Positions 1 to 64,000 of a stretch of 64,000 nt of DNA are shown one piece after another. The DNA is from Pseudomonas sp. 2FG. Lineage in GTDB: Bacteria > Pseudomonadota > Gammaproteobacteria > Pseudomonadales > Pseudomonadaceae. Numbering within the stretch: position 1 is the stretch's first letter; every line of letters begins with the position of its first letter. The translations under genes and the position numbers were made by a program. The DNA is taken from the NCBI RefSeq assembly GCF_005502935.1, contig NZ_SCMP01000013.1, positions 62,001 through 126,000 of the forward strand, written 5' to 3'. The notes below the pieces were generated by a model. The model did not search any database. It saw only the letters and a list, made by a program, of their open reading frames with translations, and had not been told where the DNA came from.

Positions 1-1
1 G

Positions 2-1123
2 CGGCGCGCTGCCTTCGACCTGCTGCACGGCATTCCCGACGAGGTGGCGGCGGTGCTCGAGCGTGAAGGCATCGCTTGCGACTACCGCAAAGCCGGGGTG
101 CTGTACTGCGCCGCGCGTTACCCGGAACAGGAAACCAGCCTGCGCCAGTGGCTGGAACACCTCTATGGCCAGGGCCTGAGCGAAGCGGATTATCGTTGGT
201 TGAGCCCCGCTGAACTGAGCCAGCAACTGCGTATCGCCAACCCTTTCGGGGCGATCCACACCCCGCACTGCGCGACCATCCAGCCGGCCAAACTGGTTCG
301 TGGCCTGGCCCGTAGCGTTGAGCGCATGGGCGTCCAACTGTTCGAAAAAAGCCGCGTCACCGACTGGCAGCCGGGGTTGATTCGTACCGCGCGCGGCACC
401 GTCAGCGCCCGCTGGGTGGTGCCGGCGGTGGAGGGCTATGCGGCCAGCCTGCCGCCCTTGGGGCATTACCAGCTACCGGTGCAAAGCCTGTTGGTCGCGA
501 CCGCGCCCTTGCCGGCCGCCACCTGGGCCGAGATCGGCCTGGATCGCGGCCAGGCCTTTAGCGAGAGTAGCCGTCAGGTCACCTACGGCCAGCGCAGCGC
601 CGATGATCGCTTGGTGTTCGGCGCCCGCGGGGGCTATCGGTTCGGCGGCAAACTGCGCTATGACTTCAATCTCAGCGAGGACGAAGTCGGCTTGCGCCGC
701 TACCTGTTCGGCGAACTCTTCCCGCAGTTGAAAGACGTCGAAATCACCCATTCCTGGGGCGGCAACCTGGGCATGTCGCGGCGTTTCCACCCGCACATGC
801 TCTGCGACCGCAAGAATGGCATCGCGCTGTCCGGTGGTTATGGCGGTGAAGGCGTGGGCGCCAGCAACCTCGGCGGGCGGACCCTGGCGGATTTGATTTT
901 GGCCCAGGACAGCCTGCTCACCCGCCAGCCCTGGGTGCTCAAGGACGACGCCATTCAGGCGCTGAAAGCCTGGGAGCCCGAGCCCTGCCGCTGGCTTGGC
1001 TACAACGCCATCATCCGCAGTTTCGTGCATGAGGATCAGGTGCTCGTCAACCCCCACAGCCCCGTTTGGAGACGCAAGCTCGCCAGCCGCCTGGCGGACT
1101 TCATGGAAGGTTTCATGCGCTAG
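2..1123 (+). CDS. FAD-dependent amine oxidoreductase (DAO family), 5' truncated by the window edge
   Basis: The reading frame is already open at base 2, so the start lies upstream of the window and about 373 C-terminal residues are visible. The family is the D-amino-acid-oxidase/OrdL-PuuB type, which oxidises amines or gamma-glutamylated polyamines with FAD. The N-terminal Rossmann GxGxxG motif is not in the window. What is visible is the C-terminal FAD-binding stretch GGYGGEGVGASNLGGRTLAD, typical of the family, and a central HCATIQPAKLVRGLA segment. A cupin and a PotF-like polyamine-binding protein follow on the same strand, which suggests a polyamine or related amine substrate; that is inference from neighbours. 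Internal GTG at 44 is not the true start. Confidence 0.85.
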   Translation, partial: RRAAFDLLHGIPDEVAAVLEREGIACDYRKAGVLYCAARYPEQETSLRQWLEHLYGQGLSEADYRWLSPAELSQQLRIANPFGAIHTPHCATIQPAKLVRGLARSVERMGVQLFEKSRVTDWQPGLIRTARGTVSARWVVPAVEGYAASLPPLGHYQLPVQSLLVATAPLPAATWAEIGLDRGQAFSESSRQVTYGQRSADDRLVFGARGGYRFGGKLRYDFNLSEDEVGLRRYLFGELFPQLKDVEITHSWGGNLGMSRRFHPHMLCDRKNGIALSGGYGGEGVGASNLGGRTLADLILAQDSLLTRQPWVLKDDAIQALKAWEPEPCRWLGYNAIIRSFVHEDQVLVNPHSPVWRRKLASRLADFMEGFMR

Positions 1124-1174
1124 AACCCCGCTGGTTACTGACTAGCGGACGATCAACAAAAAGGTACTCGAACC

Positions 1175-1516
1175 ATGAGCATCACCCACTTTAAAAGCAC
1201 CGCCAGCGTGGCCCTTGCCGACTCTGCACCGGTAGCCGTGCCCTTGAGCGAGACCATCGCCATCGCCTCGACAACCAGCGTGGAAAGACCCGATGGCGTC
1301 GAGACCGGCATCTGGGAGTGCACGCCCGGGCGCTGGCGCAGGCAAATCGTGCAGCAGGAGTTTTGCCACTTCATCCAGGGCCGTTGCACCTTCACCCCTG
1401 ACGGCGGCGAACCCCTGCAGATCCAGGCTGGCGATGCGTTGATGCTGCCGGCCAACAGCACCGGTATCTGGGATATCCACGAAACGGTACGCAAGACCTA
1501 CGTGCTGATTTTCTGA
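1175..1516 (+). CDS. small cupin-domain protein (DUF861/EutQ-like)
   Basis: This 113-residue protein is a single cupin barrel. The second half reads CHFIQGRCTFTPDGGEP, then QAGDALMLPANSTGIW, the usual two conserved cupin motifs, and the length fits the one-domain DUF861 family. Such proteins commonly sit beside FAD amine oxidoreductases and polyamine-binding proteins in Pseudomonas, which is the arrangement here (51 bp after the oxidoreductase and 78 bp before the binding protein). The enzymatic or sensory role is not known from sequence. The ATG at 1175 follows an AAGGTA stretch that can serve as a ribosome-binding site. Confidence 0.8.
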   Translation: MSITHFKSTASVALADSAPVAVPLSETIAIASTTSVERPDGVETGIWECTPGRWRRQIVQQEFCHFIQGRCTFTPDGGEPLQIQAGDALMLPANSTGIWDIHETVRKTYVLIF

Positions 1517-1594
1517 AGCCGCTGTAAGCACCGCTTCAAGCAACCGCTAACCACAAAATCCTTAACCACAACAAAATCAAAGTAAGGGATAAAC

Positions 1595-2671
1595 ATGCGA
1601 AAGCTGATAGCACCACTGATGCTGATGGCCTCGATGAGTCAGGCCGCTGAAACCGTCAAGATTTACAACTGGTCCGACTATATCGCCCCGGATACCTTGA
1701 AAAACTTTCAGGCGCAAAGCGGCATTCAAACCACCTACGACGTTTATGACAGCAACGAAACCCTCGACGGCAAGTTGATGACCGGCAAATCCGGCTATGA
1801 CGTGGTTTTTCCGTCTAACCACTTCATGGCGCGGCAGATCCAGGGCGGTGCGCTGAAGAGGCTGGATAAGAGCCAACTGCCGAACTGGCAGAACCTCAAT
1901 CCGGTGCTGCTCAAAGCGCTGGAGAGCAACGATCCGGGCAACCAATACGGCTTCCCCTATCTGTGGGGCAGCACCGGCATCGGTTACAACGTGGCCAAGG
2001 TCAAGGCCGTGCTCGGCGACGATGTGGCGCTGGACTCCTGGGACCTGATTCTCAAGCCAGAGAACATGAAAAAGCTCAGCCAGTGCGGCGTAGCCATTCT
2101 GGACAATGGCCCGGAATTGCTGCCGGTGACGCTCAACTACCTGGGCCTGCCGCATCACAGCAAGAATGCGGCGGACTATAAAAAAGCCGAAGCGGCCTTG
2201 ATGCAGGTGCGTCCTTATATCCGCTACTTCCACTCCTCGAAGTACGTCAGCGATCTGGCTAACGGCGAGATTTGCGTAGCGGTGGGCTTCTCCGGCGACA
2301 TCATGCAAGCCGCAACCCGTGCCAAAGAAGCCAAGAATGGCGTGGATATCATCTACTCGATCCCCAAAGAAGGTGCGCCTATGTGGTTCGACATGGTGGC
2401 CATGCCCGCCGATGCCCCGGATGAAAAAGCGGCCTACGCCTTCATGAACTACCTGCTACGCCCCGAAGTGATGGCGAAGATCAGTGATTATGTGCGCTAC
2501 GCCAACGGCAACGAGAAAGCCGATGGGTTGGTCAGCACCGAGCTCAAGGCCGATACCAAGGTCTACCCCAGCGCAGGCACCATGACCGCGCTATTCGCCC
2601 TGGAAGCCATGCCGCTGAATATCGACCGCGTCCGTACCCGTCTGTGGAGCAAGATCAAGTCAGGTAACTGA
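1595..2671 (+). CDS. periplasmic polyamine-binding protein of an ABC transporter (PotF/SpuD-like)
   Basis: The protein has 358 residues. It starts with a Sec signal peptide (MRKLIAPLMLMASMSQA, likely cut before AETVKIYNWSDYI) and continues with the YNWSDYI segment that begins mature PotF/SpuD-type spermidine/putrescine-binding proteins. Later blocks such as GYDVVFPSNHFMARQ and YGFPYLWGSTGIGYN are also typical. It would bind a polyamine in the periplasm and deliver it to an ABC permease, but no permease genes are adjacent, so it is an orphan binding protein or works with a transporter elsewhere. AAGTAAGGGA just upstream of the ATG is a plausible ribosome-binding site. The polyamine specificity is inferred from family and neighbours. 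Confidence 0.88.
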   Translation: MRKLIAPLMLMASMSQAAETVKIYNWSDYIAPDTLKNFQAQSGIQTTYDVYDSNETLDGKLMTGKSGYDVVFPSNHFMARQIQGGALKRLDKSQLPNWQNLNPVLLKALESNDPGNQYGFPYLWGSTGIGYNVAKVKAVLGDDVALDSWDLILKPENMKKLSQCGVAILDNGPELLPVTLNYLGLPHHSKNAADYKKAEAALMQVRPYIRYFHSSKYVSDLANGEICVAVGFSGDIMQAATRAKEAKNGVDIIYSIPKEGAPMWFDMVAMPADAPDEKAAYAFMNYLLRPEVMAKISDYVRYANGNEKADGLVSTELKADTKVYPSAGTMTALFALEAMPLNIDRVRTRLWSKIKSGN

Positions 2672-2677
2672 GTCGTT

Positions 2678-2715
2678 GCCCTGCGTCAGCTGTTCTCGCT
2701 GGCGCAGGGCGGTCT
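2678..2715 (+). terminator. hairpin after the polyamine-binding gene
   Basis: A 13-bp, nearly perfect stem (GCCCTGCGTCAGC with GCTGGCGCAGGGC) begins six bases after the potF-like stop codon. The U-tract is poor (GGTCTTTG), so it is a plausible but not strong intrinsic terminator. Confidence 0.5.
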
Positions 2716-2791
2716 TTGCCGACGGGCAAAGAGAGGCGCATGCCTCGTCGGCCACATCTCACTGGGTAAGCCTGATCAAGGCCCAGGCCGA

Positions 2792-3193
2792 TCAGTCCAG
2801 GTCGAGCAGTAAACCAACCTGGCGGATCTTCGGCAGCTTGCGCACCACCAGTTGATGGGAGCGGGTGAGCAAGTCTTTCAGCTCCGCCTCGCTCAGCGGG
2901 TAGGGCGCCGTCATGCTGATCCAGTGCGCGCGCGCGAGGTAGGGCGCCGGGCGAATACCGGGGCGGTCGACATAGCCGAGGAACAGTTCGCTATCCACCT
3001 TGAACGCCAGGCCATCGCCGAGAAAGTCGAGGATGGCGATCATCTTAGTGCCGGCGATGGAAAACACCCGGTTGTTGCCCCACTTGAGGTCTTCACGGAC
3101 GCCGGGCAGTTGCAGCAGGAACGAGGCGACGGCGGCGGGTGTCATGCTTGACTCCAAGTCGAGAGCTGATTCGGTTAGCGGCAGGTTGCTCAT
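2792..3193 (-). CDS. MmcQ/YjbR family protein
   Basis: This 133-residue protein belongs to the MmcQ/YjbR family, small proteins with a CyaY-like double-wing fold sometimes described as DNA-binding. Family blocks are visible: LPGVREDLKWGNNRVFSIAG, MIAILDFLGDGLAFKVD and the C-terminal SHQLVVRKLPK. The start used here overlaps the upstream LysR stop by four bases (ATGA), which suggests translational coupling. A second ATG at 3145 would give the shorter, more typical family length, so the start is uncertain. The function in the cell is not established. Confidence 0.8.
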   Translation of the reverse strand: MSNLPLTESALDLESSMTPAAVASFLLQLPGVREDLKWGNNRVFSIAGTKMIAILDFLGDGLAFKVDSELFLGYVDRPGIRPAPYLARAHWISMTAPYPLSEAELKDLLTRSHQLVVRKLPKIRQVGLLLDLD

Positions 3194-4098
3194 ACCGGTT
3201 GGGTCCAGTCACTCTTGAAGGCCTCGGTCAGATGATCGATCCAGGCGCGTACCGTGGGCGACATGCCGCGTCGATGCGGATAGACCGCCTGTAAATAGCC
3301 GCTGGGCAGTGTCCAGTCGGGTAACAGCTGTTGCAGTCGACCATCCGCCAGCTCCTCCTGACAATACATTGACGGCAGCATGGTCAGCCCCAGGCCGGCC
3401 AGCGCGGCGTTCTTGCGCACGAGAAAATCATCGATACCGAGGCGGGCCTCGAGGGCTATGTCGCGTTTTCCGCCATCCATGCCGAGCAGGCGGAAATGCA
3501 CCTTGCGGTCGGTTTCCAGGGCGCCGAGAACCGGCAGCTTGCTCAAATCCTGCGGTTTTTCGATGCTCTGCCCGACAAGCAGTGAAGGCGCCGCGACCAA
3601 TACGGCCAACGCCGGGCGCAGTTTGCGGGCGATCAGCGCCGGGTCTTCATCGCCCTCATCGCGCACGCGCAGCGCCACATCTATGCCTTCGCCGAGCAGA
3701 TCGACGCGCCGATTGAGGAGCAGCATATCCAGTTGCACCTGCGGGTAGGCGCTGAGAAAGTCAGTGATGATCTGCGGCAGGTAGGACTGCGCCAACACCA
3801 CTGGGCTGGACACCCGCAGGCGCCCGCGCGGCTCGCTGGAAAGGGTGGCGACGGCTTCATCGGCCATCTCGGCTTCCAGCAGCATGGCCTGGCAATGGCG
3901 GTAGTAACGCTCACCAATATCGGTCAGCGACAATTTGCGGGTGCTGCGCTGCAGCAGGCGCGCACCCAGGCGGTTTTCAAGCTCGGCGATGCGCCGTGAC
4001 AGCCGCGACTTGGGGATGCCCAGCAGTCGGCCAGCAGCCGCAAAGCCGCCGGCTTCCACCACTTTGGCGAAATAGAACAGATCGTTAAGGTCTTGCAT
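3190..4098 (-). CDS. LysR-family transcriptional regulator, divergent from azoR
   Basis: The 302 residues match a full-length LysR regulator: N-terminal winged helix-turn-helix (about residues 1-60, with AGGFAAAGRLLGIPKSRLSR and RLGARLLQRSTRKLSLTDIG) followed by a periplasmic-binding-like effector domain. The recognition-helix region, with SKSRLSRRIAELE, is characteristic of the CrgA/AaeR-like subgroup often found divergent from quinone or azo reductases. It is transcribed away from azoR and shares its 123-bp promoter region, so it probably regulates azoR; that is inference. The yjbR-like gene follows with a 4-bp overlap. Confidence 0.92.
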   Translation of the reverse strand: MQDLNDLFYFAKVVEAGGFAAAGRLLGIPKSRLSRRIAELENRLGARLLQRSTRKLSLTDIGERYYRHCQAMLLEAEMADEAVATLSSEPRGRLRVSSPVVLAQSYLPQIITDFLSAYPQVQLDMLLLNRRVDLLGEGIDVALRVRDEGDEDPALIARKLRPALAVLVAAPSLLVGQSIEKPQDLSKLPVLGALETDRKVHFRLLGMDGGKRDIALEARLGIDDFLVRKNAALAGLGLTMLPSMYCQEELADGRLQQLLPDWTLPSGYLQAVYPHRRGMSPTVRAWIDHLTEAFKSDWTQPV

Positions 4099-4114
4099 GG
4101 CTTTATCGTCCTAT

Positions 4115-4185
4115 GAGTGGGACGAACTATCACATTTTCACCAGCTAATACGCTATTGGTTTCATTGGTAGGCTTTGTCCCACTC
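4115..4185. promoter_or_regulatory. spaced inverted repeat in the lysR/azoR divergent promoter region
   Basis: GAGTGGGAC at 4115-4123 is the exact reverse complement of GTCCCACTC at 4177-4185. The arms flank 53 bp of AT-richer DNA between the divergent lysR-type gene and azoR. The placement suits two operator half-sites of the neighbouring LysR regulator or of another quinone-responsive repressor; this is inference. Confidence 0.45.
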
Positions 4186-4221
4186 GATCGCCAGCCCGCG
4201 ATTCCTACTTGGGAGAACGCC

Positions 4222-4836
4222 ATGAAACTTTTGCACCTCGATTCCAGCATCCTCGGCGACGCATCCGCTTCGCGCCAGCTCAGCCAGACCGTGGTGGCAG
4301 CTTGGCAGGCAGCAGAGCCGGCGGCCAAGGTCAGCTACCGCGACCTGGCCGGCGATGCCCTGAGCCACTTGTCGTCCGCCAGCCTGGTGGCTGGGGGTAC
4401 TCCAGCTGAGCTGCGGGATGCCGCGCAGAAGCACGAAGTCGAACTGGCTGAGTCGACCCTGCAAGAGTTCCTGGAGGCGGATGCCATAGTGATCGGCGCG
4501 CCGATGTACAACTTCAGTGTGCCGACCCAGTTGAAAGCCTGGATCGACCGCATCGCGGTGGCCGGCAAGACGTTCGCCTACGACGAGAATGGCCCGAAAG
4601 GCCTGGCCGGCGGTAAAAAGGTGGTGATCGTCTCCACCTCCGGCGGGCTGCACGCGGGCCAGCCGACTGGCGTGGCTCATGAAGATTACCTGCTGGTGGT
4701 GCTTCGTTTCCTCGGCATCACCGACATTGAAATCATCCGCGCCCATGGCCTGGCCTACGGCGAAGAGCCGCGCGCCAATGCCTTGAGTGCGGCTAATCGG
4801 CAGGTCAGTGAGCTGTTCGCCGCTGCCGTTGCCTGA
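4222..4836 (+). CDS. azoR: FMN-dependent NADH:quinone oxidoreductase / azoreductase
   Basis: This 204-residue flavodoxin-fold protein reduces azo dyes and quinones with NAD(P)H using FMN. It shows the N-terminal phosphate loop ([15 protein letters not shown]), the [17 protein letters not shown] segment and STSGG of AzoR-type enzymes, and the typical length of about 200 residues. The ATG at 4222 was chosen because it follows GGGAGAACGCC and gives the canonical MKLLHLDSS start; an in-frame upstream extension from 4117 has no family similarity. A LysR gene is divergent, and a strong terminator lies 20 bp after the stop. Confidence 0.93.
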
Positions 4837-4857
4837 GTCACACAGCAGCACATGAAT

Positions 4858-4890
4858 AAAAACGCCCCGTCGAAACGGGGCGTTTTTATT
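4858..4890. terminator. bidirectional rho-independent terminator between azoR and ybiT
   Basis: The stem AAAACGCCCCGT/ACGGGGCGTTTT has a four-base loop and A/T tracts on both sides, so it can terminate both convergent genes. Confidence 0.9.
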
Positions 4891-4908
4891 CATGCGTTAC
4901 AGCTGTAA

Positions 4909-6498
4909 TCAGACCACAACGCCCTGGCTACGCAGGTAGTCGTCGTAGGTGCCGCTGAAATCGATCACACCGCTGGCGGACAGCTCGATGATGCGCGTGG
5001 CCAGGGAGGATACGAACTCACGGTCATGGCTGACGAAGATCAGCGTACCCGGATAGTTCTCCAGCGCCAGGTTGAGTGCCTCGATGGACTCCATGTCCAG
5101 GTGGTTGGTCGGTTCGTCCATGATCAGCACGTTGGGCTTTTGCAGGATCAGCTTGCCGAACAGCATGCGGCCCTGTTCACCACCGGAGATGACCTTGACC
5201 GATTTGAGGATCTCGTCGTTGGAGAACAGCATGCGGCCGAGGGTGCCGCGCACCACTTGCTCGCCACCCTGAGTCCAGCGGCCCATCCAGTCGAACAGGT
5301 TGCTCTCGTCTTCGAAGTCGTCGGCGTGATCCTGGGCGTAGTAACCCAGTTCGGCGCTTTCGGTCCATTTCACCGAGCCGGCGTCCGGGCTCAGTTCGCC
5401 GACCAGGGTGCGCAGCAGGGTGGTCTTACCGATGCCGTTCGGGCCGATGATGGCCACCCGCTCGCCGGCTTCCACGGTGAAGCTGAAGCCTTTGAACAGC
5501 GGCTTGCCGTCGAAGCCTTTGGCCATGTTTTCCACATGCACGGCCTGGCGGTGCAGCTTCTTGGTCTGCTCGAAACGAATAAACGGGCTGACGCGGCTGG
5601 ACGGCTTGACCTCGGCCAGCTGGATCTTGTCGATCTGCTTGGCGCGCGAAGTCGCCTGCTTGGCTTTCGAGGCGTTGGCCGAGAAGCGGCTGACGAAATT
5701 CTGCAGCTCGGATATCTGCGCCTTCTTCTTGGCGTTGTCGGACAGCAACTGCTCGCGCGACTGGGTGGCGGCGGTCATGTATTCGTCGTAGTTGCCTGGG
5801 AACAGACGCAGCTCGCCATAATCCAGGTCAGCCATGTGGGTGCACACGCTGTTGAGGAAGTGCCGGTCGTGGGAAATGATGATCATGGTGCTGTTGCGTG
5901 TGGTCAGGATGCTTTCCAGCCAACGGATGGTGTTGATATCCAGGTGGTTGGTCGGTTCATCCAGCAGCAGCACTTCCGGATCGGAGAACAGTGCCTGGGC
6001 CAGCAGTACACGCAGTTTCCAGCCGGGCGAGACTTCGCTCATCGGGCCGAAATGCTGTTCGATGCCGATGCCCAGGCCGAGCAGCAACTCGCCGGCACGG
6101 GATTCGGCGGTGTAGCCGTCCATTTCGGCGAATTCGGTTTCCAGTTCGGCCACGGCCATGCCGTCGTCTTCGCTCATTTCCGGCAGCGAGTAGATGCGGT
6201 CGCGCTCGGCCTTGACCTTCCACAGTTCTTCGTGGCCCATGATCACGGTATCGATCACGCTGAATTCTTCGTAGGCGAACTGGTCCTGGCGCAATTTACC
6301 CAGGCGCACGTTCGGTTCCAGCATCACCTGGCCACCGGAGGACTCCAGATCGCCACCGAGGATCTTCATAAAGGTCGACTTGCCGCAGCCATTAGCCCCG
6401 ATCAGGCCGTAACGGTTGCCGTTGCCGAACTTGACGGAAACGTTCTCGAACAGGGGTTTAGCCCCGAATTGCATGGTGATATTGGCGGTGGAGATCAC
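4909..6498 (-). CDS. ybiT: ABC-F family ATPase YbiT
   Basis: This 529-residue soluble protein has two ABC ATPase domains and no membrane segments, the layout of ribosome-associated ABC-F translation factors. Sequence and length match YbiT (about 530 residues in E. coli). The first domain has Walker A GANGCGKS near residue 34, degenerate signature SPGWKLR and Walker [12 protein letters not shown]. The second has GPNGIGKTT, signature ISGGEQGR and [12 protein letters not shown] charged linker ([13 protein letters not shown] to [12 protein letters not shown]) joins them. The molecular role of YbiT in translation is less defined than that of EttA. It is monocistronic or read from the upstream parvulin gene, 149 bp away. 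Confidence 0.93.
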
Positions 6499-6616
6499 GA
6501 ATCTGGTCCAGGAAGCGAGCGCACGCAGCGCGAAAGGGTCGCGATTGTAGCGGTTTAGGGCGCTGAAGGGCAGTTCTGGAGATAGACGGATTGAGTGGTG
6601 CTTTTAAACAGCCTGT

Positions 6617-6645
6617 TGAAAACGTAGCGAGCGCAGTAGTTTTCA
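6617..6645. repeat. short hairpin between ppiC and ybiT
   Basis: TGAAAAC (6617-6623) and GTTTTCA (6639-6645) form a 7-bp stem directly after the parvulin stop codon. It may be a weak terminator or a degenerate intergenic repeat; there is no clear U-tract on the minus strand. Confidence 0.3.
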
Positions 6646-6647
6646 GC

Positions 6648-6926
6648 TCACTCGCGATAAAACACCTGCACCAGGTGAAAGCCGAACTGGCTTTTCACCG
6701 GGCCGTGGACTTCCCGCAGAGGCTTTTTGAAGATCACCTGATCGACCGCCCGCACCATCTGCCCTGGGCGCACCTCACCGAGATCGCCACCGCGTTTGCC
6801 CGAGGGGCAGGTCGAGTATTTTTTCGCCAACACATCGAAGGCCTCGCCATTGGCGATGCGTTTTTTCAGCTCGGCGGCTTCGGCTTCGGTTTTGACCAGA
6901 ATGTGGCGAGCCATTGCTTTGGCCAT
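6648..6926 (-). CDS. ppiC: peptidyl-prolyl cis-trans isomerase, parvulin type (PpiC-like)
   Basis: The 92-residue protein is a single rotamase/parvulin domain with no signal peptide, hence cytoplasmic like E. coli PpiC (93 residues). Visible motifs are ARHILVKTEAEA, the FDVLAKKYSTCPSGKRGGDLG block and the C-terminal GPVKSQFGFHLVQV. The ATG at 6926 was chosen because it gives the family N-terminus MAKAMARHILV and the usual length; the frame extends 30 codons upstream without similarity. Confidence 0.92.
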   Translation of the reverse strand: MAKAMARHILVKTEAEAAELKKRIANGEAFDVLAKKYSTCPSGKRGGDLGEVRPGQMVRAVDQVIFKKPLREVHGPVKSQFGFHLVQVFYRE

Positions 6927-7079
6927 GATCGATTTCTCATCTGAACGGATACTGCCATTGTGCCAGGAATGCGCTGGCTTTATCGTGCAGCCGCCGCTGC
7001 TGATACGTCTGATCAATACGCCGGATGTCGGCGCAAAGTGGCCTAACGAATAATTACACTGCCTTGCGGATGCTTACCC

Positions 7080-8291
7080 ATGGACCTTAATCCAATGCTG
7101 AAAATCCTGGCCAGCCAGGATGGTTCTGACCTCTATCTGTCCACCGGGGCGCCGCCCTGTGCCAAGTTCAACGGCGTGCTCAAACCGCTCGGCAGCGAGC
7201 CGCTGAAAGCCGGCGAAGTCGCGGCCATCGCCGACTCGATCATGGATTCGGCGCAGAAGCTCGAGTTCGAGCGCGAGTTGGAGATGAACCTGGCCATCTC
7301 GTTGGCACATATCGGTCGCTTTCGCATCAACATCTTCAAGCAGCGCAACGAGGTATCCATCGTCGCGCGCAATATCAAGATGGAAATCCCCAAGTTCGAA
7401 GACCTCAAATTGCCGGAAGTGCTGCTCAAAACGGTGATGGAGAAGCGCGGTCTGGTGCTCTTCGTCGGCGGCACCGGCTCGGGTAAATCCACCTCCTTGG
7501 CGGCGCTGATCGACTACCGCAACCGCAACAGTGGCGGCCACATCATCACCATCGAAGACCCGGTCGAGTACGTGCACCGGCACAAGAAGTCGATCATCAA
7601 CCAGCGCGAGGTCGGCGTGGACACCCGCAGCTTCCACGCCGCGCTGAAGAACACCCTGCGTCAGGCGCCGGATGTGATCTTGATCGGCGAGATTCGCGAC
7701 CGCGAGACCATGGAACACGCCCTGGCTTTCGCCGACACCGGCCACCTGGCGATCTCGACGCTGCACGCCAACAACGCCAACCAGGCGCTGGACCGCATCA
7801 TCAACTTCTTCCCGGAAGAGCGTCGTCCACAGCTGTTGAATGACCTGGGCAACAACCTCAAGGCCTTCGTCTCCCAGCGTCTGGTAAAAACCAGCGACGG
7901 CAAGCGCCGGGCGGCGGTGGAGGTGCTGCTCGGCACGCCGACCGTGCGTGACCTGATCAAGCGCAGCGAGCTCAGCGAGATCAAGGAAATCATGGAGAAA
8001 TCCAAGAACCTGGGCATGCAGACCTTCGACCAGGCGCTGATCGATCTGGTCCACGAAGGCGTCATCGACGAAGAAGAGGCGGTGAAAAACGCCGACTCGG
8101 CGAACAACGTGCGACTCAAACTCAAGCTCTACCGCGAGGCACCGGTGGCCCCGGCCCCCGTTGCCGCGCCAGCCGCTGCCGTTGTCGCACCAGCCAAGGT
8201 CGCCGATGCCGGCGATTGGGGGCTGGAACTGAGACTCGAAGAGCTGGAAAAAGACGCTCCACCGGAAGATCCGGGCCGGCGTGGGATTTGA
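7080..8291 (+). CDS. type IV pilus retraction-type ATPase (PilT/PilU family)
   Basis: This 403-residue secretion ATPase of the PilT/PilU family powers pilus retraction or disassembly from the inner-membrane base. It has an N-terminal PAS-like domain (GSDLYLSTGAPP), Walker A GGTGSGKST, the Asp box ITIEDPVEY, Walker B DVILIGEIRD and the His box LAISTLHANNANQAL. Length and spacing resemble PilU more than PilT. The last 55 residues differ from ordinary PilU: an Ala/Pro/Val-rich linker (EAPVAPAPVAAPAAAVVAPA) precedes an acidic tail. It stands alone, without pilT or a pilin operon next to it, as a possible additional paralogue. The ATG at 7080 gives the normal family N-terminus. Confidence 0.88.
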   Translation: MDLNPMLKILASQDGSDLYLSTGAPPCAKFNGVLKPLGSEPLKAGEVAAIADSIMDSAQKLEFERELEMNLAISLAHIGRFRINIFKQRNEVSIVARNIKMEIPKFEDLKLPEVLLKTVMEKRGLVLFVGGTGSGKSTSLAALIDYRNRNSGGHIITIEDPVEYVHRHKKSIINQREVGVDTRSFHAALKNTLRQAPDVILIGEIRDRETMEHALAFADTGHLAISTLHANNANQALDRIINFFPEERRPQLLNDLGNNLKAFVSQRLVKTSDGKRRAAVEVLLGTPTVRDLIKRSELSEIKEIMEKSKNLGMQTFDQALIDLVHEGVIDEEEAVKNADSANNVRLKLKLYREAPVAPAPVAAPAAAVVAPAKVADAGDWGLELRLEELEKDAPPEDPGRRGI

Positions 8292-8301
8292 GTAACGGTT
8301 T

Positions 8302-8331
8302 AGCCCGGATCAGCGCAACGCTATTCGGGCT
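8302..8331. repeat. hairpin / REP-like element after the PilU-type gene
   Basis: AGCCCG at 8302 pairs with CGGGCT ending at 8331 through an almost continuous 13-bp stem with one bulge. The TAGCCCGGAT start resembles intergenic palindromes common in Pseudomonas. It may act as a transcription stop for the gene ending at 8291. Confidence 0.45.
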
Positions 8332-8467
8332 TGGCGGCAGCCTTTAGGCCCGAGGCTGCTCAACCTGTACTGATAGATTTACTTCCCGCTGTACTTACCG
8401 CTCGTGACGCAGGGGTATAGATTCCTGGGGTGCAGTCAATTGTGAACCTGCGCTCCGGGAGGTTGTG

Positions 8468-9064
8468 ATGCGTATTGCCGTTCTGACGTTCGAAGGCTTC
8501 AACGAACTGGACTCCTTTGTCGCCGCGGGCATTCTCAACCGCATGCGCGGTAAGGGCTGGGAAGCGCAGATCACCTGCCCGCAGCCGTCGGTGACCTCCA
8601 TGAATGGCGTGGTCGTGCAGGCCCGGCAGCCACTGGAATATGCCAATGGCGCCGATGTGGTGCTGTTCGGCAGCGGCATCCATACCCGTGATATCGCCCA
8701 GGACCCTGCCATTCTCGATCGCCTGCAACTCGACCCGCAGCGCCAGCTGATAGGCGCGCAATGCTCCGGCACCTTGCTGATGGCGAAACTGGGGTTGCTT
8801 GGCGAACTACCGGCCTGCACCGATCTAACCACCAAGCCCTGGGTGATCGAGGCGGGCGTGCGCGTGCTGGATCAGCCGTTCTATGCCCAGGGCAACCTGG
8901 CCACAGCTGGCGGCTGCCTGTCCGCCCCCTACCTGGCGGCCTGGGTGATCGCGAAGCTGGCGGGAGAGGATGCCTGTGCCACGGCGCTGCATTACGTAGC
9001 GCCAGTGGGTGAGAAAGAGGCATTCATGGAAAGGGCGCTGGCGGTGATCCGTCCTTACCTCTGA
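8468..9064 (+). CDS. DJ-1/PfpI-family (class I glutamine amidotransferase-like) protein
   Basis: The 198-residue protein has the DJ-1/PfpI fold. It begins RIAVLTFEGFNELD and carries the nucleophile elbow GAQCSGTLLMAKLG, whose Cys would be the reactive residue, plus TAGGCLSAPYLAAWVI near the C-terminus. Members include glyoxalases, chaperones, isonitrile hydratase-like enzymes and AraC-fused sensors; this one is stand-alone and its substrate cannot be told from sequence. The ATG at 8468 was preferred over the GTG immediately before it; GGGAGG lies about seven bases upstream. It sits between hairpins at 8302 and 9141 and appears monocistronic. Confidence 0.85.
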   Translation: MRIAVLTFEGFNELDSFVAAGILNRMRGKGWEAQITCPQPSVTSMNGVVVQARQPLEYANGADVVLFGSGIHTRDIAQDPAILDRLQLDPQRQLIGAQCSGTLLMAKLGLLGELPACTDLTTKPWVIEAGVRVLDQPFYAQGNLATAGGCLSAPYLAAWVIAKLAGEDACATALHYVAPVGEKEAFMERALAVIRPYL

Positions 9065-9140
9065 TGGAGTGGGTAGGGCGGGCGAAACCCACCCTGCAAC
9101 GCTGACTATCAAACGCTGCATGATGGCATTCGACCCCCAA

Positions 9141-9169
9141 CAATAAGCCCGGAATGTCCGGGCTTATTG
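9141..9169. terminator. perfect 13-bp hairpin terminator between convergent genes
   Basis: CAATAAGCCCGGA, a three-base loop and TCCGGGCTTATTG form a perfect stem between the DJ-1 gene (+) and aacS (-). A/T at the stem base suits bidirectional termination. Confidence 0.8.
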
Positions 9170-9188
9170 TTGTGTCAGGTACGAGAAG

Positions 9189-11144
<1,956 letters not shown>

Positions 11145-11253
11145 CTGCGCTCCCATCGGTGCTGATTGTTCGGAGCCGCACACTGCGGGCGGCTGGAACC
11201 GCATGCTTTGCATAATGGCACGGAGCCGGGGGCTTTGCCCTGCAGGGGGGCCG

Positions 11254-12183
11254 TCAGGCGCCACCCGGCTGTATTTCGACCCGCGGCAGGTCCAGGCTGT
11301 TCCAGTCCCTGACGTGCAGCAGTACATCGCTGAGGGCCTGCGCGGCGCTCGACAGCTTGTGCTCGGCAAGCCGCAGCAGGCCGACGCGCCGCTCCACCTG
11401 CGGCCCGTACAGGGCCACGCAGCGGGCGCCGAGTTCCTGCATCTGCTGGATGCACAGGCTCGGCACGGCGCTGACCCCGAGGCCCTGCGCGACCATGCGG
11501 CCGACGGTCACCAGTTGGTGGCTCTCGAAGGCGACCGGCAACCTGCCGTGCTGGGCCGCGATGCTTTCCTCCAGCAGCAGGCGCACCGCCGAGGGACGCT
11601 GCAGGGTGATGAAGTTCTCCCGCAGCAGCTCCGCCCAGCTCACCGCGGGTCGCCCGGCCAGTTCGCAATCCGCCGGCACCACCGCGACGAAGCGGTCGGT
11701 GTAGAAGGGCGTGAAATCCAGGCGTTCGAGCGAGTCCGGCTCGAAGGCGATGCCCAACTCGACGCGGCGGTTGCGCACCATCTCCAGCACCTGTTCGTTG
11801 ATCACGTCATGCACCGCCACGTTCACCCTTGGGTGGCGGTCGCGGAACGCCTTCAGCGCCACCGGCAGCAGGTTGCCGGCGAAGGAGGGCATGGCGGCGA
11901 TGGAGACCTTGCCCAGTTGCAGGGTGAAGTGCTGGCGCAGCAGCTCCTCGGTGTTGTCCCAGTCCGCCAGCAGGCGCCGGGCGATGGGCAGCAGGGTTTC
12001 GCCCTCCGGCGTCAGGCTGACGCTGCGGGTGGTGCGCACCAGCAGCTGGCCGCCGAGCGACTCTTCCAGGGTCTTGATCGCCAGGCTCAGGGCCGGCTGG
12101 GACAGGTGCAGGCGCTCGCAGGCCTGGGCGAAGCTCAGGCTCTGCGCCACCGCGAGGAAGGCACGCAGCTGCTTGATGGTCAT
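11254..12183 (-). CDS. dhcR: LysR-family regulator of the acetoacetate/dehydrocarnitine genes (DhcR-like)
   Basis: The 309 residues form a standard LysR regulator: N-terminal HTH (QLRAFLAVAQSLSFAQACERLHLSQPALSLAIKTLEE) and a C-terminal effector domain. It lies between aacS, transcribed the same way, and the divergent CoA-transferase genes, the position of DhcR in P. aeruginosa, where the neighbouring dhcAB genes serve carnitine catabolism. The gene name therefore rests on context more than on residues. It probably activates the divergent dhcAB-atoB operon through the dyad at 12206-12226; the effector is unknown here. Confidence 0.85.
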   Translation of the reverse strand: MTIKQLRAFLAVAQSLSFAQACERLHLSQPALSLAIKTLEESLGGQLLVRTTRSVSLTPEGETLLPIARRLLADWDNTEELLRQHFTLQLGKVSIAAMPSFAGNLLPVALKAFRDRHPRVNVAVHDVINEQVLEMVRNRRVELGIAFEPDSLERLDFTPFYTDRFVAVVPADCELAGRPAVSWAELLRENFITLQRPSAVRLLLEESIAAQHGRLPVAFESHQLVTVGRMVAQGLGVSAVPSLCIQQMQELGARCVALYGPQVERRVGLLRLAEHKLSSAAQALSDVLLHVRDWNSLDLPRVEIQPGGA

Positions 12184-12205
12184 TGATTTGTTTTAGTGAT
12201 TAATA

Positions 12206-12226
12206 GTTAAGAAAAACAAACTTAAC
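12206..12226. promoter_or_regulatory. LysR-type dyad in the dhcR/dhcA intergenic region
   Basis: GTTAAG and CTTAAC form an exact inverted repeat with a 9-bp AT-rich spacer, containing a T-N11-A core. It lies between the divergent dhcR and dhcA genes in a stretch much more AT-rich than its surroundings, as expected for a LysR activation site with overlapping promoters. Confidence 0.55.
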
Positions 12227-12287
12227 AAATCAGTCCGCAGAGGTGAAGCTCTGACTCGCTTTAGACAACTACAAGAGGCGCAGCAGC

Positions 12288-12986
12288 ATGAGTGGACTCG
12301 ACAAGCGGGTAGGCAGCTACGAGGAGGCCCTGGCCGGGCTGACCGACAACATGACCGTCCTCGCCGGTGGCTTCGGCCTGTGCGGAATTCCGGAAAACCT
12401 GATCGCCGAGATCCGCCGCCGCGGCGTCAGCGGGCTGACCGTGGTCTCCAACAACTGCGGCATCGACGGCTTCGGCCTGGGCGTGCTGCTGGAAGACCGG
12501 CAGATCCGCAAGATGATCGCCTCCTACGTGGGCGAGAACGCCCTGTTCGAGCAGCAACTGCTGAGCGGCGAGCTGGAGGTCGAGTTGACCCCGCAAGGCA
12601 GCCTGGCCGAGAAACTGCGCGCCGGCGGCGCCGGCATCCCGGCCTTCTACACCGCCACCGGTTATGGCACGCCGGTCGCCGAAGGCAAGGAGGCCCGCGA
12701 GTTCAACGGCCGCCACTACATCCTCGAGCCGGCGATCACCGGCGACTTCGCCATCGTCAAAGGCTGGAAGGCCGACCACTTCGGCAACGTGATCTACCGT
12801 CACACCGCGCAGAATTTCAACCCCATAGTCGCCACCGCCGGCCGCATCACCGTGGTCGAGGTGGAGGAGATAGTCGAGCCGGGCGAACTGGACCCGACCC
12901 AGATCCACACCCCGGGCATCTACGTCGATCGCATCATCCAGGGCAGTTTCGAGAAGCGCATCGAGAAGCGCACCCTGCGCGCCTGA
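12288..12986 (+). CDS. dhcA: 3-oxoacid CoA-transferase, subunit A (acetoacetate/dehydrocarnitine type)
   Basis: The 232-residue protein is the alpha subunit of a two-subunit family I CoA transferase, which moves CoA from succinyl-CoA or acetyl-CoA to a 3-oxoacid. The N-terminal oxyanion/CoA motif [13 protein letters not shown] and the [21 protein letters not shown] block are typical. Subunit B follows 33 bp downstream. In P. aeruginosa the equivalent pair beside dhcR is described as dehydrocarnitine CoA transferase. The sequence alone does not separate that from succinyl-CoA:acetoacetate transferase (ScoA/AtoD), so the symbol is a context-based choice. Confidence 0.88.
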
Positions 12987-13019
12987 CCATCCACGACTAA
13001 ACAACAAGAGAATTCCGAC

Positions 13020-13676
13020 ATGGCACTTACCCGTGAACAGATGGCTCAGCGTGTGGCGCGCGAGTTGAAGGATGGTTACTACGTCAACCTGGGCATCGGC
13101 ATCCCGACCCTGGTGGCCAACTATGTGCCGGAAGGCATCGACGTGATGCTGCAGTCGGAGAACGGCCTGCTCGGCATGGGCGCCTTCCCCAGCGAGGACG
13201 AGGTGGACGCCGACATGATCAACGCCGGCAAGCAGACCGTGACCGCGCGCACTGGCGCCTCGATCTTCTCCTCGGCCGAGTCCTTCGCCATGATCCGCGG
13301 CGGCCATGTCGACCTGACCGTGCTCGGCGCCTTCGAGGTGGACGCCAACGGCAACATCGCCTCCTGGATGATCCCCGGTAAACTGGTCAAGGGCATGGGC
13401 GGCGCGATGGACCTGGTGGCCGGTGCCGACAACATCATAGTGACCATGACCCACGCCTCGAAGGACGGCGAGTCCAAGCTGCTGTCCCACTGCAGCCTGC
13501 CGCTCACCGGCTGCCGCTGCATCCGCAAGGTGCTCACCGACCTGGCCTACCTGGAGATCGAGAACGGTGCCTTCATCTTGCGCGAGCGGGCGCCGGGCGT
13601 CAGCATCGAGGAGATAGTCGCCAAGACCGCCGGCCGGCTGATAGTGCCGGACGATGTCGTGGAAATGAGCTTCTAA
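13020..13676 (+). CDS. dhcB: 3-oxoacid CoA-transferase, subunit B
   Basis: This 218-residue beta subunit carries the catalytic glutamate in the conserved SENGLLGMG motif (residues about 46-54), the Glu that forms the glutamyl-CoA thioester in family I CoA transferases. [15 protein letters not shown] and [13 protein letters not shown] are further family blocks. It follows subunit A closely and precedes the thiolase by 50 bp, giving an operon that converts acetoacetate (or dehydrocarnitine) to its CoA ester and then to acetyl-CoA. The RBS AAGAGAATT precedes the ATG. Confidence 0.9.
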
Positions 13677-13726
13677 GAACAGCTGCGGGAACCGCTCAGG
13701 CCGTTCCTCTCGACCGGAGATTCACC

Positions 13727-14908
13727 ATGCAAGAAGTCGTTATAGTCGCCGCCACCCGTACCGCCGTCGGCAGTTTTCAGGGCTCGCTGGCGGGCATTCC
13801 TGCCGTCGATCTGGGGGCGGCGGTGATCCGCAGCCTGCTCGAGCAGACCGGCCTGAATGGCGCGCAAGTGGACGAAGTGATCTTCGGCCAGGTGCTGACC
13901 GCCGGCGCCGGACAAAACCCGGCACGCCAGGCCGCGATCAAGGCCGGGCTACTCCATGCGGTGCCGGCGCTGACGCTGAACAAGGTCTGTGGCTCCGGCC
14001 TCAAGGCCCTGCACCTGGGCGCCCAGGCGATCCGCTGCGGCGACGCCGAGGTGATCATCGCCGGCGGCCAGGAGAACATGAGCCTCTCCGCCTACGTCAT
14101 GCCGGGCGCCCGCACCGGCCTGCGCATGGGCCACGCGCAGGTCATCGACACCATGATCAGCGACGGCCTGTGGGATGCCTTCAACGACTACCATATGGGC
14201 ATCACCGCGGAGAACCTGGTGGACAAGTACGGCATCAGCCGTGAGGCCCAGGACGCCTTCGCCGCCGCCTCGCAGCAGAAGGCCGTGGCCGCCATCGAAG
14301 GCGGGCGCTTCGCCGAGGAAATCACCCCGATCCTGATTCCGCAGCGCAAGGGCGAGCCCCTGGCCTTCGCCACCGACGAACAGCCGCGCGCCGGCACCAC
14401 GACCGAGGCCCTGGGCAAGCTCAAGCCGGCGTTCAAGCAGGACGGCAGCGTCACCGCCGGCAACGCCTCCAGCCTCAACGACGGCGCCGCCGCCGTGCTG
14501 CTGATGAGCGCCGCCAAAGCCAAAGCCCTCGGTTTGCCGGTGCTGGCGCGCATCGCCGCTTACGCCAATGCCGGCGTCGACCCGGCGATCATGGGCATCG
14601 GCCCGGTCTCGGCGACCCAGCGCTGCCTGGCAAAGGCCGGCTGGACGCTGGAGCAGCTGGACCTGATCGAAGCCAACGAGGCCTTCGCCGCCCAGGCCCT
14701 GGCGGTCGGCAAAGAACTCGGCTGGGAGGCCAGCAAGGTCAACGTCAACGGCGGCGCCATCGCCCTCGGCCACCCCATCGGCGCCTCCGGCTGCCGGGTG
14801 CTGGTGACCCTGCTGCACGAGATGATCAAGCGCGATGCCAAGAAAGGCCTGGCCACCCTGTGCATCGGCGGCGGTCAGGGCGTGGCGCTGGCCATCGCCC
14901 GCGACTGA
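13727..14908 (+). CDS. atoB: acetyl-CoA C-acetyltransferase (thiolase)
   Basis: This 393-residue biosynthetic-type thiolase would cleave acetoacetyl-CoA with CoA to two acetyl-CoA, or run in reverse. The acyl-accepting cysteine is Cys88 in [16 protein letters not shown]. The other catalytic blocks, [17 protein letters not shown] and the C-terminal CIGGGQGVA with the general-base Cys, are intact. It is the third gene of the CoA-transferase operon and is followed by a good terminator. AtoB is the natural partner for acetoacetyl-CoA made by AacS or DhcAB. Confidence 0.93.
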
Positions 14909-14964
14909 CCTAAGGCACTCCCACCTGCCATCCAACCCCGCTCGTGGGGTTCGGAAAGAAGTCG

Positions 14965-15000
14965 ACGCCACGCCTATTCGATGGGCGTGGCGTTTTCGTT
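14965..15000 (+). terminator. rho-independent terminator after atoB
   Basis: The stem ACGCCACGCC/GGCGTGGCGT has a short loop and is followed by TTTCGTTTTC. It separates atoB (+) from the convergent liuE (-). Confidence 0.8.
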
Positions 15001-15084
15001 TTCTAGCGGTGGAAGGGCCTGCGGGGGCAGGCGTACAGACGGGCGCCGCGGTGCCGGAGACTGCGGTCAAGGATATGCCCGCGC

Positions 15085-15993
15085 TTAGGCGGGCGTCCGT
15101 ACCAGGCGGGCGCGGGCCACCCGCGAACCGTTCTCCTTGCCGAGCACCGCGCAGATGCGCTGGCCGGCGGCGATCAGCTTGTCCAGGTCGACGCCGGTCT
15201 CGATCCCCAGGCCATTGAGCATGTAGAGCACATCCTCGCTGGCCACATTGCCGCTGGCGCCCTTGGCGTAGGGGCAGCCGCCGAGGCCGGCGACCGAGCT
15301 GTCGAATACCTTGATGCCCTCCAGCAGGCTGGCGTAGATATTCGCCAGGGCCTGGCCGTAGGTGTCGTGGAAGTGCCCGGCGAGTTTCTCGCGGGGTATC
15401 TCGCGGCCGACCATCTCGAATAGCCGGCGGGTGGCACTCGGCGTGCCGGTGCCGATGGTGTCGCCGAGGGACACTTCGTAGCAGCCCATGGCGAACAGCT
15501 CCTTGGCCACGCTGGCGACCTGCTGCGGCGCGACGTCGCCTTCATAGGGGCAGCCGAGCACGCAGGACACGTAACCACGCACGCTGATGCCGTGCTGTTT
15601 CGCCGCGGCCATCACCGGTACGAAGCGCTCGAGGCTTTCGTTGATCGAGCAGTTGATATTGCGCAGGGAGAAGGCTTCGGTGGCGGCGGCGAACACCGCA
15701 ACCTCCTTGACTCCGGCCTCGACAGCGGCTTCGAAGCCCTTGAAGTTGGGCGTCAGCGCGGCATAGGTCACGCCGGCCTTGCGCTGGATCTGGGCGAAGA
15801 CTTCGGCCGAGCCAGCCATCTGCGGCACCCACTTCGGCGATACGAAGCTGCCGGCCTCGATGTAGCTGAGGCCGGTGGCGGACAGTTCATCCACCAGCCG
15901 GACCTTATCCGCCACGCTGATGGGTTGGGCCTCGTTTTGCAGGCCATCGCGCGGGCCGACTTCGACCAGACGGACGTGTTTGGGAATCGCCAT
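15085..15993 (-). CDS. liuE: hydroxymethylglutaryl-CoA lyase
   Basis: This 302-residue TIM-barrel HMG-CoA lyase (gnyL in other nomenclature) splits 3-hydroxy-3-methylglutaryl-CoA into acetyl-CoA and acetoacetate, the last step of leucine degradation. Family motifs: VEVGPRDGLQNE at the N-terminus, HFHDTYGQALANI with metal-binding His residues, and the active-site signature SVAGLGGCPYAKGASGNVASEDV with its catalytic Cys. The ATG at 15993 was chosen because AAAGGTGAAGCA precedes it and it gives the usual length; the open frame continues upstream into an intergenic repeat. It is the last gene of the liu operon, and its product acetoacetate feeds aacS/dhcAB next door. Confidence 0.94.
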   Translation of the reverse strand: MAIPKHVRLVEVGPRDGLQNEAQPISVADKVRLVDELSATGLSYIEAGSFVSPKWVPQMAGSAEVFAQIQRKAGVTYAALTPNFKGFEAAVEAGVKEVAVFAAATEAFSLRNINCSINESLERFVPVMAAAKQHGISVRGYVSCVLGCPYEGDVAPQQVASVAKELFAMGCYEVSLGDTIGTGTPSATRRLFEMVGREIPREKLAGHFHDTYGQALANIYASLLEGIKVFDSSVAGLGGCPYAKGASGNVASEDVLYMLNGLGIETGVDLDKLIAAGQRICAVLGKENGSRVARARLVRTPA

Positions 15994-16007
15994 TGCTTCA
16001 CCTTTAC

Positions 16008-16102
16008 GTAGGGTGGATGACGCTTTATCCATCCACCTGTGTTGTCTTGTCATGCCCACCACCGGACTGGTGGAAAACCGCTGCGCGGGTTTTCCACCCT
16101 AC
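16008..16102. repeat. GTAGGGTGG-type paired-hairpin repeat between liuD and liuE
   Basis: GTAGGGTGG at 16008 and CCACCCTAC ending at 16102 are outer inverted arms. Inside are two hairpins, GGTGGATG/CATCCACC and GGTGGAAAACCGC/GCGGGTTTTCCACC. The right arm contains the liuD stop codon (TAG on the minus strand, 16099-16101). It is a diverged member of the repeat family found at 18853, 20525 and 43429. Confidence 0.75.
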
Positions 16103-18045
16103 GCCTCTTCCAGCTCTACCAGTACGGTGCCTTCGCTGACCATTTCGCCTTCGCTGCAGTACAGCGCCTTGACGATGCTAGCCTGTGGCGCGCGGATGCT
16201 GTGCTCCATCTTCATCGCCTCCAGCACCACCAGGGCGGTACCGGCCTCGACGTGCTGACCGGCTTCGACCAGGACCCGCACGATACTGCCGTTCATGGGG
16301 GCGGTCAGCCCGCCATGCTGGTGATGGCTGGCTTCGACCTCGGCGATCGGGTCGAAGTACTGCACCGCCCGCAGTTCGCCTTGCCACTGCAGATAAAGCC
16401 TAGGGCCCTGGCGGATCGCCAGGTGTTGGCTGCGCGTGCCGTTGTGCTCGACGACCAAGCGTTCGCCGCGCAGTTGCACGGCGCTGTCGCTGCCTGTGCT
16501 GCGCAGGCGCACGACTTGCTGCTCGCCGGCGCAGGTCAGGTGCAGATCGGTTTCAGTCGGCAAGCCGGCGCGCCAGCCGGTGGAAACGGCCCAGGAGGAA
16601 TGCCGGTCATCCTCGCGCTGGCGCGCCGGTTCGCTTAGGGCTAAGGCGTGCGCGGCCAGTTGCCAGAACTCGGCGGGCAGGGCGCTGGCTGGCGGCAGCA
16701 ATTGCTCCTGGTAGCGCGGGATAAAACCGGTATCCAGTTCGGCGGCGGCGAACGCCGGATGGGCGAGTACGCGCCGCAGGAACGCCAGGTTGGTTCTCAC
16801 CCCACCGACGGCGGTTTCACCGAGCATCGCCAGCAGGCGCTGACGGGCTTCCTCGCGGGTCTCGCCCCAGGCGATCAGCTTGCCGAGCATCGGATCGTAG
16901 AACGGCGACACCGTATCGCCTTGTTCTACGCCGCTGTCTACGCGGCGGCCAGGGCCGGCAGCGGACTCACGGTAAAGCGCGAGGGTGCCGGTGGCGGGCA
17001 GGAAGTCGTTGTCCGGATCTTCGGCATACAGGCGCACTTCGATGGCGTGGCCAATCAGCGGCACCTCGGCCTGGGTCAGGGGCAGCGGTTCGCCACGGGC
17101 CACGCGAATCTGCCAGGCGACCAGGTCGAGGCCGGTAATCGCCTCGGTGACCGGGTGCTCGACCTGCAGGCGGGTGTTCATCTCCATGAAGAAGAAGTCG
17201 CCACGCTCGTCCAGCAGGAACTCCACGGTGCCGGCGCCGACATAGCCGATGGCCTGGGCGGCGCGTACCGCCGACTCGCCCATGGCCTTGCGCAGTTCCG
17301 GGCTGAGGCCGGGGGCCGGCGCCTCTTCGACCACCTTCTGGTGGCGGCGCTGGATCGAGCAGTCGCGCTCGTTGAGGTACAGGCAGTTGCCGTGCTGGTC
17401 GGCGAACACCTGGATTTCGACGTGGCGCGGCTTCAACACATACTTTTCGACCAGCATCCGCGAATCGCCAAACGACGACTGTGCTTCACGCTGGGCCGAG
17501 GCCAGTGCCTCCGCCAGCTCGGCTTCGCGCTCGACCACCTTCATGCCTTTGCCACCACCACCGGCGGCGGCCTTGAGCAGTACCGGGTAGCCGATGCGTT
17601 CGGAAGCGACGCGGAAGGTCTCCAGGTCCTGCGCTTCGCCGTGATAACCCGGCACCAGCGGTATGCCGGCTTCTTCCATCAGCGCCTTGGCGGCGGATTT
17701 GCTGCCCATGGCGTCGATGGCGCTGGCCGGTGGGCCGAGAAACAGCAGGCCGGCGTTCTCGATGGCGCGGGCGAAGCCGGCGTTCTCGGAGAGGAAGCCA
17801 TAGCCCGGGTGAATCGCCTGGGCGCCGGTGGCCTTCGCGGCGGCGATCAGTTTATCCACCAGCAGGTAGCTCTCCGCCGGTTTGGCGCCGCCAAGATCGA
17901 CCGCGATATCCGCCTCGCGCACATGGCGGGCGTTGCGGTCGATGGCGCTGTGGACGGCCACGGTGGTGATCCCCAGGGCCTTGGCCGTGCGCATCACCCG
18001 GCAAGCGATCTCGCCACGGTTGGCAATCAATAAGGTGCTAATCAT
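16099..18045 (-). CDS. liuD: methylcrotonyl-CoA carboxylase, biotin-containing alpha subunit
   Basis: The 648-residue subunit (gnyA) carries biotin carboxylase and the biotin carrier. It begins TLLIANRGEIACRV, shows the ATP-grasp loop KAAAGGGGKGMKVV and the FMEMNTRLQVEHPVTE active-site block, and ends with the biotinylation site VVLEAMKMEHS, whose Lys between the two Met residues accepts biotin. With LiuB it carboxylates 3-methylcrotonyl-CoA to 3-methylglutaconyl-CoA in leucine catabolism. Start ATG 18045 overlaps the liuC stop (ATGA), so translation is coupled. The stop codon comes from an intergenic repeat. Confidence 0.94.
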   Translation of the reverse strand: MISTLLIANRGEIACRVMRTAKALGITTVAVHSAIDRNARHVREADIAVDLGGAKPAESYLLVDKLIAAAKATGAQAIHPGYGFLSENAGFARAIENAGLLFLGPPASAIDAMGSKSAAKALMEEAGIPLVPGYHGEAQDLETFRVASERIGYPVLLKAAAGGGGKGMKVVEREAELAEALASAQREAQSSFGDSRMLVEKYVLKPRHVEIQVFADQHGNCLYLNERDCSIQRRHQKVVEEAPAPGLSPELRKAMGESAVRAAQAIGYVGAGTVEFLLDERGDFFFMEMNTRLQVEHPVTEAITGLDLVAWQIRVARGEPLPLTQAEVPLIGHAIEVRLYAEDPDNDFLPATGTLALYRESAAGPGRRVDSGVEQGDTVSPFYDPMLGKLIAWGETREEARQRLLAMLGETAVGGVRTNLAFLRRVLAHPAFAAAELDTGFIPRYQEQLLPPASALPAEFWQLAAHALALSEPARQREDDRHSSWAVSTGWRAGLPTETDLHLTCAGEQQVVRLRSTGSDSAVQLRGERLVVEHNGTRSQHLAIRQGPRLYLQWQGELRAVQYFDPIAEVEASHHQHGGLTAPMNGSIVRVLVEAGQHVEAGTALVVLEAMKMEHSIRAPQASIVKALYCSEGEMVSEGTVLVELEEA

Positions 18046-18842
18046 GCTTCGGGCTCCTGCCAGGCGGGTTTGCGCTTGTCGAGGAAGGCGCGCAGGCCTT
18101 CTTGCCCCTCGGGGCTGACGCGGATGCGGGCGATGGCGTTTTCGGTATAGCGGCGCAGGGCCGGGGTCAGCACGCCGCTGCCGACTTCCTGGAGCAGGGT
18201 CTTGCTGACCTGCATGGCCTGCGGGCTGTTGAGCAGCAAGTTGTCGACCCAATTGCTTAGGGCTCGATCCAGCTCCCCCGACGCGTAGCACTCGGCGAGC
18301 AGGCCCAGTTGTTGGGCCCGTTCACCGCTGAAACGCTCGGCGGTCAGCGCATATCGCCGTGTCGCGCGCTCGCCAATCGCCTGCACCACGAAGGGGCTGA
18401 TCACCGCCGGGGCCAGGCCGATGCGCACTTCGGACAGGCAGAACTGCGCATCGCTCGCGCCAATCGCCATGTCGCAGCAACTGATCAGCCCCAGTGCGCC
18501 ACCAAAGGCGGCGCCTTGCACCACGGCCAGGGTCGGCAGCTTGAGGTGGTAGAGGTTGTGCATCAGCTCGGCCAGTTCGCGCGAGTCATTCAGGTTGGCG
18601 TTGTAGTCGAGGGTCGCCGAGTGCTGCATCCAGGCCAGGTCGGCCCCTGCGGAAAAGTGCTGGCCGCGGCCACGCAGCAGCAGGAAACGCAGGCTGCGGT
18701 CGGCCTGGACGGCATCCAGGGCGAGGATCAGCTCGCGGATCATCTCGGCGTTGAAGGCGTTGTTCTTCTCCGGGCGATTGAGCCACAGCGTGGCAATGCC
18801 GCGCGGATCTTTTTCCAGTTGTACGGTGGTGAAGTCGGTCAT
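18042..18842 (-). CDS. liuC: 3-methylglutaconyl-CoA hydratase (crotonase family)
   Basis: This 266-residue enoyl-CoA hydratase-fold protein (gnyH) would hydrate 3-methylglutaconyl-CoA to HMG-CoA. The oxyanion-hole blocks are visible: GRGQHFSAGADLAWMQ and LPTLAVVQGAAFGGALGLISCCD. Two ATGs are close together (18848 and 18842). The second is preferred because AGGA lies six bases before it, against two or so for the first. The gene overlaps liuD by four bases. Upstream is a perfect inverted-repeat element that separates it from liuB. Confidence 0.92.
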   Translation of the reverse strand: MTDFTTVQLEKDPRGIATLWLNRPEKNNAFNAEMIRELILALDAVQADRSLRFLLLRGRGQHFSAGADLAWMQHSATLDYNANLNDSRELAELMHNLYHLKLPTLAVVQGAAFGGALGLISCCDMAIGASDAQFCLSEVRIGLAPAVISPFVVQAIGERATRRYALTAERFSGERAQQLGLLAECYASGELDRALSNWVDNLLLNSPQAMQVSKTLLQEVGSGVLTPALRRYTENAIARIRVSPEGQEGLRAFLDKRKPAWQEPEA

Positions 18843-18852
18843 GGTCATTCCT

Positions 18853-18909
18853 GTAGGGTGCGCTGTGCGCACCGATACGTTGAACATTGGTGCGCGCGGC
18901 GCACCCTAC
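18853..18909. repeat. GTAGGGTGCGC inverted repeat between liuB and liuC
   Basis: Two 21-bp arms (18853-18873 and 18889-18909) begin and end with GTAGGGTGCGC/GCGCACCCTAC and form a strong hairpin with a 15-bp loop and one internal mismatch. The liuB stop codon (minus-strand TAG, 18906-18908) lies in the right arm. Confidence 0.9.
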
Positions 18910-20513
18910 ATGCGAAAGACGCCAAAGGTGGTCGGCTCGATAGGGGCATTCAGGGACGCGGACAGTGCCAGCGCCAGCACCTCGCGGGTTTGCGCCGGGT
19001 CGATCACGCCGTCATCCCAGAGCCGCGCGCTGGAGTAGTAGGGGTGGCCCTGGTGCTCGTACTGTTCGAGGATCGGCTGTTTGATCTTCGCTTCATCCTC
19101 GGCGCTGAGGCTGTGGCCGCTGCGTTCCGCTTGTTCGCGTTTGACCTGCGCCAGTACCCCGGCGGCCTGTTCGCCGCCCATTACGCCGATTCGCGCGTTC
19201 GGCCACATCCACAGGAAGCGCGGATCGTAGGCGCGACCACACATCCCGTAGTTGCCCGCGCCGAAACTGCCGCCGATGATCACGGTGAACTTCGGCACCC
19301 TGGCGCAGGCCACCGCGGTTACCAGTTTGGCGCCGTGCTTGGCGATGCCGCCGGCTTCGTACTTCTGCCCGACCATAAAGCCGGTGATGTTCTGCAGGAA
19401 CAGCAGCGGAATGCCGCGCTGGCAGGCCAGTTCGATGAAGTGCGCGCCTTTCTGCGCGGACTCGGCGAACAAGATCCCGTTATTGGCGATGATCGCTAGC
19501 GGATAGCCCTGGATATGCGCAAAGCCGCAGACCAGGGTGGCGCCGAACAGCGCCTTGAACTCATCGAATTCGGAGCCGTCGACCAGCCGCGCTATCACCT
19601 CGCGCACATCGAAGGGGTGTTTGGCGTCGGCCGGGATCACGCCGTACAGTTCATCGCCGGCATACAGCGGCAGGCGTGGCGTGCGGCTATGCAGTTGGCC
19701 TTGTTTGCGCCAGTTCAGGTTGCCGATGCAACGGCGGGCGAGGGCCAGCGCATGCTCGTCGTTCTCGGCGTAGTGGTCGGCGACCCCGCTGGTCTTGCAG
19801 TGCACATCGGCACCGCCGAGGTCTTCGGCGCTGACCACTTCACCGGTGGCGGCCCGCACCAGCGGCGGGCCGGCGAGGAAGATCGTGGCCTGGTTGCGAA
19901 CCATGATGGTTTCGTCGGACATGGCCGGCACATAGGCGCCGCCGGCGGTGCAGGAACCCATCACCACCGCAATTTGGGGAATCCCCATGGCGCTCATATT
20001 GGCCTGGTTGAAGAAGATTCGGCCGAAGTGTTCGCGGTCCGGAAACACCTCGTCCTGGCGCGGCAGGTTGGCGCCGCCGGAGTCGACCAGGTAGATGCAT
20101 GGCAGGCGGTTTTCCCGGGCTATGGTCTGCGCGCGCAGGTGCTTCTTCACCGTCAGCGGGTAGTAGCTGCCGCCTTTGACCGTGGCGTCGTTGGCCAGGA
20201 TCATGCACTCGATGCCTTCGACACGACCGATCCCGGCGATCACGCCGGCGGCCGGCACGTCCTCGCCATACACCTCGTGGGCGGCCAGCTGGCCGACTTC
20301 CAGGAAGGGCGAGCCGGGGTCGAGCAGGCGATTGATCCGTTCCCGCGGCAGCAGTTTGCCGCGCGAGCGGTGCCGCTCCTGCGCCTTGGCGCCGCCGCCT
20401 TCGTGGACGCGGCCGAGCAGGGCACGCAGGTCGTCGACCTGCTTGAGCATGGCCGCGTTATTGGCGGCGAACTCCGGCGTGCGGGTATTGATCTGGGTGT
20501 TGAGGATGGCCAT
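18906..20513 (-). CDS. liuB: methylcrotonyl-CoA carboxylase, carboxyltransferase beta subunit
   Basis: This 535-residue biotin-dependent carboxyltransferase (gnyB) transfers CO2 from carboxybiotin on LiuD to 3-methylcrotonyl-CoA. It has the two crotonase-like halves of the family: [17 protein letters not shown] in the first, and [17 protein letters not shown] plus [19 protein letters not shown] in the second, the acyl-CoA and biotin sites. Length matches MCC-beta (about 535). It lies between liuA and liuC, with repeat elements on both sides. Its last codon is ATG and its stop is supplied by the downstream repeat. Confidence 0.94.
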
Positions 20514-20524
20514 GGGAAGTCCCT

Positions 20525-20579
20525 GTAGGGTGCGCCGCGCGCACCATCATGTTTGCCCGGTGCGCATGGCGCACCCTAC
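20525..20579. repeat. GTAGGGTGCGC inverted repeat between liuA and liuB
   Basis: Arms at 20525-20545 and 20559-20579 are inverted copies (20 of 21 bases complementary) with a 13-bp loop. It is the same family as 18853-18909 and lies in the 69-bp spacer between liuA and liuB. Confidence 0.9.
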
Positions 20580-20582
20580 GGG

Positions 20583-21746
20583 TTACTTGGTCTCGTTGAA
20601 CAGCTCGCGCCCAATCAACATGCGGCGGATTTCGCTGGTGCCGGCGCCGATTTCGTAGAGCTTGGCGTCGCGCAGCAGGCGGCCGGTGGGGAACTCGTTG
20701 ATGTAGCCGTTGCCGCCGAGGATCTGGATCGCATCCAGGGCCATCTGCGTGGCGCGCTCGGCGCTGTAGAGGATGACCCCGGCGGCGTCCTTGCGGGTGG
20801 TTTCGCCACGGTCGCAGGCATTCGCCACGGCATACAGGTAGGCGCGGCTGGCGTTGAGCTGGGTATACATGTCGGCGACCTTGCCCTGGATCAGCTGGAA
20901 CTCGCCGATGCTCTGGCCGAACTGCTTGCGGTCGTGGATGTAGGGCAGCACGACGTCCATGCAGGCCTGCATGATCCCGATGGGGCCGCCGGAGAGCACC
21001 ACACGCTCGTAGTCCAGGCCGCTCATCAGCACCTTCACGCCGCCGTTGAGCACGCCGAGGATGTTTTCTTCCGGCACTTCGACGTCATCGAAGAACAGTT
21101 CGCAGGTGTTCGAGCCGCGCATACCGAGCTTGTCGAACTTGCTGCTACGGGAGAAACCTTTCCAGTCGCGCTCGACGATGAACGCGGTGATGCCCTGCGG
21201 GCCTTTCTCCAGGTCGGTCTTGGCGTAGATCACATAGGTGTTGGCGTCCGGGCCGTTGGTGATCCAGGTCTTGCTGCCGTTGAGGACGAAGTGCTCGCCC
21301 TTGCGGTCGGCGCGCAGTTTCATCGATACCACATCGGAGCCGGCATTCGGCTCGCTCATCGCCAGGGCGCCGATATGCTCGCCGGAGACCAGCTTGGGGA
21401 GGTATTTGGCTTTCTGCTCGGCAGTGCCGTTGCGGTTGATCTGGTTGACGCAGAGGTTGGAGTGGGCGCCGTAGGAGAGGCCGACCGAGGCCGAACCACG
21501 GCTGATCTCTTCCAGTGCGACCACGTGCGCCAGGTAACCGAGGCCCGAGCCGCCGTATTCCTCCGGGACTGTGATGCCGAGCAGGCCCATGTCGCCGAAC
21601 TTCTTCCACATGTCAGCCGGGAAGAGGTTGTCGCTGTCGATGGCGGCAGCACGCGGGGCGAGTTCAGCGGCAACGAAGGCTTGAACCTGGTCGCGCAGCA
21701 TGTCGATGGTTTCGCCGAGGGCGAAGTTGAGGGACGGATAGCTCAT
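20583..21746 (-). CDS. liuA: isovaleryl-CoA dehydrogenase
   Basis: This 387-residue acyl-CoA dehydrogenase (gnyD) would oxidise isovaleryl-CoA to 3-methylcrotonyl-CoA with FAD, passing electrons to ETF. The FAD-binding core [20 protein letters not shown] and [19 protein letters not shown], the segment [20 protein letters not shown], and the C-terminal [20 protein letters not shown] and [16 protein letters not shown] are intact. Position as the first enzyme gene after liuR and the length support isovaleryl specificity. It starts 29 bp after the liuR stop. Confidence 0.93.
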
Positions 21747-21775
21747 GGTTCCACCTATGATCTTTATGATTAGGT

Positions 21776-22174
21776 TTAAACGGTAAGGTCTTGTTGTTTA
21801 AGCGTTTCGGCGAGTGCGATATGGCAGCGTTCCTCGGCCGTATCCAGCTCCAGCTGCATCTGCTGGATATCTAGCAGTTGCTGTTCAAGCTGCGCGCGGC
21901 GCTCGGTGATCTTGCGCATAAAGGTTTCCAACTGCTTGCGATTGCCGCCGCTCGGGTCGTACAGCTCGATCAGCTCACGGCATTCGGCGAGGGAAAAGCC
22001 GATGCGCTTGCCGCGCAGAATCAGCTTCAGGGAAACCTTGTCGCGTGCCGAATAGATGCGTTCCTGGCCACGCCGCTCCGGCGTGAGCATGCCTTGCTCT
22101 TCATAGAAGCGGATGGCACGGGTAGTGATATCCAGTTCGCGGGCAAGGTCGGAAATGCTGTAGGTCGTAGACAT
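21776..22174 (-). CDS. liuR: MerR-family regulator of leucine/isovalerate catabolism
   Basis: The 132-residue regulator (gnyR) has an N-terminal MerR helix-turn-helix ([26 protein letters not shown], then [24 protein letters not shown]) and a C-terminal coiled coil ([22 protein letters not shown]) for dimerisation. It lacks a cysteine-rich metal site; the effector is expected to be an acyl-CoA, as for LiuR. It is the first gene of the operon. A perfect palindrome 27 bp upstream is its probable operator, giving autoregulation and control of liuABCDE. Confidence 0.93.
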
Positions 22175-22200
22175 GGATGAGTGCTCGCAATGCGTTTACC

Positions 22201-22216
22201 TTTACGTTAACGTAAA
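22201..22216. promoter_or_regulatory. LiuR operator palindrome
   Basis: TTTACGTTAACGTAAA is a perfect 16-bp palindrome upstream of liuR. A TTGACA -35 element on the minus strand (22232-22237 on +) places the palindrome over the spacer and -10 region, the normal MerR-family arrangement. The motif agrees with what is known of LiuR sites. Confidence 0.8.
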
Positions 22217-22376
22217 GCTACAAGGCAGGGCTGTCAATAACCGAACGCTGTGCACGGCCTTTACTGTCAGCGGGTCTAGGTGTAGACATTTTACAGCGTG
22301 CGCGTTTTGTCATCGGCCACCCTAGCCCAGCCAGTCGATCGGGGCGGTGTTGATGCAAACCCAGCCGGAGTGAGAG

Positions 22377-24287
22377 ATGAGCCAATCATTTTCAACAAAA
22401 ATAATAAGCACCGACCCGCTGCATGAGTCCCGACTGGTTCGGGAGAAACTGATTGTCGATGGGCAGTTGCCGCAAGGTCTGCTGCGTGACGAAATCGATG
22501 CGTCCTGGCGGCGCAGTATCGGCCATGGCCTGAGCTGCATCGATGAAGAAGCGATCGGTTTGCACCTGAGCAATGACCTCGCGTTATTGCTGGCGCAGAA
22601 CCGCGTGCTGATCGATGCCGCCACCCCCGAGCTGGACTACCTGATCGCCCAGCAAGGTAAAGGCGGGCTGATCGTTCTCGGCAATGCCGATGCGACTGTG
22701 CTGGCCGTCGAGGGGCAAACCGAATACCTCAAGGCCTTCGAGCTACGCGACCTGGCGCCGGGCAACTGCTGGAGTGAAGCGCTGCGGGGCACCAATGCCC
22801 TGGGCACGGCCGTGGTGGAAGGCCGGCCGACCCTGATCAACTGTGGCGAGCACTACCTGGATCGCTTGAGCCGGTTCTCCTGCACCTCGGTGCCGATCAA
22901 GAATCCACTGGGCCAAGTCATAGGAGTCATCGATCTGACTCGCGAAGGCGTGTTGACCCAGCCGCAGGACAGCCTCGCGACCTTGATGCTGGTGGCCAGC
23001 AATATCGAGGGCCGGCTATTCGGCGCTTTTTATCCCGAGCAGATCATTCTGGCGTTCCACAGCCGCCAGCAATACTTGGGGTCCGCCTGGCACGGCCTGT
23101 TGGCGCTGAGCCTGGATGGTGAAGTGCTGGCGGCCAACCAGCAGGCCTGCGATCTGCTGAAACTGCCGAGGGCGAGCCTGCTCGGGCGTCGTTGCCAGGA
23201 CTTTCTCGGCGGCCGTAGCGGCCAGTTCATCTCCCGTCTGTTGCAGGGCGCGGTCAGCAGCGTGCAAACCGCCAGCGGCGAGTTCTTCTTCAAGGCGCTG
23301 CAGGTTCCGCGCTGCGCCGCCATGGCCACGCCTGCGGCCGCACCGAAAGCCGCCGCGCCGAAACGCCTGCTGCTGGAAGAGCTGGCCGGTAGCAACAGCC
23401 GCTTCGCCCGCTCGTTGCGCATGGCCCAACAAGGTCTGGCGGGCGGCCTGCCGGTGTTGCTGCTGGGCGAAACCGGCACCGGTAAGGAAGTGGTCGCCCG
23501 GGCGTTGCATCAGGCCAGCGTGCGTGCCGATAAACCTTTCGTCGCAGTGAACTGCGCGGCGATTCCCGAAGGCTTGATCGAGTCGGAACTGTTCGGCTAC
23601 CGCGAGGGGGCGTTCACCGGCTCACGCAAGGGCGGCATGCTCGGGCGCCTGTTGCAGGCCAATGGCGGCACGCTGTTTCTCGATGAAATCGGCGATATGC
23701 CCTTGAGCCTGCAAGCCCGCCTGTTGCGTGTGCTCCAGGAGCGCAAGGTGGCGCCTTTGGGCGCCGGCGAGGAGCAGGACATCGACGTGGCGGTGATTTG
23801 CGCCACCCACCGCGACCTGAAGCAGCTGGTGCAGGACAAGAGCTTCCGCGAAGACCTCTATTACCGAGTCAACGGTGTGAGCCTGCGGCTGCCGGCGCTG
23901 CGCGAGCGGGACGACATCGACGGCTTGATCGCCACTGTGCTGAACAAGCTGGGCGCCAGCCATATAAGCATCGACCAGGAACTTGGGGAACTGCTCGCCC
24001 ACTACGATTGGCCGGGCAATATCCGCCAGCTGGAAATGGTCTTGCGCGCCGCGCTGGCCATGCGTGAAGGGGCGGAAACCGAATTGGGCCTGGAGCACCT
24101 GACCGACAGCCTGCTGGACGATCTGACCGCCAGTTGCCGGCAACCCTGCGGGCGTATCCGTGAGAACGAACTGGAGCTGATTCGCAGCTCCCTCGACCGG
24201 CACCACGGCAATGTGTCCGCCGCGGCCGACTCCCTAGGCATCAGCCGCGCGACCCTGTATCGCAAGCTGAAGCAGTTCCGCGCATAG
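22377..24287 (+). CDS. sigma-54-dependent transcriptional activator (AcoR-like, GAF-AAA-Fis)
   Basis: This 636-residue bacterial enhancer-binding protein has an N-terminal GAF-type sensor (about residues 70-225), a linker with PAS-like features ([22 protein letters not shown]), the AAA+ domain, and a C-terminal Fis-type helix-turn-helix ([20 protein letters not shown]). Walker A is GETGTGKE at residues 364-371. The sigma-54 contact loop at residues 411-416 reads GAFTGS instead of the usual GAFTGA. No receiver domain is present, so it senses a ligand directly. It lies 62 bp before the qhpF-type gene. A sigma-54 promoter in front of the aldehyde dehydrogenase at 30153-31658 is its most likely local target; this is inference. 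Confidence 0.9.
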
Positions 24288-24349
24288 CATTGATGCGGAC
24301 GCCAATTCCGGCGCCCGGCTTCCCCCCGATTGGATGGCGTTGATCACCG

Positions 24350-26086
24350 ATGTCCAGGTTTTTGCTCCGCTTTATCGAAACAGACGCCCCGGCAACTTTT
24401 CAGCAGGCGATTGCCTGGCTGTTCGGTTTCGTGCGCCCGCACCTGCGCGCCATCCTCGGCCTGCTGGCGCTCTCGCTAAGCGCCTCGCTGCTGGTGCTGG
24501 CGCAGCCCTGGCTGACCAAGATGCTGATCGACGACGGCTTGTTGGCCAAGGACTTCGGCGTGTTGCTGAAGGTGGCACTGGCGATGATTGCGGTGGGCAT
24601 TTTCAGCACGCTGCTGGCCGGGATCAACCGCTACCTGCACACGCGCTTGTCCGGGCGGATTCTGTTCGCCCTGCGCGATGCGCTGTATCAGCACCTGCAG
24701 CGGCTGTCGCCGGCATTTTACGGGCGCAAACGGATCGGCGATCTGCTCTCGCGGCTGGATGGCGATGTCGCGGAAATCCAGCGTTTCGCCGTGGATTCGC
24801 TGTTCTCGGCGGTCTCCAGCGTGATCGGCCTGCTCGGCGCGGTGGCCTTGTTGCTGACGCTGAACTGGAAGCTCGCGCTGATCGTCGCCCTGTTGATCCC
24901 GTTGGAAGTCCTCTGGTTGCGCTGGATGCGCCGCAAGGTCGAACGCAATGTGCGCCAGTTGCGCGAACGCTCGGCGGATGTCTCCTCGTTCCTGGTGGAA
25001 ACCCTGCCGGCGATGAAATTTATCCAGTCCGCCGGCCAGCAGCAGCGCGAATCCCAGCGCCTGCAACATCTGGGCGACAGCTATATGAGCCAGCTGCTGA
25101 GGTTGCAGGTGACCGAGTTTTTCACCAACGCGGTGCCGGGCACACTGACCTCGCTCTCCCGCGCCGGGGCCTTTCTGATCGGCGGCTATTGGGTGATCCA
25201 GGGCACCTGGCAACTGGGCGCGCTGATCGCTTTTTCCACCTATCTGGGCATGGCCGTGGGGCCGGTGCAGAGCCTGCTGGGCCTGTACGTGGCCCTGCAG
25301 CGCATGAGCGTCAGCCTCGGGCGGGTGATGGAGCTCAAGCGCGAGCCGGCCCAGGTCAGCCAGCCGGCGCAGCCCCGCGATTTGCCGGCTGGTGTGGGTG
25401 ACTTGAGCTTCGAGAACGTCTGGTTCGGCCACGACCAGCGCGCGCAGCCGGTGTTGCGCGGGCTCGACGCGCAGATTCCGGGCGGGCTGAAAGTAGCCAT
25501 CAGCGGGGCCTCGGGGGTCGGTAAGTCGACGCTGATCGACCTCTTGCAGCGGTTCTACGATCCGGATCAGGGCTGTATCCGCCTGCAAGGCATCGACTTG
25601 CGGGAGCTGGATCTATTTGCCCTGCGCCGGCGCATCGCCGTGGTCAGCCAGGACATCGTGCTGTTTCGCGGCAGCCTGGCCGACAACCTCAGCTACAGCG
25701 CGCCCCAGGCCAGCCGAGGGGAAATCGAGAAGGTCGCCCAACTGGCGCAGCTCGACGGCTTGATCGAATCACTGCCGCTGGGGCTGGACAGTCTGCTGGG
25801 CGAACGCGGCCAGCAACTGTCCGGCGGGCAGAAACAACGCATAGCTATTGCTCGCGCCTTGCTGCAGGACCCATTGATTCTGGTGCTGGATGAAGCCACC
25901 TCGGCGGTCGATGAGGCCACCGAGCGGGAAGTGATCGCCGCCATCGACCAGCTGTTCATTGGCCGTACGCGGATTCTCATCAGCCACCGGCCCTCGACCC
26001 TGGCGCAAGCCGAACTGCGCTTCGAGCTGCACGACGGCCAGTTGTTGGCCTGCGCTATTGAGGAGCCAGCGCAGCATGGTCGCTGA
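24350..26086 (+). CDS. qhpF: ABC exporter of the quinohemoprotein amine dehydrogenase locus (QhpF-like)
   Basis: This 578-residue half-transporter fuses a six-helix membrane domain (about residues 30-310) to an ATPase domain. It shows Walker A GASGVGKST, the signature LSGGQKQR and Walker B LILVLDEATS, all intact. In qhp loci the ABC protein is thought to export the crosslinked QhpC peptide to the periplasm. The assignment here rests on the genes that follow directly: a subtilisin-like protease (11-bp overlap) and a flavoprotein, which together with qhpADCB form the known set. By sequence alone it is a type I lipid/peptide exporter. Confidence 0.85.
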   Translation: MSRFLLRFIETDAPATFQQAIAWLFGFVRPHLRAILGLLALSLSASLLVLAQPWLTKMLIDDGLLAKDFGVLLKVALAMIAVGIFSTLLAGINRYLHTRLSGRILFALRDALYQHLQRLSPAFYGRKRIGDLLSRLDGDVAEIQRFAVDSLFSAVSSVIGLLGAVALLLTLNWKLALIVALLIPLEVLWLRWMRRKVERNVRQLRERSADVSSFLVETLPAMKFIQSAGQQQRESQRLQHLGDSYMSQLLRLQVTEFFTNAVPGTLTSLSRAGAFLIGGYWVIQGTWQLGALIAFSTYLGMAVGPVQSLLGLYVALQRMSVSLGRVMELKREPAQVSQPAQPRDLPAGVGDLSFENVWFGHDQRAQPVLRGLDAQIPGGLKVAISGASGVGKSTLIDLLQRFYDPDQGCIRLQGIDLRELDLFALRRRIAVVSQDIVLFRGSLADNLSYSAPQASRGEIEKVAQLAQLDGLIESLPLGLDSLLGERGQQLSGGQKQRIAIARALLQDPLILVLDEATSAVDEATEREVIAAIDQLFIGRTRILISHRPSTLAQAELRFELHDGQLLACAIEEPAQHGR

Positions 26087-26756
26087 GTTGCGCATCGGCA
26101 TCATCGACAGTGGCCATAGCGCCGCGCAGGCCGATCAGGTACTGGTCGCGCGGCGTTTCTGGCTGGCGGATGACAACTTGCAGGAGGGCGCGGCCCAACC
26201 GGATCGCCTCGGGCACGGCACGGCGGTGCTGAGCGCCATCGCCGAGCGCGCGGCTGCCGTGCAATTTTGCCTGGCCCAGGTGTTTAGCGAGCGCTGGCTG
26301 ACCAGCCCGCTGCAAATCGCCGCGGCGATTTACTGGCTGATGGAGCAGGACGTGGCGCTGATCAACCTGAGCCTGGGCGTACGCCAGGACCGCCCGTTAC
26401 TGCGTGAAGCCTGCGAGGCCGCGCAGGCGGCCGGCATCCTGCTCTGCGCGGCCAGCCCGGCGCGCGGTGAGCCGGTGTTTCCGGCCAGCTATCCCGGTGT
26501 GCTGCGGGTCACCGGCGATGCGCGCTGTACGGGCGGGCAATGGTCCTGGCTGAACAGCCCGCAGGCGGATTTCGGCGCGCCTGTGGCCTCGGCAAGCGGC
26601 GGCCTGGCCGGCGCCAGTATTGCCAGCGCAGTGCTCAGCGGGCATGCCGCGGCTTATCTGCTGGAGCATCCCGCAGCCAGCGTGGCGGCGCTGCTCGAAC
26701 ATCTGCGCAGCCAGGCCGCCTTCGTCGGCCCGGAGCGGCGTGGGCTGGTGTCTTGA
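26076..26756 (+). CDS. qhpE: subtilisin-like serine protease for QhpC leader removal (QhpE-like)
   Basis: This small 226-residue S8-family protein has no signal peptide, consistent with action in the cytoplasm. The likely triad is Asp11 (GIIDSG), His47 (RLGHGTAV) and Ser181 (GASIASAV). The usual GTS around the serine is GAS here, but spacing and order fit subtilases. In the qhp system a protease of this type cuts the leader from the crosslinked gamma subunit. ATG 26076 overlaps the qhpF end by 11 bp, showing translational coupling; the frame upstream of it is a shadow of qhpF. Confidence 0.85.
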   Translation: MVAELRIGIIDSGHSAAQADQVLVARRFWLADDNLQEGAAQPDRLGHGTAVLSAIAERAAAVQFCLAQVFSERWLTSPLQIAAAIYWLMEQDVALINLSLGVRQDRPLLREACEAAQAAGILLCAASPARGEPVFPASYPGVLRVTGDARCTGGQWSWLNSPQADFGAPVASASGGLAGASIASAVLSGHAAAYLLEHPAASVAALLEHLRSQAAFVGPERRGLVS

Positions 26757-26771
26757 TGGACAAACAGCGTG

Positions 26772-28082
26772 ATGAATAAACAGATAGTCGTGCTCGGCGC
26801 CGGCCCGGCCGGCGCGGCGGTGGCGCTGGGGCTCAAACGCCTGGGCTATGGGGTGTGCGTGGTCAGTGAATGGCGACGCTTCGCGGCGCTGGAAGGGGTT
26901 TCCCAGCGAGTGCTGGAGGGTTTGCGCCAGGCCGGGCTGCCCCAGGCGCTGGCCAGTGCCTGCGCGGCTTCGCCCCGGCAGGTGCAGTGGAACGGCGAAG
27001 CCCATGCACCGAATGTGGAGCATCTGCTGGATAGGCCGGTGTTCGATGCGGCGATCCGTCAGGACCTGTTGGCGGCCGGCGTCGAGCTGATCGAGGCGCG
27101 GGTGCGCGAGCTGAGTTCGACGGCCGCGGGCCATCGCCTGCAGCTGGACAGCACCAGCGGCCCGCTGAGCTGTCACGCCGATTTCCTGGTGGAAGCCCGT
27201 GGGCGTCAGGCGCCGTTATCCGGCAAAGGTCTGCGCGGCCAGGAAAGCCTCAGCCTGCTCAATGCCTGGCAGGAACAGCCCGGCCCGGCCCGCTCGGCGG
27301 TGGAGAGTCTGGCCGATGGCTGGGCCTGGATGGCGCGCCTGGGCGATGGCCGTTGTTTCTGGCAGCTGACCCTCGATGTGGCCAGCGCCGACTTGCCGGA
27401 AAAGTCCAAACTGGCGGAATTCTGCGCGGCACAGCGGGCGCAATCGGCCTTGGTGCGGGAGCTGTTCGGTGCGCCGGCGTTGCAACCGACTGCGCTGCAC
27501 GCGCGCAGCAGCACGGCCACGCTGTGCCTGCAAACCTCCGGTGATAACTGGCTGCGCGTCGGTGATGCGGCGATGGCCGTCGATCCGCTCTCGGGTAATG
27601 GCATCTTCCAGTCGCTGTCGTCGTCCCTGCAGGCGCCTGCGGTGATCAACACGCTGCTGCAAAGGCCCGAGCGGGCTGCATTGGCGCGGCAGTTTCATCA
27701 GCAGCGGGTGGAGCAGCTGTTTCTGCGCTTCGCCCGAATCGGCCGGGATTTTTACGCCATGGAACAGCGGTGGGCCGCGCGGCCGTTCTGGCAGAGTCGG
27801 CGCAACTGGCCGGATGACCTGCCGCTGCACCAGCCGGCGGATTACGCGAGCCTGCGGGTGGCGCGGGCGCCGGTGATCCATGGCGAGCTGATCGATGAGG
27901 TGGAGGTGGTGATAACCGCGGATCAGCCGCTGGGGATCTGGCATCTGCAGGGGATAGAGCTGGCGCCGATAGTGCGGGCGCTACAGTCCGCGCCGCTCGC
28001 CGAGGTGCTGGCACCGCTGGCCGTGGCGCAACAGCGGATGGTCTACGGCTGGCTGCGGGCTCAGGGTTATCGCCAGGCCTAG
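26772..28082 (+). CDS. qhpG: FAD-dependent tryptophan monooxygenase of the qhp locus (QhpG-like)
   Basis: The 436-residue flavoprotein resembles tryptophan halogenases/monooxygenases. It has the dinucleotide-binding GAGPAG (residues 9-14) followed by GAAVALGLKRLGYGV, and the second FAD motif VGDAAMAVDPLSGNGI. In the qhp system this enzyme dihydroxylates the quinone-forming tryptophan of QhpC during cysteine tryptophylquinone (CTQ) formation. The assignment follows from position after qhpF-qhpE and presence of the remaining qhp genes 4 kb downstream. The ATG at 26772 lies 15 bp after qhpE. A GTG one codon earlier is possible. Confidence 0.85.
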   Translation: MNKQIVVLGAGPAGAAVALGLKRLGYGVCVVSEWRRFAALEGVSQRVLEGLRQAGLPQALASACAASPRQVQWNGEAHAPNVEHLLDRPVFDAAIRQDLLAAGVELIEARVRELSSTAAGHRLQLDSTSGPLSCHADFLVEARGRQAPLSGKGLRGQESLSLLNAWQEQPGPARSAVESLADGWAWMARLGDGRCFWQLTLDVASADLPEKSKLAEFCAAQRAQSALVRELFGAPALQPTALHARSSTATLCLQTSGDNWLRVGDAAMAVDPLSGNGIFQSLSSSLQAPAVINTLLQRPERAALARQFHQQRVEQLFLRFARIGRDFYAMEQRWAARPFWQSRRNWPDDLPLHQPADYASLRVARAPVIHGELIDEVEVVITADQPLGIWHLQGIELAPIVRALQSAPLAEVLAPLAVAQQRMVYGWLRAQGYRQA

Positions 28083-28131
28083 AGTCGGGTGGGCTAAGGC
28101 CCATCTTGCAGGTCTTAGTCGAGTAACGAAC

Positions 28132-28169
28132 AAGCCACTTCCTACACCTGAAGGGGGCGGAAGCGGCTT
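28132..28169. terminator. possible hairpin between qhpG and the convergent permease gene
   Basis: AAGCCACTTCC pairs with GGAAGCGGCTT with one mismatch around a 16-base loop. It lies between convergent genes, but there is no U-tract. Confidence 0.35.
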
Positions 28170-28185
28170 GCCATGCAGTTGCAGC

Positions 28186-29628
28186 TTAGTGGTGGTCAGC
28201 TACCGGTGTTTTCACCGCTTTGCTATCAAAGAGCTTGCCATCAACGAAGCGATCATCTTCATTCAGCACGGCGTCGGCCGCGACGAACACCGACTGCTGC
28301 TCCGAGTTGCCGGCGCGGAAGTGGTTGAACAGCAGATTCAAGAGGATCGCCATGATCGCCGCCGAGCTGATGCCGGAGTGGAAGATGGTGGCGAACCAGC
28401 TAGGGAAATGCTCATAGAATTTCGGCGCGGCGATCGGGATCATGCCGAAGCCGATTGAGGTCGCGACTATGATCAGGTTCATGTTGTTGCGGTAGTCGAC
28501 CTTGGACAGGGTACGGATGCCGCTGGCGGCCACGGTGCCGAACAAGACGATCCCCGCACCACCGAGGACCGAAGCAGGCACGGCGGCGACGATGCGGCCC
28601 ATCACCGGCAATAAGCCCAGGGTCACTAGAATTAGACCCGCAGAGGCCACTACATAACGGCTCTTGACGCCGGTGACGGCAACCAAACCGACGTTCTGGG
28701 CGAAGGCGCTCTGGGTGAAGGAGCCGAAGATAGGCGCGAACATGCTGGAAATCATGTCGGCGCGCAGGCCGTTGCCAAGACGCTTGGAGTCCACCTTGGT
28801 CTCGATGATGTCACCGACCGCGAGGATGTCCGCCGAGGTTTCGACCATGGTCACCATGATGACTATCAGCATGGAAACGATGGCCGCCACTTCAAAAGTC
28901 GGCATGCCAAAATGGAAAGGCGTAGGGAAGGCCAGCATCGGGCCGGTGCTGACTTGGGAGAAATCGGTCATGCCCAAGAACAGGGCGGTCAGGGTGCCGA
29001 TGACCATTGCCAGCAGGATCGACAGGCGCGAAATAGTCGCGTTACCCAGTTTGCTCAGCAGCAGCACTATGGCCAGGGTAAAAGCGGCCAGACCGATATT
29101 GCCCATGCTGCCAAAATTTTCGGCTGTCGGGTTGCCGCCCATGGCCCAGAACGCCGCGACTGGCATCAGCGTCAGGCCAATGGTGGTGATCACTATTCCC
29201 GTCACCAAATCCGGGAAGAACTTGATGATCCTGGAAAAGATCGGTGTCACTAAAAAGCCGATCAGCGACGCGACTATCACCGCGCCAAGCACCGCCGGGA
29301 GACCACCCCCGGTGGTGACTATGGCGATCATGGTGGCGACACCCGCGAAGGACACGCCTTGCACCAGCGGCAACTGACAACCGAAGAAGGGCAGGCCGAG
29401 GGTCTGCAATAACGTCGCCAAGCCGCCGACGAATAGCGACGCGGTAATCAGCATGCCGATCTCGCTGGGTGACAGCCCGGCCGCCTGACCGATGATCAGA
29501 GGCACCGCGACAATGCCGCCGTACATGGTCAAGACGTGCTGCAGGCCGTAGGCCAAGTTGGCGCCAACACTCAGTTTTTCGTCCTCAGGACGTTGTTCTG
29601 CAGATGTTCTAGCAGGCGATGTATTCAT
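28186..29628 (-). CDS. nucleobase:cation symporter-2 family permease (xanthine/uracil type)
   Basis: This 480-residue NCS2 (NAT family) transporter has about 14 membrane segments, starting GLQHVLTMYGGIVAVPLIIG. Family motifs are TSADILAVGDI and the substrate-site region SAFAQNVGLVAVTGVKSRYV, closest to the xanthine/uric acid branch. It would import a purine by proton symport. GAGGAG precedes the ATG. It interrupts the qhp locus, lying on the opposite strand between qhpG and the aldehyde dehydrogenase, and no purine catabolic genes are near, so its presence here is unexplained. Palindromes and a tandem duplication occupy its upstream region. Confidence 0.9.
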   Translation of the reverse strand: MNTSPARTSAEQRPEDEKLSVGANLAYGLQHVLTMYGGIVAVPLIIGQAAGLSPSEIGMLITASLFVGGLATLLQTLGLPFFGCQLPLVQGVSFAGVATMIAIVTTGGGLPAVLGAVIVASLIGFLVTPIFSRIIKFFPDLVTGIVITTIGLTLMPVAAFWAMGGNPTAENFGSMGNIGLAAFTLAIVLLLSKLGNATISRLSILLAMVIGTLTALFLGMTDFSQVSTGPMLAFPTPFHFGMPTFEVAAIVSMLIVIMVTMVETSADILAVGDIIETKVDSKRLGNGLRADMISSMFAPIFGSFTQSAFAQNVGLVAVTGVKSRYVVASAGLILVTLGLLPVMGRIVAAVPASVLGGAGIVLFGTVAASGIRTLSKVDYRNNMNLIIVATSIGFGMIPIAAPKFYEHFPSWFATIFHSGISSAAIMAILLNLLFNHFRAGNSEQQSVFVAADAVLNEDDRFVDGKLFDSKAVKTPVADHH

Positions 29629-29666
29629 GTCGAACTCCTCTCGTTATTGTTTTGCGCGCCCAATGT

Positions 29667-29707
29667 AGACAATCAATACAATGATTGTCTAATTATTTGT
29701 ATACAAA
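29667..29707 (-). promoter_or_regulatory. two palindromes upstream of the permease gene
   Basis: AGACAATCA and TGATTGTCT form an exact inverted repeat with a 6-bp spacer at 29667-29690. TTGTATACAA, a perfect 10-bp palindrome, follows within 29691-29707. Both are 40-80 bp upstream of the permease ATG. TTGTATACAA fits the GT-ACN symmetry of GntR-family operators; the regulator is not identified. Confidence 0.5.
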
Positions 29708-30023
29708 TTAACTTGTCTTTTGAGTCAAGTTTTTCCTGAGGATGCACCGCTACAGAACGACGCCGGAAAGTCCGCGCTATTGGTTAGCTCGGTCTGCGGG
29801 GAGGCTTATGCAAGCTCTGTTGCGGCTACTGCGCTGCGCTTATTGGCACCCATGATTGGCTAATTATTTGTATACATATTTATTTCCTGTCTCTGCGGTC
29901 AGCTTTTATATGGGGATGAGTTGATCTATAACGACGCCGGAAAGTCCGCGCTAGTGGTTAGCTCGGTCTGCGGGAAGGTTTATGCAGGTTCTGCTGCGGC
30001 TAGTGCGACGCTCTTATTGGCAC
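29681..30023. repeat. tandem duplication, two diverged copies of about 170 bp
   Basis: Copy 1 (29681-29850) and copy 2 (29852-30023) share ATGATTG-CTAATTATTTGTATACA at their starts. A second block, 29756-29849 against 29930-30023, is 94 bp in both copies and about 87 per cent identical by eye. The segment between the two blocks is diverged. No coding frame is conserved between the copies. This fills most of the 524-bp gap between the permease and aldehyde dehydrogenase genes. Confidence 0.85.
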
Positions 30024-30047
30024 GCTGCCGGTGAATGGGCGCGATAT

Positions 30048-30072
30048 TTCGGCCACCGTTGCGGTGGCCGAA
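30048..30072. terminator. strong hairpin downstream of the aldehyde dehydrogenase gene
   Basis: TTCGGCCACCG and CGGTGGCCGAA form a perfect 11-bp stem with a three-base loop about 80 bp past the aldehyde dehydrogenase stop. A second smaller stem, CCCCAG/CTGGGG, is at 30122-30141. Neither has a clear U-tract. Confidence 0.45.
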
Positions 30073-30152
30073 GTCATGAGCAGAAGGAGTGCGGCGGGAG
30101 ATGTCTGTGCGGGTGGGCTAACCCCAGCCTGCAGACTGGGGACTGATCGGCT

Positions 30153-31658
30153 TCAGAGCTTGATCAATACCGACTTCAGCTCGGTGTAGTGCTCGATGGC
30201 CGCCGCGCCCATCTCGCGGCCGACGCCGGACATCTTGTAACCGCCGAAGGGCAGGGCCGGGTCCAGGGCGCTGTGGCAGTTGACCCAGACCGAGCCGGAT
30301 TTGATCCGCGGGATCATCCGGTGGACCGCCGCGAGGTCGTTCGACCAGATGCTGGCGCCCAGACCGTAGCGGTTGTCGTTGGCCAGGCGGATCGCCTCCT
30401 CGATGTCGTCGAAGGGCATCGCCACCAGCACCGGGCCGAAGATCTCCTCCTGCACCAGCGGGCCGCGTTGATCGACATCGACCAGCACCGTCGGCTTGAC
30501 GAAGTAGCCGGGGCCGAATTGCTCGCCGCCGCAGGCGATGGTGGCGCCCAGCTCGCGGCCGCGCTCGATGTAGCCATACACGCGTTCCTGCTGGCGCGCC
30601 GAAATCAGCGGGCCCATGGCCACGCTCGGATCCAGGCCGTTACCGAGCTTCATGGCGTTGGCGATGTCGGCGATGTCGGCGATCACCTTGTCGAAGTGCT
30701 TGCGCTGTACGTACAGGCGCGAGCCGGCGCAGCAGACCTGGCCCTGGTTGAAGAAGATGGCGCTGGCCGCACCGGCGGCCGCCTGTTGCAGGTCGGCATC
30801 GGCCATGACGATGGTCGGCGACTTGCCGCCCAGCTCCAGGGTGACGCGGGTCATGTTGTCCATGGCCGCCCGGCCTATCTGCTTGCCGACTTCGGTGGAG
30901 CCGGTGAAGGTCAGCTTGTCGACATCCGGGTTGTGGCTGAGCGCCGCACCGGCCTCGATTCCGGTGCCGGTGACCACGTTGAAGACGCCCGCCGGGTAGC
31001 CGGCTTCGAGTACCAGTTCGGCGAGCTTCAGGGCCGACAGCGGGGTTTCGTCCGCCGGTTTGAGCACCAGGGTGCAACCGGTCGCCAGCGCCGGACCGAG
31101 CTTCCAGCAGGCCAGCAGCAGTGGGAAGTTCCAGGCGACTATGGCGCCGACCACGCCTATGGCTTCGCGGCGGATAAAGCCATGGAACTGATCATCCGGC
31201 ATTAGCGGCATCGACACCTCGACGCAGGAACCCTCGATCTTGGTGGCCCAACCGGCCATATAACGCAGAAAGTCGATGGACAGCTGCACGTCCATCAGCC
31301 GGGCCACTTGCGCGCTTTTGCCGTTGTTCAGGCACTCGATCTCGGCCAGCACCTCGGCGTCGCGCTCCATCAGCTCGGCCAGGCGCCACAGCAGGTTCTG
31401 CCGTTCCCGTGGGCGCATGCGGCTCCAGGGCGAATCGTCGAAGGCCTGGCGGGCAGCCTGCACGGCGTTGTCGACGTCGGCCTTGGAGGCGCGGGGCACC
31501 TCACTCAGCACTTCACCGGTAGCCGGGTTGCGCACGCTCATGGTCGCGCCGCTGGCGGCATCGAGCCATTGCTCGCCGAGCAACATTCTTTGCCTACGCT
31601 GAATGAACTCGAGCGTTCTCGGGTTAAGGGGCGGGTTAAGGGGCAGGGAAGAACTCAT
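30153..31658 (-). CDS. NAD(P)-dependent aldehyde dehydrogenase of the amine-oxidation locus
   Basis: The 501-residue aldehyde dehydrogenase shows the cofactor region VGAIVAWNFPLLLACWKLGPAL, the general base Glu in TLELGGKSP and the nucleophilic Cys in FFNQGQVCCAGSRL. It resembles phenylacetaldehyde/broad-range aliphatic aldehyde dehydrogenases. Standing divergent from qhpA, it probably oxidises the aldehyde that the amine dehydrogenase releases, giving the acid for the ligase at 36759. The ATG at 31658 gives a normal N-terminus; the frame open to 31703 is not needed. A near-consensus sigma-54 promoter lies 42-56 bp upstream. Confidence 0.92.
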   Translation of the reverse strand: MSSSLPLNPPLNPRTLEFIQRRQRMLLGEQWLDAASGATMSVRNPATGEVLSEVPRASKADVDNAVQAARQAFDDSPWSRMRPRERQNLLWRLAELMERDAEVLAEIECLNNGKSAQVARLMDVQLSIDFLRYMAGWATKIEGSCVEVSMPLMPDDQFHGFIRREAIGVVGAIVAWNFPLLLACWKLGPALATGCTLVLKPADETPLSALKLAELVLEAGYPAGVFNVVTGTGIEAGAALSHNPDVDKLTFTGSTEVGKQIGRAAMDNMTRVTLELGGKSPTIVMADADLQQAAAGAASAIFFNQGQVCCAGSRLYVQRKHFDKVIADIADIANAMKLGNGLDPSVAMGPLISARQQERVYGYIERGRELGATIACGGEQFGPGYFVKPTVLVDVDQRGPLVQEEIFGPVLVAMPFDDIEEAIRLANDNRYGLGASIWSNDLAAVHRMIPRIKSGSVWVNCHSALDPALPFGGYKMSGVGREMGAAAIEHYTELKSVLIKL

Positions 31659-31699
31659 GGAATCAGCCTCGGTTAGTGCTCTTGGGTGAGGGCTCTTTC

Positions 31700-31714
31700 G
31701 CAACCGTCATGCCA
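31700..31714 (-). promoter_or_regulatory. sigma-54 (-24/-12) promoter for the aldehyde dehydrogenase gene
   Basis: Read on the minus strand the site is TGGCATGACGGTTGC, which matches the consensus TGGCACG-N4-TTGC at all but one position with the exact GG-to-GC spacing. The expected transcript would start about 12 bp downstream, leaving roughly 30 bp of leader before the ATG at 31658. Confidence 0.75.
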
Positions 31715-32070
31715 ACCCCGGGTTGTTTAAATAGGTTATTGAAATTAAAGGTCTTTAACTAGATTTTAGGGCGCGAACGGCAAGCTCGGCTGTAACAGTT
31801 TGAGACGGCTTGAGACAGCCCTGGAACAGGCCGCCATGGCAGTTTCCAGGTGCTGCGCGAGCTTCTGTCGCAGAGTTGTACAGCTGTCGCGAATTTAAAC
31901 GCCGGGCGCCCGAATCCTAGACCTGAATATCGTCATTAAAATCGCTCATCCAGCTGATTTATAAGAGTTTTATAAACGCTGGCATGCAATGTGTATTTGC
32001 CATGACAGTCGCACTCCTATGTAGCTGGGCAGTGGCGCCAATCATAAGAAAAAACCGTGGAGGTCTGATT
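31715..32070. promoter_or_regulatory. divergent regulatory region between the aldehyde dehydrogenase and qhpA
   Basis: This region has no gene. It holds direct repeats of TTGAGAC with a following GC (around 31800-31816), two CTGTCGC copies 18 bp apart (around 31865-31895), and AT-rich DNA before qhpA. These could be activator sites for the GAF-type sigma-54 regulator and for the AraC-type regulator, but I cannot assign them. I found no convincing sigma-54 promoter facing qhpA. Confidence 0.4.
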
Positions 32071-33654
32071 TTGAAGATGACACTACTCCGGCATTACCTG
32101 AGCGTCGGAACGCTAACGCTGGCTATTGGTGCGGCGTTGCAATCGCCCCAGGCCATGGCTGCAAGGGATGGTGCCACCATCCTCAAAGAGACCTGTCAGG
32201 GGTGTCACATCCCGGAAGGTGACAAGGACCTGAGCCGCATCAGTCATCAGCGTAAAACGCCCGAGGGCTGGCTGATGAGCATCGCGCGGATGCAGATCAT
32301 GCATGGCCTGCAGATCAACGACGAGGATCGCCGCTCCCTGGTGAAATACCTCGCCGACAAGCAAGGCTTGGCACCCAGCGAAACCGATGGCGTGCGTTAC
32401 GCCTTGGAGCGCCGGCTGAACAGCGTCGAGCAGTTCGACGAAAAATTCACCCAGATGTGCGCGCGCTGCCACTCCGGTGCGCGGGTGGCCCTGCAGCGTC
32501 GTCCGGCCAAAGAATGGGAACACCTGGTCAATTTCCACCTGGGGCAGTGGCCGTCGCTTGAGTACCAGATGATGGCCCGCGACCGCGACTGGCTGGATGT
32601 TGCGCTCAAAGAGGTGGTGCCTGAGCTGGCCAAAAAATACCCGCTGGACAGCCAGGCCTGGGCCGACTGGCAGCAACAGCGCCCGGATGCGGCGAAATTG
32701 GCCGGCGGGTGGAGCTTCAGTGGCCACCTGCCGAGCAAGGGCGATGTACGCGGCCTGATGAGCGTCACGGTCAGCGGCAAGGATGAATTCAAGGTCAGCC
32801 TCGAGGGCCAGTACGCCGACGGCAAAGCCTTTGCTGGCAGTGGTTCGGCCGTGCTGTTCAACGGCTACGAGTGGCGCGCCAACCTCAAGGTCGACGGCGT
32901 CGCCATGCGCCAGGTGCTCGCCGCCAATGGCGGGGAAATCCGCGGGCGGATGTTCGAGACCGAGCACGATGAGCGCGGCCTGGACTTCGTCGCCGCCAAA
33001 CAAGGCACGGCGCGCCTGCTCTCGGTACAGCCGGAGTATCTCAAGGCCGGTAGCGAAACCGAACTGACTTTGGTCGGCACTGGCTTGAGCGGTAAGCCGG
33101 TGTTCGGTGAAGGGGTCGAGCTGGTCTCGGTGCTGGAGCAGACCCCGGAGCGCGTGCGGGTCAAGGTCAAGGCCGCCGGCGATGCGCCGGTCGGCGTGCG
33201 GGTGGTCAGCCTGGGTGCGCTGAAGGGCGTGAACCTGGCGGTGTACCAGCAGATCAGTGAAGTCAAAGTGGTGCCGGCGTTCTCCGTGGCGCGGGTCGGC
33301 GACAACGGCGGTTCGACGCCCAAGGTGCAAGGTCGCTTCGAGGCCGAGGCCTGGGGCCAGGGTGCCGACGGCAAGGCCTACCGCATCGGTTTCGTGCCGG
33401 CCACCTGGTCTGTGGCGCCCTTCGATGAGCGCGCGGCCGAAGACCAGGACGTCAAGTTCGCCGGTGTGATGAGCGCCGAGGATGGCGTCTTCACCCCTGC
33501 TGGCGCCGGGCCGAACCCGGCACGCAAGATGTCCACCAACAACGCCGGCAATCTCAAGGTCATAGCCGCAGTCACCGAAGGCGAGCAGTCCCTCAAGGGT
33601 GAAGGCCAGATGATCGTGACCGTGCAACGCTGGAACAACCCACCCATCCCTTGA
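32071..33654 (+). CDS. qhpA: quinohemoprotein amine dehydrogenase, diheme alpha subunit
   Basis: The 527-residue periplasmic subunit of quinohemoprotein amine dehydrogenase carries two c-type hemes that pass electrons from the CTQ cofactor to an external acceptor. Heme motifs are CQGCH (residues 42-46) and CARCH (130-134); beta-rich domains fill the rest. A Sec signal peptide ends near SPQAMA. A TTG start at 32071 is proposed because GGAGG lies seven bases before it, while the ATG at 32077 is 13 bases away; the longer frame to 31984 would place extra sequence before the signal. qhpD, qhpC and qhpB follow in order on the same strand. Confidence 0.93.
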   Translation: MKMTLLRHYLSVGTLTLAIGAALQSPQAMAARDGATILKETCQGCHIPEGDKDLSRISHQRKTPEGWLMSIARMQIMHGLQINDEDRRSLVKYLADKQGLAPSETDGVRYALERRLNSVEQFDEKFTQMCARCHSGARVALQRRPAKEWEHLVNFHLGQWPSLEYQMMARDRDWLDVALKEVVPELAKKYPLDSQAWADWQQQRPDAAKLAGGWSFSGHLPSKGDVRGLMSVTVSGKDEFKVSLEGQYADGKAFAGSGSAVLFNGYEWRANLKVDGVAMRQVLAANGGEIRGRMFETEHDERGLDFVAAKQGTARLLSVQPEYLKAGSETELTLVGTGLSGKPVFGEGVELVSVLEQTPERVRVKVKAAGDAPVGVRVVSLGALKGVNLAVYQQISEVKVVPAFSVARVGDNGGSTPKVQGRFEAEAWGQGADGKAYRIGFVPATWSVAPFDERAAEDQDVKFAGVMSAEDGVFTPAGAGPNPARKMSTNNAGNLKVIAAVTEGEQSLKGEGQMIVTVQRWNNPPIP

Positions 33655-33727
33655 GCGCGCAGCACCTGGGCGGGCGCCGCCCGCTCAGGCCTGAACGGCT
33701 GGATTGAGACGATTCTCGGAGGTTGTA

Positions 33728-35158
33728 ATGGGCGCAATTTTGAATTTGGTGGAACGCAATCTGCACGAAGTGAAGGTCGATGCAGAGCGCATGTTGTTCC
33801 ACATTCCCAGCAGTTCGCTGTTTCAGACGGATGAGCTGACGGGCGGCATTATCGATGCACTGCGTGAGCAGGGTTGCTCCTCGGCTGAGCTGGTGCAACG
33901 GCTGGCCGGGCGGTTTGCCGATGCCGAGGTGAACGAAACGCTGCGCGACCTGATGGCGCTGGAGGTGGTCAGCGACGGCTCGCCGCTGACGCCGGACATC
34001 ACCGCCAAACGTGTTGAACGTATTGCCTTGAATACCCTGGTGCTGAACGTCAACACCGGCTGCAACCTGAGCTGCACCTATTGCTACAAGGAAGACCTGG
34101 ACAAGCCGTCTGCCGGCAAGAAGATGCAGCTGGACACCGCCATCGCCTCGGTGGAGATGCTGCTCAAGGAGTCGCCGGACGAGCAACGCTACACCGTGGT
34201 GTTCTTCGGCGGCGAGCCGCTGAGCAACCGCAAGCTGATCGAACAGATGGTCGACTACTGCGAGCAGCGCTTCGCCGAGCTGGGTAAGTTTGTCGAGTTC
34301 GTCATGACCACCAACGCCACCTTGCTGACCGAAGAAGTGGCCGACTACCTGAATCGTCACCGTTTCGGTCTGTCCATCAGCATCGATGGGCCGAAGACCG
34401 TGCATGACCGCAACCGCATCACGGTGGGCGGGCAGGGCACCTATGAGGTGGTCAGGAAAAAAGCCGAGATGCTCCTGGCGCGCTACGACAGTCGGCCGGT
34501 TGGCGCCCGGGTGACCCTGACGCGGGGCATCACCGACGTCGAGCACATCTGGGATCACCTGTTCAATGAGTTGGGGTTTGCCGAAGTCGGCTTTGCCCCG
34601 GTGACCTCGGGCGACCTCAGCGACTTCAACCTCACGTCCGAAGAGCTGGTCGAGGTCTTCGCCAATATGAAGGCGCTCGGCCGGCGTTATCTGGAGGCCG
34701 CGCTGGAGCACCGCAACATCGGCTTTTCCAACCTCCACCAGCTGATCACCGACATCCACGAAGGCCACAAGAAGGCGCTGCCATGCGGTGCCGGGCTGAA
34801 GATGCTGGCGGTCGACCACAAGGGTGAGCTGAACCTCTGCCACCGTTTTACCGGCTCGGACCTGCCGACCTTCGGCAACGTCCATGAGGGGGTAAAACAG
34901 GTGGAACTGGGCGACTTCCTCTCCAAGCGTCTGGACCGGACCGACACCGGCTGCGAAAGCTGCCGCATCCGCAACCTGTGTTCCGGCGGTTGCTACCACG
35001 AGAGCTACGCGCGCTACGGCGACCCAACCCACCCGACCTATCACTACTGCGATCTGATGCGCGACTGGGTGGACTTCGGCATCGAAGTCTACAGCCGCAT
35101 CATGGCCGGCAACCCGGCCTTCATCAGCAGCTATATCACTCCGCGGAAGGCGAAATGA
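33728..35158 (+). CDS. qhpD: radical SAM peptide-crosslinking enzyme QhpD
   Basis: The 476-residue radical SAM protein has the cluster motif CNLSCTYC at residues 112-119 and a Cys-rich C-terminal SPASM-like region (CGAGLK near residue 354, then NLCHRF and [14 protein letters not shown] near 410-422) for auxiliary iron-sulfur clusters. An N-terminal segment of about 100 residues can bind the precursor peptide. QhpD forms the Cys-to-Asp/Glu thioether bonds in QhpC, which is encoded immediately downstream (one base between stop and ATG). GGAGG precedes the ATG at 33728; the in-frame extension to 33704 was rejected. Confidence 0.94.
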
Positions 35159-35159
35159 G

Positions 35160-35483
35160 ATGAAGCATCTGAAGCCGATCAATAACAAAGCACAAAAATT
35201 GCAACAGGCCGCCCAGGAAGACCGTATCGAGGAGGTGCTGGCGATGAGCACCGTGGTTGGCTGTGCCTCGACCACCGACCCGGGTTGGGAAATCGATGCC
35301 TTCGGTGGCGTCAGCTCGCTCTGCCAGCCGATGGAAGCCGACTTGTATGGTTGCTCCGACCCTTGCTGGTGGCCCGCCCAGGTGCCGGACATGATGAGCA
35401 CCTACCCGGACTGGAACAAGGATGCGATCAGCTCCAATGAGAGCTGGCGCAACCTTGACACCGTATTCCCGAAAGACAAGTAG
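35160..35483 (+). CDS. qhpC: quinohemoprotein amine dehydrogenase gamma subunit precursor (crosslinked CTQ peptide)
   Basis: The 107-residue precursor has a 28-residue leader and a 79-residue mature part. With that offset, residues fall exactly on the known crosslinked positions of the P. putida gamma subunit: Cys35/Glu44, Cys55/Asp61 and Cys69/Asp77 (mature 7/16, 27/33 and 41/49) for the three thioether bonds, and Cys65/Trp71 (mature 37/43) for cysteine tryptophylquinone. The core [20 protein letters not shown] is intact. It has no Sec signal, in line with export by the ABC protein after modification in the cytoplasm. It follows qhpD directly and precedes qhpB by 45 bp. Confidence 0.95.
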
Positions 35484-35528
35484 TCGGTCAAGAACTAGTC
35501 GGCCCAGAACAAGAAGAGGAATTCCGCT

Positions 35529-36653
35529 ATGTCGTTCAAGCACTCCGGCACCATCGCTGCCGCATTAGCCGCGCTGGTCACTTCCTGGTCCGTGGCGGCG
35601 TTGGCCGAAACCGGCCCCGCCCTGCAGTCAGGCCACGAATACATGGTCGTGGGCAACTACCCGAACAACCTGCACCTGGTCGATACCCAGACCGACAAGC
35701 TGTATAAAACCTGCACCCTGCCGGATGCCTTCGGCCCGGGTACCGCGCAGATCGCTCCGGACCATAAGACCGCTTACATCCTCAACAACCACTACGGGGA
35801 CATCTACGGCGTCGATCTGGACAGCTGCAAGCTGGTGTTCCATGCCGCCCTGGCGCAGAAGCCCGGCGAACGTGCGCGGGCGCTGTTCTCGATCGCCATC
35901 AGCCCGGATGGCAAGGAGATCTACAGCGTCGTCAACCCGACCCAGTTGGGGCTCGACCACTATGAGGTGCAAGCACCGCGGCTGCAGGTCTATGCCGCCG
36001 ATGGCGGGCTGGCGGCCAAACCGCTGCGCAGCTTCCCGGCACCGCGCCAGGTGACGGTGATGCAAACCGGTGATGACGGCACGCTGTATATGGCCGGCGC
36101 CGACATCTACAAGGTCGATGTGAACACCGGCAAGGTCGGCGTGGCAGTGCCCAGCCGTAACTGGAAGCGCCCGCTCTACAGCCCGCCGGATGTGCTCTAC
36201 GCCTGGGCGCAGCAGCCACCTACGCGGGACTTCAGCATTCTCTACACCGCGGCCAAGTTCAAGGATGAGAAGCAGGACATGGCGACTGCCGAGTTCGTCT
36301 ATGGCTTCTTCAATATCGACCTGGCCACCGGCAAGAGCGAGACCGTGGATTTTGCGCCGCTGACGGAGATCTACTTCACCGCCATGCGCTCACCGAAGGA
36401 CCCGAACCTGATCTACGGTGTGCTCAACCGCCTGACCAAGTACGACATCAAGCAGAAGAAACTGCTGGAAGTAGGTGAGCTGGATCACTCCTACTACTGC
36501 GTTGCGCTGAACAAGTCGGGGAGCAAGGTCTATCTGACTGGCACCTTCAATGATGTGGCGGTGTATGACGCCGACTCGTTGAAGAAGCTGACTAATATCA
36601 AGTTGCCTGGCGGCGACATGGCGATCGCCACTTCGCAAATCTTCACCCGTTAA
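35529..36653 (+). CDS. qhpB: quinohemoprotein amine dehydrogenase beta subunit (seven-bladed propeller)
   Basis: The 374-residue periplasmic subunit has a Sec signal (KHSGTIAAALAALVTSWSVAALA, cut before ETGPALQ) and repeated beta-propeller strands such as EYMVVGNYPNNLHLVDTQT and DHSYYCVALNKSGSKVYLTG. In the family it forms the substrate-binding scaffold around the gamma subunit. AAGAGGAATTCC gives a good ribosome-binding site. It ends the qhpADCB block; a GGCGCC-rich hairpin (36660-36682) separates it from the downstream ligase gene and may reduce read-through. Confidence 0.92.
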   Translation: MSFKHSGTIAAALAALVTSWSVAALAETGPALQSGHEYMVVGNYPNNLHLVDTQTDKLYKTCTLPDAFGPGTAQIAPDHKTAYILNNHYGDIYGVDLDSCKLVFHAALAQKPGERARALFSIAISPDGKEIYSVVNPTQLGLDHYEVQAPRLQVYAADGGLAAKPLRSFPAPRQVTVMQTGDDGTLYMAGADIYKVDVNTGKVGVAVPSRNWKRPLYSPPDVLYAWAQQPPTRDFSILYTAAKFKDEKQDMATAEFVYGFFNIDLATGKSETVDFAPLTEIYFTAMRSPKDPNLIYGVLNRLTKYDIKQKKLLEVGELDHSYYCVALNKSGSKVYLTGTFNDVAVYDADSLKKLTNIKLPGGDMAIATSQIFTR

Positions 36654-36758
36654 ACCTGCGGCGCCGGCATGATCGCGGCGCCTCTAGTCAGTGCAGAACA
36701 GGCGCTTGCATTCATCTATTAAATACAAACACCTAATAAATACAAAAGTGGAATCACG

Positions 36759-38462
<1,704 letters not shown>

Positions 38463-38561
38463 GGACGGCTGGTGGCGACAGGATACCCAGTGCAGACTAG
38501 CGCTTTGCGGCAGCCGCAGCGGCTGCGCGCTGGCCCGCAACCGCTAAGCAGCCCCGTCACC

Positions 38562-39581
38562 ATGAGCGTCGAAAAAGGCACCATCTCCGTCAAACAGGTC
38601 AATGAAGCCTTGCTTGAGCTGCGCCGGCGGGGGGGCGACGAACTGCCCCTGCTGACCCAGGCGGGGATTGCTCCCGAGCTGCTGACGAAACCCTATGGGC
38701 GGGTTTCGTCCGTGGCTTACTCGCGGCTCTGGCTGTTGATCGCCCAAGCCATGGACGATGAGTTCTTCGGCATGAACGCGCGGCGGATGAAGGTCGGCAG
38801 CTTCGCCTTCATGTGCCGCACGGCCCTGCACGAACCGATGCTCGAAGGGGCGCTGAACGCTGCGCTGCGCTTTCTCTCGCTGGTGTTCGATGACCTGCAA
38901 CCGCTGCTGACGCGCAAGGGCGGGTTGGCGGAAATCAGCCTGCGCGAGCCGGCCGAGTCGCAGTGCCGGGCCTTCGCCTACTTCACCCTGTGGATGATAG
39001 TGCACGGGCTGGCCTGCTGGCTGACGGGGCGGCGCATCCCGATTCTGGCGCTCGACCTGCGCTGCACGGCGCCGGACTACCTCGAAGACTACCGGGTGAT
39101 GTTCACCGACAATCTGCGCTTCTCCCGGCGCCAGAGTCGCCTGCTGTTCAAGGCCGAATGGCTGGATCTGCCGGTGCGCCGCAGCCAGCAGGAGCTGCGG
39201 GGTTTTCTCGCCGGCGCGCCGGCGAACATCCTGGTCAAGTACCGCGACCCGCAGAGTCTGGCGGCCCGCATCAAAGCCTATCTGCGCAGCATCAAGCCCG
39301 AGCGCTGGCCGGATTTCGAGGCGCTGGCCGGGCACTTCTTCATGGCCGCCTCGACCCTGCGGCGCAAGCTGGCGTTGGAAGGGCAGTCCTATCAGTCGCT
39401 GAAGGATCAGGTCCGCCGCGATCTGGCCATCGCCCGGCTGGACAACGGCGATGGCAACTTCAGCGACCTGGCTTTCGAGTTGGGTTTTGCCGATACCAGC
39501 GCCTTTTACAAGGCGTTCAAGAAGTGGACCGGCTCCACCCCAGGTCAGTACCGCGCGATCATGCCCTCGGACTCGTCCTGA
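38562..39581 (+). CDS. qhpR: AraC-family regulator of the qhp locus (QhpR-like)
   Basis: The 339-residue regulator has an N-terminal arabinose-operon-regulator-type sensing domain (about residues 10-200) and a C-terminal AraC HTH (DLAFELGFADTSAFYKAFKKWTGSTPGQYR). Regulators of this type, called QhpR, mediate primary-amine induction of qhp genes; gene order supports that role here. The ATG at 38562 gives a normal family length. A GTG at 38472 preceded by GAGG seven bases away is better placed for ribosome binding and would add 30 residues, so the start is uncertain. It begins within 100 bp of the ligase stop, probably co-transcribed. Confidence 0.85.
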   Translation: MSVEKGTISVKQVNEALLELRRRGGDELPLLTQAGIAPELLTKPYGRVSSVAYSRLWLLIAQAMDDEFFGMNARRMKVGSFAFMCRTALHEPMLEGALNAALRFLSLVFDDLQPLLTRKGGLAEISLREPAESQCRAFAYFTLWMIVHGLACWLTGRRIPILALDLRCTAPDYLEDYRVMFTDNLRFSRRQSRLLFKAEWLDLPVRRSQQELRGFLAGAPANILVKYRDPQSLAARIKAYLRSIKPERWPDFEALAGHFFMAASTLRRKLALEGQSYQSLKDQVRRDLAIARLDNGDGNFSDLAFELGFADTSAFYKAFKKWTGSTPGQYRAIMPSDSS

Positions 39582-39694
39582 GCAGCCCACTCGCCCTGAA
39601 TCGCGATTAACCCCTGCCGTATTCCTGCCCGCCGTCCAGCGGCTCTGGAGCCCGGGCGGCGGCTATTTAGCTCCCCGGGTAATCCCCCCTGAAA

Positions 39695-42175
39695 TCAGCG
39701 CTCGGCTATTAATCTTTCGTGAACAAATTCCTTAAATTGTTCGGCTGGCAGTGCTGGGGAAAACAGATAGCCTTGGAAGGCCTGGCAGCCATGATTGACC
39801 AGAAAGGTGCGCTGAGCCTCTGTCTCCACACCTTCTGCAATCACCGCAAGACCCAAACTCTGGCTCAAGCTTACAATCGCGCAGGCGATGGCAGCATCGT
39901 TAGGATCAATCAGCACATCCCTGACGAAGGACTGGTCGATTTTAAGTTCATCTAACGGAAGGCTCTTCAGGTAAGACAGCGACGAGTAGCCGGTTCCGAA
40001 ATCGTCTAAGGAGAGGCCTATGCCGTTCTCTTTCAATTCGACCATTTTGGCGACGGTATTTTCTACATCCTCTATCAGCAAGCCTTCGGTCAGCTCCAGT
40101 TTCAACTTCTCTGGATCGGCACCGGTGTATTTCAGTACTGAGAGCACTTCCTCAACGAAGTCCGGATGGTGAAACTGACGGGCGCTGACATTCACTGCCA
40201 TGCTCAGCCGGGCGGTTTCTGGATGTTTTGCCCAAGCTACCAACTGAGCACAAGCAGTTTCCAGCACCCAACGGCCTAACGGCAGAATCAGCCCTGTTTC
40301 CTCCGCCACTGGAATGAACTCAACTGGCGATACGGTTCCGCGTTCAGGATGCTGCCAGCGCACAAGCGCCTCTGCCCCTATGATGCAGCCTCCATTATTC
40401 AACTGCGGCTGGAAATGAAGCAGGAATTCCTTTCTCTGCAAGCCTTGGCGTAAGTCTGCTTCCAGTCTGACGCGTGCCGTGGCAACCGCCTGCATTTCCG
40501 GATCGAAGAAACGCATGGTATTACGGCCCGCCGCCTTGGCGCGATACATCGCCAGGTCAGCGCGTTTCATAATATCGTCCACAGTGTTTAGCTGACCCTG
40601 AAACAGGGCAATGCCGACGCTGGGGGTGCTGTGGTGCTCATAACCATCCAGTTGGTAGGAAATGTTGAGCGAACTGAGAATTTTCTCGCCGATAGCCTTG
40701 GCCTGGACAGCTGCTTCTGGAGGGTTCTCATTAAGATCTTCCAGCAAGACCACGAATTCGTCTCCGCCCAGGCGGGCCACGGTGTCGCTCTCGCGTATGC
40801 AGCCGGAGAGACGCAGAGCAACTTGCCGCAGCAACATGTCGCCTCTGTCATGCCCCAGTGTGTCGTTCAGCGCCTTGAAGTTATCTAGATCAATAAGTAT
40901 TACCGCGCTCGTATGTAGACTGCGGGCGCTGCCCGCCAGCGCGTGCTGTAATCGGTCCAACATAAGTCGCCTGTTGGCCAGCCCGGTCAACTGATCGTAG
41001 AAGGCCAAACGCGTGACCTCTTGCTCTGCTGACTTGCGGTGGGTGATGTCGGTGTTAATCGACAGAACAGACTGCGGTTGGCCACGGTCGTCTCTCACTA
41101 GAGTTCGGTGGCTTTCAAGCGTGATGGTGCAGCCATCCTGGCGTCGAAGCGTGACCTCACCAGCCCAATCGCCAGTTTCTATCAAGCTATTAGTGGCCAG
41201 ATTGAAAGCGCTATGGCCTTGGTAGATTAACTCCTGTGCCGATTTGCCGAGTGCCTCTTCCTTTGACAAGCCGTAGAGACGCTCGGCACTCTTGTTCCAG
41301 TACAAAATGCGGTGATCCATCCCGTGAACGACAATGGCATCCTGGGCCTTGTCCAGCAACGATGCTTGCTGGCGGAACTGCTTCTCGCTTTCGCTCAGCT
41401 CTACAAGGTAGCCCTCCCTTTCGGCTGCATGCGACTCCATTTCGCGCTTGATCTTGCGCCCGTAAGTAACGGCCGCACTGACCATTAGCAGCACGAACGC
41501 CATGATTCCATACTCGACCCGGCGCAGTACCTCGACCGATTCCAGCTCCTCCTCTAGAAGCTTGCCTTGAATTAGGCCGACGCGCTCCCGCACAGTAGCG
41601 AGTGAGGCGAGCAACTTGGCATACTTCCTGTCCATTGTTGCCATGCGCTTGCCGGCATTGTCCGACTGGCCCTCCCTGAAGTAAGAAAATATCAGCAAGG
41701 CCTCATCGACCATTTTCACCATCGCAACGTCGACTGCATCCACCTCATCCTTCAATGCAAGAGTGAAGGTTTGGATGTCTGCACTGCGCTCAACTTGATT
41801 AGCGATCCGAGCTTGTAGCTGTTCTTTGGCCATTGCCAAATGCTCGTTGAAGGCACGCAGCGCTTCACTCATGTTCCGTGATTCGGCTTCGACCTCATGT
41901 GTATCGAACACATTGTTGCCCGGTGCATTGACTTCGGAGGCCAAGCTGCCCAGCGTTGAATAGCTCGACAGCTGTTGGACCCACGACTGGTTTGCCTTGA
42001 TGGAACGGTGATAAGTGTCGACAATCTGGTGATTCAAGAGCACGCCCAGCACAACAACCAGCACGTCGAAACCCGCAAGGAAAAAATACATACGGTGCCA
42101 TTTTTTCGAGCTCGAATTATTTGGGCTGGCGAGCATATTTTGCTTTGCGGCGCTTTCACTTTTGAAAAAATCCAT
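39695..42175 (-). CDS. membrane-bound PAS-GGDEF-EAL cyclic-di-GMP protein
   Basis: The 826-residue protein has a membrane segment near residues 30-50, an extracytoplasmic sensor region with coiled-coil character (about 50-215), a second membrane segment near 220-238, a PAS domain (about 265-375), a GGDEF domain with intact GGDEF near residue 468 and the RESD inhibitory site five residues before it, and an EAL domain starting EALVRWQHPERG near 600. DDFGTGYSSLSYLKSLPLDE is intact. Both synthase and phosphodiesterase sites look competent. Base composition is clearly lower in GC than neighbouring genes, a sign of recent acquisition. No partner gene is adjacent. Confidence 0.92.
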   Translation of the reverse strand: MDFFKSESAAKQNMLASPNNSSSKKWHRMYFFLAGFDVLVVVLGVLLNHQIVDTYHRSIKANQSWVQQLSSYSTLGSLASEVNAPGNNVFDTHEVEAESRNMSEALRAFNEHLAMAKEQLQARIANQVERSADIQTFTLALKDEVDAVDVAMVKMVDEALLIFSYFREGQSDNAGKRMATMDRKYAKLLASLATVRERVGLIQGKLLEEELESVEVLRRVEYGIMAFVLLMVSAAVTYGRKIKREMESHAAEREGYLVELSESEKQFRQQASLLDKAQDAIVVHGMDHRILYWNKSAERLYGLSKEEALGKSAQELIYQGHSAFNLATNSLIETGDWAGEVTLRRQDGCTITLESHRTLVRDDRGQPQSVLSINTDITHRKSAEQEVTRLAFYDQLTGLANRRLMLDRLQHALAGSARSLHTSAVILIDLDNFKALNDTLGHDRGDMLLRQVALRLSGCIRESDTVARLGGDEFVVLLEDLNENPPEAAVQAKAIGEKILSSLNISYQLDGYEHHSTPSVGIALFQGQLNTVDDIMKRADLAMYRAKAAGRNTMRFFDPEMQAVATARVRLEADLRQGLQRKEFLLHFQPQLNNGGCIIGAEALVRWQHPERGTVSPVEFIPVAEETGLILPLGRWVLETACAQLVAWAKHPETARLSMAVNVSARQFHHPDFVEEVLSVLKYTGADPEKLKLELTEGLLIEDVENTVAKMVELKENGIGLSLDDFGTGYSSLSYLKSLPLDELKIDQSFVRDVLIDPNDAAIACAIVSLSQSLGLAVIAEGVETEAQRTFLVNHGCQAFQGYLFSPALPAEQFKEFVHERLIAER

Positions 42176-42581
42176 TTCACGGTCTCCAAATACAATCTCT
42201 CTAAATGGGCCAATAAAAGTGATTTTCGGAAACTAATTAACCTATTCTGCCGGCACCCTAAACCTGAGAATAAACTGCACTTAGCATTAACCAACCGCTT
42301 TCGCTGTTCTGGGCTCACGTTGCTTTTCGTAAGCGGAAGTTCCCGAGACAAGCAATAGCTACCCTAGGTTCGTTGGAAGTACATTTCGCTGGCAAACCGG
42401 GATGAGTCGATACATGGACAACGCTGTTCTTGTCCACCGGCTTGTGTGAATGGCCGATAAGGGCCAACTCCTGCCAGTGGTGAGCTGCTCAGTTGCCAAT
42501 GATGCTCAGTCTCTCCAGCCTGAAAGATGAAAAATAAATCAGTGATGTCGGAGAGCCGCTCGGTGCGAGCCCCCAAGGGAC
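42176..42581. other. gene-free region upstream of the GGDEF/EAL gene
   Basis: I see no supported gene here. The sequence is AT-richer than average, like the GGDEF/EAL gene, and presumably holds its promoter. A possible 70-codon frame has no recognisable features. Confidence 0.5.
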
Positions 42582-42624
42582 AAAAGGGTCAGAGCGACTT
42601 ACGCTCGCAAATGGCTCTGAGCCC
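42582..42624 (-). terminator. terminator after the Gfa-type gene
   Basis: On the minus strand the stem GGGCTCAGAGC/GCTCTGACCC (one bulged base) is followed by TTTTG, directly after the gene's stop codon at 42628. Confidence 0.6.
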
Positions 42625-42627
42625 GCT

Positions 42628-43203
42628 TCACTTCAGCATGCCAGAGGCCTTGGCAGCGTGCGTCGCGATGGCATCCATCAGCACTGGCGACAGGCAGTCA
42701 TAAGGCTCCAGGCCTAGTGCCTTCAGCCGGGCACGCACAGCGCCCATGATGGCCGGATCCGCGCCCGATTCGATGATCGAGGAGACGAACGCGGCGAATT
42801 GCGGCGCGGACCATCCCGGCTCCGACGACAGCTCGGCGTGGATGAAGTCGAGCCCGTAGAAGGGATGCCCGGTGTTCTCGATCCGGCCGTACATGTGCAC
42901 GCCGCACTTGGTGCAGGCGTGCCGCTGGATGGTGGCCTTGGGATCGACCACTGCAAGCTTCTCGGCATGCTCGGTGACCCTGAGCTTGTCGCGCGGCACC
43001 ACCGCCACTACGGAGAAAAGTGCACCCTTCGGCTTCCAGCACTTGGTGCAGCCGCAGGCGTGGTTGTGGGCCGATTGCGAATCGACCCGCACCCGGACAG
43101 GGTCCTGAGCGCAGCGACAGACGAGGGTCCCGCCAGCGAAGTTGTCTGCGCCCGCTTGGATGCCGTTGTCGACCGACGGATGAATCGAAAATGCGCTAGT
43201 CAT
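42628..43203 (-). CDS. gfa: S-(hydroxymethyl)glutathione synthase-like protein (GFA/CENP-V family)
   Basis: The 191-residue protein of the glutathione-dependent formaldehyde-activating family would speed formation of S-hydroxymethylglutathione. Zinc ligands are visible in three groups: [23 protein letters not shown] and [16 protein letters not shown]. The length matches full-size Gfa (about 190) rather than the short 120-135-residue relatives. Neither glutathione-dependent formaldehyde dehydrogenase (frmA) nor its esterase is adjacent, so the gene is isolated; it lies near amine-oxidation genes, which may be chance. AGGAGGTGGGCT precedes the ATG. Confidence 0.9.
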
Positions 43204-43385
43204 AGCCCACCTCCTTAGTAGTCCAATCGAGAATAGCGCAAAACCCTGTCCCCTGTATGAGCCCCCAGCCGCGGAGGATTCGTGAACTGCGTCGATGACT
43301 TAGTGTTGTCCCTGCCGCTCAAGAACCTGCCGGCCACGACGTAACCCCGTATTGAGTAACGGCTCGACCAATGAAAAACATAACG

Positions 43386-43539
43386 CTAGTGTGCTGTCTC
43401 AGAATTATTGTTTCGATGACACCGGCTCGTAGGGTGCGCCGTGCGCACCAGGCACCCGGTGTCAGTGGTGCGCACGGCGCACCCTACACAGGCCAGCCGC
43501 AGCCGCTTGAGCAATGATTATTGCGAGACAGCACACTAG
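43386..43539. mobile_element. 154-bp MITE-like element with nested inverted repeat
   Basis: CTAGTGTGCTGTCTC (43386-43400) and its exact reverse complement (43525-43539) form 15-bp terminal inverted repeats, with weaker pairing continuing inward through AT-rich ATTATT segments. Between them lies a full GTAGGGTGCGC repeat. No coding capacity exists. Termini, size and lack of genes fit a miniature inverted-repeat transposable element; no transposase is in the window. Confidence 0.65.
43429..43487. repeat. GTAGGGTGCGC inverted repeat nested in the MITE-like element
   Basis: Arms at 43429-43449 and 43467-43487 are 21 bp each and perfectly complementary with a 17-bp loop. It is the fourth copy of the repeat family also seen at 16008, 18853 and 20525. 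Confidence 0.9.
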
Positions 43540-43610
43540 TGAGGCTTCATGGGGTGGCTCTTTATCAATAAAAAAGAGCAGAACCGCGATGGATACCTGC
43601 TCAAAAGGGC

Positions 43611-44762
43611 TTACAGCGGATAATGGGCCAGCTCGCGGGCGATCAGCAGGCGCTGGATCTCGCTGGAGCCCTCGTAGATCTGGGTGATGCGTGCGTCGCG
43701 GTAATAACGCTCCACCGGGTAGTCCTCCAGATAGCCGTAGCCGCCGTGGATCTGCATGGCCTTGGAGCACACGCGCTCGGCCATTTCCGAGGCGAACAGC
43801 TTGGCCTGCGAGGCTTCCGACAGGCAGGGGTGTCCGGCGCTCTTCAGGCGTGCCGCATGCAGGATCAGCAGGCGCGCGGCATTGAGCTGGGTGTGCATGT
43901 CGGCGAGCAGGTTGGCGATGCTCTGGTGCTCGATGATCGGTTGACCGAACTGCACCCGCTCCCGGGCATAGGTCAGCGCCGCTTCGAAGGCCGCGCGGGC
44001 TATGCCCAGCGCTTGGGCCGCGATACCGATGCGGCCGCCCTCGAGGTTGGACAGGGCGATGGCCAGGCCCTTGCCGCGTGAACCGAGCAGGTTTTCCTCC
44101 GGGATCACGCAATCGCTCAGGGTCACCGCACAGGTGTCGGAGGCGCGGATGCCCATCTTGTGTTCGCTGCGGTCGACCACGAAGCCGGGGGTGTCGGTCG
44201 GTACCAGGAAGGCCGAGAGGCCCTTCTTGCCCAGTTGCGGATCGGTGACGGCGAAGACGATGGCCAGCTTGGCACGCTTGCCGTTGCTGACGAACTGCTT
44301 GGCGCCGTTGAGCAGCCACTGGCCGTCACGCAGCACGGCGCGGGTGCGCAGGTTGTGGGCTTCGGAACCGGCCTGGGGCTCGGTCAGGCAGAAGCAGCCG
44401 ATCGCCTGGCCGCTGGCCAGCGCGGGCAGCCAGGTTTGCTTCTGCGCCTGGGTGCCGTACCTGAGGATGGGGCCGCAGCCGACCGAGTTGTGGATGCTCA
44501 TCAGCGCACCGACGGCACCGTCGCCGGCGGAGATTTCCTCCACCGCCAGGGCATAGGCGACGTAGTCGATATAGGAGCCGCCCCATTCCTCCGGCACCAC
44601 CATGCCGAGCAGGCCCAGCTCGCCCATCTGCGCCACCAGGGCATCGTCGATCCAGCCGGCCTTTTCCCATGCCTGGGCCTTGGGCGCGATCTCGCGGCGG
44701 GCGAAATCGCGGGCCAGGTCGCGGATCATGCGTTGTTCTTCGCTCAGTTCGAGGTCGTGCAT
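43611..44762 (-). CDS. acyl-CoA dehydrogenase of the valine operon (isobutyryl-CoA type)
   Basis: The 383-residue acyl-CoA dehydrogenase has FAD-binding blocks [19 protein letters not shown] and [19 protein letters not shown]. Its C-terminus has the catalytic Glu in [18 protein letters not shown] and [20 protein letters not shown]. It is the last of five genes transcribed together with mmsA, a hydratase, mmsB and a hydrolase, so oxidation of isobutyryl-CoA to methacrylyl-CoA is the likely reaction; short-chain or 2-methylbutyryl-CoA use is possible. The ATG at 44762 gives the normal N-terminus [20 protein letters not shown]; the open frame upstream is not conserved. Confidence 0.92.
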
Positions 44763-44791
44763 CGGGTATCTCTCTGGTTCTGTGGCACTGC

Positions 44792-45886
44792 TCAGGCCGA
44801 AACCGTGCGGCGGGATTTGCTGGCGGCCGGCTTGAAGCCGGTAAAGAAGTCGTGCACCCGTTCGGCGGTAACCGCCGCCAGGCTGGGCGGATTCCAGCGC
44901 GGGGTCTTGTCCTTGTCGATGATCAGCGCGCGCACGCCCTCCATGATGTCGCCCTTGGCGAACCACTGGCGACCGAGGTGCAGCTCCAGCTCGAAACAGT
45001 CGGCCAGCGGCAGCTCGCGACCGCGGCGCAGCAGCTCCAGGGTGACGCTCATGGCCAGCGGCGAGCGGCTATCCAGCAGCTTGACGGTTGCCTCGGCCCA
45101 GTCGTGAAACTCGGGGCGGGTTTCTGCCAGCAGTGCAGCGCGGATGGACGGAATATCCGGGAGAGAGAAGTGCTCGTCGATGGCCTGGCGCAAGGCCTTG
45201 AACGCCGCGCCTGGCAGCTTGTTGCTGGCCAAGGTGGCGAGCAGGGTGCGCAGGGCTTCCTGGGGATGGGTAGTCCAGGCCATATTGTCGAGGCAGCGAT
45301 CGAACTCTGGGAGCAGATCGCTGGGCAGACACCAGTCGGCCAGGCGCGCATAAAGCGCATCGGCAGACCTAACCTGGGAGCCGGTTACGCCCAGGTAGAG
45401 CCCCAGTTCGCCCGGCAGGCGCGAGAGAAAGTAACTGCCGCCGACATCGGGGAAGTAGCCGATGCCGACTTCCGGCATGCCCATCTTCACGCGCTCGGTG
45501 ATCACCCGCAGCGAGGCGCCCTGGACCAGCCCCATGCCGCCGCCGAGCACGAAACCGTCCATCAACGCCAGGATGGGTTTTTCATAGTCATGGATGTAGT
45601 GGTCGAGGGCATATTCTTCCTCGAAGAAAATGCTGTGCAGGTTATCGCCGGACTCATAGCTGTCGTAGAGCGAGCGGATATCGCCGCCGGCACAGAAGGC
45701 TTTCTCCCCGGTGGCGCGCAGCACCACGGCGAGGATGGCCGGGTCCGCTTCCCAGGCCTGCAACTGCTGCCAAAGGAAACGAACCATCGGCAGGGTCAAG
45801 GCGTTCAGCTCGCCCGGACGGTTGAGGGTCAGATGGCCGATGCGGTTGCGTACCGCAGCCAGCACGGGGGCCTCGATCTCGCTCAT
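44792..45886 (-). CDS. 3-hydroxyisobutyryl-CoA hydrolase
   Basis: The 364-residue crotonase-family protein is of the 3-hydroxyisobutyryl-CoA hydrolase type, longer than ordinary hydratases because of a C-terminal extension. Diagnostic blocks are [38 protein letters not shown] and [19 protein letters not shown]. It would release 3-hydroxyisobutyrate from its CoA ester in valine breakdown, giving the substrate for MmsB. It lies two bases after the mmsB stop codon and 29 bp before the acyl-CoA dehydrogenase, showing a tight operon. Confidence 0.93.
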
Positions 45887-45888
45887 GC

Positions 45889-46791
45889 TCAGGCGTCCTT
45901 GCGGTACAGGTTGATGATCGCCGAGAAGTCCAGGCCGCCGTTGCCCTGGGCGCTGAAGCTCTGGTACAGCTGCTGGGCCAGGGCGCCGAGGATCACCGGC
46001 TGGCGTGCCTGCTTGGCCGATTCAGTCGCTAGCCCCAGATCCTTGAGCATCAGGTCGGTGCCGAAGCCGCCGCTGTAGCCGCGCGAGGCGGGCGCATTTT
46101 CCAGCACGTCAGGGAAGGGGTTGTAGGTGTCCGAGCTCCAGCAGCGCCCGCTTGAGGTGTTGATGATGCCGGCCAGCACCTTGGCGTCCATACCCAGCGA
46201 TACGCCGAGTGCCATGGCTTCGGAAACACCGATCATGGAGATGCCCAGTAGCATGTTGTTCGCCACCTTGGCCACCTGGCCGTTGCCGGAGTCGCCGCAG
46301 TGCACGATGTTCTTGCCCATGGCGGCGAGAATCGGCTGGGCTCGGTCGAAGTCGGCGGCAGTGCCACCGACCATGAAGGTCAGGGTGCCGGCCGTGGCGC
46401 CGCCGGTGCCGCCGGAGACCGGCGCATCGAGCATCGGGTTGCCGTGCTCGGCGGCAGCCTTGGCGACTTCGCGGGCGCTGAGCGGATCGATGGTCGAGCA
46501 GTCGATCAGCATGACCCCGGCACGGAGGTTGGCGAGCAGACCGTCCTCGCCCAGGTAGACGCTTTTCACCTGGGCGGCGGCGGGCAGCATGGTGATGATC
46601 AGTTCGGCATCGCTCTGGGCGATGGCGGCGGGCGAGGCGGCGGGCGAGGCGGCGGCAGCGGCGCCGAGTTCGACCAGGGCGGCAATAGCCGGGGAGGCCG
46701 GGTCGAATACGCTCAGCTGGTGACCCGCCTTGAGCAGATTTTGGGCCATGGGCCCGCCCATGTTGCCGAGACCGAGAAAGCCGATATGCAT
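45889..46791 (-). CDS. mmsB: 3-hydroxyisobutyrate dehydrogenase
   Basis: The 300-residue beta-hydroxyacid dehydrogenase has the NAD-binding GFLGLGNMGGPMAQNLLKAG, substrate-binding DAPVSGGTGGATAGTLTFMVGG, and catalytic Lys in GNGQVAKVANNMLLG. It would oxidise 3-hydroxyisobutyrate to methylmalonate semialdehyde, the substrate of MmsA encoded two genes upstream. An Ala-rich stretch with an SPAASPA repeat near residues 43-52 is unusual and is a short in-frame duplication at the DNA level (GGCGGGCGAGGC repeated near 46627). Confidence 0.92.
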   Translation of the reverse strand: MHIGFLGLGNMGGPMAQNLLKAGHQLSVFDPASPAIAALVELGAAAAASPAASPAAIAQSDAELIITMLPAAAQVKSVYLGEDGLLANLRAGVMLIDCSTIDPLSAREVAKAAAEHGNPMLDAPVSGGTGGATAGTLTFMVGGTAADFDRAQPILAAMGKNIVHCGDSGNGQVAKVANNMLLGISMIGVSEAMALGVSLGMDAKVLAGIINTSSGRCWSSDTYNPFPDVLENAPASRGYSGGFGTDLMLKDLGLATESAKQARQPVILGALAQQLYQSFSAQGNGGLDFSAIINLYRKDA

Positions 46792-46825
46792 GGTGGATAC
46801 CTTTTGTGTTGGTTCTTGTCAGGTT

Positions 46826-47599
46826 TCAGCGATGCTTGAACTGCGCCGGGCGCTTCTCGATGAAGGCGGCCATGCCTTCCTTCTGGTCGGCGGTGGCGAA
46901 TATCGAGTGGAACAGCCGGCGCTCGAAGCGCACGCCTTCGCTCAGGCCGCCCTCGAACACGCGGTTGATGCATTCCTTGACCATCATGCTGCTCGGCAAG
47001 GATTTTTCCGCGATGGCATGGGCGGCCTTGAGGGTTTCTTCCAGCAAGCTGTCGGCGGGTAGTACGCGGGCCACCAGGCCGGCGCGCTCGGCTTCCTGGG
47101 CGTCCATCTGGCGGCCGGTCAGGCACATCTCCATGGCCTTGGCCTTGCCGAGGGCACGGGTCAGACGCTGGGTGCCGCCGATCCCGGGGAGTACGCCGAG
47201 GGTGATTTCCGGCTGGCCGAACCTGGCGTTGTCGGCGGCGTAGATGAAGTCGCACATCAGCGCCAGTTCACAACCGCCGCCCAGGGCGTAGCCGGCCACC
47301 GCCGCGATCAGCGGTTTGCGCCTGTTGCCGATGCGGTCGGCGGCGGCGAAGAAGTCGTCCAGGTAGATCTGCGGATAGCACAGCTCGGCCATTTCCTTGA
47401 TATCGGCACCGGCGGCGAAGGCCTTGGCCGAGCCGGTGAGAACCATACAGCCGATGCCGGGGTCGCTCTCCAGGCGGTCTAATGCCAGGTTCAGCTCGGC
47501 GATCAGTTGGCCATTGAGAGCGTTGAGCGCCTGGGGACGATTGAGGGTGATTAGCCCGACACGCCCTTGGACGTCGAGCAGCAGGGTTTCAAATTGCAT
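46826..47599 (-). CDS. enoyl-CoA hydratase
   Basis: The 257-residue crotonase has both oxyanion-hole/catalytic blocks: [18 protein letters not shown] and [23 protein letters not shown], then [20 protein letters not shown] containing the second catalytic Glu region. This is the sequence type of mitochondrial-like short-chain hydratase (ECHS1). In this operon it would hydrate methacrylyl-CoA to 3-hydroxyisobutyryl-CoA. It is 51 bp after mmsA and 34 bp before mmsB. Confidence 0.93.
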
Positions 47600-47650
47600 G
47601 ACGCAGACTCCTGAGTCAGGCAGGCGCCAGGCAGGCGCCTGCCTGGCGGC

Positions 47651-49174
47651 TTATTTCAGGGTGATGGTGGTGTTGACGGCGCCGCTGACTTCGTCTTCGT
47701 CGAACCAGCGCTGGGTGACGGTCTTGGTCTGGGTATAGAACTGCACCACCTGCTTGCCGTACGGGCCAAGGTCGCCGAGCTTGGATGCGCGCGAGCCGCT
47801 GAAGGAGAACAGCGGTACCGGCACCGGGATTGGCACGTTGATGCCGACCTGGCCGACGTCGATTTCTTCTTGGAAGTGCCGTGCAGCGGCGCCGGAGCGG
47901 GTGAACAGGGCCGTGCCGTTACCGTTCGGATTGGCGTTGATCAGCGCGATGGCATCGTTCAGGGTGTCGGCGTGCAAGACGCAGAGTACCGGGCCGAAGA
48001 TCTCTTCGCGGTAGATGCTCATGTCGGTGGTCACGCCGGAGAAGATGGTCGGGCCGACGAAGTTGCCCTGGGCGTAGCCAGCCACCTCGGGGTTGCGACC
48101 GTCCAGTTCCAGCGTGGCGCCTTCGCCGATGCCCTTGGCGATCAGGCTGCCGATGCGATCCAGCGCCGAGCAGGACACCACCGGGCCGATGTCGGTGCCC
48201 GGCTCGGCGCCACCGCTGATCTTCAGGGTCTTGGTTTTCTCGATCAGCTCCGGCAACCAGCTCTGTGCTTCGCCGACCAGGATCACCACTGGCAGCGCCA
48301 TGCAGCGCTGGCCGGCGGCACCGAAGGCGGCGCCGAGCAGGTTGTTCAGGGTCTGCGACTTGTTCGCGTCCGGCAGCACGATGGCGTGGTTCTTCGCGCC
48401 CATCATGCACTGTGCGCGTTTGCCGTTCTGGGTGGCGCGGTTATAGACGTGGGTGCCGACCTTGGTCGAGCCGACGAAGGACACGGCCTTGATATCCGGG
48501 TGATCGCAGATCAGGTTGACCGCATCGACGCCACCGTGGATGACGTTGAGCACGCCCGGCGGCACCCCTGCCTCCATGGCCAGTTCGGCCAGACGCATGG
48601 TCACCATCGGATCCTGCTCGGACGGCTTGAGGACGAAGGTGTTGCCGGTGGCGATGGCCATCGGGAACATCCACAGCGGAATCATCGCCGGGAAGTTGAA
48701 CGGGGTGATGCCGGCGCACACGCCCAGCGGCTGCAGCAGGGTATAGGTGTCGACGCCGCCGGCGACGTTGTTGGCCAGCTCGCCGAGTTGCAGGTTGCCG
48801 ATGCTGGCGGCGTGCTCGACCACTTCCAGGCCGCGGAACACGTCGCCTTCGGCGTCCGGCAGGGTCTTGCCTTGTTCGGCGGTGAGGATCGCCGCCAGCT
48901 CCTTGATGTTCTCGCGGATCAGCTGCTGGTACTTGAGGAAGATCCGTGCGCGGGCGCCGATGGGAGTCTTGCGCCAGGTCTTGAACGCTTCCTTGGCGCT
49001 GGCCACGGCGGCGTTCATCTCTTCGGTTGTGGCGAAGGGCACGCGGGCCAGCACTTCCTGGGTGGCCGGGTTGACCACGTCGCGCCAGTGGCTGGTGGTG
49101 GATTCGACCAGCTTGCCGCCGATCAGCAGCTTGACGGTGGGAACGCTGTTCTGGATGTTTGCTTGCGCTGTCAT
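47651..49174 (-). CDS. mmsA: methylmalonate-semialdehyde dehydrogenase (acylating)
   Basis: The 507-residue CoA-acylating aldehyde dehydrogenase converts methylmalonate semialdehyde to propionyl-CoA with NAD and CoA. It shows [19 protein letters not shown], and the nucleophilic Cys in [20 protein letters not shown]; the usual general-base Glu motif LELGGK is replaced by [15 protein letters not shown], as is normal for CoA-acylating MMSDH. It is the first gene of the five-gene valine operon and is divergent from a LysR gene 157 bp away. Confidence 0.94.
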
Positions 49175-49331
49175 TCTGACTCCAGCCTTTCGAGGGCAGA
49201 TGCTGTGGGTGATCTCATCGCGGGGGGCTTTGAGCGCCTTGGCTTCGATCCTAGCAGTGCGTTTTTGTCTGTAGCAATGCGGGTATATGCAGGGCTATTC
49301 TGCGTTTTTGCACAATTGCGAGGTCGGCTTC

Positions 49332-50231
49332 ATGGATTGGGATAACCTGCGCTATTTCCTCGAACTCTCCCGCGCGGGCAAGCTGACGGCGGCCGCGCGC
49401 AGGCTGGGCGTCGACCACACCACGGTGGCGCGCCGTGTGCAGGCCCTGGAAAAGAGCCTGGAGGCCCAGCTGTTTATCCGCGCGGCGGCGGGCTACAGCC
49501 TGACCGAGGCGGGGCGGAATCTGCTGCCTCAGGCAGAAGCGATGGAGAGCGCTTGTTCGGCCATAGAACAAGCGAGGGCCGGGTCGGGGGACAGTCTCTC
49601 CGGCCAGGTGCGGATCGGTGCGACCGAGGGCTACGGCTGCGTCATGCTGGCCCCGCAACTGGCCGTGCTCACCCGGCGTTATCCGCATCTGGGCATCGAC
49701 CTGCTGGCTGTGCCGCGCATGGTGCAACTGTCGCGACACGAGGCCGATATCGTGATTACCCTGGAGCGGCCGGTACGTGGGCCGTTCATCATCACCAAGC
49801 TGACCGATTACGTGCTCAAGCTCTATGCCTCGGCCAGCTATCTAGAGCAGCATCCGCCCATTCGCCAGCGGGATGACCTGCGCGAGCACGGTTTCGTCAG
49901 CTATATCGAAGACTTGCTCTACAGCAAGGAGCTGCTTTACCTCGATGAAATCGGCCGGCCTCGCCATGTCGCGCTGCGCAGTACCAGCATTCTCGCGCAG
50001 CAGCAGGCAACCGCAGCCGGGGCCGGGATTGCCATTCTCCCGTCCTTCTCCGCCGATGCGGACCCACGGCTGAAACGCGTGCTGGGCGAGCAGATCGAGT
50101 TCACTCGAACCTTCTGGATGTTGATGCCGATCGAGCTCAAGGACATTGCCCGGATGAAGACCACCTGGAACTTTCTGCGGGAAATGGCGGCGGCGAACCA
50201 GGGACTGTTGATGGGCCGTCAGCTGGACTGA
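49332..50231 (+). CDS. LysR-family regulator divergent from mmsA
   Basis: The 299-residue LysR protein has an HTH of the form DNLRYFLELSRAGKLTAAARR followed by VDHTTVARRVQALE and an effector-binding domain. The ATG at 49332 was chosen because it gives the family start MDWDNLRYF; the frame open to 49287 adds unrelated residues. It is the natural candidate regulator of the mmsA operon, although classic mmsAB operons use an AraC-type activator (MmsR), so the control logic here differs. Downstream genes start 121 bp later on the same strand and are probably separate. Confidence 0.9.
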   Translation: MDWDNLRYFLELSRAGKLTAAARRLGVDHTTVARRVQALEKSLEAQLFIRAAAGYSLTEAGRNLLPQAEAMESACSAIEQARAGSGDSLSGQVRIGATEGYGCVMLAPQLAVLTRRYPHLGIDLLAVPRMVQLSRHEADIVITLERPVRGPFIITKLTDYVLKLYASASYLEQHPPIRQRDDLREHGFVSYIEDLLYSKELLYLDEIGRPRHVALRSTSILAQQQATAAGAGIAILPSFSADADPRLKRVLGEQIEFTRTFWMLMPIELKDIARMKTTWNFLREMAAANQGLLMGRQLD

Positions 50232-50352
50232 GTAGTTTTCCGGCCTGTCCAAATCGCTCACTGACAATGGTGGCTTTCGACATTGTCGCCATCGGCCCGC
50301 AGCGCGAATATCCGGTTAATTCCACATACGAACAAACCGGGGAGTCATAGCG

Positions 50353-52017
50353 ATGCGCGATTACCTTACCGCCGCAACTGGGTTCGATTACACCAGTACG
50401 GCCGACGCCGACCTTGCGGGCTCTCTCGATGCCCTCAATGCCTGTGTCGAATGCTGCGACCGGCATGCCTTGCCGGGGCGCATCGCGTTGTTCTGGGAGG
50501 GCCGTGACGGCTCGGTCGCCAACTACAGCTTCAGCCAGCTGAAAGAACTCTCCGGGCGTTTCGCCAATTTCCTCCACAGCCAAGGCGTGCGCCCCGGCGA
50601 CTGCGTGTCGGGCCTCTTGCCGCGCACCCCGGAGCTGCTCATCACCATCCTCGGGACCTGGCGCCTCGGTGCGGTCTATCAACCGCTGTTCACCGCCTTC
50701 GGCCCGAAAGCCATCGAACACCGGGTGAAGATCGCCGGCCCCCGGGTGTTGGTCACCGACGGCACGAATCGGCCGAAACTCGATGAGGTGGACAACCCGC
50801 CGACCCTGGTCACAGTTGGCGGCGCCAAGGGGCAGGGCATCGCCCGTGGCGATTTCAGCTTCTGGGCGGAAATCGAGCGGCATTCCCCGGCGTTCGAACC
50901 GGTCATGCGCAGCGCCGAAGACCCGTTCCTGATGATGTTCACCTCGGGCACCACCGGGCCGGCGAAACCCTTGCCGGTGCCGCTCAAGGCGCTGATCGCG
51001 TTTATCGGCTACATGCGCGATGCGATCGACCTACGCCCCGAAGATTCGTTCTGGAACCTCGCCGATCCGGGCTGGGCCTATGGGCTCTACTACGCGGTGA
51101 CCGGACCGCTGGCGATGGGGCATCCGACCACCTTCTACGATGGCCCGTTCACGGTCGAAAGCACCTGCCGGATCATCCGCAAATATGCCATCAGCAATCT
51201 GGCCGGCTCGCCGACGGCGTATCGGATGCTGCTGGCCAACGCCGCCGAGGTCGCCCAGTCGATCAAGGGCTGCCTGCGCGTAGCCAGCAGTGCCGGCGAA
51301 CCGCTCACCCCGGAGGTGATCCGCTGGTTCGACGCTCAGCTTGGCGTACCGATCCACGACCATTACGGGCAGACCGAGACGGGCATGGTGCTGTGCAACC
51401 ACCACGCGCTGGAGCACCCGGTGCGCATCGGCGCGGCAGGCTTCTCGGTGCCCGGTCATAGGGTCGTAGTACTCGATGAGCAGAACCGCGAATTGCCGCC
51501 AGGCGAGCCGGGCATCCTCGCCATTGACCGTAAGCACTCGCCGCTGTTCTGGTTTCCCGGTTATCTGGGGGTGCCGACCAAGGCCTTTGTCGGCGACTAC
51601 TACCTGAGTGGCGACACGGTCGAGCTGAACGACGACGGCAGCATCAGCTTCGTCGGTCGCGCGGACGATGTGATCACCACGTCCGGCTACCGGATTGGCC
51701 CCTTCGATGTCGAGAGCGCGCTGATCGAGCATCCGGCGGTGATCGAAGCCGCGGTGATCGGCAAACCGGACCCGGAACGCACCGAACTGATCAAAGCCTT
51801 CGTGGTGCTCGGCGCGCAGTACCTGCCCTCGCCGCAGTTGGCCGAAGAACTGCAGCAGTACGTGCGCAAGCGCCTGTCCGCCCACGCCTATCCGCGGGAA
51901 GTCGAGTTCGTGCTCGAACTGCCGAAGACCCCGAGCGGCAAAATTCAGCGTTTCCTGCTGCGTAATCAGGAAATCGCCAAACAGCGTGAAGCCGAACCGC
52001 ACTCGGCGGCGCAGTGA
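50353..52017 (+). CDS. AMP-forming acyl-CoA synthetase (AcsA-like)
   Basis: The 554-residue ANL ligase has the P-loop MFTSGTTGPAKPLPVPLKAL, HDHYGQTETGM, YYLSGDTVELNDDGSISFVGRADDVITTSGYRIGP and the catalytic Lys in TPSGKIQRFLLR. It is more like short/branched-chain acyl-CoA or acetyl-CoA synthetases than FadD. It leads a four-gene operon with an SDR, thiolase and acyl-CoA dehydrogenase, the arrangement known in P. putida for 2-methylbutyryl-CoA (isoleucine) degradation. The substrate is therefore probably a short branched acid, by inference. Confidence 0.9.
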   Translation: MRDYLTAATGFDYTSTADADLAGSLDALNACVECCDRHALPGRIALFWEGRDGSVANYSFSQLKELSGRFANFLHSQGVRPGDCVSGLLPRTPELLITILGTWRLGAVYQPLFTAFGPKAIEHRVKIAGPRVLVTDGTNRPKLDEVDNPPTLVTVGGAKGQGIARGDFSFWAEIERHSPAFEPVMRSAEDPFLMMFTSGTTGPAKPLPVPLKALIAFIGYMRDAIDLRPEDSFWNLADPGWAYGLYYAVTGPLAMGHPTTFYDGPFTVESTCRIIRKYAISNLAGSPTAYRMLLANAAEVAQSIKGCLRVASSAGEPLTPEVIRWFDAQLGVPIHDHYGQTETGMVLCNHHALEHPVRIGAAGFSVPGHRVVVLDEQNRELPPGEPGILAIDRKHSPLFWFPGYLGVPTKAFVGDYYLSGDTVELNDDGSISFVGRADDVITTSGYRIGPFDVESALIEHPAVIEAAVIGKPDPERTELIKAFVVLGAQYLPSPQLAEELQQYVRKRLSAHAYPREVEFVLELPKTPSGKIQRFLLRNQEIAKQREAEPHSAAQ

Positions 52018-52061
52018 GTCAGGCGTGATCGACCCAGTACTGATTGATTAAGGAGAGCGTT

Positions 52062-52829
52062 TTGCGTATCGAAGACCGTGTATTCCTGGTGACCGGCGCC
52101 AGCTCCGGGCTGGGCCTGGCGACGGCACAGATGTTGATCGCCAACGGCGGCAAAGTAGTGCTGGCCGATCTGAATGCCGAGGCCGGGCTTGCCCGTGCCG
52201 CGGAGTTGGGCGGCAATGCGCGCTTCGTCCAAGCCGATATCACCCAGGAGGCCGATGGCCGCCAGGCGATCGCCTGCGTCCTGGAGAGTTTTGGCGCCTT
52301 ACATGGCCTGGCCAACTGCGCGGGCATTGCGCCGGCGGAAAAGGTCGTAGGCCGACAGGGCGTCCATGGCCTGGAGAGCTTCGCCCGGGTGGTCGGGGTC
52401 AACCTGATCGGCACCTTCAACATGCTGCGCCTGGGCGCCGAGGCCATGTCCCAGGGGCCGGCGGACGAGGGCGGCGAGCGCGGGGTGATCATCAACACCG
52501 CCTCGGTCGCGGCTTTCGACGGGCAGATCGGCCAGGCCGCCTATGCCGCCTCGAAAAGCGGCGTGGTCGGCATGACCCTGCCGATCGCCCGCGAGCTGGC
52601 GCGCTTCGGCATCCGCGTGATGTGCATAGCGCCAGGCATCTTCGCCACGCCGATGCTGACCAGCATGCCGCAGGAGGTGCAGGACTCCCTGGGCGCCAGC
52701 GTGCCATTCCCGTCGCGCCTCGGCCGTCCGGACGAATACGCCGCGCTGGTGCGGCACATCATCGAAAACAGCATGCTCAACGGCGAGGTGATTCGTCTCG
52801 ACGGCGCCATTCGCATGACCGCTAAATAA
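52062..52829 (+). CDS. short-chain dehydrogenase, 3-hydroxyacyl-CoA dehydrogenase type II
   Basis: The 255-residue SDR resembles HSD10/FadB2x-type 3-hydroxy-2-methylbutyryl-CoA dehydrogenases. Cofactor site [10 protein letters not shown], active-site Ser in [16 protein letters not shown], and Tyr/Lys in [20 protein letters not shown], then [18 protein letters not shown] start at 52062 is proposed because AAGGAG lies six bases before it and the product begins [13 protein letters not shown], the expected N-terminus; the TTG at 52044 would place the ribosome-binding site inside the gene. In the operon it would act before the thiolase. Confidence 0.9.
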
Positions 52830-52894
52830 AGCTGTCCAACTAGTGTTAGTGGTTTGACTGCGCGCGGCTCGCGACAGTTGTGAGGAGGTAAGAC

Positions 52895-54088
52895 ATGAGT
52901 AATCAACAGGATCCGGTAGTTATCGTCAGTGCCGCCCGCACGCCGATGGGCGGCTTTCTTGGTGACTTCAAGGACGTCACGGCTGCCGAACTGGGCGCCA
53001 CGGCGATTCGCGCCGCGCTGGCGCGGGCCGGGCTGCAGCCGACGGAGATCGACGAAGTGATACTCGGCTGCGTACTGCCCGCCGGCCAGGGCCAGGCGCC
53101 CGCGCGGCAGGCGGCGCTCGGCGCCGGGCTGGCACGCGGTACCGTGTGTTCGACTATCAACAAGATGTGCGGTTCGGGCATGAAAGCCAGCATGTTGGCG
53201 CATGACCTATTGCTGGCCGGCAGTGCCGACATAGTGCTGGCCGGCGGCATGGAAAGCATGTCCAACGCGCCCTATCTGCTGGAGCGGGCGCGCAGCGGTT
53301 ACCGCATGGGCCACGGTCGGGTGCTCGATCACATGTTCCTCGACGGCCTGGAAGATGCCTACGACAAGGGCCGGCTGATGGGCACCTTCGCCGAAGACTG
53401 TGCCCAGGCCTATGGCTTCAGCCGTGAGGCGCAGGATGCCTTTGCGCTGGCATCGCTGAGCCGGGCTCAGCAAGCGATGGCCAACGGCCGCTTTGCCGCT
53501 GAGATCGCCCCGGTCGAGGTCAAGGTCGGCAAGGCGTTGCGCGAGGTGAGCAGTGACGAGCAGCCGCCGAAAGCCCGGCCGGAGAAGATTCCGACCCTGA
53601 AACCGGCGTTCCGCGAAGGTGGCACGGTGACGGCGGCCAACTCCAGTTCGATTTCCGACGGCGCCGCGGCGTTGGTCTTGATGCGCCTGTCGCAAGCCGA
53701 ACGGCGCGGCCTCGCGCCGCTGGCGGTGATCCGTGGGCATGCCTCGTTCGCCGATGCGCCCAACCTGTTTCCCACCGCGCCTATTGGTGCGCTGCGGCGG
53801 CTGCTGCAGAAAACCGGCTGGGCGCTGGGCGAGGTCGATCTGTTCGAGATCAACGAGGCCTTCGCGGTGGTCGCCATGGCCGCCATGCAGGGCCTCGACC
53901 TGCCGCACGATAAGGTCAATGTCCACGGTGGTGCCTGCGCCCTCGGCCATCCGATCGGGGCGTCCGGGGCGCGCATCTTGGTCACGCTGCTGTCGGCGCT
54001 GAAGCAGTACGACCTCAACCGCGGCGTCGCGGCCATCTGCATCGGTGGCGGCGAAGCCACCGCAATCGCCGTCGAACGACTGCGCTGA
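52895..54088 (+). CDS. acetyl-CoA C-acyltransferase (thiolase)
   Basis: The 397-residue thiolase has its nucleophilic Cys in [18 protein letters not shown] and later blocks [20 protein letters not shown] and [17 protein letters not shown]. It would cleave 2-methylacetoacetyl-CoA to acetyl-CoA and propionyl-CoA if the operon serves isoleucine; acetoacetyl-CoA is also possible. It is distinct from atoB at 13727. GAGGAGG precedes the ATG, and the acyl-CoA dehydrogenase follows 14 bp after the stop. Confidence 0.92.
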
Positions 54089-54102
54089 GACTGGAGAACT
54101 CC

Positions 54103-55230
54103 ATGATTCCCTCGGAACAAGACCTGCAAATCCGCGACGTTGCCCGCCAGTTCGCCCAGGAACGTTTGAAGCCCTTTGCCGCCGACTGGGACCGCGAGCA
54201 CCGCTATCCGGCCGAGGCTTTGCGTGAGATGGCCGAGTTGGGTTTTCTCGGCATGCTGGTGCCGGAGCAGTGGAACGGCGCGCAAACCGGGCACCTGGCC
54301 TATGCCATGGCGCTGGAGGAAATCGCCGCCGGCGATGGCGCCTGCTCGACCATCATGAGCGTGCACAACTCGGTGGGCTGCATGCCGATCTACAAGTTCG
54401 GCAGCGACGAGCAGAAACAGCGTTACCTGACGCGGCTGGCCAGTGGGGAAATGCTCGGCGCCTTCGCCCTGACCGAACCGCAGGCCGGTTCCGACGCCAG
54501 CGCCCTGAAGACCCGCGCGCGCCGCGACGGCGATCACTACGTGCTGAACGGCACCAAGCAATTCATCACCTCCGGCAGCCATGCCGGGGTGGTAATCACC
54601 TTCGCGGTGACCGATCCTGCGGCCGGCAAGAATGGCATCAGCGCCTTTATCGTGCCGACCGATACGCCGGGCTACGAAGTGGCGCGGGTCGAGGACAAGC
54701 TCGGGCAGCACGCCTCGGATACCTGCCAGATCGTCTTCAACGACCTGCGCATCCCGGCAGAGCTGCGGCTAGGCGAGGAGGGGCAAGGTTACCGGATCGC
54801 CCTGGCCAACCTGGAAGGCGGCCGGATCGGCATCGCCGCGCAATCCGTGGGGATGGCCCGCGCGGCGTTCGAGGTGGCGCGCGATTACGCCCACGAGCGG
54901 GAAACCTTCGGCAAACCCTTGCTGCAGCATCAGGCGGTGGCATTCCGGCTGGCGGACATGGCGACGGAAATCGCCGTGGCGCGGCAGATGGTGCACCACA
55001 CCGCCGCCCTGCGCGATGCCGGGCTGCCCTGTTTGAGCGAGGCGTCGATGGCCAAGTTGTTCGCTTCCGAGATGGCCGAACGGGTCTGCTCGGCGGCGAT
55101 CCAGACCTTGGGCGGCTATGGCTATCTCAACGATTTCCCGGTCGAGCGCATCTATCGCGACGTGCGGGTCTGTCAGATCTATGAGGGCACCAGCGACGTG
55201 CAGCGCATGGTGATAGCGCGCAATCTTTGA
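54103..55230 (+). CDS. acyl-CoA dehydrogenase of the isoleucine-type operon
   Basis: The 375-residue acyl-CoA dehydrogenase has [20 protein letters not shown] and [20 protein letters not shown] for FAD binding. The catalytic Glu is in [18 protein letters not shown], preceded by [20 protein letters not shown]. Short/branched-chain (2-methylbutyryl-CoA) specificity is suggested by its operon partners. It is similar to the enzyme at 43611, a probable paralogue in the valine operon. The gene ends the four-gene operon; no hydratase gene follows, so the hydration step must be served from elsewhere, for example by the gene at 46826. Confidence 0.92.
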
Positions 55231-55323
55231 GCGCCCGCCTTCGCGGGAACCCAATTCGCGATTGGCTTTTCAAGCCCCGAGCTCAGGCAAATCCCGGAAT
55301 CGAGGTCGCGAATAAATTCGCCC

Positions 55324-56241
55324 CTACAAGCGGGGCGCTTCGCGGCTGGCAATTTGCTGCGCGAGCTCGATCAGTTGCTCGCGCATCCAGCGGTTGGCCG
55401 GGTCCTGGTCGGTGCTTTCATGCCAATAGAGGTGGGTTTCCACCGGCGGCACTTCTACCGGCAGGCCGACATAGTGCAGGTCGTGGCTGCGGGCGAAACG
55501 TTCGGGCACGGTCATGGCCATGTCGGTCTGCTGCATCACCATCGACGCCATCAGGTAGTGCTGCGAGCGCAAGGCGATCTTGCGCTGAATCCCCATCTTG
55601 CCCAGGGTCAAGTCGACATAACCCAGGCCACTGCGGCGGCTGGAAATGTGTATGTGGGTCAGCGACATGTATTCGTCCAGGCTGAGCTTATCCTTGGCCA
55701 GCGGGTGGCCCTTGCGGATGGCGCAGACATAACGGTCCGCCAGCAGCTTGACGTGGCGTACCTGCGGGTCGGTGTTCAGCGGTGCATCGACGGCGAAGTC
55801 GAGGCGGCCAGCGGCCAACTCCTTGGTGGTTTCCCGCCGTTTGGACAGAAAACTCTCGATTTGCACGGCCGGAGCCAGGCGCCGTAGACGCTGGAACAGC
55901 GGCGGCAGAATTACCTCCTCGGTGAGGTCGGTCATGCTGATGCGGTAGGTCTTGTTCGCCTGTAATGGGGTGAAGATGCGGCTTTCTTGCACCGAAACGC
56001 GCAGCAGCGACAGCGCATTGCGCACCGGACCTATGATGTTCTGTGCCATTGGCGTCGGCACCATGCCTTGCGCGGTGCGCACGAACAAGGGGTCGTTGAA
56101 GGTCTCGCGCAGGCGGGCGAGGGCGTTGGAAACGGCCGGCTGGGTGATCCCGACTATCTGCCCGGCGCGGGTCAGGTTGGCCTCGGTGTAGATGGCGTCG
56201 AAGACGATAAAAAGGTTGAGATCGACCTTGTTTAGATTCAT
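55324..56241 (-). CDS. LysR-family regulator, divergent from the acyl-CoA dehydrogenase at 56404
   Basis: The 305-residue LysR protein starts KVDLNLFIVFDAIYTEANLTRAG and has the recognition helix ITQPAVSNALARLRE, the NodD/NahR/LeuO-like subclass. The C-terminal two-lobed effector domain is complete. It shares a 162-bp promoter region with the divergent acyl-CoA dehydrogenase and is convergent with the isoleucine-type operon. The divergent gene is the likely target; the inducer is unknown. Confidence 0.9.
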   Translation of the reverse strand: MNLNKVDLNLFIVFDAIYTEANLTRAGQIVGITQPAVSNALARLRETFNDPLFVRTAQGMVPTPMAQNIIGPVRNALSLLRVSVQESRIFTPLQANKTYRISMTDLTEEVILPPLFQRLRRLAPAVQIESFLSKRRETTKELAAGRLDFAVDAPLNTDPQVRHVKLLADRYVCAIRKGHPLAKDKLSLDEYMSLTHIHISSRRSGLGYVDLTLGKMGIQRKIALRSQHYLMASMVMQQTDMAMTVPERFARSHDLHYVGLPVEVPPVETHLYWHESTDQDPANRWMREQLIELAQQIASREAPRL

Positions 56242-56403
56242 TCCGAGCGCTCTCCTGAGCTGATCCAGATCAGCCGATCATATATCGGTGATGAATGTTT
56301 ATACACGCCGAGAATAGGTTAGGTAAATCTTCATCGCTGATCTAGGATCATTTTCAACCTCCCCCCGATACATCAAAATCAGCCGTTCAGAAGGTAGCTC
56401 CTA

Positions 56404-57633
56404 ATGGATTTCGCCTATTCCCCCAAGGTTCAAGAACTGCGTGAACGCGTCACTGCGTTTATGGATGCCTATGTTTATCCGGCCGAGTCGGTTTTCGAGC
56501 GTCAAGTAGCCGAAGGTGACCGCTGGCAGCCCACCGCGATCATGGAAGAGCTGAAAGCCAAGGCTAAGGCCGAAGGCCTGTGGAACCTGTTTCTCCCGGA
56601 GTCCGAGCTGGGTGCCGGCCTGACTAACCTGGAATACGCTCCGCTGGCGGAAATCATGGGCAGATCCTTGCTCGGCCCGGAGCCGTTCAACTGTTCGGCG
56701 CCGGACACCGGCAATATGGAAGTCTTGGTGCGTTATGCCAACGAAGCCCAGAAGAAGCAGTGGCTGGAGCCGCTGCTGCGTGGCGAAATCCGCTCCGCCT
56801 TCGCCATGACCGAGCCGGACGTGGCCTCGTCCGATGCCACCAACATGGAAGCCCGCGCGGTGCGCGAGGGTGACGAGTGGGTGATCAACGGCCGCAAATG
56901 GTGGACTTCCGGCGCCTGTGATCCGCGCTGCAAGATCATGATCTTCATGGGCCTCTCCAACCCGGATGCGCCGCGGCATCAACAACACTCGATGATTCTG
57001 GTGCCGACCGATGCGCCCGGGGTGAAGATCGTCCGGCCGTTGCCGGTGTTCGGCTACGACGATGCGCCCCACGGCCACGCCGAAGTGCTGTTCGACAACG
57101 TGCGCGTGCCGTACGACAGCGTGCTGCTAGGCGAAGGCCGTGGCTTCGAGATCGCCCAGGGGCGCCTTGGCCCAGGCCGCATCCACCACTGCATGCGCTC
57201 CATCGGCATGGCCGAGCGCGCGCTGGAACTGATGTGCAAACGCTCCGTCAGCCGTACCGCCTTCGGCAAGCCGCTGGCGCGCCTGGGTGGCAACGTCGAC
57301 AAGATCGCCGACTCGCGGATGGAAATCGACATGGCCCGCCTGTTGACCCTGAAAGCCGCGTACATGATGGATACCGTCGGCAACAAGGTCGCCAAGAGCG
57401 AGATCGCGCAGATCAAGGTCGTGGCACCGAACGTGGCCTTGCGGGTGATCGACCGCGCCATCCAGATCCACGGTGGCGCCGGCGTGTCCAATGACTTCCC
57501 ACTGGCCTACATGTATGCGATGCAGCGCACCCTGCGCCTGGCCGACGGCCCGGACGAAGTGCACCGGGCCGCGATCGGTAAGTTCGAGATCGGCAAATAC
57601 GTGCCCAAAGAACTGCTTAAAAGCAGCCACTAA
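56404..57633 (+). CDS. acyl-CoA dehydrogenase, ACAD10/11-like
   Basis: The 409-residue flavoprotein is longer than the other two acyl-CoA dehydrogenases here and belongs to the ACAD10/11-like branch. It starts [20 protein letters not shown], has [20 protein letters not shown] and [19 protein letters not shown], and ends [31 protein letters not shown]. This branch includes enzymes for 4-hydroxy or long-chain acyl-CoAs; the substrate here is not known. It is divergent from a LysR regulator and followed by a strong terminator, so it is monocistronic. Confidence 0.9.
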
Positions 57634-57642
57634 GGCGCGCTA

Positions 57643-57678
57643 AAACGACAAGGCCCGCATCTGCGGGCCTTGTCGTTT
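57643..57678. terminator. long perfect hairpin terminator between convergent genes
   Basis: A 17-bp perfect stem (AAACGACAAGGCCCGCA and its complement) with A and T tracts at its base lies between the acyl-CoA dehydrogenase (+) and the PstS/OmpA-like gene (-). Confidence 0.92.
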
Positions 57679-57720
57679 CTGTGGTCTTTAGCGGCGGCAA
57701 GCCAGTTCAGCCGGGCTCGC

Positions 57721-59103
57721 TCAATACACCCAGACTTCTACCCGACGGTTTTTGATCCGGCCATTCTCCGCGCTATTCGCGGCCACCGGCAGCTCGTCGC
57801 CCAAGCCGCTGATGTCACGGAAGAGCACTCCTTGCTTGGCCAGTTCGCGGCGGACCGTCATCGCCCGCAGTTTCGACAGCAAGGCCGCGCGGGCCGCATC
57901 GGCTTTAGGGTCACCAAAGCCAATCAGCACCACTTGCCGATGCAGCTTGTCCTGGCTTTTCAGGTAATCCATTACCCGCTCGAGATCGCGCTGGGCCTTG
58001 TTGTCGAGGGTGGCGCTGCCTTCCTGGAAACGGAAGTTCACCGACAGCCGCTGCGCATCACGGGCCAGTTGCTGGTAGCTCTGCGGCATCTCCGGCGTCG
58101 GCGCAACCTTAATGGCCTGCACCGTCTGCGCGATAAACCCGCTTTGCGCGACTATGGCCTGGCCACGCGGGCTGTGGGCGAACTGTACCAGGGCCTGGGC
58201 CCAGGGATTCCGGACGTCGGGCTGGTTATAGAAGAACAACCGGCGCGACAGCGGATAGTCTTCGGTGGCGATCAGACTGGTGGAGGGCGGCATCGCTTGC
58301 GACTCACCATCGGCAATCGCCAGCGCTTTGGCTTGGCGAATGTAGGGCAGGCCGATAAAACCAATGCCCTGCGCATCCTGGCTGACCGCATCGGACAGCT
58401 GTTCGCTGGACTCATAGCGCTTGGCGCCCGTCGCCAGGCTTTTGCCGTGGGCGGCGAGCACCAGCTCCTTGAAGGTGTCGTAGGTGCCGGACTTGTCATC
58501 GCGGGCATACAGCTGGATCGGCCCGCCACGGCCGCCGAGCTCCTCCCAGGTCTTCACCTCGCCAGCGAAGATCTGCGCCAGTTGCTCGGTGCTCAGTGCC
58601 GCGAGTGGGTTGCTCGGGTGGAGGATGATCGCCAGGCCATCGATGGCGATCACTTGCTCGGCGCTGCGACTTCGCAGATCGCCGAGTGTGGCCAGCTCCT
58701 GCGCCTCGCTGTCTTTAATCGGCCGCGAGGAGGCGGCCAGTTCGGCGCTACCATCCTTCAAGGCGACGAAGCCCGTCCCCGAACCATGGGCGGCGACATC
58801 GATGCTGACGGTGCGGCCATCGCTGGTTTGTCCTATTACTCGCTGCTCGTTTTCCGTGCCCGTGGCCTCCTGGCGGATAGCGCGCAGGCCTTGTTGCTCC
58901 AGCAAGCCTTTGACCAGCGCCGGACCGAGCTTGGCACCTATGGTGTTGGAACCCTGGATGCGCAGCGCCGGCGTGCCCTCTGGCGGAATCGGCAGGGCGG
59001 CGAACACCGACCAGGGTAGGGCGTAGCAGACGAACCCGAGGATCAGCAGGCCGAGGGTACGGTTCCAGGTTTCGTGTTCAACGCTTGGCATTGCGCGCGA
59101 CAT
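57721..59103 (-). CDS. PstS-like phosphate-binding domain fused to a C-terminal OmpA domain
   Basis: The 460-residue protein has a signal sequence or membrane anchor (TLGLLILGFVCYALPWSVFA), then a PstS-like periplasmic-binding domain (about residues 45-330: RIQGSNTIGAKLGPALVKGL, AHGSGTGFVALKDGSAELAASSR, ARDDKSGTYDTFKELVL) and a C-terminal OmpA-like peptidoglycan-binding domain (about 340-460: NFRFQEGSATLDNKAQRDLERV, ending IKNRRVEVWVY). This tethers a phosphate-type binder to peptidoglycan rather than to a transporter; no pst genes are near. The role (phosphate sensing, or storage) is unknown. Confidence 0.85.
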   Translation of the reverse strand: MSRAMPSVEHETWNRTLGLLILGFVCYALPWSVFAALPIPPEGTPALRIQGSNTIGAKLGPALVKGLLEQQGLRAIRQEATGTENEQRVIGQTSDGRTVSIDVAAHGSGTGFVALKDGSAELAASSRPIKDSEAQELATLGDLRSRSAEQVIAIDGLAIILHPSNPLAALSTEQLAQIFAGEVKTWEELGGRGGPIQLYARDDKSGTYDTFKELVLAAHGKSLATGAKRYESSEQLSDAVSQDAQGIGFIGLPYIRQAKALAIADGESQAMPPSTSLIATEDYPLSRRLFFYNQPDVRNPWAQALVQFAHSPRGQAIVAQSGFIAQTVQAIKVAPTPEMPQSYQQLARDAQRLSVNFRFQEGSATLDNKAQRDLERVMDYLKSQDKLHRQVVLIGFGDPKADAARAALLSKLRAMTVRRELAKQGVLFRDISGLGDELPVAANSAENGRIKNRRVEVWVY

Positions 59104-59274
59104 GCGGCAGGCACCTTCTATGACTGGGAGGAAAGTGCCGAGAGATTAAGACGAAGAGGTGACAGGGATATGACAGGGCGGCGCTTTAGAGGCTCTGCAA
59201 TGGGGTATTGAGCTAAATAACCGGCCAGCTACCCTCGCCCATGAACGGGAGAGGGCAGCTGGATCGAGAAGAGA

Positions 59275-60087
59275 TCAGCTCAGCTCCAGCCAGATCGGCG
59301 CATGGTCGGAGGGTTTTTCCATGGCGCGCAGGTCGTAGTCCACGCCCGCGGCTTTGATCCGCGGCTGCAGAGCACTGGAGGTCAGGATCACATCGATGCG
59401 CAGGCCGCGTTTGGGCTCGTCTTCGAAGCCTCGGCTGCGGTAGTCGAACCAGCTGAAACGGTCGGCCACGTCCGGGTAGAGCTGCCGGAAACTGTCGACC
59501 AGGCCCCAGTTTTTCAGGCTGGACAGCCACTCACGCTCTTCCGGCAGGAAGCTGCATTTGCCGGTCTTCAGCCAGCGCTTGCGGTTCTCCTCGCCGATAC
59601 CAATGTCGCAGTCTTGCGGGGAAATGTTGATGTCGCCCATCACCACCAGCGGTTGGCTGGGTTGGAACTGGTTTTCCAGCAGGGCCTGCAAATCGGCGTA
59701 GAAGCGTTGTTTGGCCGGGAACTTGGTCGGGTGCTCGCGGTTTTCACCCTGCGGGAAGTAGCCGTTCATCACGGTCACCGGCTGGCCATTGGCGTCGGCG
59801 AAGCTGCCCCAGATAAAGCGCCGTTGCGCGTCTTCGGCATCGCCGGGAAAGCCTTTATGCAGCGCCAGCGGGGCTTGGCGCGAGAGCAGGGCGACGCCGT
59901 AGTGGCCTTTCTGGCCGTGGTAATGCACCTGATAGCCGAGGGCCTCGACGTCGGCCAGCGGGAACTGCTCGTCTGAGACTTTGGTTTCCTGCAGGCCGAT
60001 CACGTCAGGCTGATGCTTCTCGATCAGCGCCGCCAGTTGATGCGGGCGGGCGCGCAGGCCGTTGATATTGAAGGAGACGATCTTCAT
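59275..60087 (-). CDS. xthA: exodeoxyribonuclease III
   Basis: The 270-residue AP endonuclease/3'-exonuclease acts in base-excision repair. It starts [17 protein letters not shown] and has the catalytic/metal blocks [41 protein letters not shown] and the C-terminal [10 protein letters not shown]. Length matches XthA (about 268). It appears monocistronic. The 171-bp gap to the PstS/OmpA gene has an imperfect CCCTCGCCC/GGGAGAGGG palindrome near 59232. Confidence 0.94.
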
Positions 60088-60202
60088 GGGCGGCGAGTCC
60101 TGGGCTGTCTATCTTGAGAGCTAGCGATGCTAGCCGATTGCTTGGCCGCGCGGCCAGTCATCTGGCAGCCCTGGCGGGGCGGTGCTAACGTGGGGGTGGG
60201 CC

Positions 60203-60232
60203 CCACATAACAAGGGGGCACCACATAACAAG
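60203..60232. repeat. two direct copies of a 12-bp motif upstream of the GNAT gene
   Basis: CCACATAACAAG occurs at 60203-60214 and 60221-60232, period 18 bp. The second copy lies about 15 bp before the GNAT start and could be part of its leader or an operator. Confidence 0.6.
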
Positions 60233-60246
60233 AAGAGGTCACGTGC

Positions 60247-60903
60247 ATGCCTGCATCGTCTGTTGCCGTTGCGCCCGCCGAAGTTCGACTGCTGGATAGC
60301 AGTTTCGTCCACGAAGCGCGCTCGCTGCTGTACCACGCCTACCGTCACGAACCTACCTTCGGCTATCTGTTCGAATCTGAACGCCCCGGCTTCGACCAGC
60401 GCGTGCGGGCCACCATGCGCGAACTGGTGCAGCAGCACTTCGCCGAAGAACTGCCGGCCATCGGTCTGTTGATCAACGATCGGCTGGTGGCCCTCGCGCT
60501 GATTGCGCCACCCCAACGACGGCTGGATATCACCGAGAGCTGGGGCTGGCGGTTACGCATGCTGCTGACCACAGGTTTACGCTGCACCAAGCGCTATCTG
60601 GAGTATCACCACGCGGTGCTCGCCTGCCTGCCGCCGGGGCCCTATCACGTGTTGCCACTGCTGGGCGTGCACCCGGAGTTTCAGGGCCGGCATCTCGGTG
60701 AACAGTTGCTCGAAGCGCTGCACAACTGGTGCGCCGAGGATACCGGCTCGCAAGGGGTGGTGCTGGATACCGGCAATCCGCGCTACCTGGAGTTCTACCA
60801 GCGCCAGGGTTACGAGGAGATCGGTGAGGTGGCGGTTGGGCCGATCATCGAGCACGTGTTTTTTCATCCCAACCCGCAACCCGCCGTGTTGGCCAGCGCC
60901 TGA
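60247..60903 (+). CDS. GNAT-family N-acetyltransferase
   Basis: The 218-residue protein has the GNAT acetyl-CoA-binding region in LPLLGVHPEFQGRHLGEQLLEALHNW (motif A, Q/RxxGxG/A type) and the C-terminal LDTGNPRYLEFYQRQGYEEIGEVAV. The N-terminal part is variable. The acceptor substrate cannot be predicted. AAGAAGAGG precedes the ATG at 60247 with acceptable spacing. It is divergent from xthA. Confidence 0.85.
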   Translation: MPASSVAVAPAEVRLLDSSFVHEARSLLYHAYRHEPTFGYLFESERPGFDQRVRATMRELVQQHFAEELPAIGLLINDRLVALALIAPPQRRLDITESWGWRLRMLLTTGLRCTKRYLEYHHAVLACLPPGPYHVLPLLGVHPEFQGRHLGEQLLEALHNWCAEDTGSQGVVLDTGNPRYLEFYQRQGYEEIGEVAVGPIIEHVFFHPNPQPAVLASA

Positions 60904-61050
60904 ATGCTCCTCGGGGGCGGTAGAACCACTCTGGAATGCGGCCTGGCTTGTCAGGTGCTGACTCATAAGTCAGGACTTTTTCGCCCGTCCGTGTTTAACT
61001 CTGTCGGCTAAAATTTCCGGCCTAACAACCCCAGCATAAGGAGCAAGTCC

Positions 61051-61551
61051 ATGGCTCAAGTGACCCTCAAAGGCAACCCCATCCAGGTCAGCGGCGAGCT
61101 GCCGCGCGTCGGCCAGCAAGCGCCGGCGTTCAGCCTAGTTGGCCAGGATCTGGCTGACGTGACCCTGGCCAGCTTGGCCGGCAAGCGCAAGGTGCTGAAC
61201 ATTTTCCCCAGCGTCGACACCCCGACCTGCGCCACCTCGGTGCGTAAGTTCAACGCCGAAACCAGCAAGCTGGCCAACACCGTGGTGCTGTGCATCTCCG
61301 CCGACCTGCCGTTCGCCCAGGCGCGCTTCTGCGGCGCCGAAGGTCTGGCAAACGTGGTCAACCTATCGACCATGCGCGGTGCCGAATTCCTCAACAACTA
61401 TGGCGTCGCTATCGCCAACGGCCCACTGGCCGGCGTTGCCGCCCGTGCCGTGGTGGTGCTGGACGAGAACGACAAGGTGCTGCACAGCGAGCTGGTTGCC
61501 GAGATCGGCAGCGAGCCGAATTACGAGGCTGCCGTAGCCGCGCTCAAGTAA
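61051..61551 (+). CDS. tpx: thiol peroxidase
   Basis: The 166-residue atypical two-Cys peroxiredoxin reduces hydroperoxides with thioredoxin. The peroxidatic Cys is in [15 protein letters not shown] and the resolving Cys in [10 protein letters not shown], the Tpx spacing. The N-terminal [24 protein letters not shown] is standard. AAGGAG lies seven bases before the ATG. A terminator follows 32 bp after the stop. Confidence 0.94.
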
Positions 61552-61583
61552 CAGGCTTTCAAGTAACAAGCTGCAACACTACG

Positions 61584-61612
61584 AACGGCCTGGCTTCCAG
61601 GCCGTTTTTATT
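61584..61612 (+). terminator. rho-independent terminator after tpx
   Basis: AACGGCCTGG and CCAGGCCGTT pair around a three-base loop and are followed by TTTATTTG. Confidence 0.9.
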
Positions 61613-61721
61613 TGTACGTCAGGCGCTTAGAAAAAGTCAGGGTTAAGTAAAAAGCCGGTAAAGAGGCTTTCCGCCGGGCCTCACAGTGCTTATCGTTCTC
61701 GCTCGAATCCAGTAATCGACG

Positions 61722-63032
61722 ATGACCATGAGCTCGCCTACCGCTAAAGCCTCCACGTTCCGCACCTTTCGCCCCTGGTTGATCACCGCCGCCGCTTTTG
61801 CCGGCGTGGTGTTGCTGGTCATCTGGTTGTCCGCACCGACTGGCTCAGCCTCGCCGGCCGAGGGCAAGGTCAGAGGGCGGCCGGGGATGGGGCTGCCCGC
61901 TGGCGCAGCGGGAATGACGGTGAGTGTCAGCCAGGTCGTGCGCGCCGATCTTGACGTGCACTACCACGCGCTCGGCACCGTGACCGCCTTCAATACCGTG
62001 AATATCAAGCCGCGGGTCAGTGGCGAACTGGTCAAGGTGCTGTTCACCGAGGGCCAGGAGGTGAAGGCCGGCGACTTGCTCGCGGTGGTCGACCCGCGCG
62101 CCTATCGCGCCGCGTTGGCGCAAGCCGAAGGGACGTTGCAGCAAAACCGCGCGCAGTTGAAAAACGCCGAGATCGACCTCGAACGCTATCGCGGCCTGTA
62201 TGCCGAAGACTCCATCGCCAAGCAGACCCTGGACACCCAGGCGGCCTTGCTCAGCCAATATCAGGGCACCCTGATGACCAATCAGGGCCAGGTGGATGAT
62301 GCCAAGCTGAACCTGGCGTTCACCGAAATTCGCGCGCCGATCAGCGGCCGGCTGGGCTTGCGCCAGGTCGACGTCGGTAACCTGGTCAGCTCCAGCGACA
62401 CCACGCCGCTGGTGGTGATCACCCAGGTACAGCCGATTGCCGTGGTCTTCAACCTGCCGCAACAGCAGCTCGGTACCGTGGTGCGTCAGCTCAACGCCAA
62501 GCAGGCGCTGCCGGTCGAGGCGCTGGACCGCAATAAAGATCTGACCCTGGCCAAGGGGGAACTCATTGCCGTAGACAACCAGATCGACACCACCACCGGC
62601 ACGGTCAAGCTCAAAGCCCGATTTGCCAATAACAGCGGCGATAACACCGACCGTTCGCTTTTCCCCAATCAGTTCGTCAACGTGCGCCTGCTCGCCGAGA
62701 CCCTGCATGACGTGCTGCTGATCCCGGCCAACGCCGTGCAGCGCGGTAATGACGGCACCTATGTGTATGTGCTCGGCGAAGGCGACAAGGTCAGCCAGCG
62801 CGCGATCACCCTGGGGATCGGCGAAGGCGAAAGGGTCGTGGTGGAAAAGGGCCTGGCAGTCGGTGAGCAGGTCGTGGTCGAGGGTACCGACCGTCTGCGC
62901 GATGGCATGGCGGTGCGTATCGCCGCGCCTGAGCCCTCGCAGAAAGAGCAAGGGCAGAAAGAGCAGGGCGCTGGCGCATCCCAAGGTGCTGCGGCCCAAG
63001 GCCAAGAGGCTAAGGCCGGGGCCGCACAATGA
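61722..63032 (+). CDS. RND efflux periplasmic adaptor (MdtA/MuxA-like)
   Basis: The 436-residue membrane fusion protein has an N-terminal membrane segment ([19 protein letters not shown]), a lipoyl half-motif ([34 protein letters not shown]), an alpha-helical hairpin rich in Gln, and a second lipoyl/beta-barrel part ([20 protein letters not shown]). The Gln/Glu/Ala-rich C-terminal tail is extended. It links an inner-membrane RND pump to an outer-membrane channel. The pump gene overlaps its stop by four bases (ATGA). MuxABC/MdtABC-type systems have two pump genes, so a second is expected beyond the window. A second ATG at 61728 is an equally possible start. Confidence 0.92.
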
Positions 63033-64000
63033 ACCCGTCGCGCCCGTTCATCCTGCGGCCGGTCGCGACCACCTTGTTGATGGTCGCGATCCTGCTGTCG
63101 GGGATCATCGCCTATCGCTTCTTACCGATTTCGGCCTTGCCGGAAGTGGATTATCCGACCATCCAGGTGGTCACCCTGTATCCCGGCGCCAGCCCGGAAA
63201 TCATGACGTCCTCGGTGACCGCACCGTTGGAAAACCAGCTCGGGCAGATCCCCGGCCTGAACGAGATGTCTTCCAGCAGTTCGGGCGGTGCGTCGGTGAT
63301 CACCCTGCAGTTCACCCTGCAAAGTGACCTGGATGTGGTCGAACAGGGCGTCCAGGCGGCGATCAATACCGCGCAGAGCCTGCTGCCCAATGACCTGCCG
63401 TACCAGCCCTCGTACAGCAAGGTGAACCCGGCCGATGCGCCAATCCTGACGCTGGCAGTGACCTCGAGCAATCTGTCGTTGCCGCAGGTGCAGGATCTGG
63501 TGGACACCCGCCTGGCGCAAAAAATCTCGCAGATTTCCGGCGTCGGCCTGGTCAGCATCAGCGGTGGGCAGCGCCCTGCGGTACGCATTCGCGCCAATCC
63601 GATCGCCCTGGCCGCCGCCGGGCTGAGCCTGGATGATCTGCGCAGCACGGTGTCGAACAACAACCTCAACGGCCCGAAAGGCAGTTTCGACGGCCCGACC
63701 CGGGCTTCGACCCTGGATGCCAACGACCAACTCAAATCCGCCGCGGCTTACCGTGAGCTGGTGGTGGCGTACAAGAACGGCGCGCCGCTGCGCCTGCAGG
63801 ACGTTGCCAGCATCGACGACGCTGCGGAAAACGTCCGCCTCGCCGCCTGGGCCAATACTACGCCGGCGGTGGTGCTGAACATCCAGCGCCAGCCGGGCGC
63901 CAACGTGATCGAGGTGGTCGACCGCATCAAGGCCCTGTTGCCGCAGCTGCAAGCTAGCCTGCCGGGCAGCCTGGAGGTCCAGGTGCTGACTGACCGCACC
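63029..64000 (+). CDS. RND efflux pump inner-membrane subunit (MuxB/MdtB-like), 3' truncated by window edge
   Basis: The frame is open from ATG 63029 to the window end, 324 codons. It begins [20 protein letters not shown] with the first membrane helix, then [27 protein letters not shown], the RND porter-domain signature of the MdtB/MuxB class, and [19 protein letters not shown]. It is translationally coupled to the adaptor. The full protein would be about 1030-1040 residues. In Pseudomonas, MuxABC-OpmB exports antibiotics such as novobiocin and aztreonam; the equivalence here is by family and gene order. Confidence 0.92.

Follow-up and report, generated by a model that had tools for sequence, protein, structure and literature searches.

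Inverted GTAG-tagged elements, very probably REP doublets, occupy three spacers of a Pseudomonas liu operon and supply the stop codons of liuB and liuD

The liuA/liuB, liuB/liuC and liuD/liuE spacers in the analysed stretch of Pseudomonas DNA (the window, 64,000 nucleotides) each hold an inverted element that is very probably a GTAG-tagged REP doublet (also called REPIN or BIME), that is, miniature, non-autonomous mobile DNA that has been spread by a RAYT, a REP-associated tyrosine transposase, and has settled between the genes. The role of a RAYT in spreading the doublets is suggested by homology, and the sequences point to insertion as the way in which the elements came to lie in the liu spacers. 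Repeats of this kind occupy at least 83 sites across the genome, so liu is one carrier among many.

Results

Architecture of the liu elements

All genes of the operon lie on the minus strand. They encode an acyl-CoA dehydrogenase (liuA, 20583-21746, from the ORF list, with Pfam Acyl-CoA_dh domains), a carboxyltransferase subunit (liuB, 18906-20513, from the ORF list, with PF01039), a member of the enoyl-CoA hydratase family (liuC, 18042-18842, matching NF004227, gamma-carboxygeranoyl-CoA hydratase, with 510.6 bits against a cut-off of 426), a biotin carboxylase subunit (liuD, 16099-18045, with Biotin_carb and BT_MCC_alpha (PF21139) domains) and a hydroxymethylglutaryl-CoA lyase (liuE, 15085-15993, matching NF004283 with 496.5 bits against a cut-off of 246). 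The names liuA, liuB, liuC, liuD and liuE are those of a preliminary description of this DNA, which we take to apply.

The elements lie at 20525-20579 in the liuA/liuB spacer, at 18853-18909 in the liuB/liuC spacer and at 16008-16102 in the liuD/liuE spacer; as doublets they are given without a strand. All three begin with GTAGGG and end with CCCTAC, and these ends agree with the preliminary description, which had reported inverted repeats in the same spacers. Each element consists of two opposed units, and a unit is made up of GTAG and a hairpin that begins with GGTG and finishes with CACC; REPs and REPINs have this arrangement, in which a short palindrome follows the GTAG tag. The elements in the liuA/liuB and liuB/liuC spacers are of one type, GTAGGGTGCGC...GCGCACC with a GGTGCGC/GCGCACC stem (CGC type), and that in the liuD/liuE spacer is of another, GTAGGGTGG...CCACC with a GGTGGA.../...TCCACC stem (GG/CC type). 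The latter combines the plus-strand unit GTAGGGTGGATGACGCTTTATCCATCCACC at 16008-16037 with the minus-strand unit GTAGGGTGGAAAACCCGCGCAGCGGTTTTCCACC at 16069-16102.

The TAG stop codons of LiuB (CTA on the plus strand, 18906-18908) and LiuD (CTA, 16099-16101) lie within GTAG tags, in the same register of the repeat, just as had been noticed previously. LiuA ends in TAA (TTA on the plus strand, 20583-20585), 3 nt outside its element, and the distance from element start to stop is 0 nt for both LiuB and LiuD. At their other ends the elements finish 0-3 nt before what looks by eye like the ribosome-binding motif of the next gene, that in the liuB/liuC spacer directly before the AGGA of liuC.

The strong mRNA hairpins that had been proposed were recovered by folding, with energies of −43.0 kcal/mol for the liuA/liuB element (z −7.7), −38.5 kcal/mol for the liuB/liuC element (z −7.2) and −40.7 kcal/mol for the liuD/liuE element (z −4.4; folded as 16008-16103, with one extra base), and none of 200 shuffles was as stable in any of the three cases. 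In the fold of a single unit the GTAG tag is unpaired. In the hairpin of a full doublet GUAG pairs with CUAC, and the stop codons of liuB and liuD lie in the base of the stem. A search of 15000-22400 against Rfam 15 at the gathering score gave no matches.

The repeat family across the genome

The exact CGC-type unit has 65 matches in the 4.23-Mb draft genome and the GG/CC-type unit 69, compared with 0 for the reversed-pattern control of either; a broader unit pattern has 160 matches compared with 5 for its control. We gathered 137 unit matches at no fewer than 83 sites, a set that comprises the two subtype lists and four units from among the listed matches to the broad pattern and leaves out nested duplicates and imperfect units. 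Inverted doublets occur among these sites: the units are arranged '+-', with the tags outside, at 43 sites, '-+' at 6, '++-' at 2 and '--' at 1, and are single at 31. Three of the 43 '+-' sites are a single palindrome matched on both strands, so that the true doublets number 40.

The family is mainly extragenic as well as abundant, with only 1 of the 83 sites contained in a called gene. The genes on either side run in the same direction at 62 sites (37 '++' and 25 '--'), converge at 17 and diverge at 3, and one site has no called gene to its left. Another mobile element, a MITE, carries 16 of the 65 CGC units. Within the genus the distribution of the family is patchy: looked for in 149 genomes, the CGC unit with a preceding AT turned up in 11, the present genome among them. 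A plasmid search with the REP-carrying MITE as the query gave no match. The same search with the liu region returned 192 records, none of which spanned 80% of the query, and the best 5 of these 192 were matches of 74-77% to homologous genes or unannotated sequence.

A RAYT gene and its flanking repeats

The genome (G000) encodes one RAYT of 178 residues at C33:66486-67022, which scores 196.3 bits with NF047646 (cut-off 80), and it also holds a fragment of a second copy. The Pfam model of IS200-like transposases, PF01797, gives no match in this genome; this is a false negative, as a RAYT query and NCBIfam show, and the Pfam score of this RAYT reaches an E value of only 0.1. The gene is preceded by a pair of REPs, GTAGGGTGGACAAC... 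and GTAGGGTGG(A/G)AAAC..., which are of the same half kinds as the liuD/liuE element but have their tags facing inward.

The CGC type accounts for two of the three liu elements, and no RAYT adjoining CGC-type REPs was found in this genome. In a relative, G028, a RAYT gene interrupted by a TGA is flanked by the CGC-type sequence GTAGGGTGCGCCGTGCGCACC, and two unbroken RAYT-like frames lie elsewhere in that genome. Both REP classes thus appear from their positions to be tied to RAYTs, because the GG/CC type adjoins the RAYT of this genome and the CGC type the broken RAYT of G028, the CGC class being tied in that relative only. Of 122 outer flanks, 108 have C or T immediately before the tag. The RAYTs of E. 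coli and Stenotrophomonas are reported, in the part of the source drawn on here, to cut at CT (PMC8266576).

Tags as stop codons

We performed a frame test on the GTAG tags that are directed towards a gene's 3′ end, 79 in this genome. For this test the ORFs were scored with a codon model that had the 64-kb window as its training set. The tag's own TAG is the stop codon in 10 of the 79, and entry in another frame was seen in 0 of the 79. Under neutral frames, finding 10 of 10 in the stop frame has a probability of 1.7e-5, by a post hoc calculation. Part of the excess at distance zero is to be expected, because any element that lands in frame close to the end of a gene is counted at that position.

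A second script was applied to parts of two further genomes. Among the matches listed, the tag was the stop in 1 of 46 cases in G028 (23 stretches) and in 2 of 13 in G133 (17 stretches), with no off-frame case in either, and 5 of the 46 and 4 of the 13 tags, respectively, lay within 40 nt of a stop. In the present genome the stop is over 100 nt away from 18 of the 79 tags. Crowding of REPs at gene ends is therefore not general, given these distant tags and the few near stops in G028 and G133.

One gene, of the AtuA type, enters a complete REP at the tail side of the repeat, continues through it in frame and ends in the next tag. Its product is longer than all 5 relatives examined (by 15 residues in four cases and by 9 in one), and seven of the extra residues are encoded by a REP unit. 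This protein is one of eight further tag-stop products, besides LiuB and LiuD, that we compared with relatives of at least 58% identity from 14 genomes and 60 loci. Compared with 5 of 5 relatives, an enoyl-CoA hydratase lacks 3 residues, and an AraC-type regulator falls short of its 2 relatives by 7 and 9 residues. An ANTAR protein has the length of 6 of 11 relatives, with four of the others one residue shorter and one two residues longer. Equal length was found with 6 of 14 relatives for an amidohydrolase (range −2 to +11), with 3 of 6 for an FAA hydrolase (−1 to +1), with 3 of 7 for a TetR regulator (−3 to +11) and with 0 of 10 for an XdhC protein (−8 to +3).

The liu junctions in related species

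For LiuB and LiuD themselves, the idea that the repeats might alter the C-termini did not survive comparison and was rejected; such alteration was found in other genes. LiuB ends in FRM in all 80 relatives fetched, where the stop is TAA in 38, TGA in 31 and TAG in 11. LiuD ends in ELEEA followed by TAG in the window, and in ELEEA followed by TGA, outside any repeat, in L031-L034, the four loci nearest by LiuB identity. The ELEEA end occurs in 5 of 26 Pseudomonas and Azotobacter loci, always with TGA, and the end differs among the other loci, which are from more distant species. The tag sits at the stop position of close relatives, and therefore LiuB and LiuD are unchanged, with only the stop codon now being TAG.

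The spacers themselves differ widely. Among the Pseudomonas and Azotobacter loci, 15 of 26 liuA/liuB and 16 of 26 liuB/liuC spacers are 40 nt or shorter. GTAG-tagged hairpins were detected in 2 of 26 liuA/liuB, 4 of 26 liuB/liuC and 4 of 7 liuD/liuE spacers, with a detector that accepts GTAG tags only and allows 2-nt loops, compared with expectations of 0.14, 0.10 and 0.09, respectively, from shuffles that preserve base composition only. The relatives' spacers hold several REP types or none, and from these sequences the liu junctions appear to have acquired REPs of differing classes from one species to another, and often none at all. In Azotobacter chroococcum (L050) the TAG stop of LiuB comes from another tag hairpin, GTAGGAGCGAATTCATTCGC. 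A comparable case lies outside the operon: the FAA hydrolase orthologues of L218, L222 and L223 end in GTAGCCCGGAT-type tags.

Two further observations were made by eye. The LiuD of P. chengduensis (L039) ends in VELEP-TAG within an imperfect REP, and the long spacers of L040, L049 and L076 contain other palindromes.

Discussion

Origin of the elements and their possible effects

The organization of the liu elements, their many counterparts across the genome and the RAYT in the same genome together argue for REP doublets. GTAG would be the recognition tag adjoining each REP hairpin, and the doublets would have settled in the liu spacers as they have at other gene 3′ ends of the genome. An element that landed at a gene end in the frame xxG-TAG would turn its tag into the stop codon. 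Landing in either of the other two frames would lead to read-through of the open REP; none was seen, and such insertions have presumably been purged. In the mRNA each element is predicted to form one long hairpin, which in liuB and liuD would start at the stop codon itself.

Effects of the elements on expression are plausible by analogy: going by E. coli precedent, such a hairpin may interfere with termination, act as an insulator of re-initiation or stand in the way of 3′ exonucleases. We consider it unlikely that the liu elements are retained for the control of translation, with a hairpin no more than 15 nt from the stop stalling the terminating ribosome and lowering LiuA, LiuB and LiuD, or insulating the next gene from re-initiation in the manner of a ribosome termination structure. 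The close fit of the elements between stops and ribosome-binding-like motifs speaks for such a role, as does the position of 37 of the 79 gene-facing REP ends (35 of 79 with the second script) within 15 nt of a stop. From the literature, in the parts consulted, it can be added that ribosome stalling is reported for E. coli REPs no more than 15 nt from a stop (PMC12306157, citing Liang 2015) and that hairpins after stops are reported to govern re-initiation (PMC7518266). The relatives, however, argue against it: many of their liuA/liuB and liuB/liuC spacers are very short, and the few GTAG hairpins that the GTAG-only detector found there belong to several REP types. A role mainly as 3′-exonuclease barriers, which would stabilize upstream liu segments and so set relative transcript levels, seems to us distinctly unlikely. 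Doublet hairpins of −38 to −43 kcal/mol would suit it, and E. coli REPs are described as obstacles to exoribonucleases (PMC12306157), but spacer length and REP content differ between species and therefore argue against a conserved barrier. It is highly improbable that the hairpins bring about intrinsic termination or attenuation between one liu gene and the next. They are very stable, but the elements have no U-tract. Between 14900 and 22400 no terminator-like site was reported on the minus strand, the operon strand, all eight sites being on the plus strand, where shuffles lead one to expect 6.1 on both strands together, and we rejected intrinsic termination on this ground. The liuA/liuB junction may matter for transcription as well, since the consulted part of a study of P. 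aeruginosa gives two transcripts, liuRABCDE and liuBCDE (PMC8871633).

A bolder and rather unlikely reading makes the REPIN a one-step transposable translation-junction module, which brings its own stop codon at the base of a hairpin and ends just before the next ribosome-binding site. If so, a single insertion would exchange an operon junction for an insulated or stalling one. Selection for frame (all 13 tags reached by a coding frame, counting this genome and the listed parts of two others, supply the stop in frame) would make insertions neutral or nearly neutral for the protein while altering expression, and Pseudomonas species would be retuning the same junctions with different REP families.

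Taken simply as REP doublets, the elements account for the way in which unrelated genes in REP-rich genomes come to end in TAG and an identical sequence, and they illustrate how mobile repeats can occupy the junctions of an operon while doing the proteins little or no damage. The frame test provides a modest quantitative means of studying selection at the ends of genes, and the liu junctions, with different REPs or none according to species, would be a natural test bed for the effects of intra-operonic REPs on translation and mRNA decay.

Comparison with known systems

Among the titles listed by a limited search of the open-licence literature, none reports REPs in liu or a frame test of tags, and the consulted part of a liu-related paper makes no mention of REP elements (PMC8871633). 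The elements are nevertheless of a known kind. The 2013 survey by Di Nocera describes, in the sections used here, GTAG REPs that form head-to-head dimers with the tags outside, mostly 20-100 bp apart, that lie mostly between co-directional and convergent ORFs near their 3′ ends, and whose termini often supply a TAG stop (the paper says opal; TAG is amber) (PMC3733652). The liu elements share with these the tag and short palindrome, the head-to-head dimers, the placement and the supply of TAG stops. That survey distinguishes 24 families (PMC3733652), and for the GTAGGGTGCGC...GCGCACC stem the likeness is one of tag and palindrome. Because GTAG REPs, their head-to-head dimers and their supply of stops are already published, at least in these sections (PMC3733652), the liu elements are new copies of a known element and a largely ordinary case.

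With the REPINs of Bertels and Rainey (2011), as set out in the part of that paper drawn on, they have in common the inverted doublets, the variable spacer, the single hairpin and an apparent link to a RAYT (PMC3116915); the mobility of the present elements is suggested by their sequences. The consulted part of Table 1 of Nunvar (2010) lists an H. influenzae class, GTAGGGTGGGCTTcAGCCCACC, which together with its t variant is identical to units at C11:218451-218507 of this genome, and a P. mendocina class, GTAGCCCGGATGCAATCCGGG, which resembles the stop-supplying tag hairpins of L218, L222 and L223; the CGC type is absent from the classes given in that part (PMC2817692). Finally, the liu elements share with the REPs that control translation in E. 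coli a position within 15 nt of the stop, but there, in the portion of the work consulted, the REP lies downstream of the stop, whereas in liuB and liuD the stop lies inside the tag (PMC12306157).

The gene for an AtuA-family protein in the 2FG genome (locus L195, positions 356-2245, on contig C31) takes its stop codon from a REP, a short palindrome bearing a GTAG tag. The protein is 9-15 residues longer than its counterparts in five of five relatives, because the frame runs in register through one REP unit, which encodes the residues GAHGAPY, to the TAG of the next REP. In the FAA-hydrolase orthologues of the relatives' loci L218, L222, and L223, the stop lies inside a different GTAG-REP class, GTAGCCCGGAT..., and the stop of one gene is therefore supplied by different REPs across species. 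At the 83 REP sites gathered across the 2FG genome, C or T directly precedes GTAG in 108 of 122 outer flanks, a sequence bias that suggests either a longer tag, YGTAG, or the trace of a cleavage site.

Alignment of the copies of a 154-bp MITE (43386-43539 in the window; copies on contigs C4, C11, C22, C32, and C33) revealed terminal repeats CTAGTGTGCTGTCTC...GAGACAGCACACTAG enclosing one complete CGC-type REP doublet. The genome holds eight copies, one without one end (15 terminal ends counted), and 16 of its 65 CGC units are thus carried by another mobile element. A plasmid search using the REP-carrying MITE as query gave no match.

At the RAYT (REP-associated tyrosine transposase) locus of the 2FG genome (L205, C33:66486-67522), the 5' part of the gene and its REP pair are tandemly duplicated about 338 bp apart, which produced a truncated second RAYT copy. 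In the related genome G028, CGC-type REPs flank a RAYT gene with one in-frame TGA (L281, C3:344086-344610), and the CGC-type unit has 125 matches in that genome.
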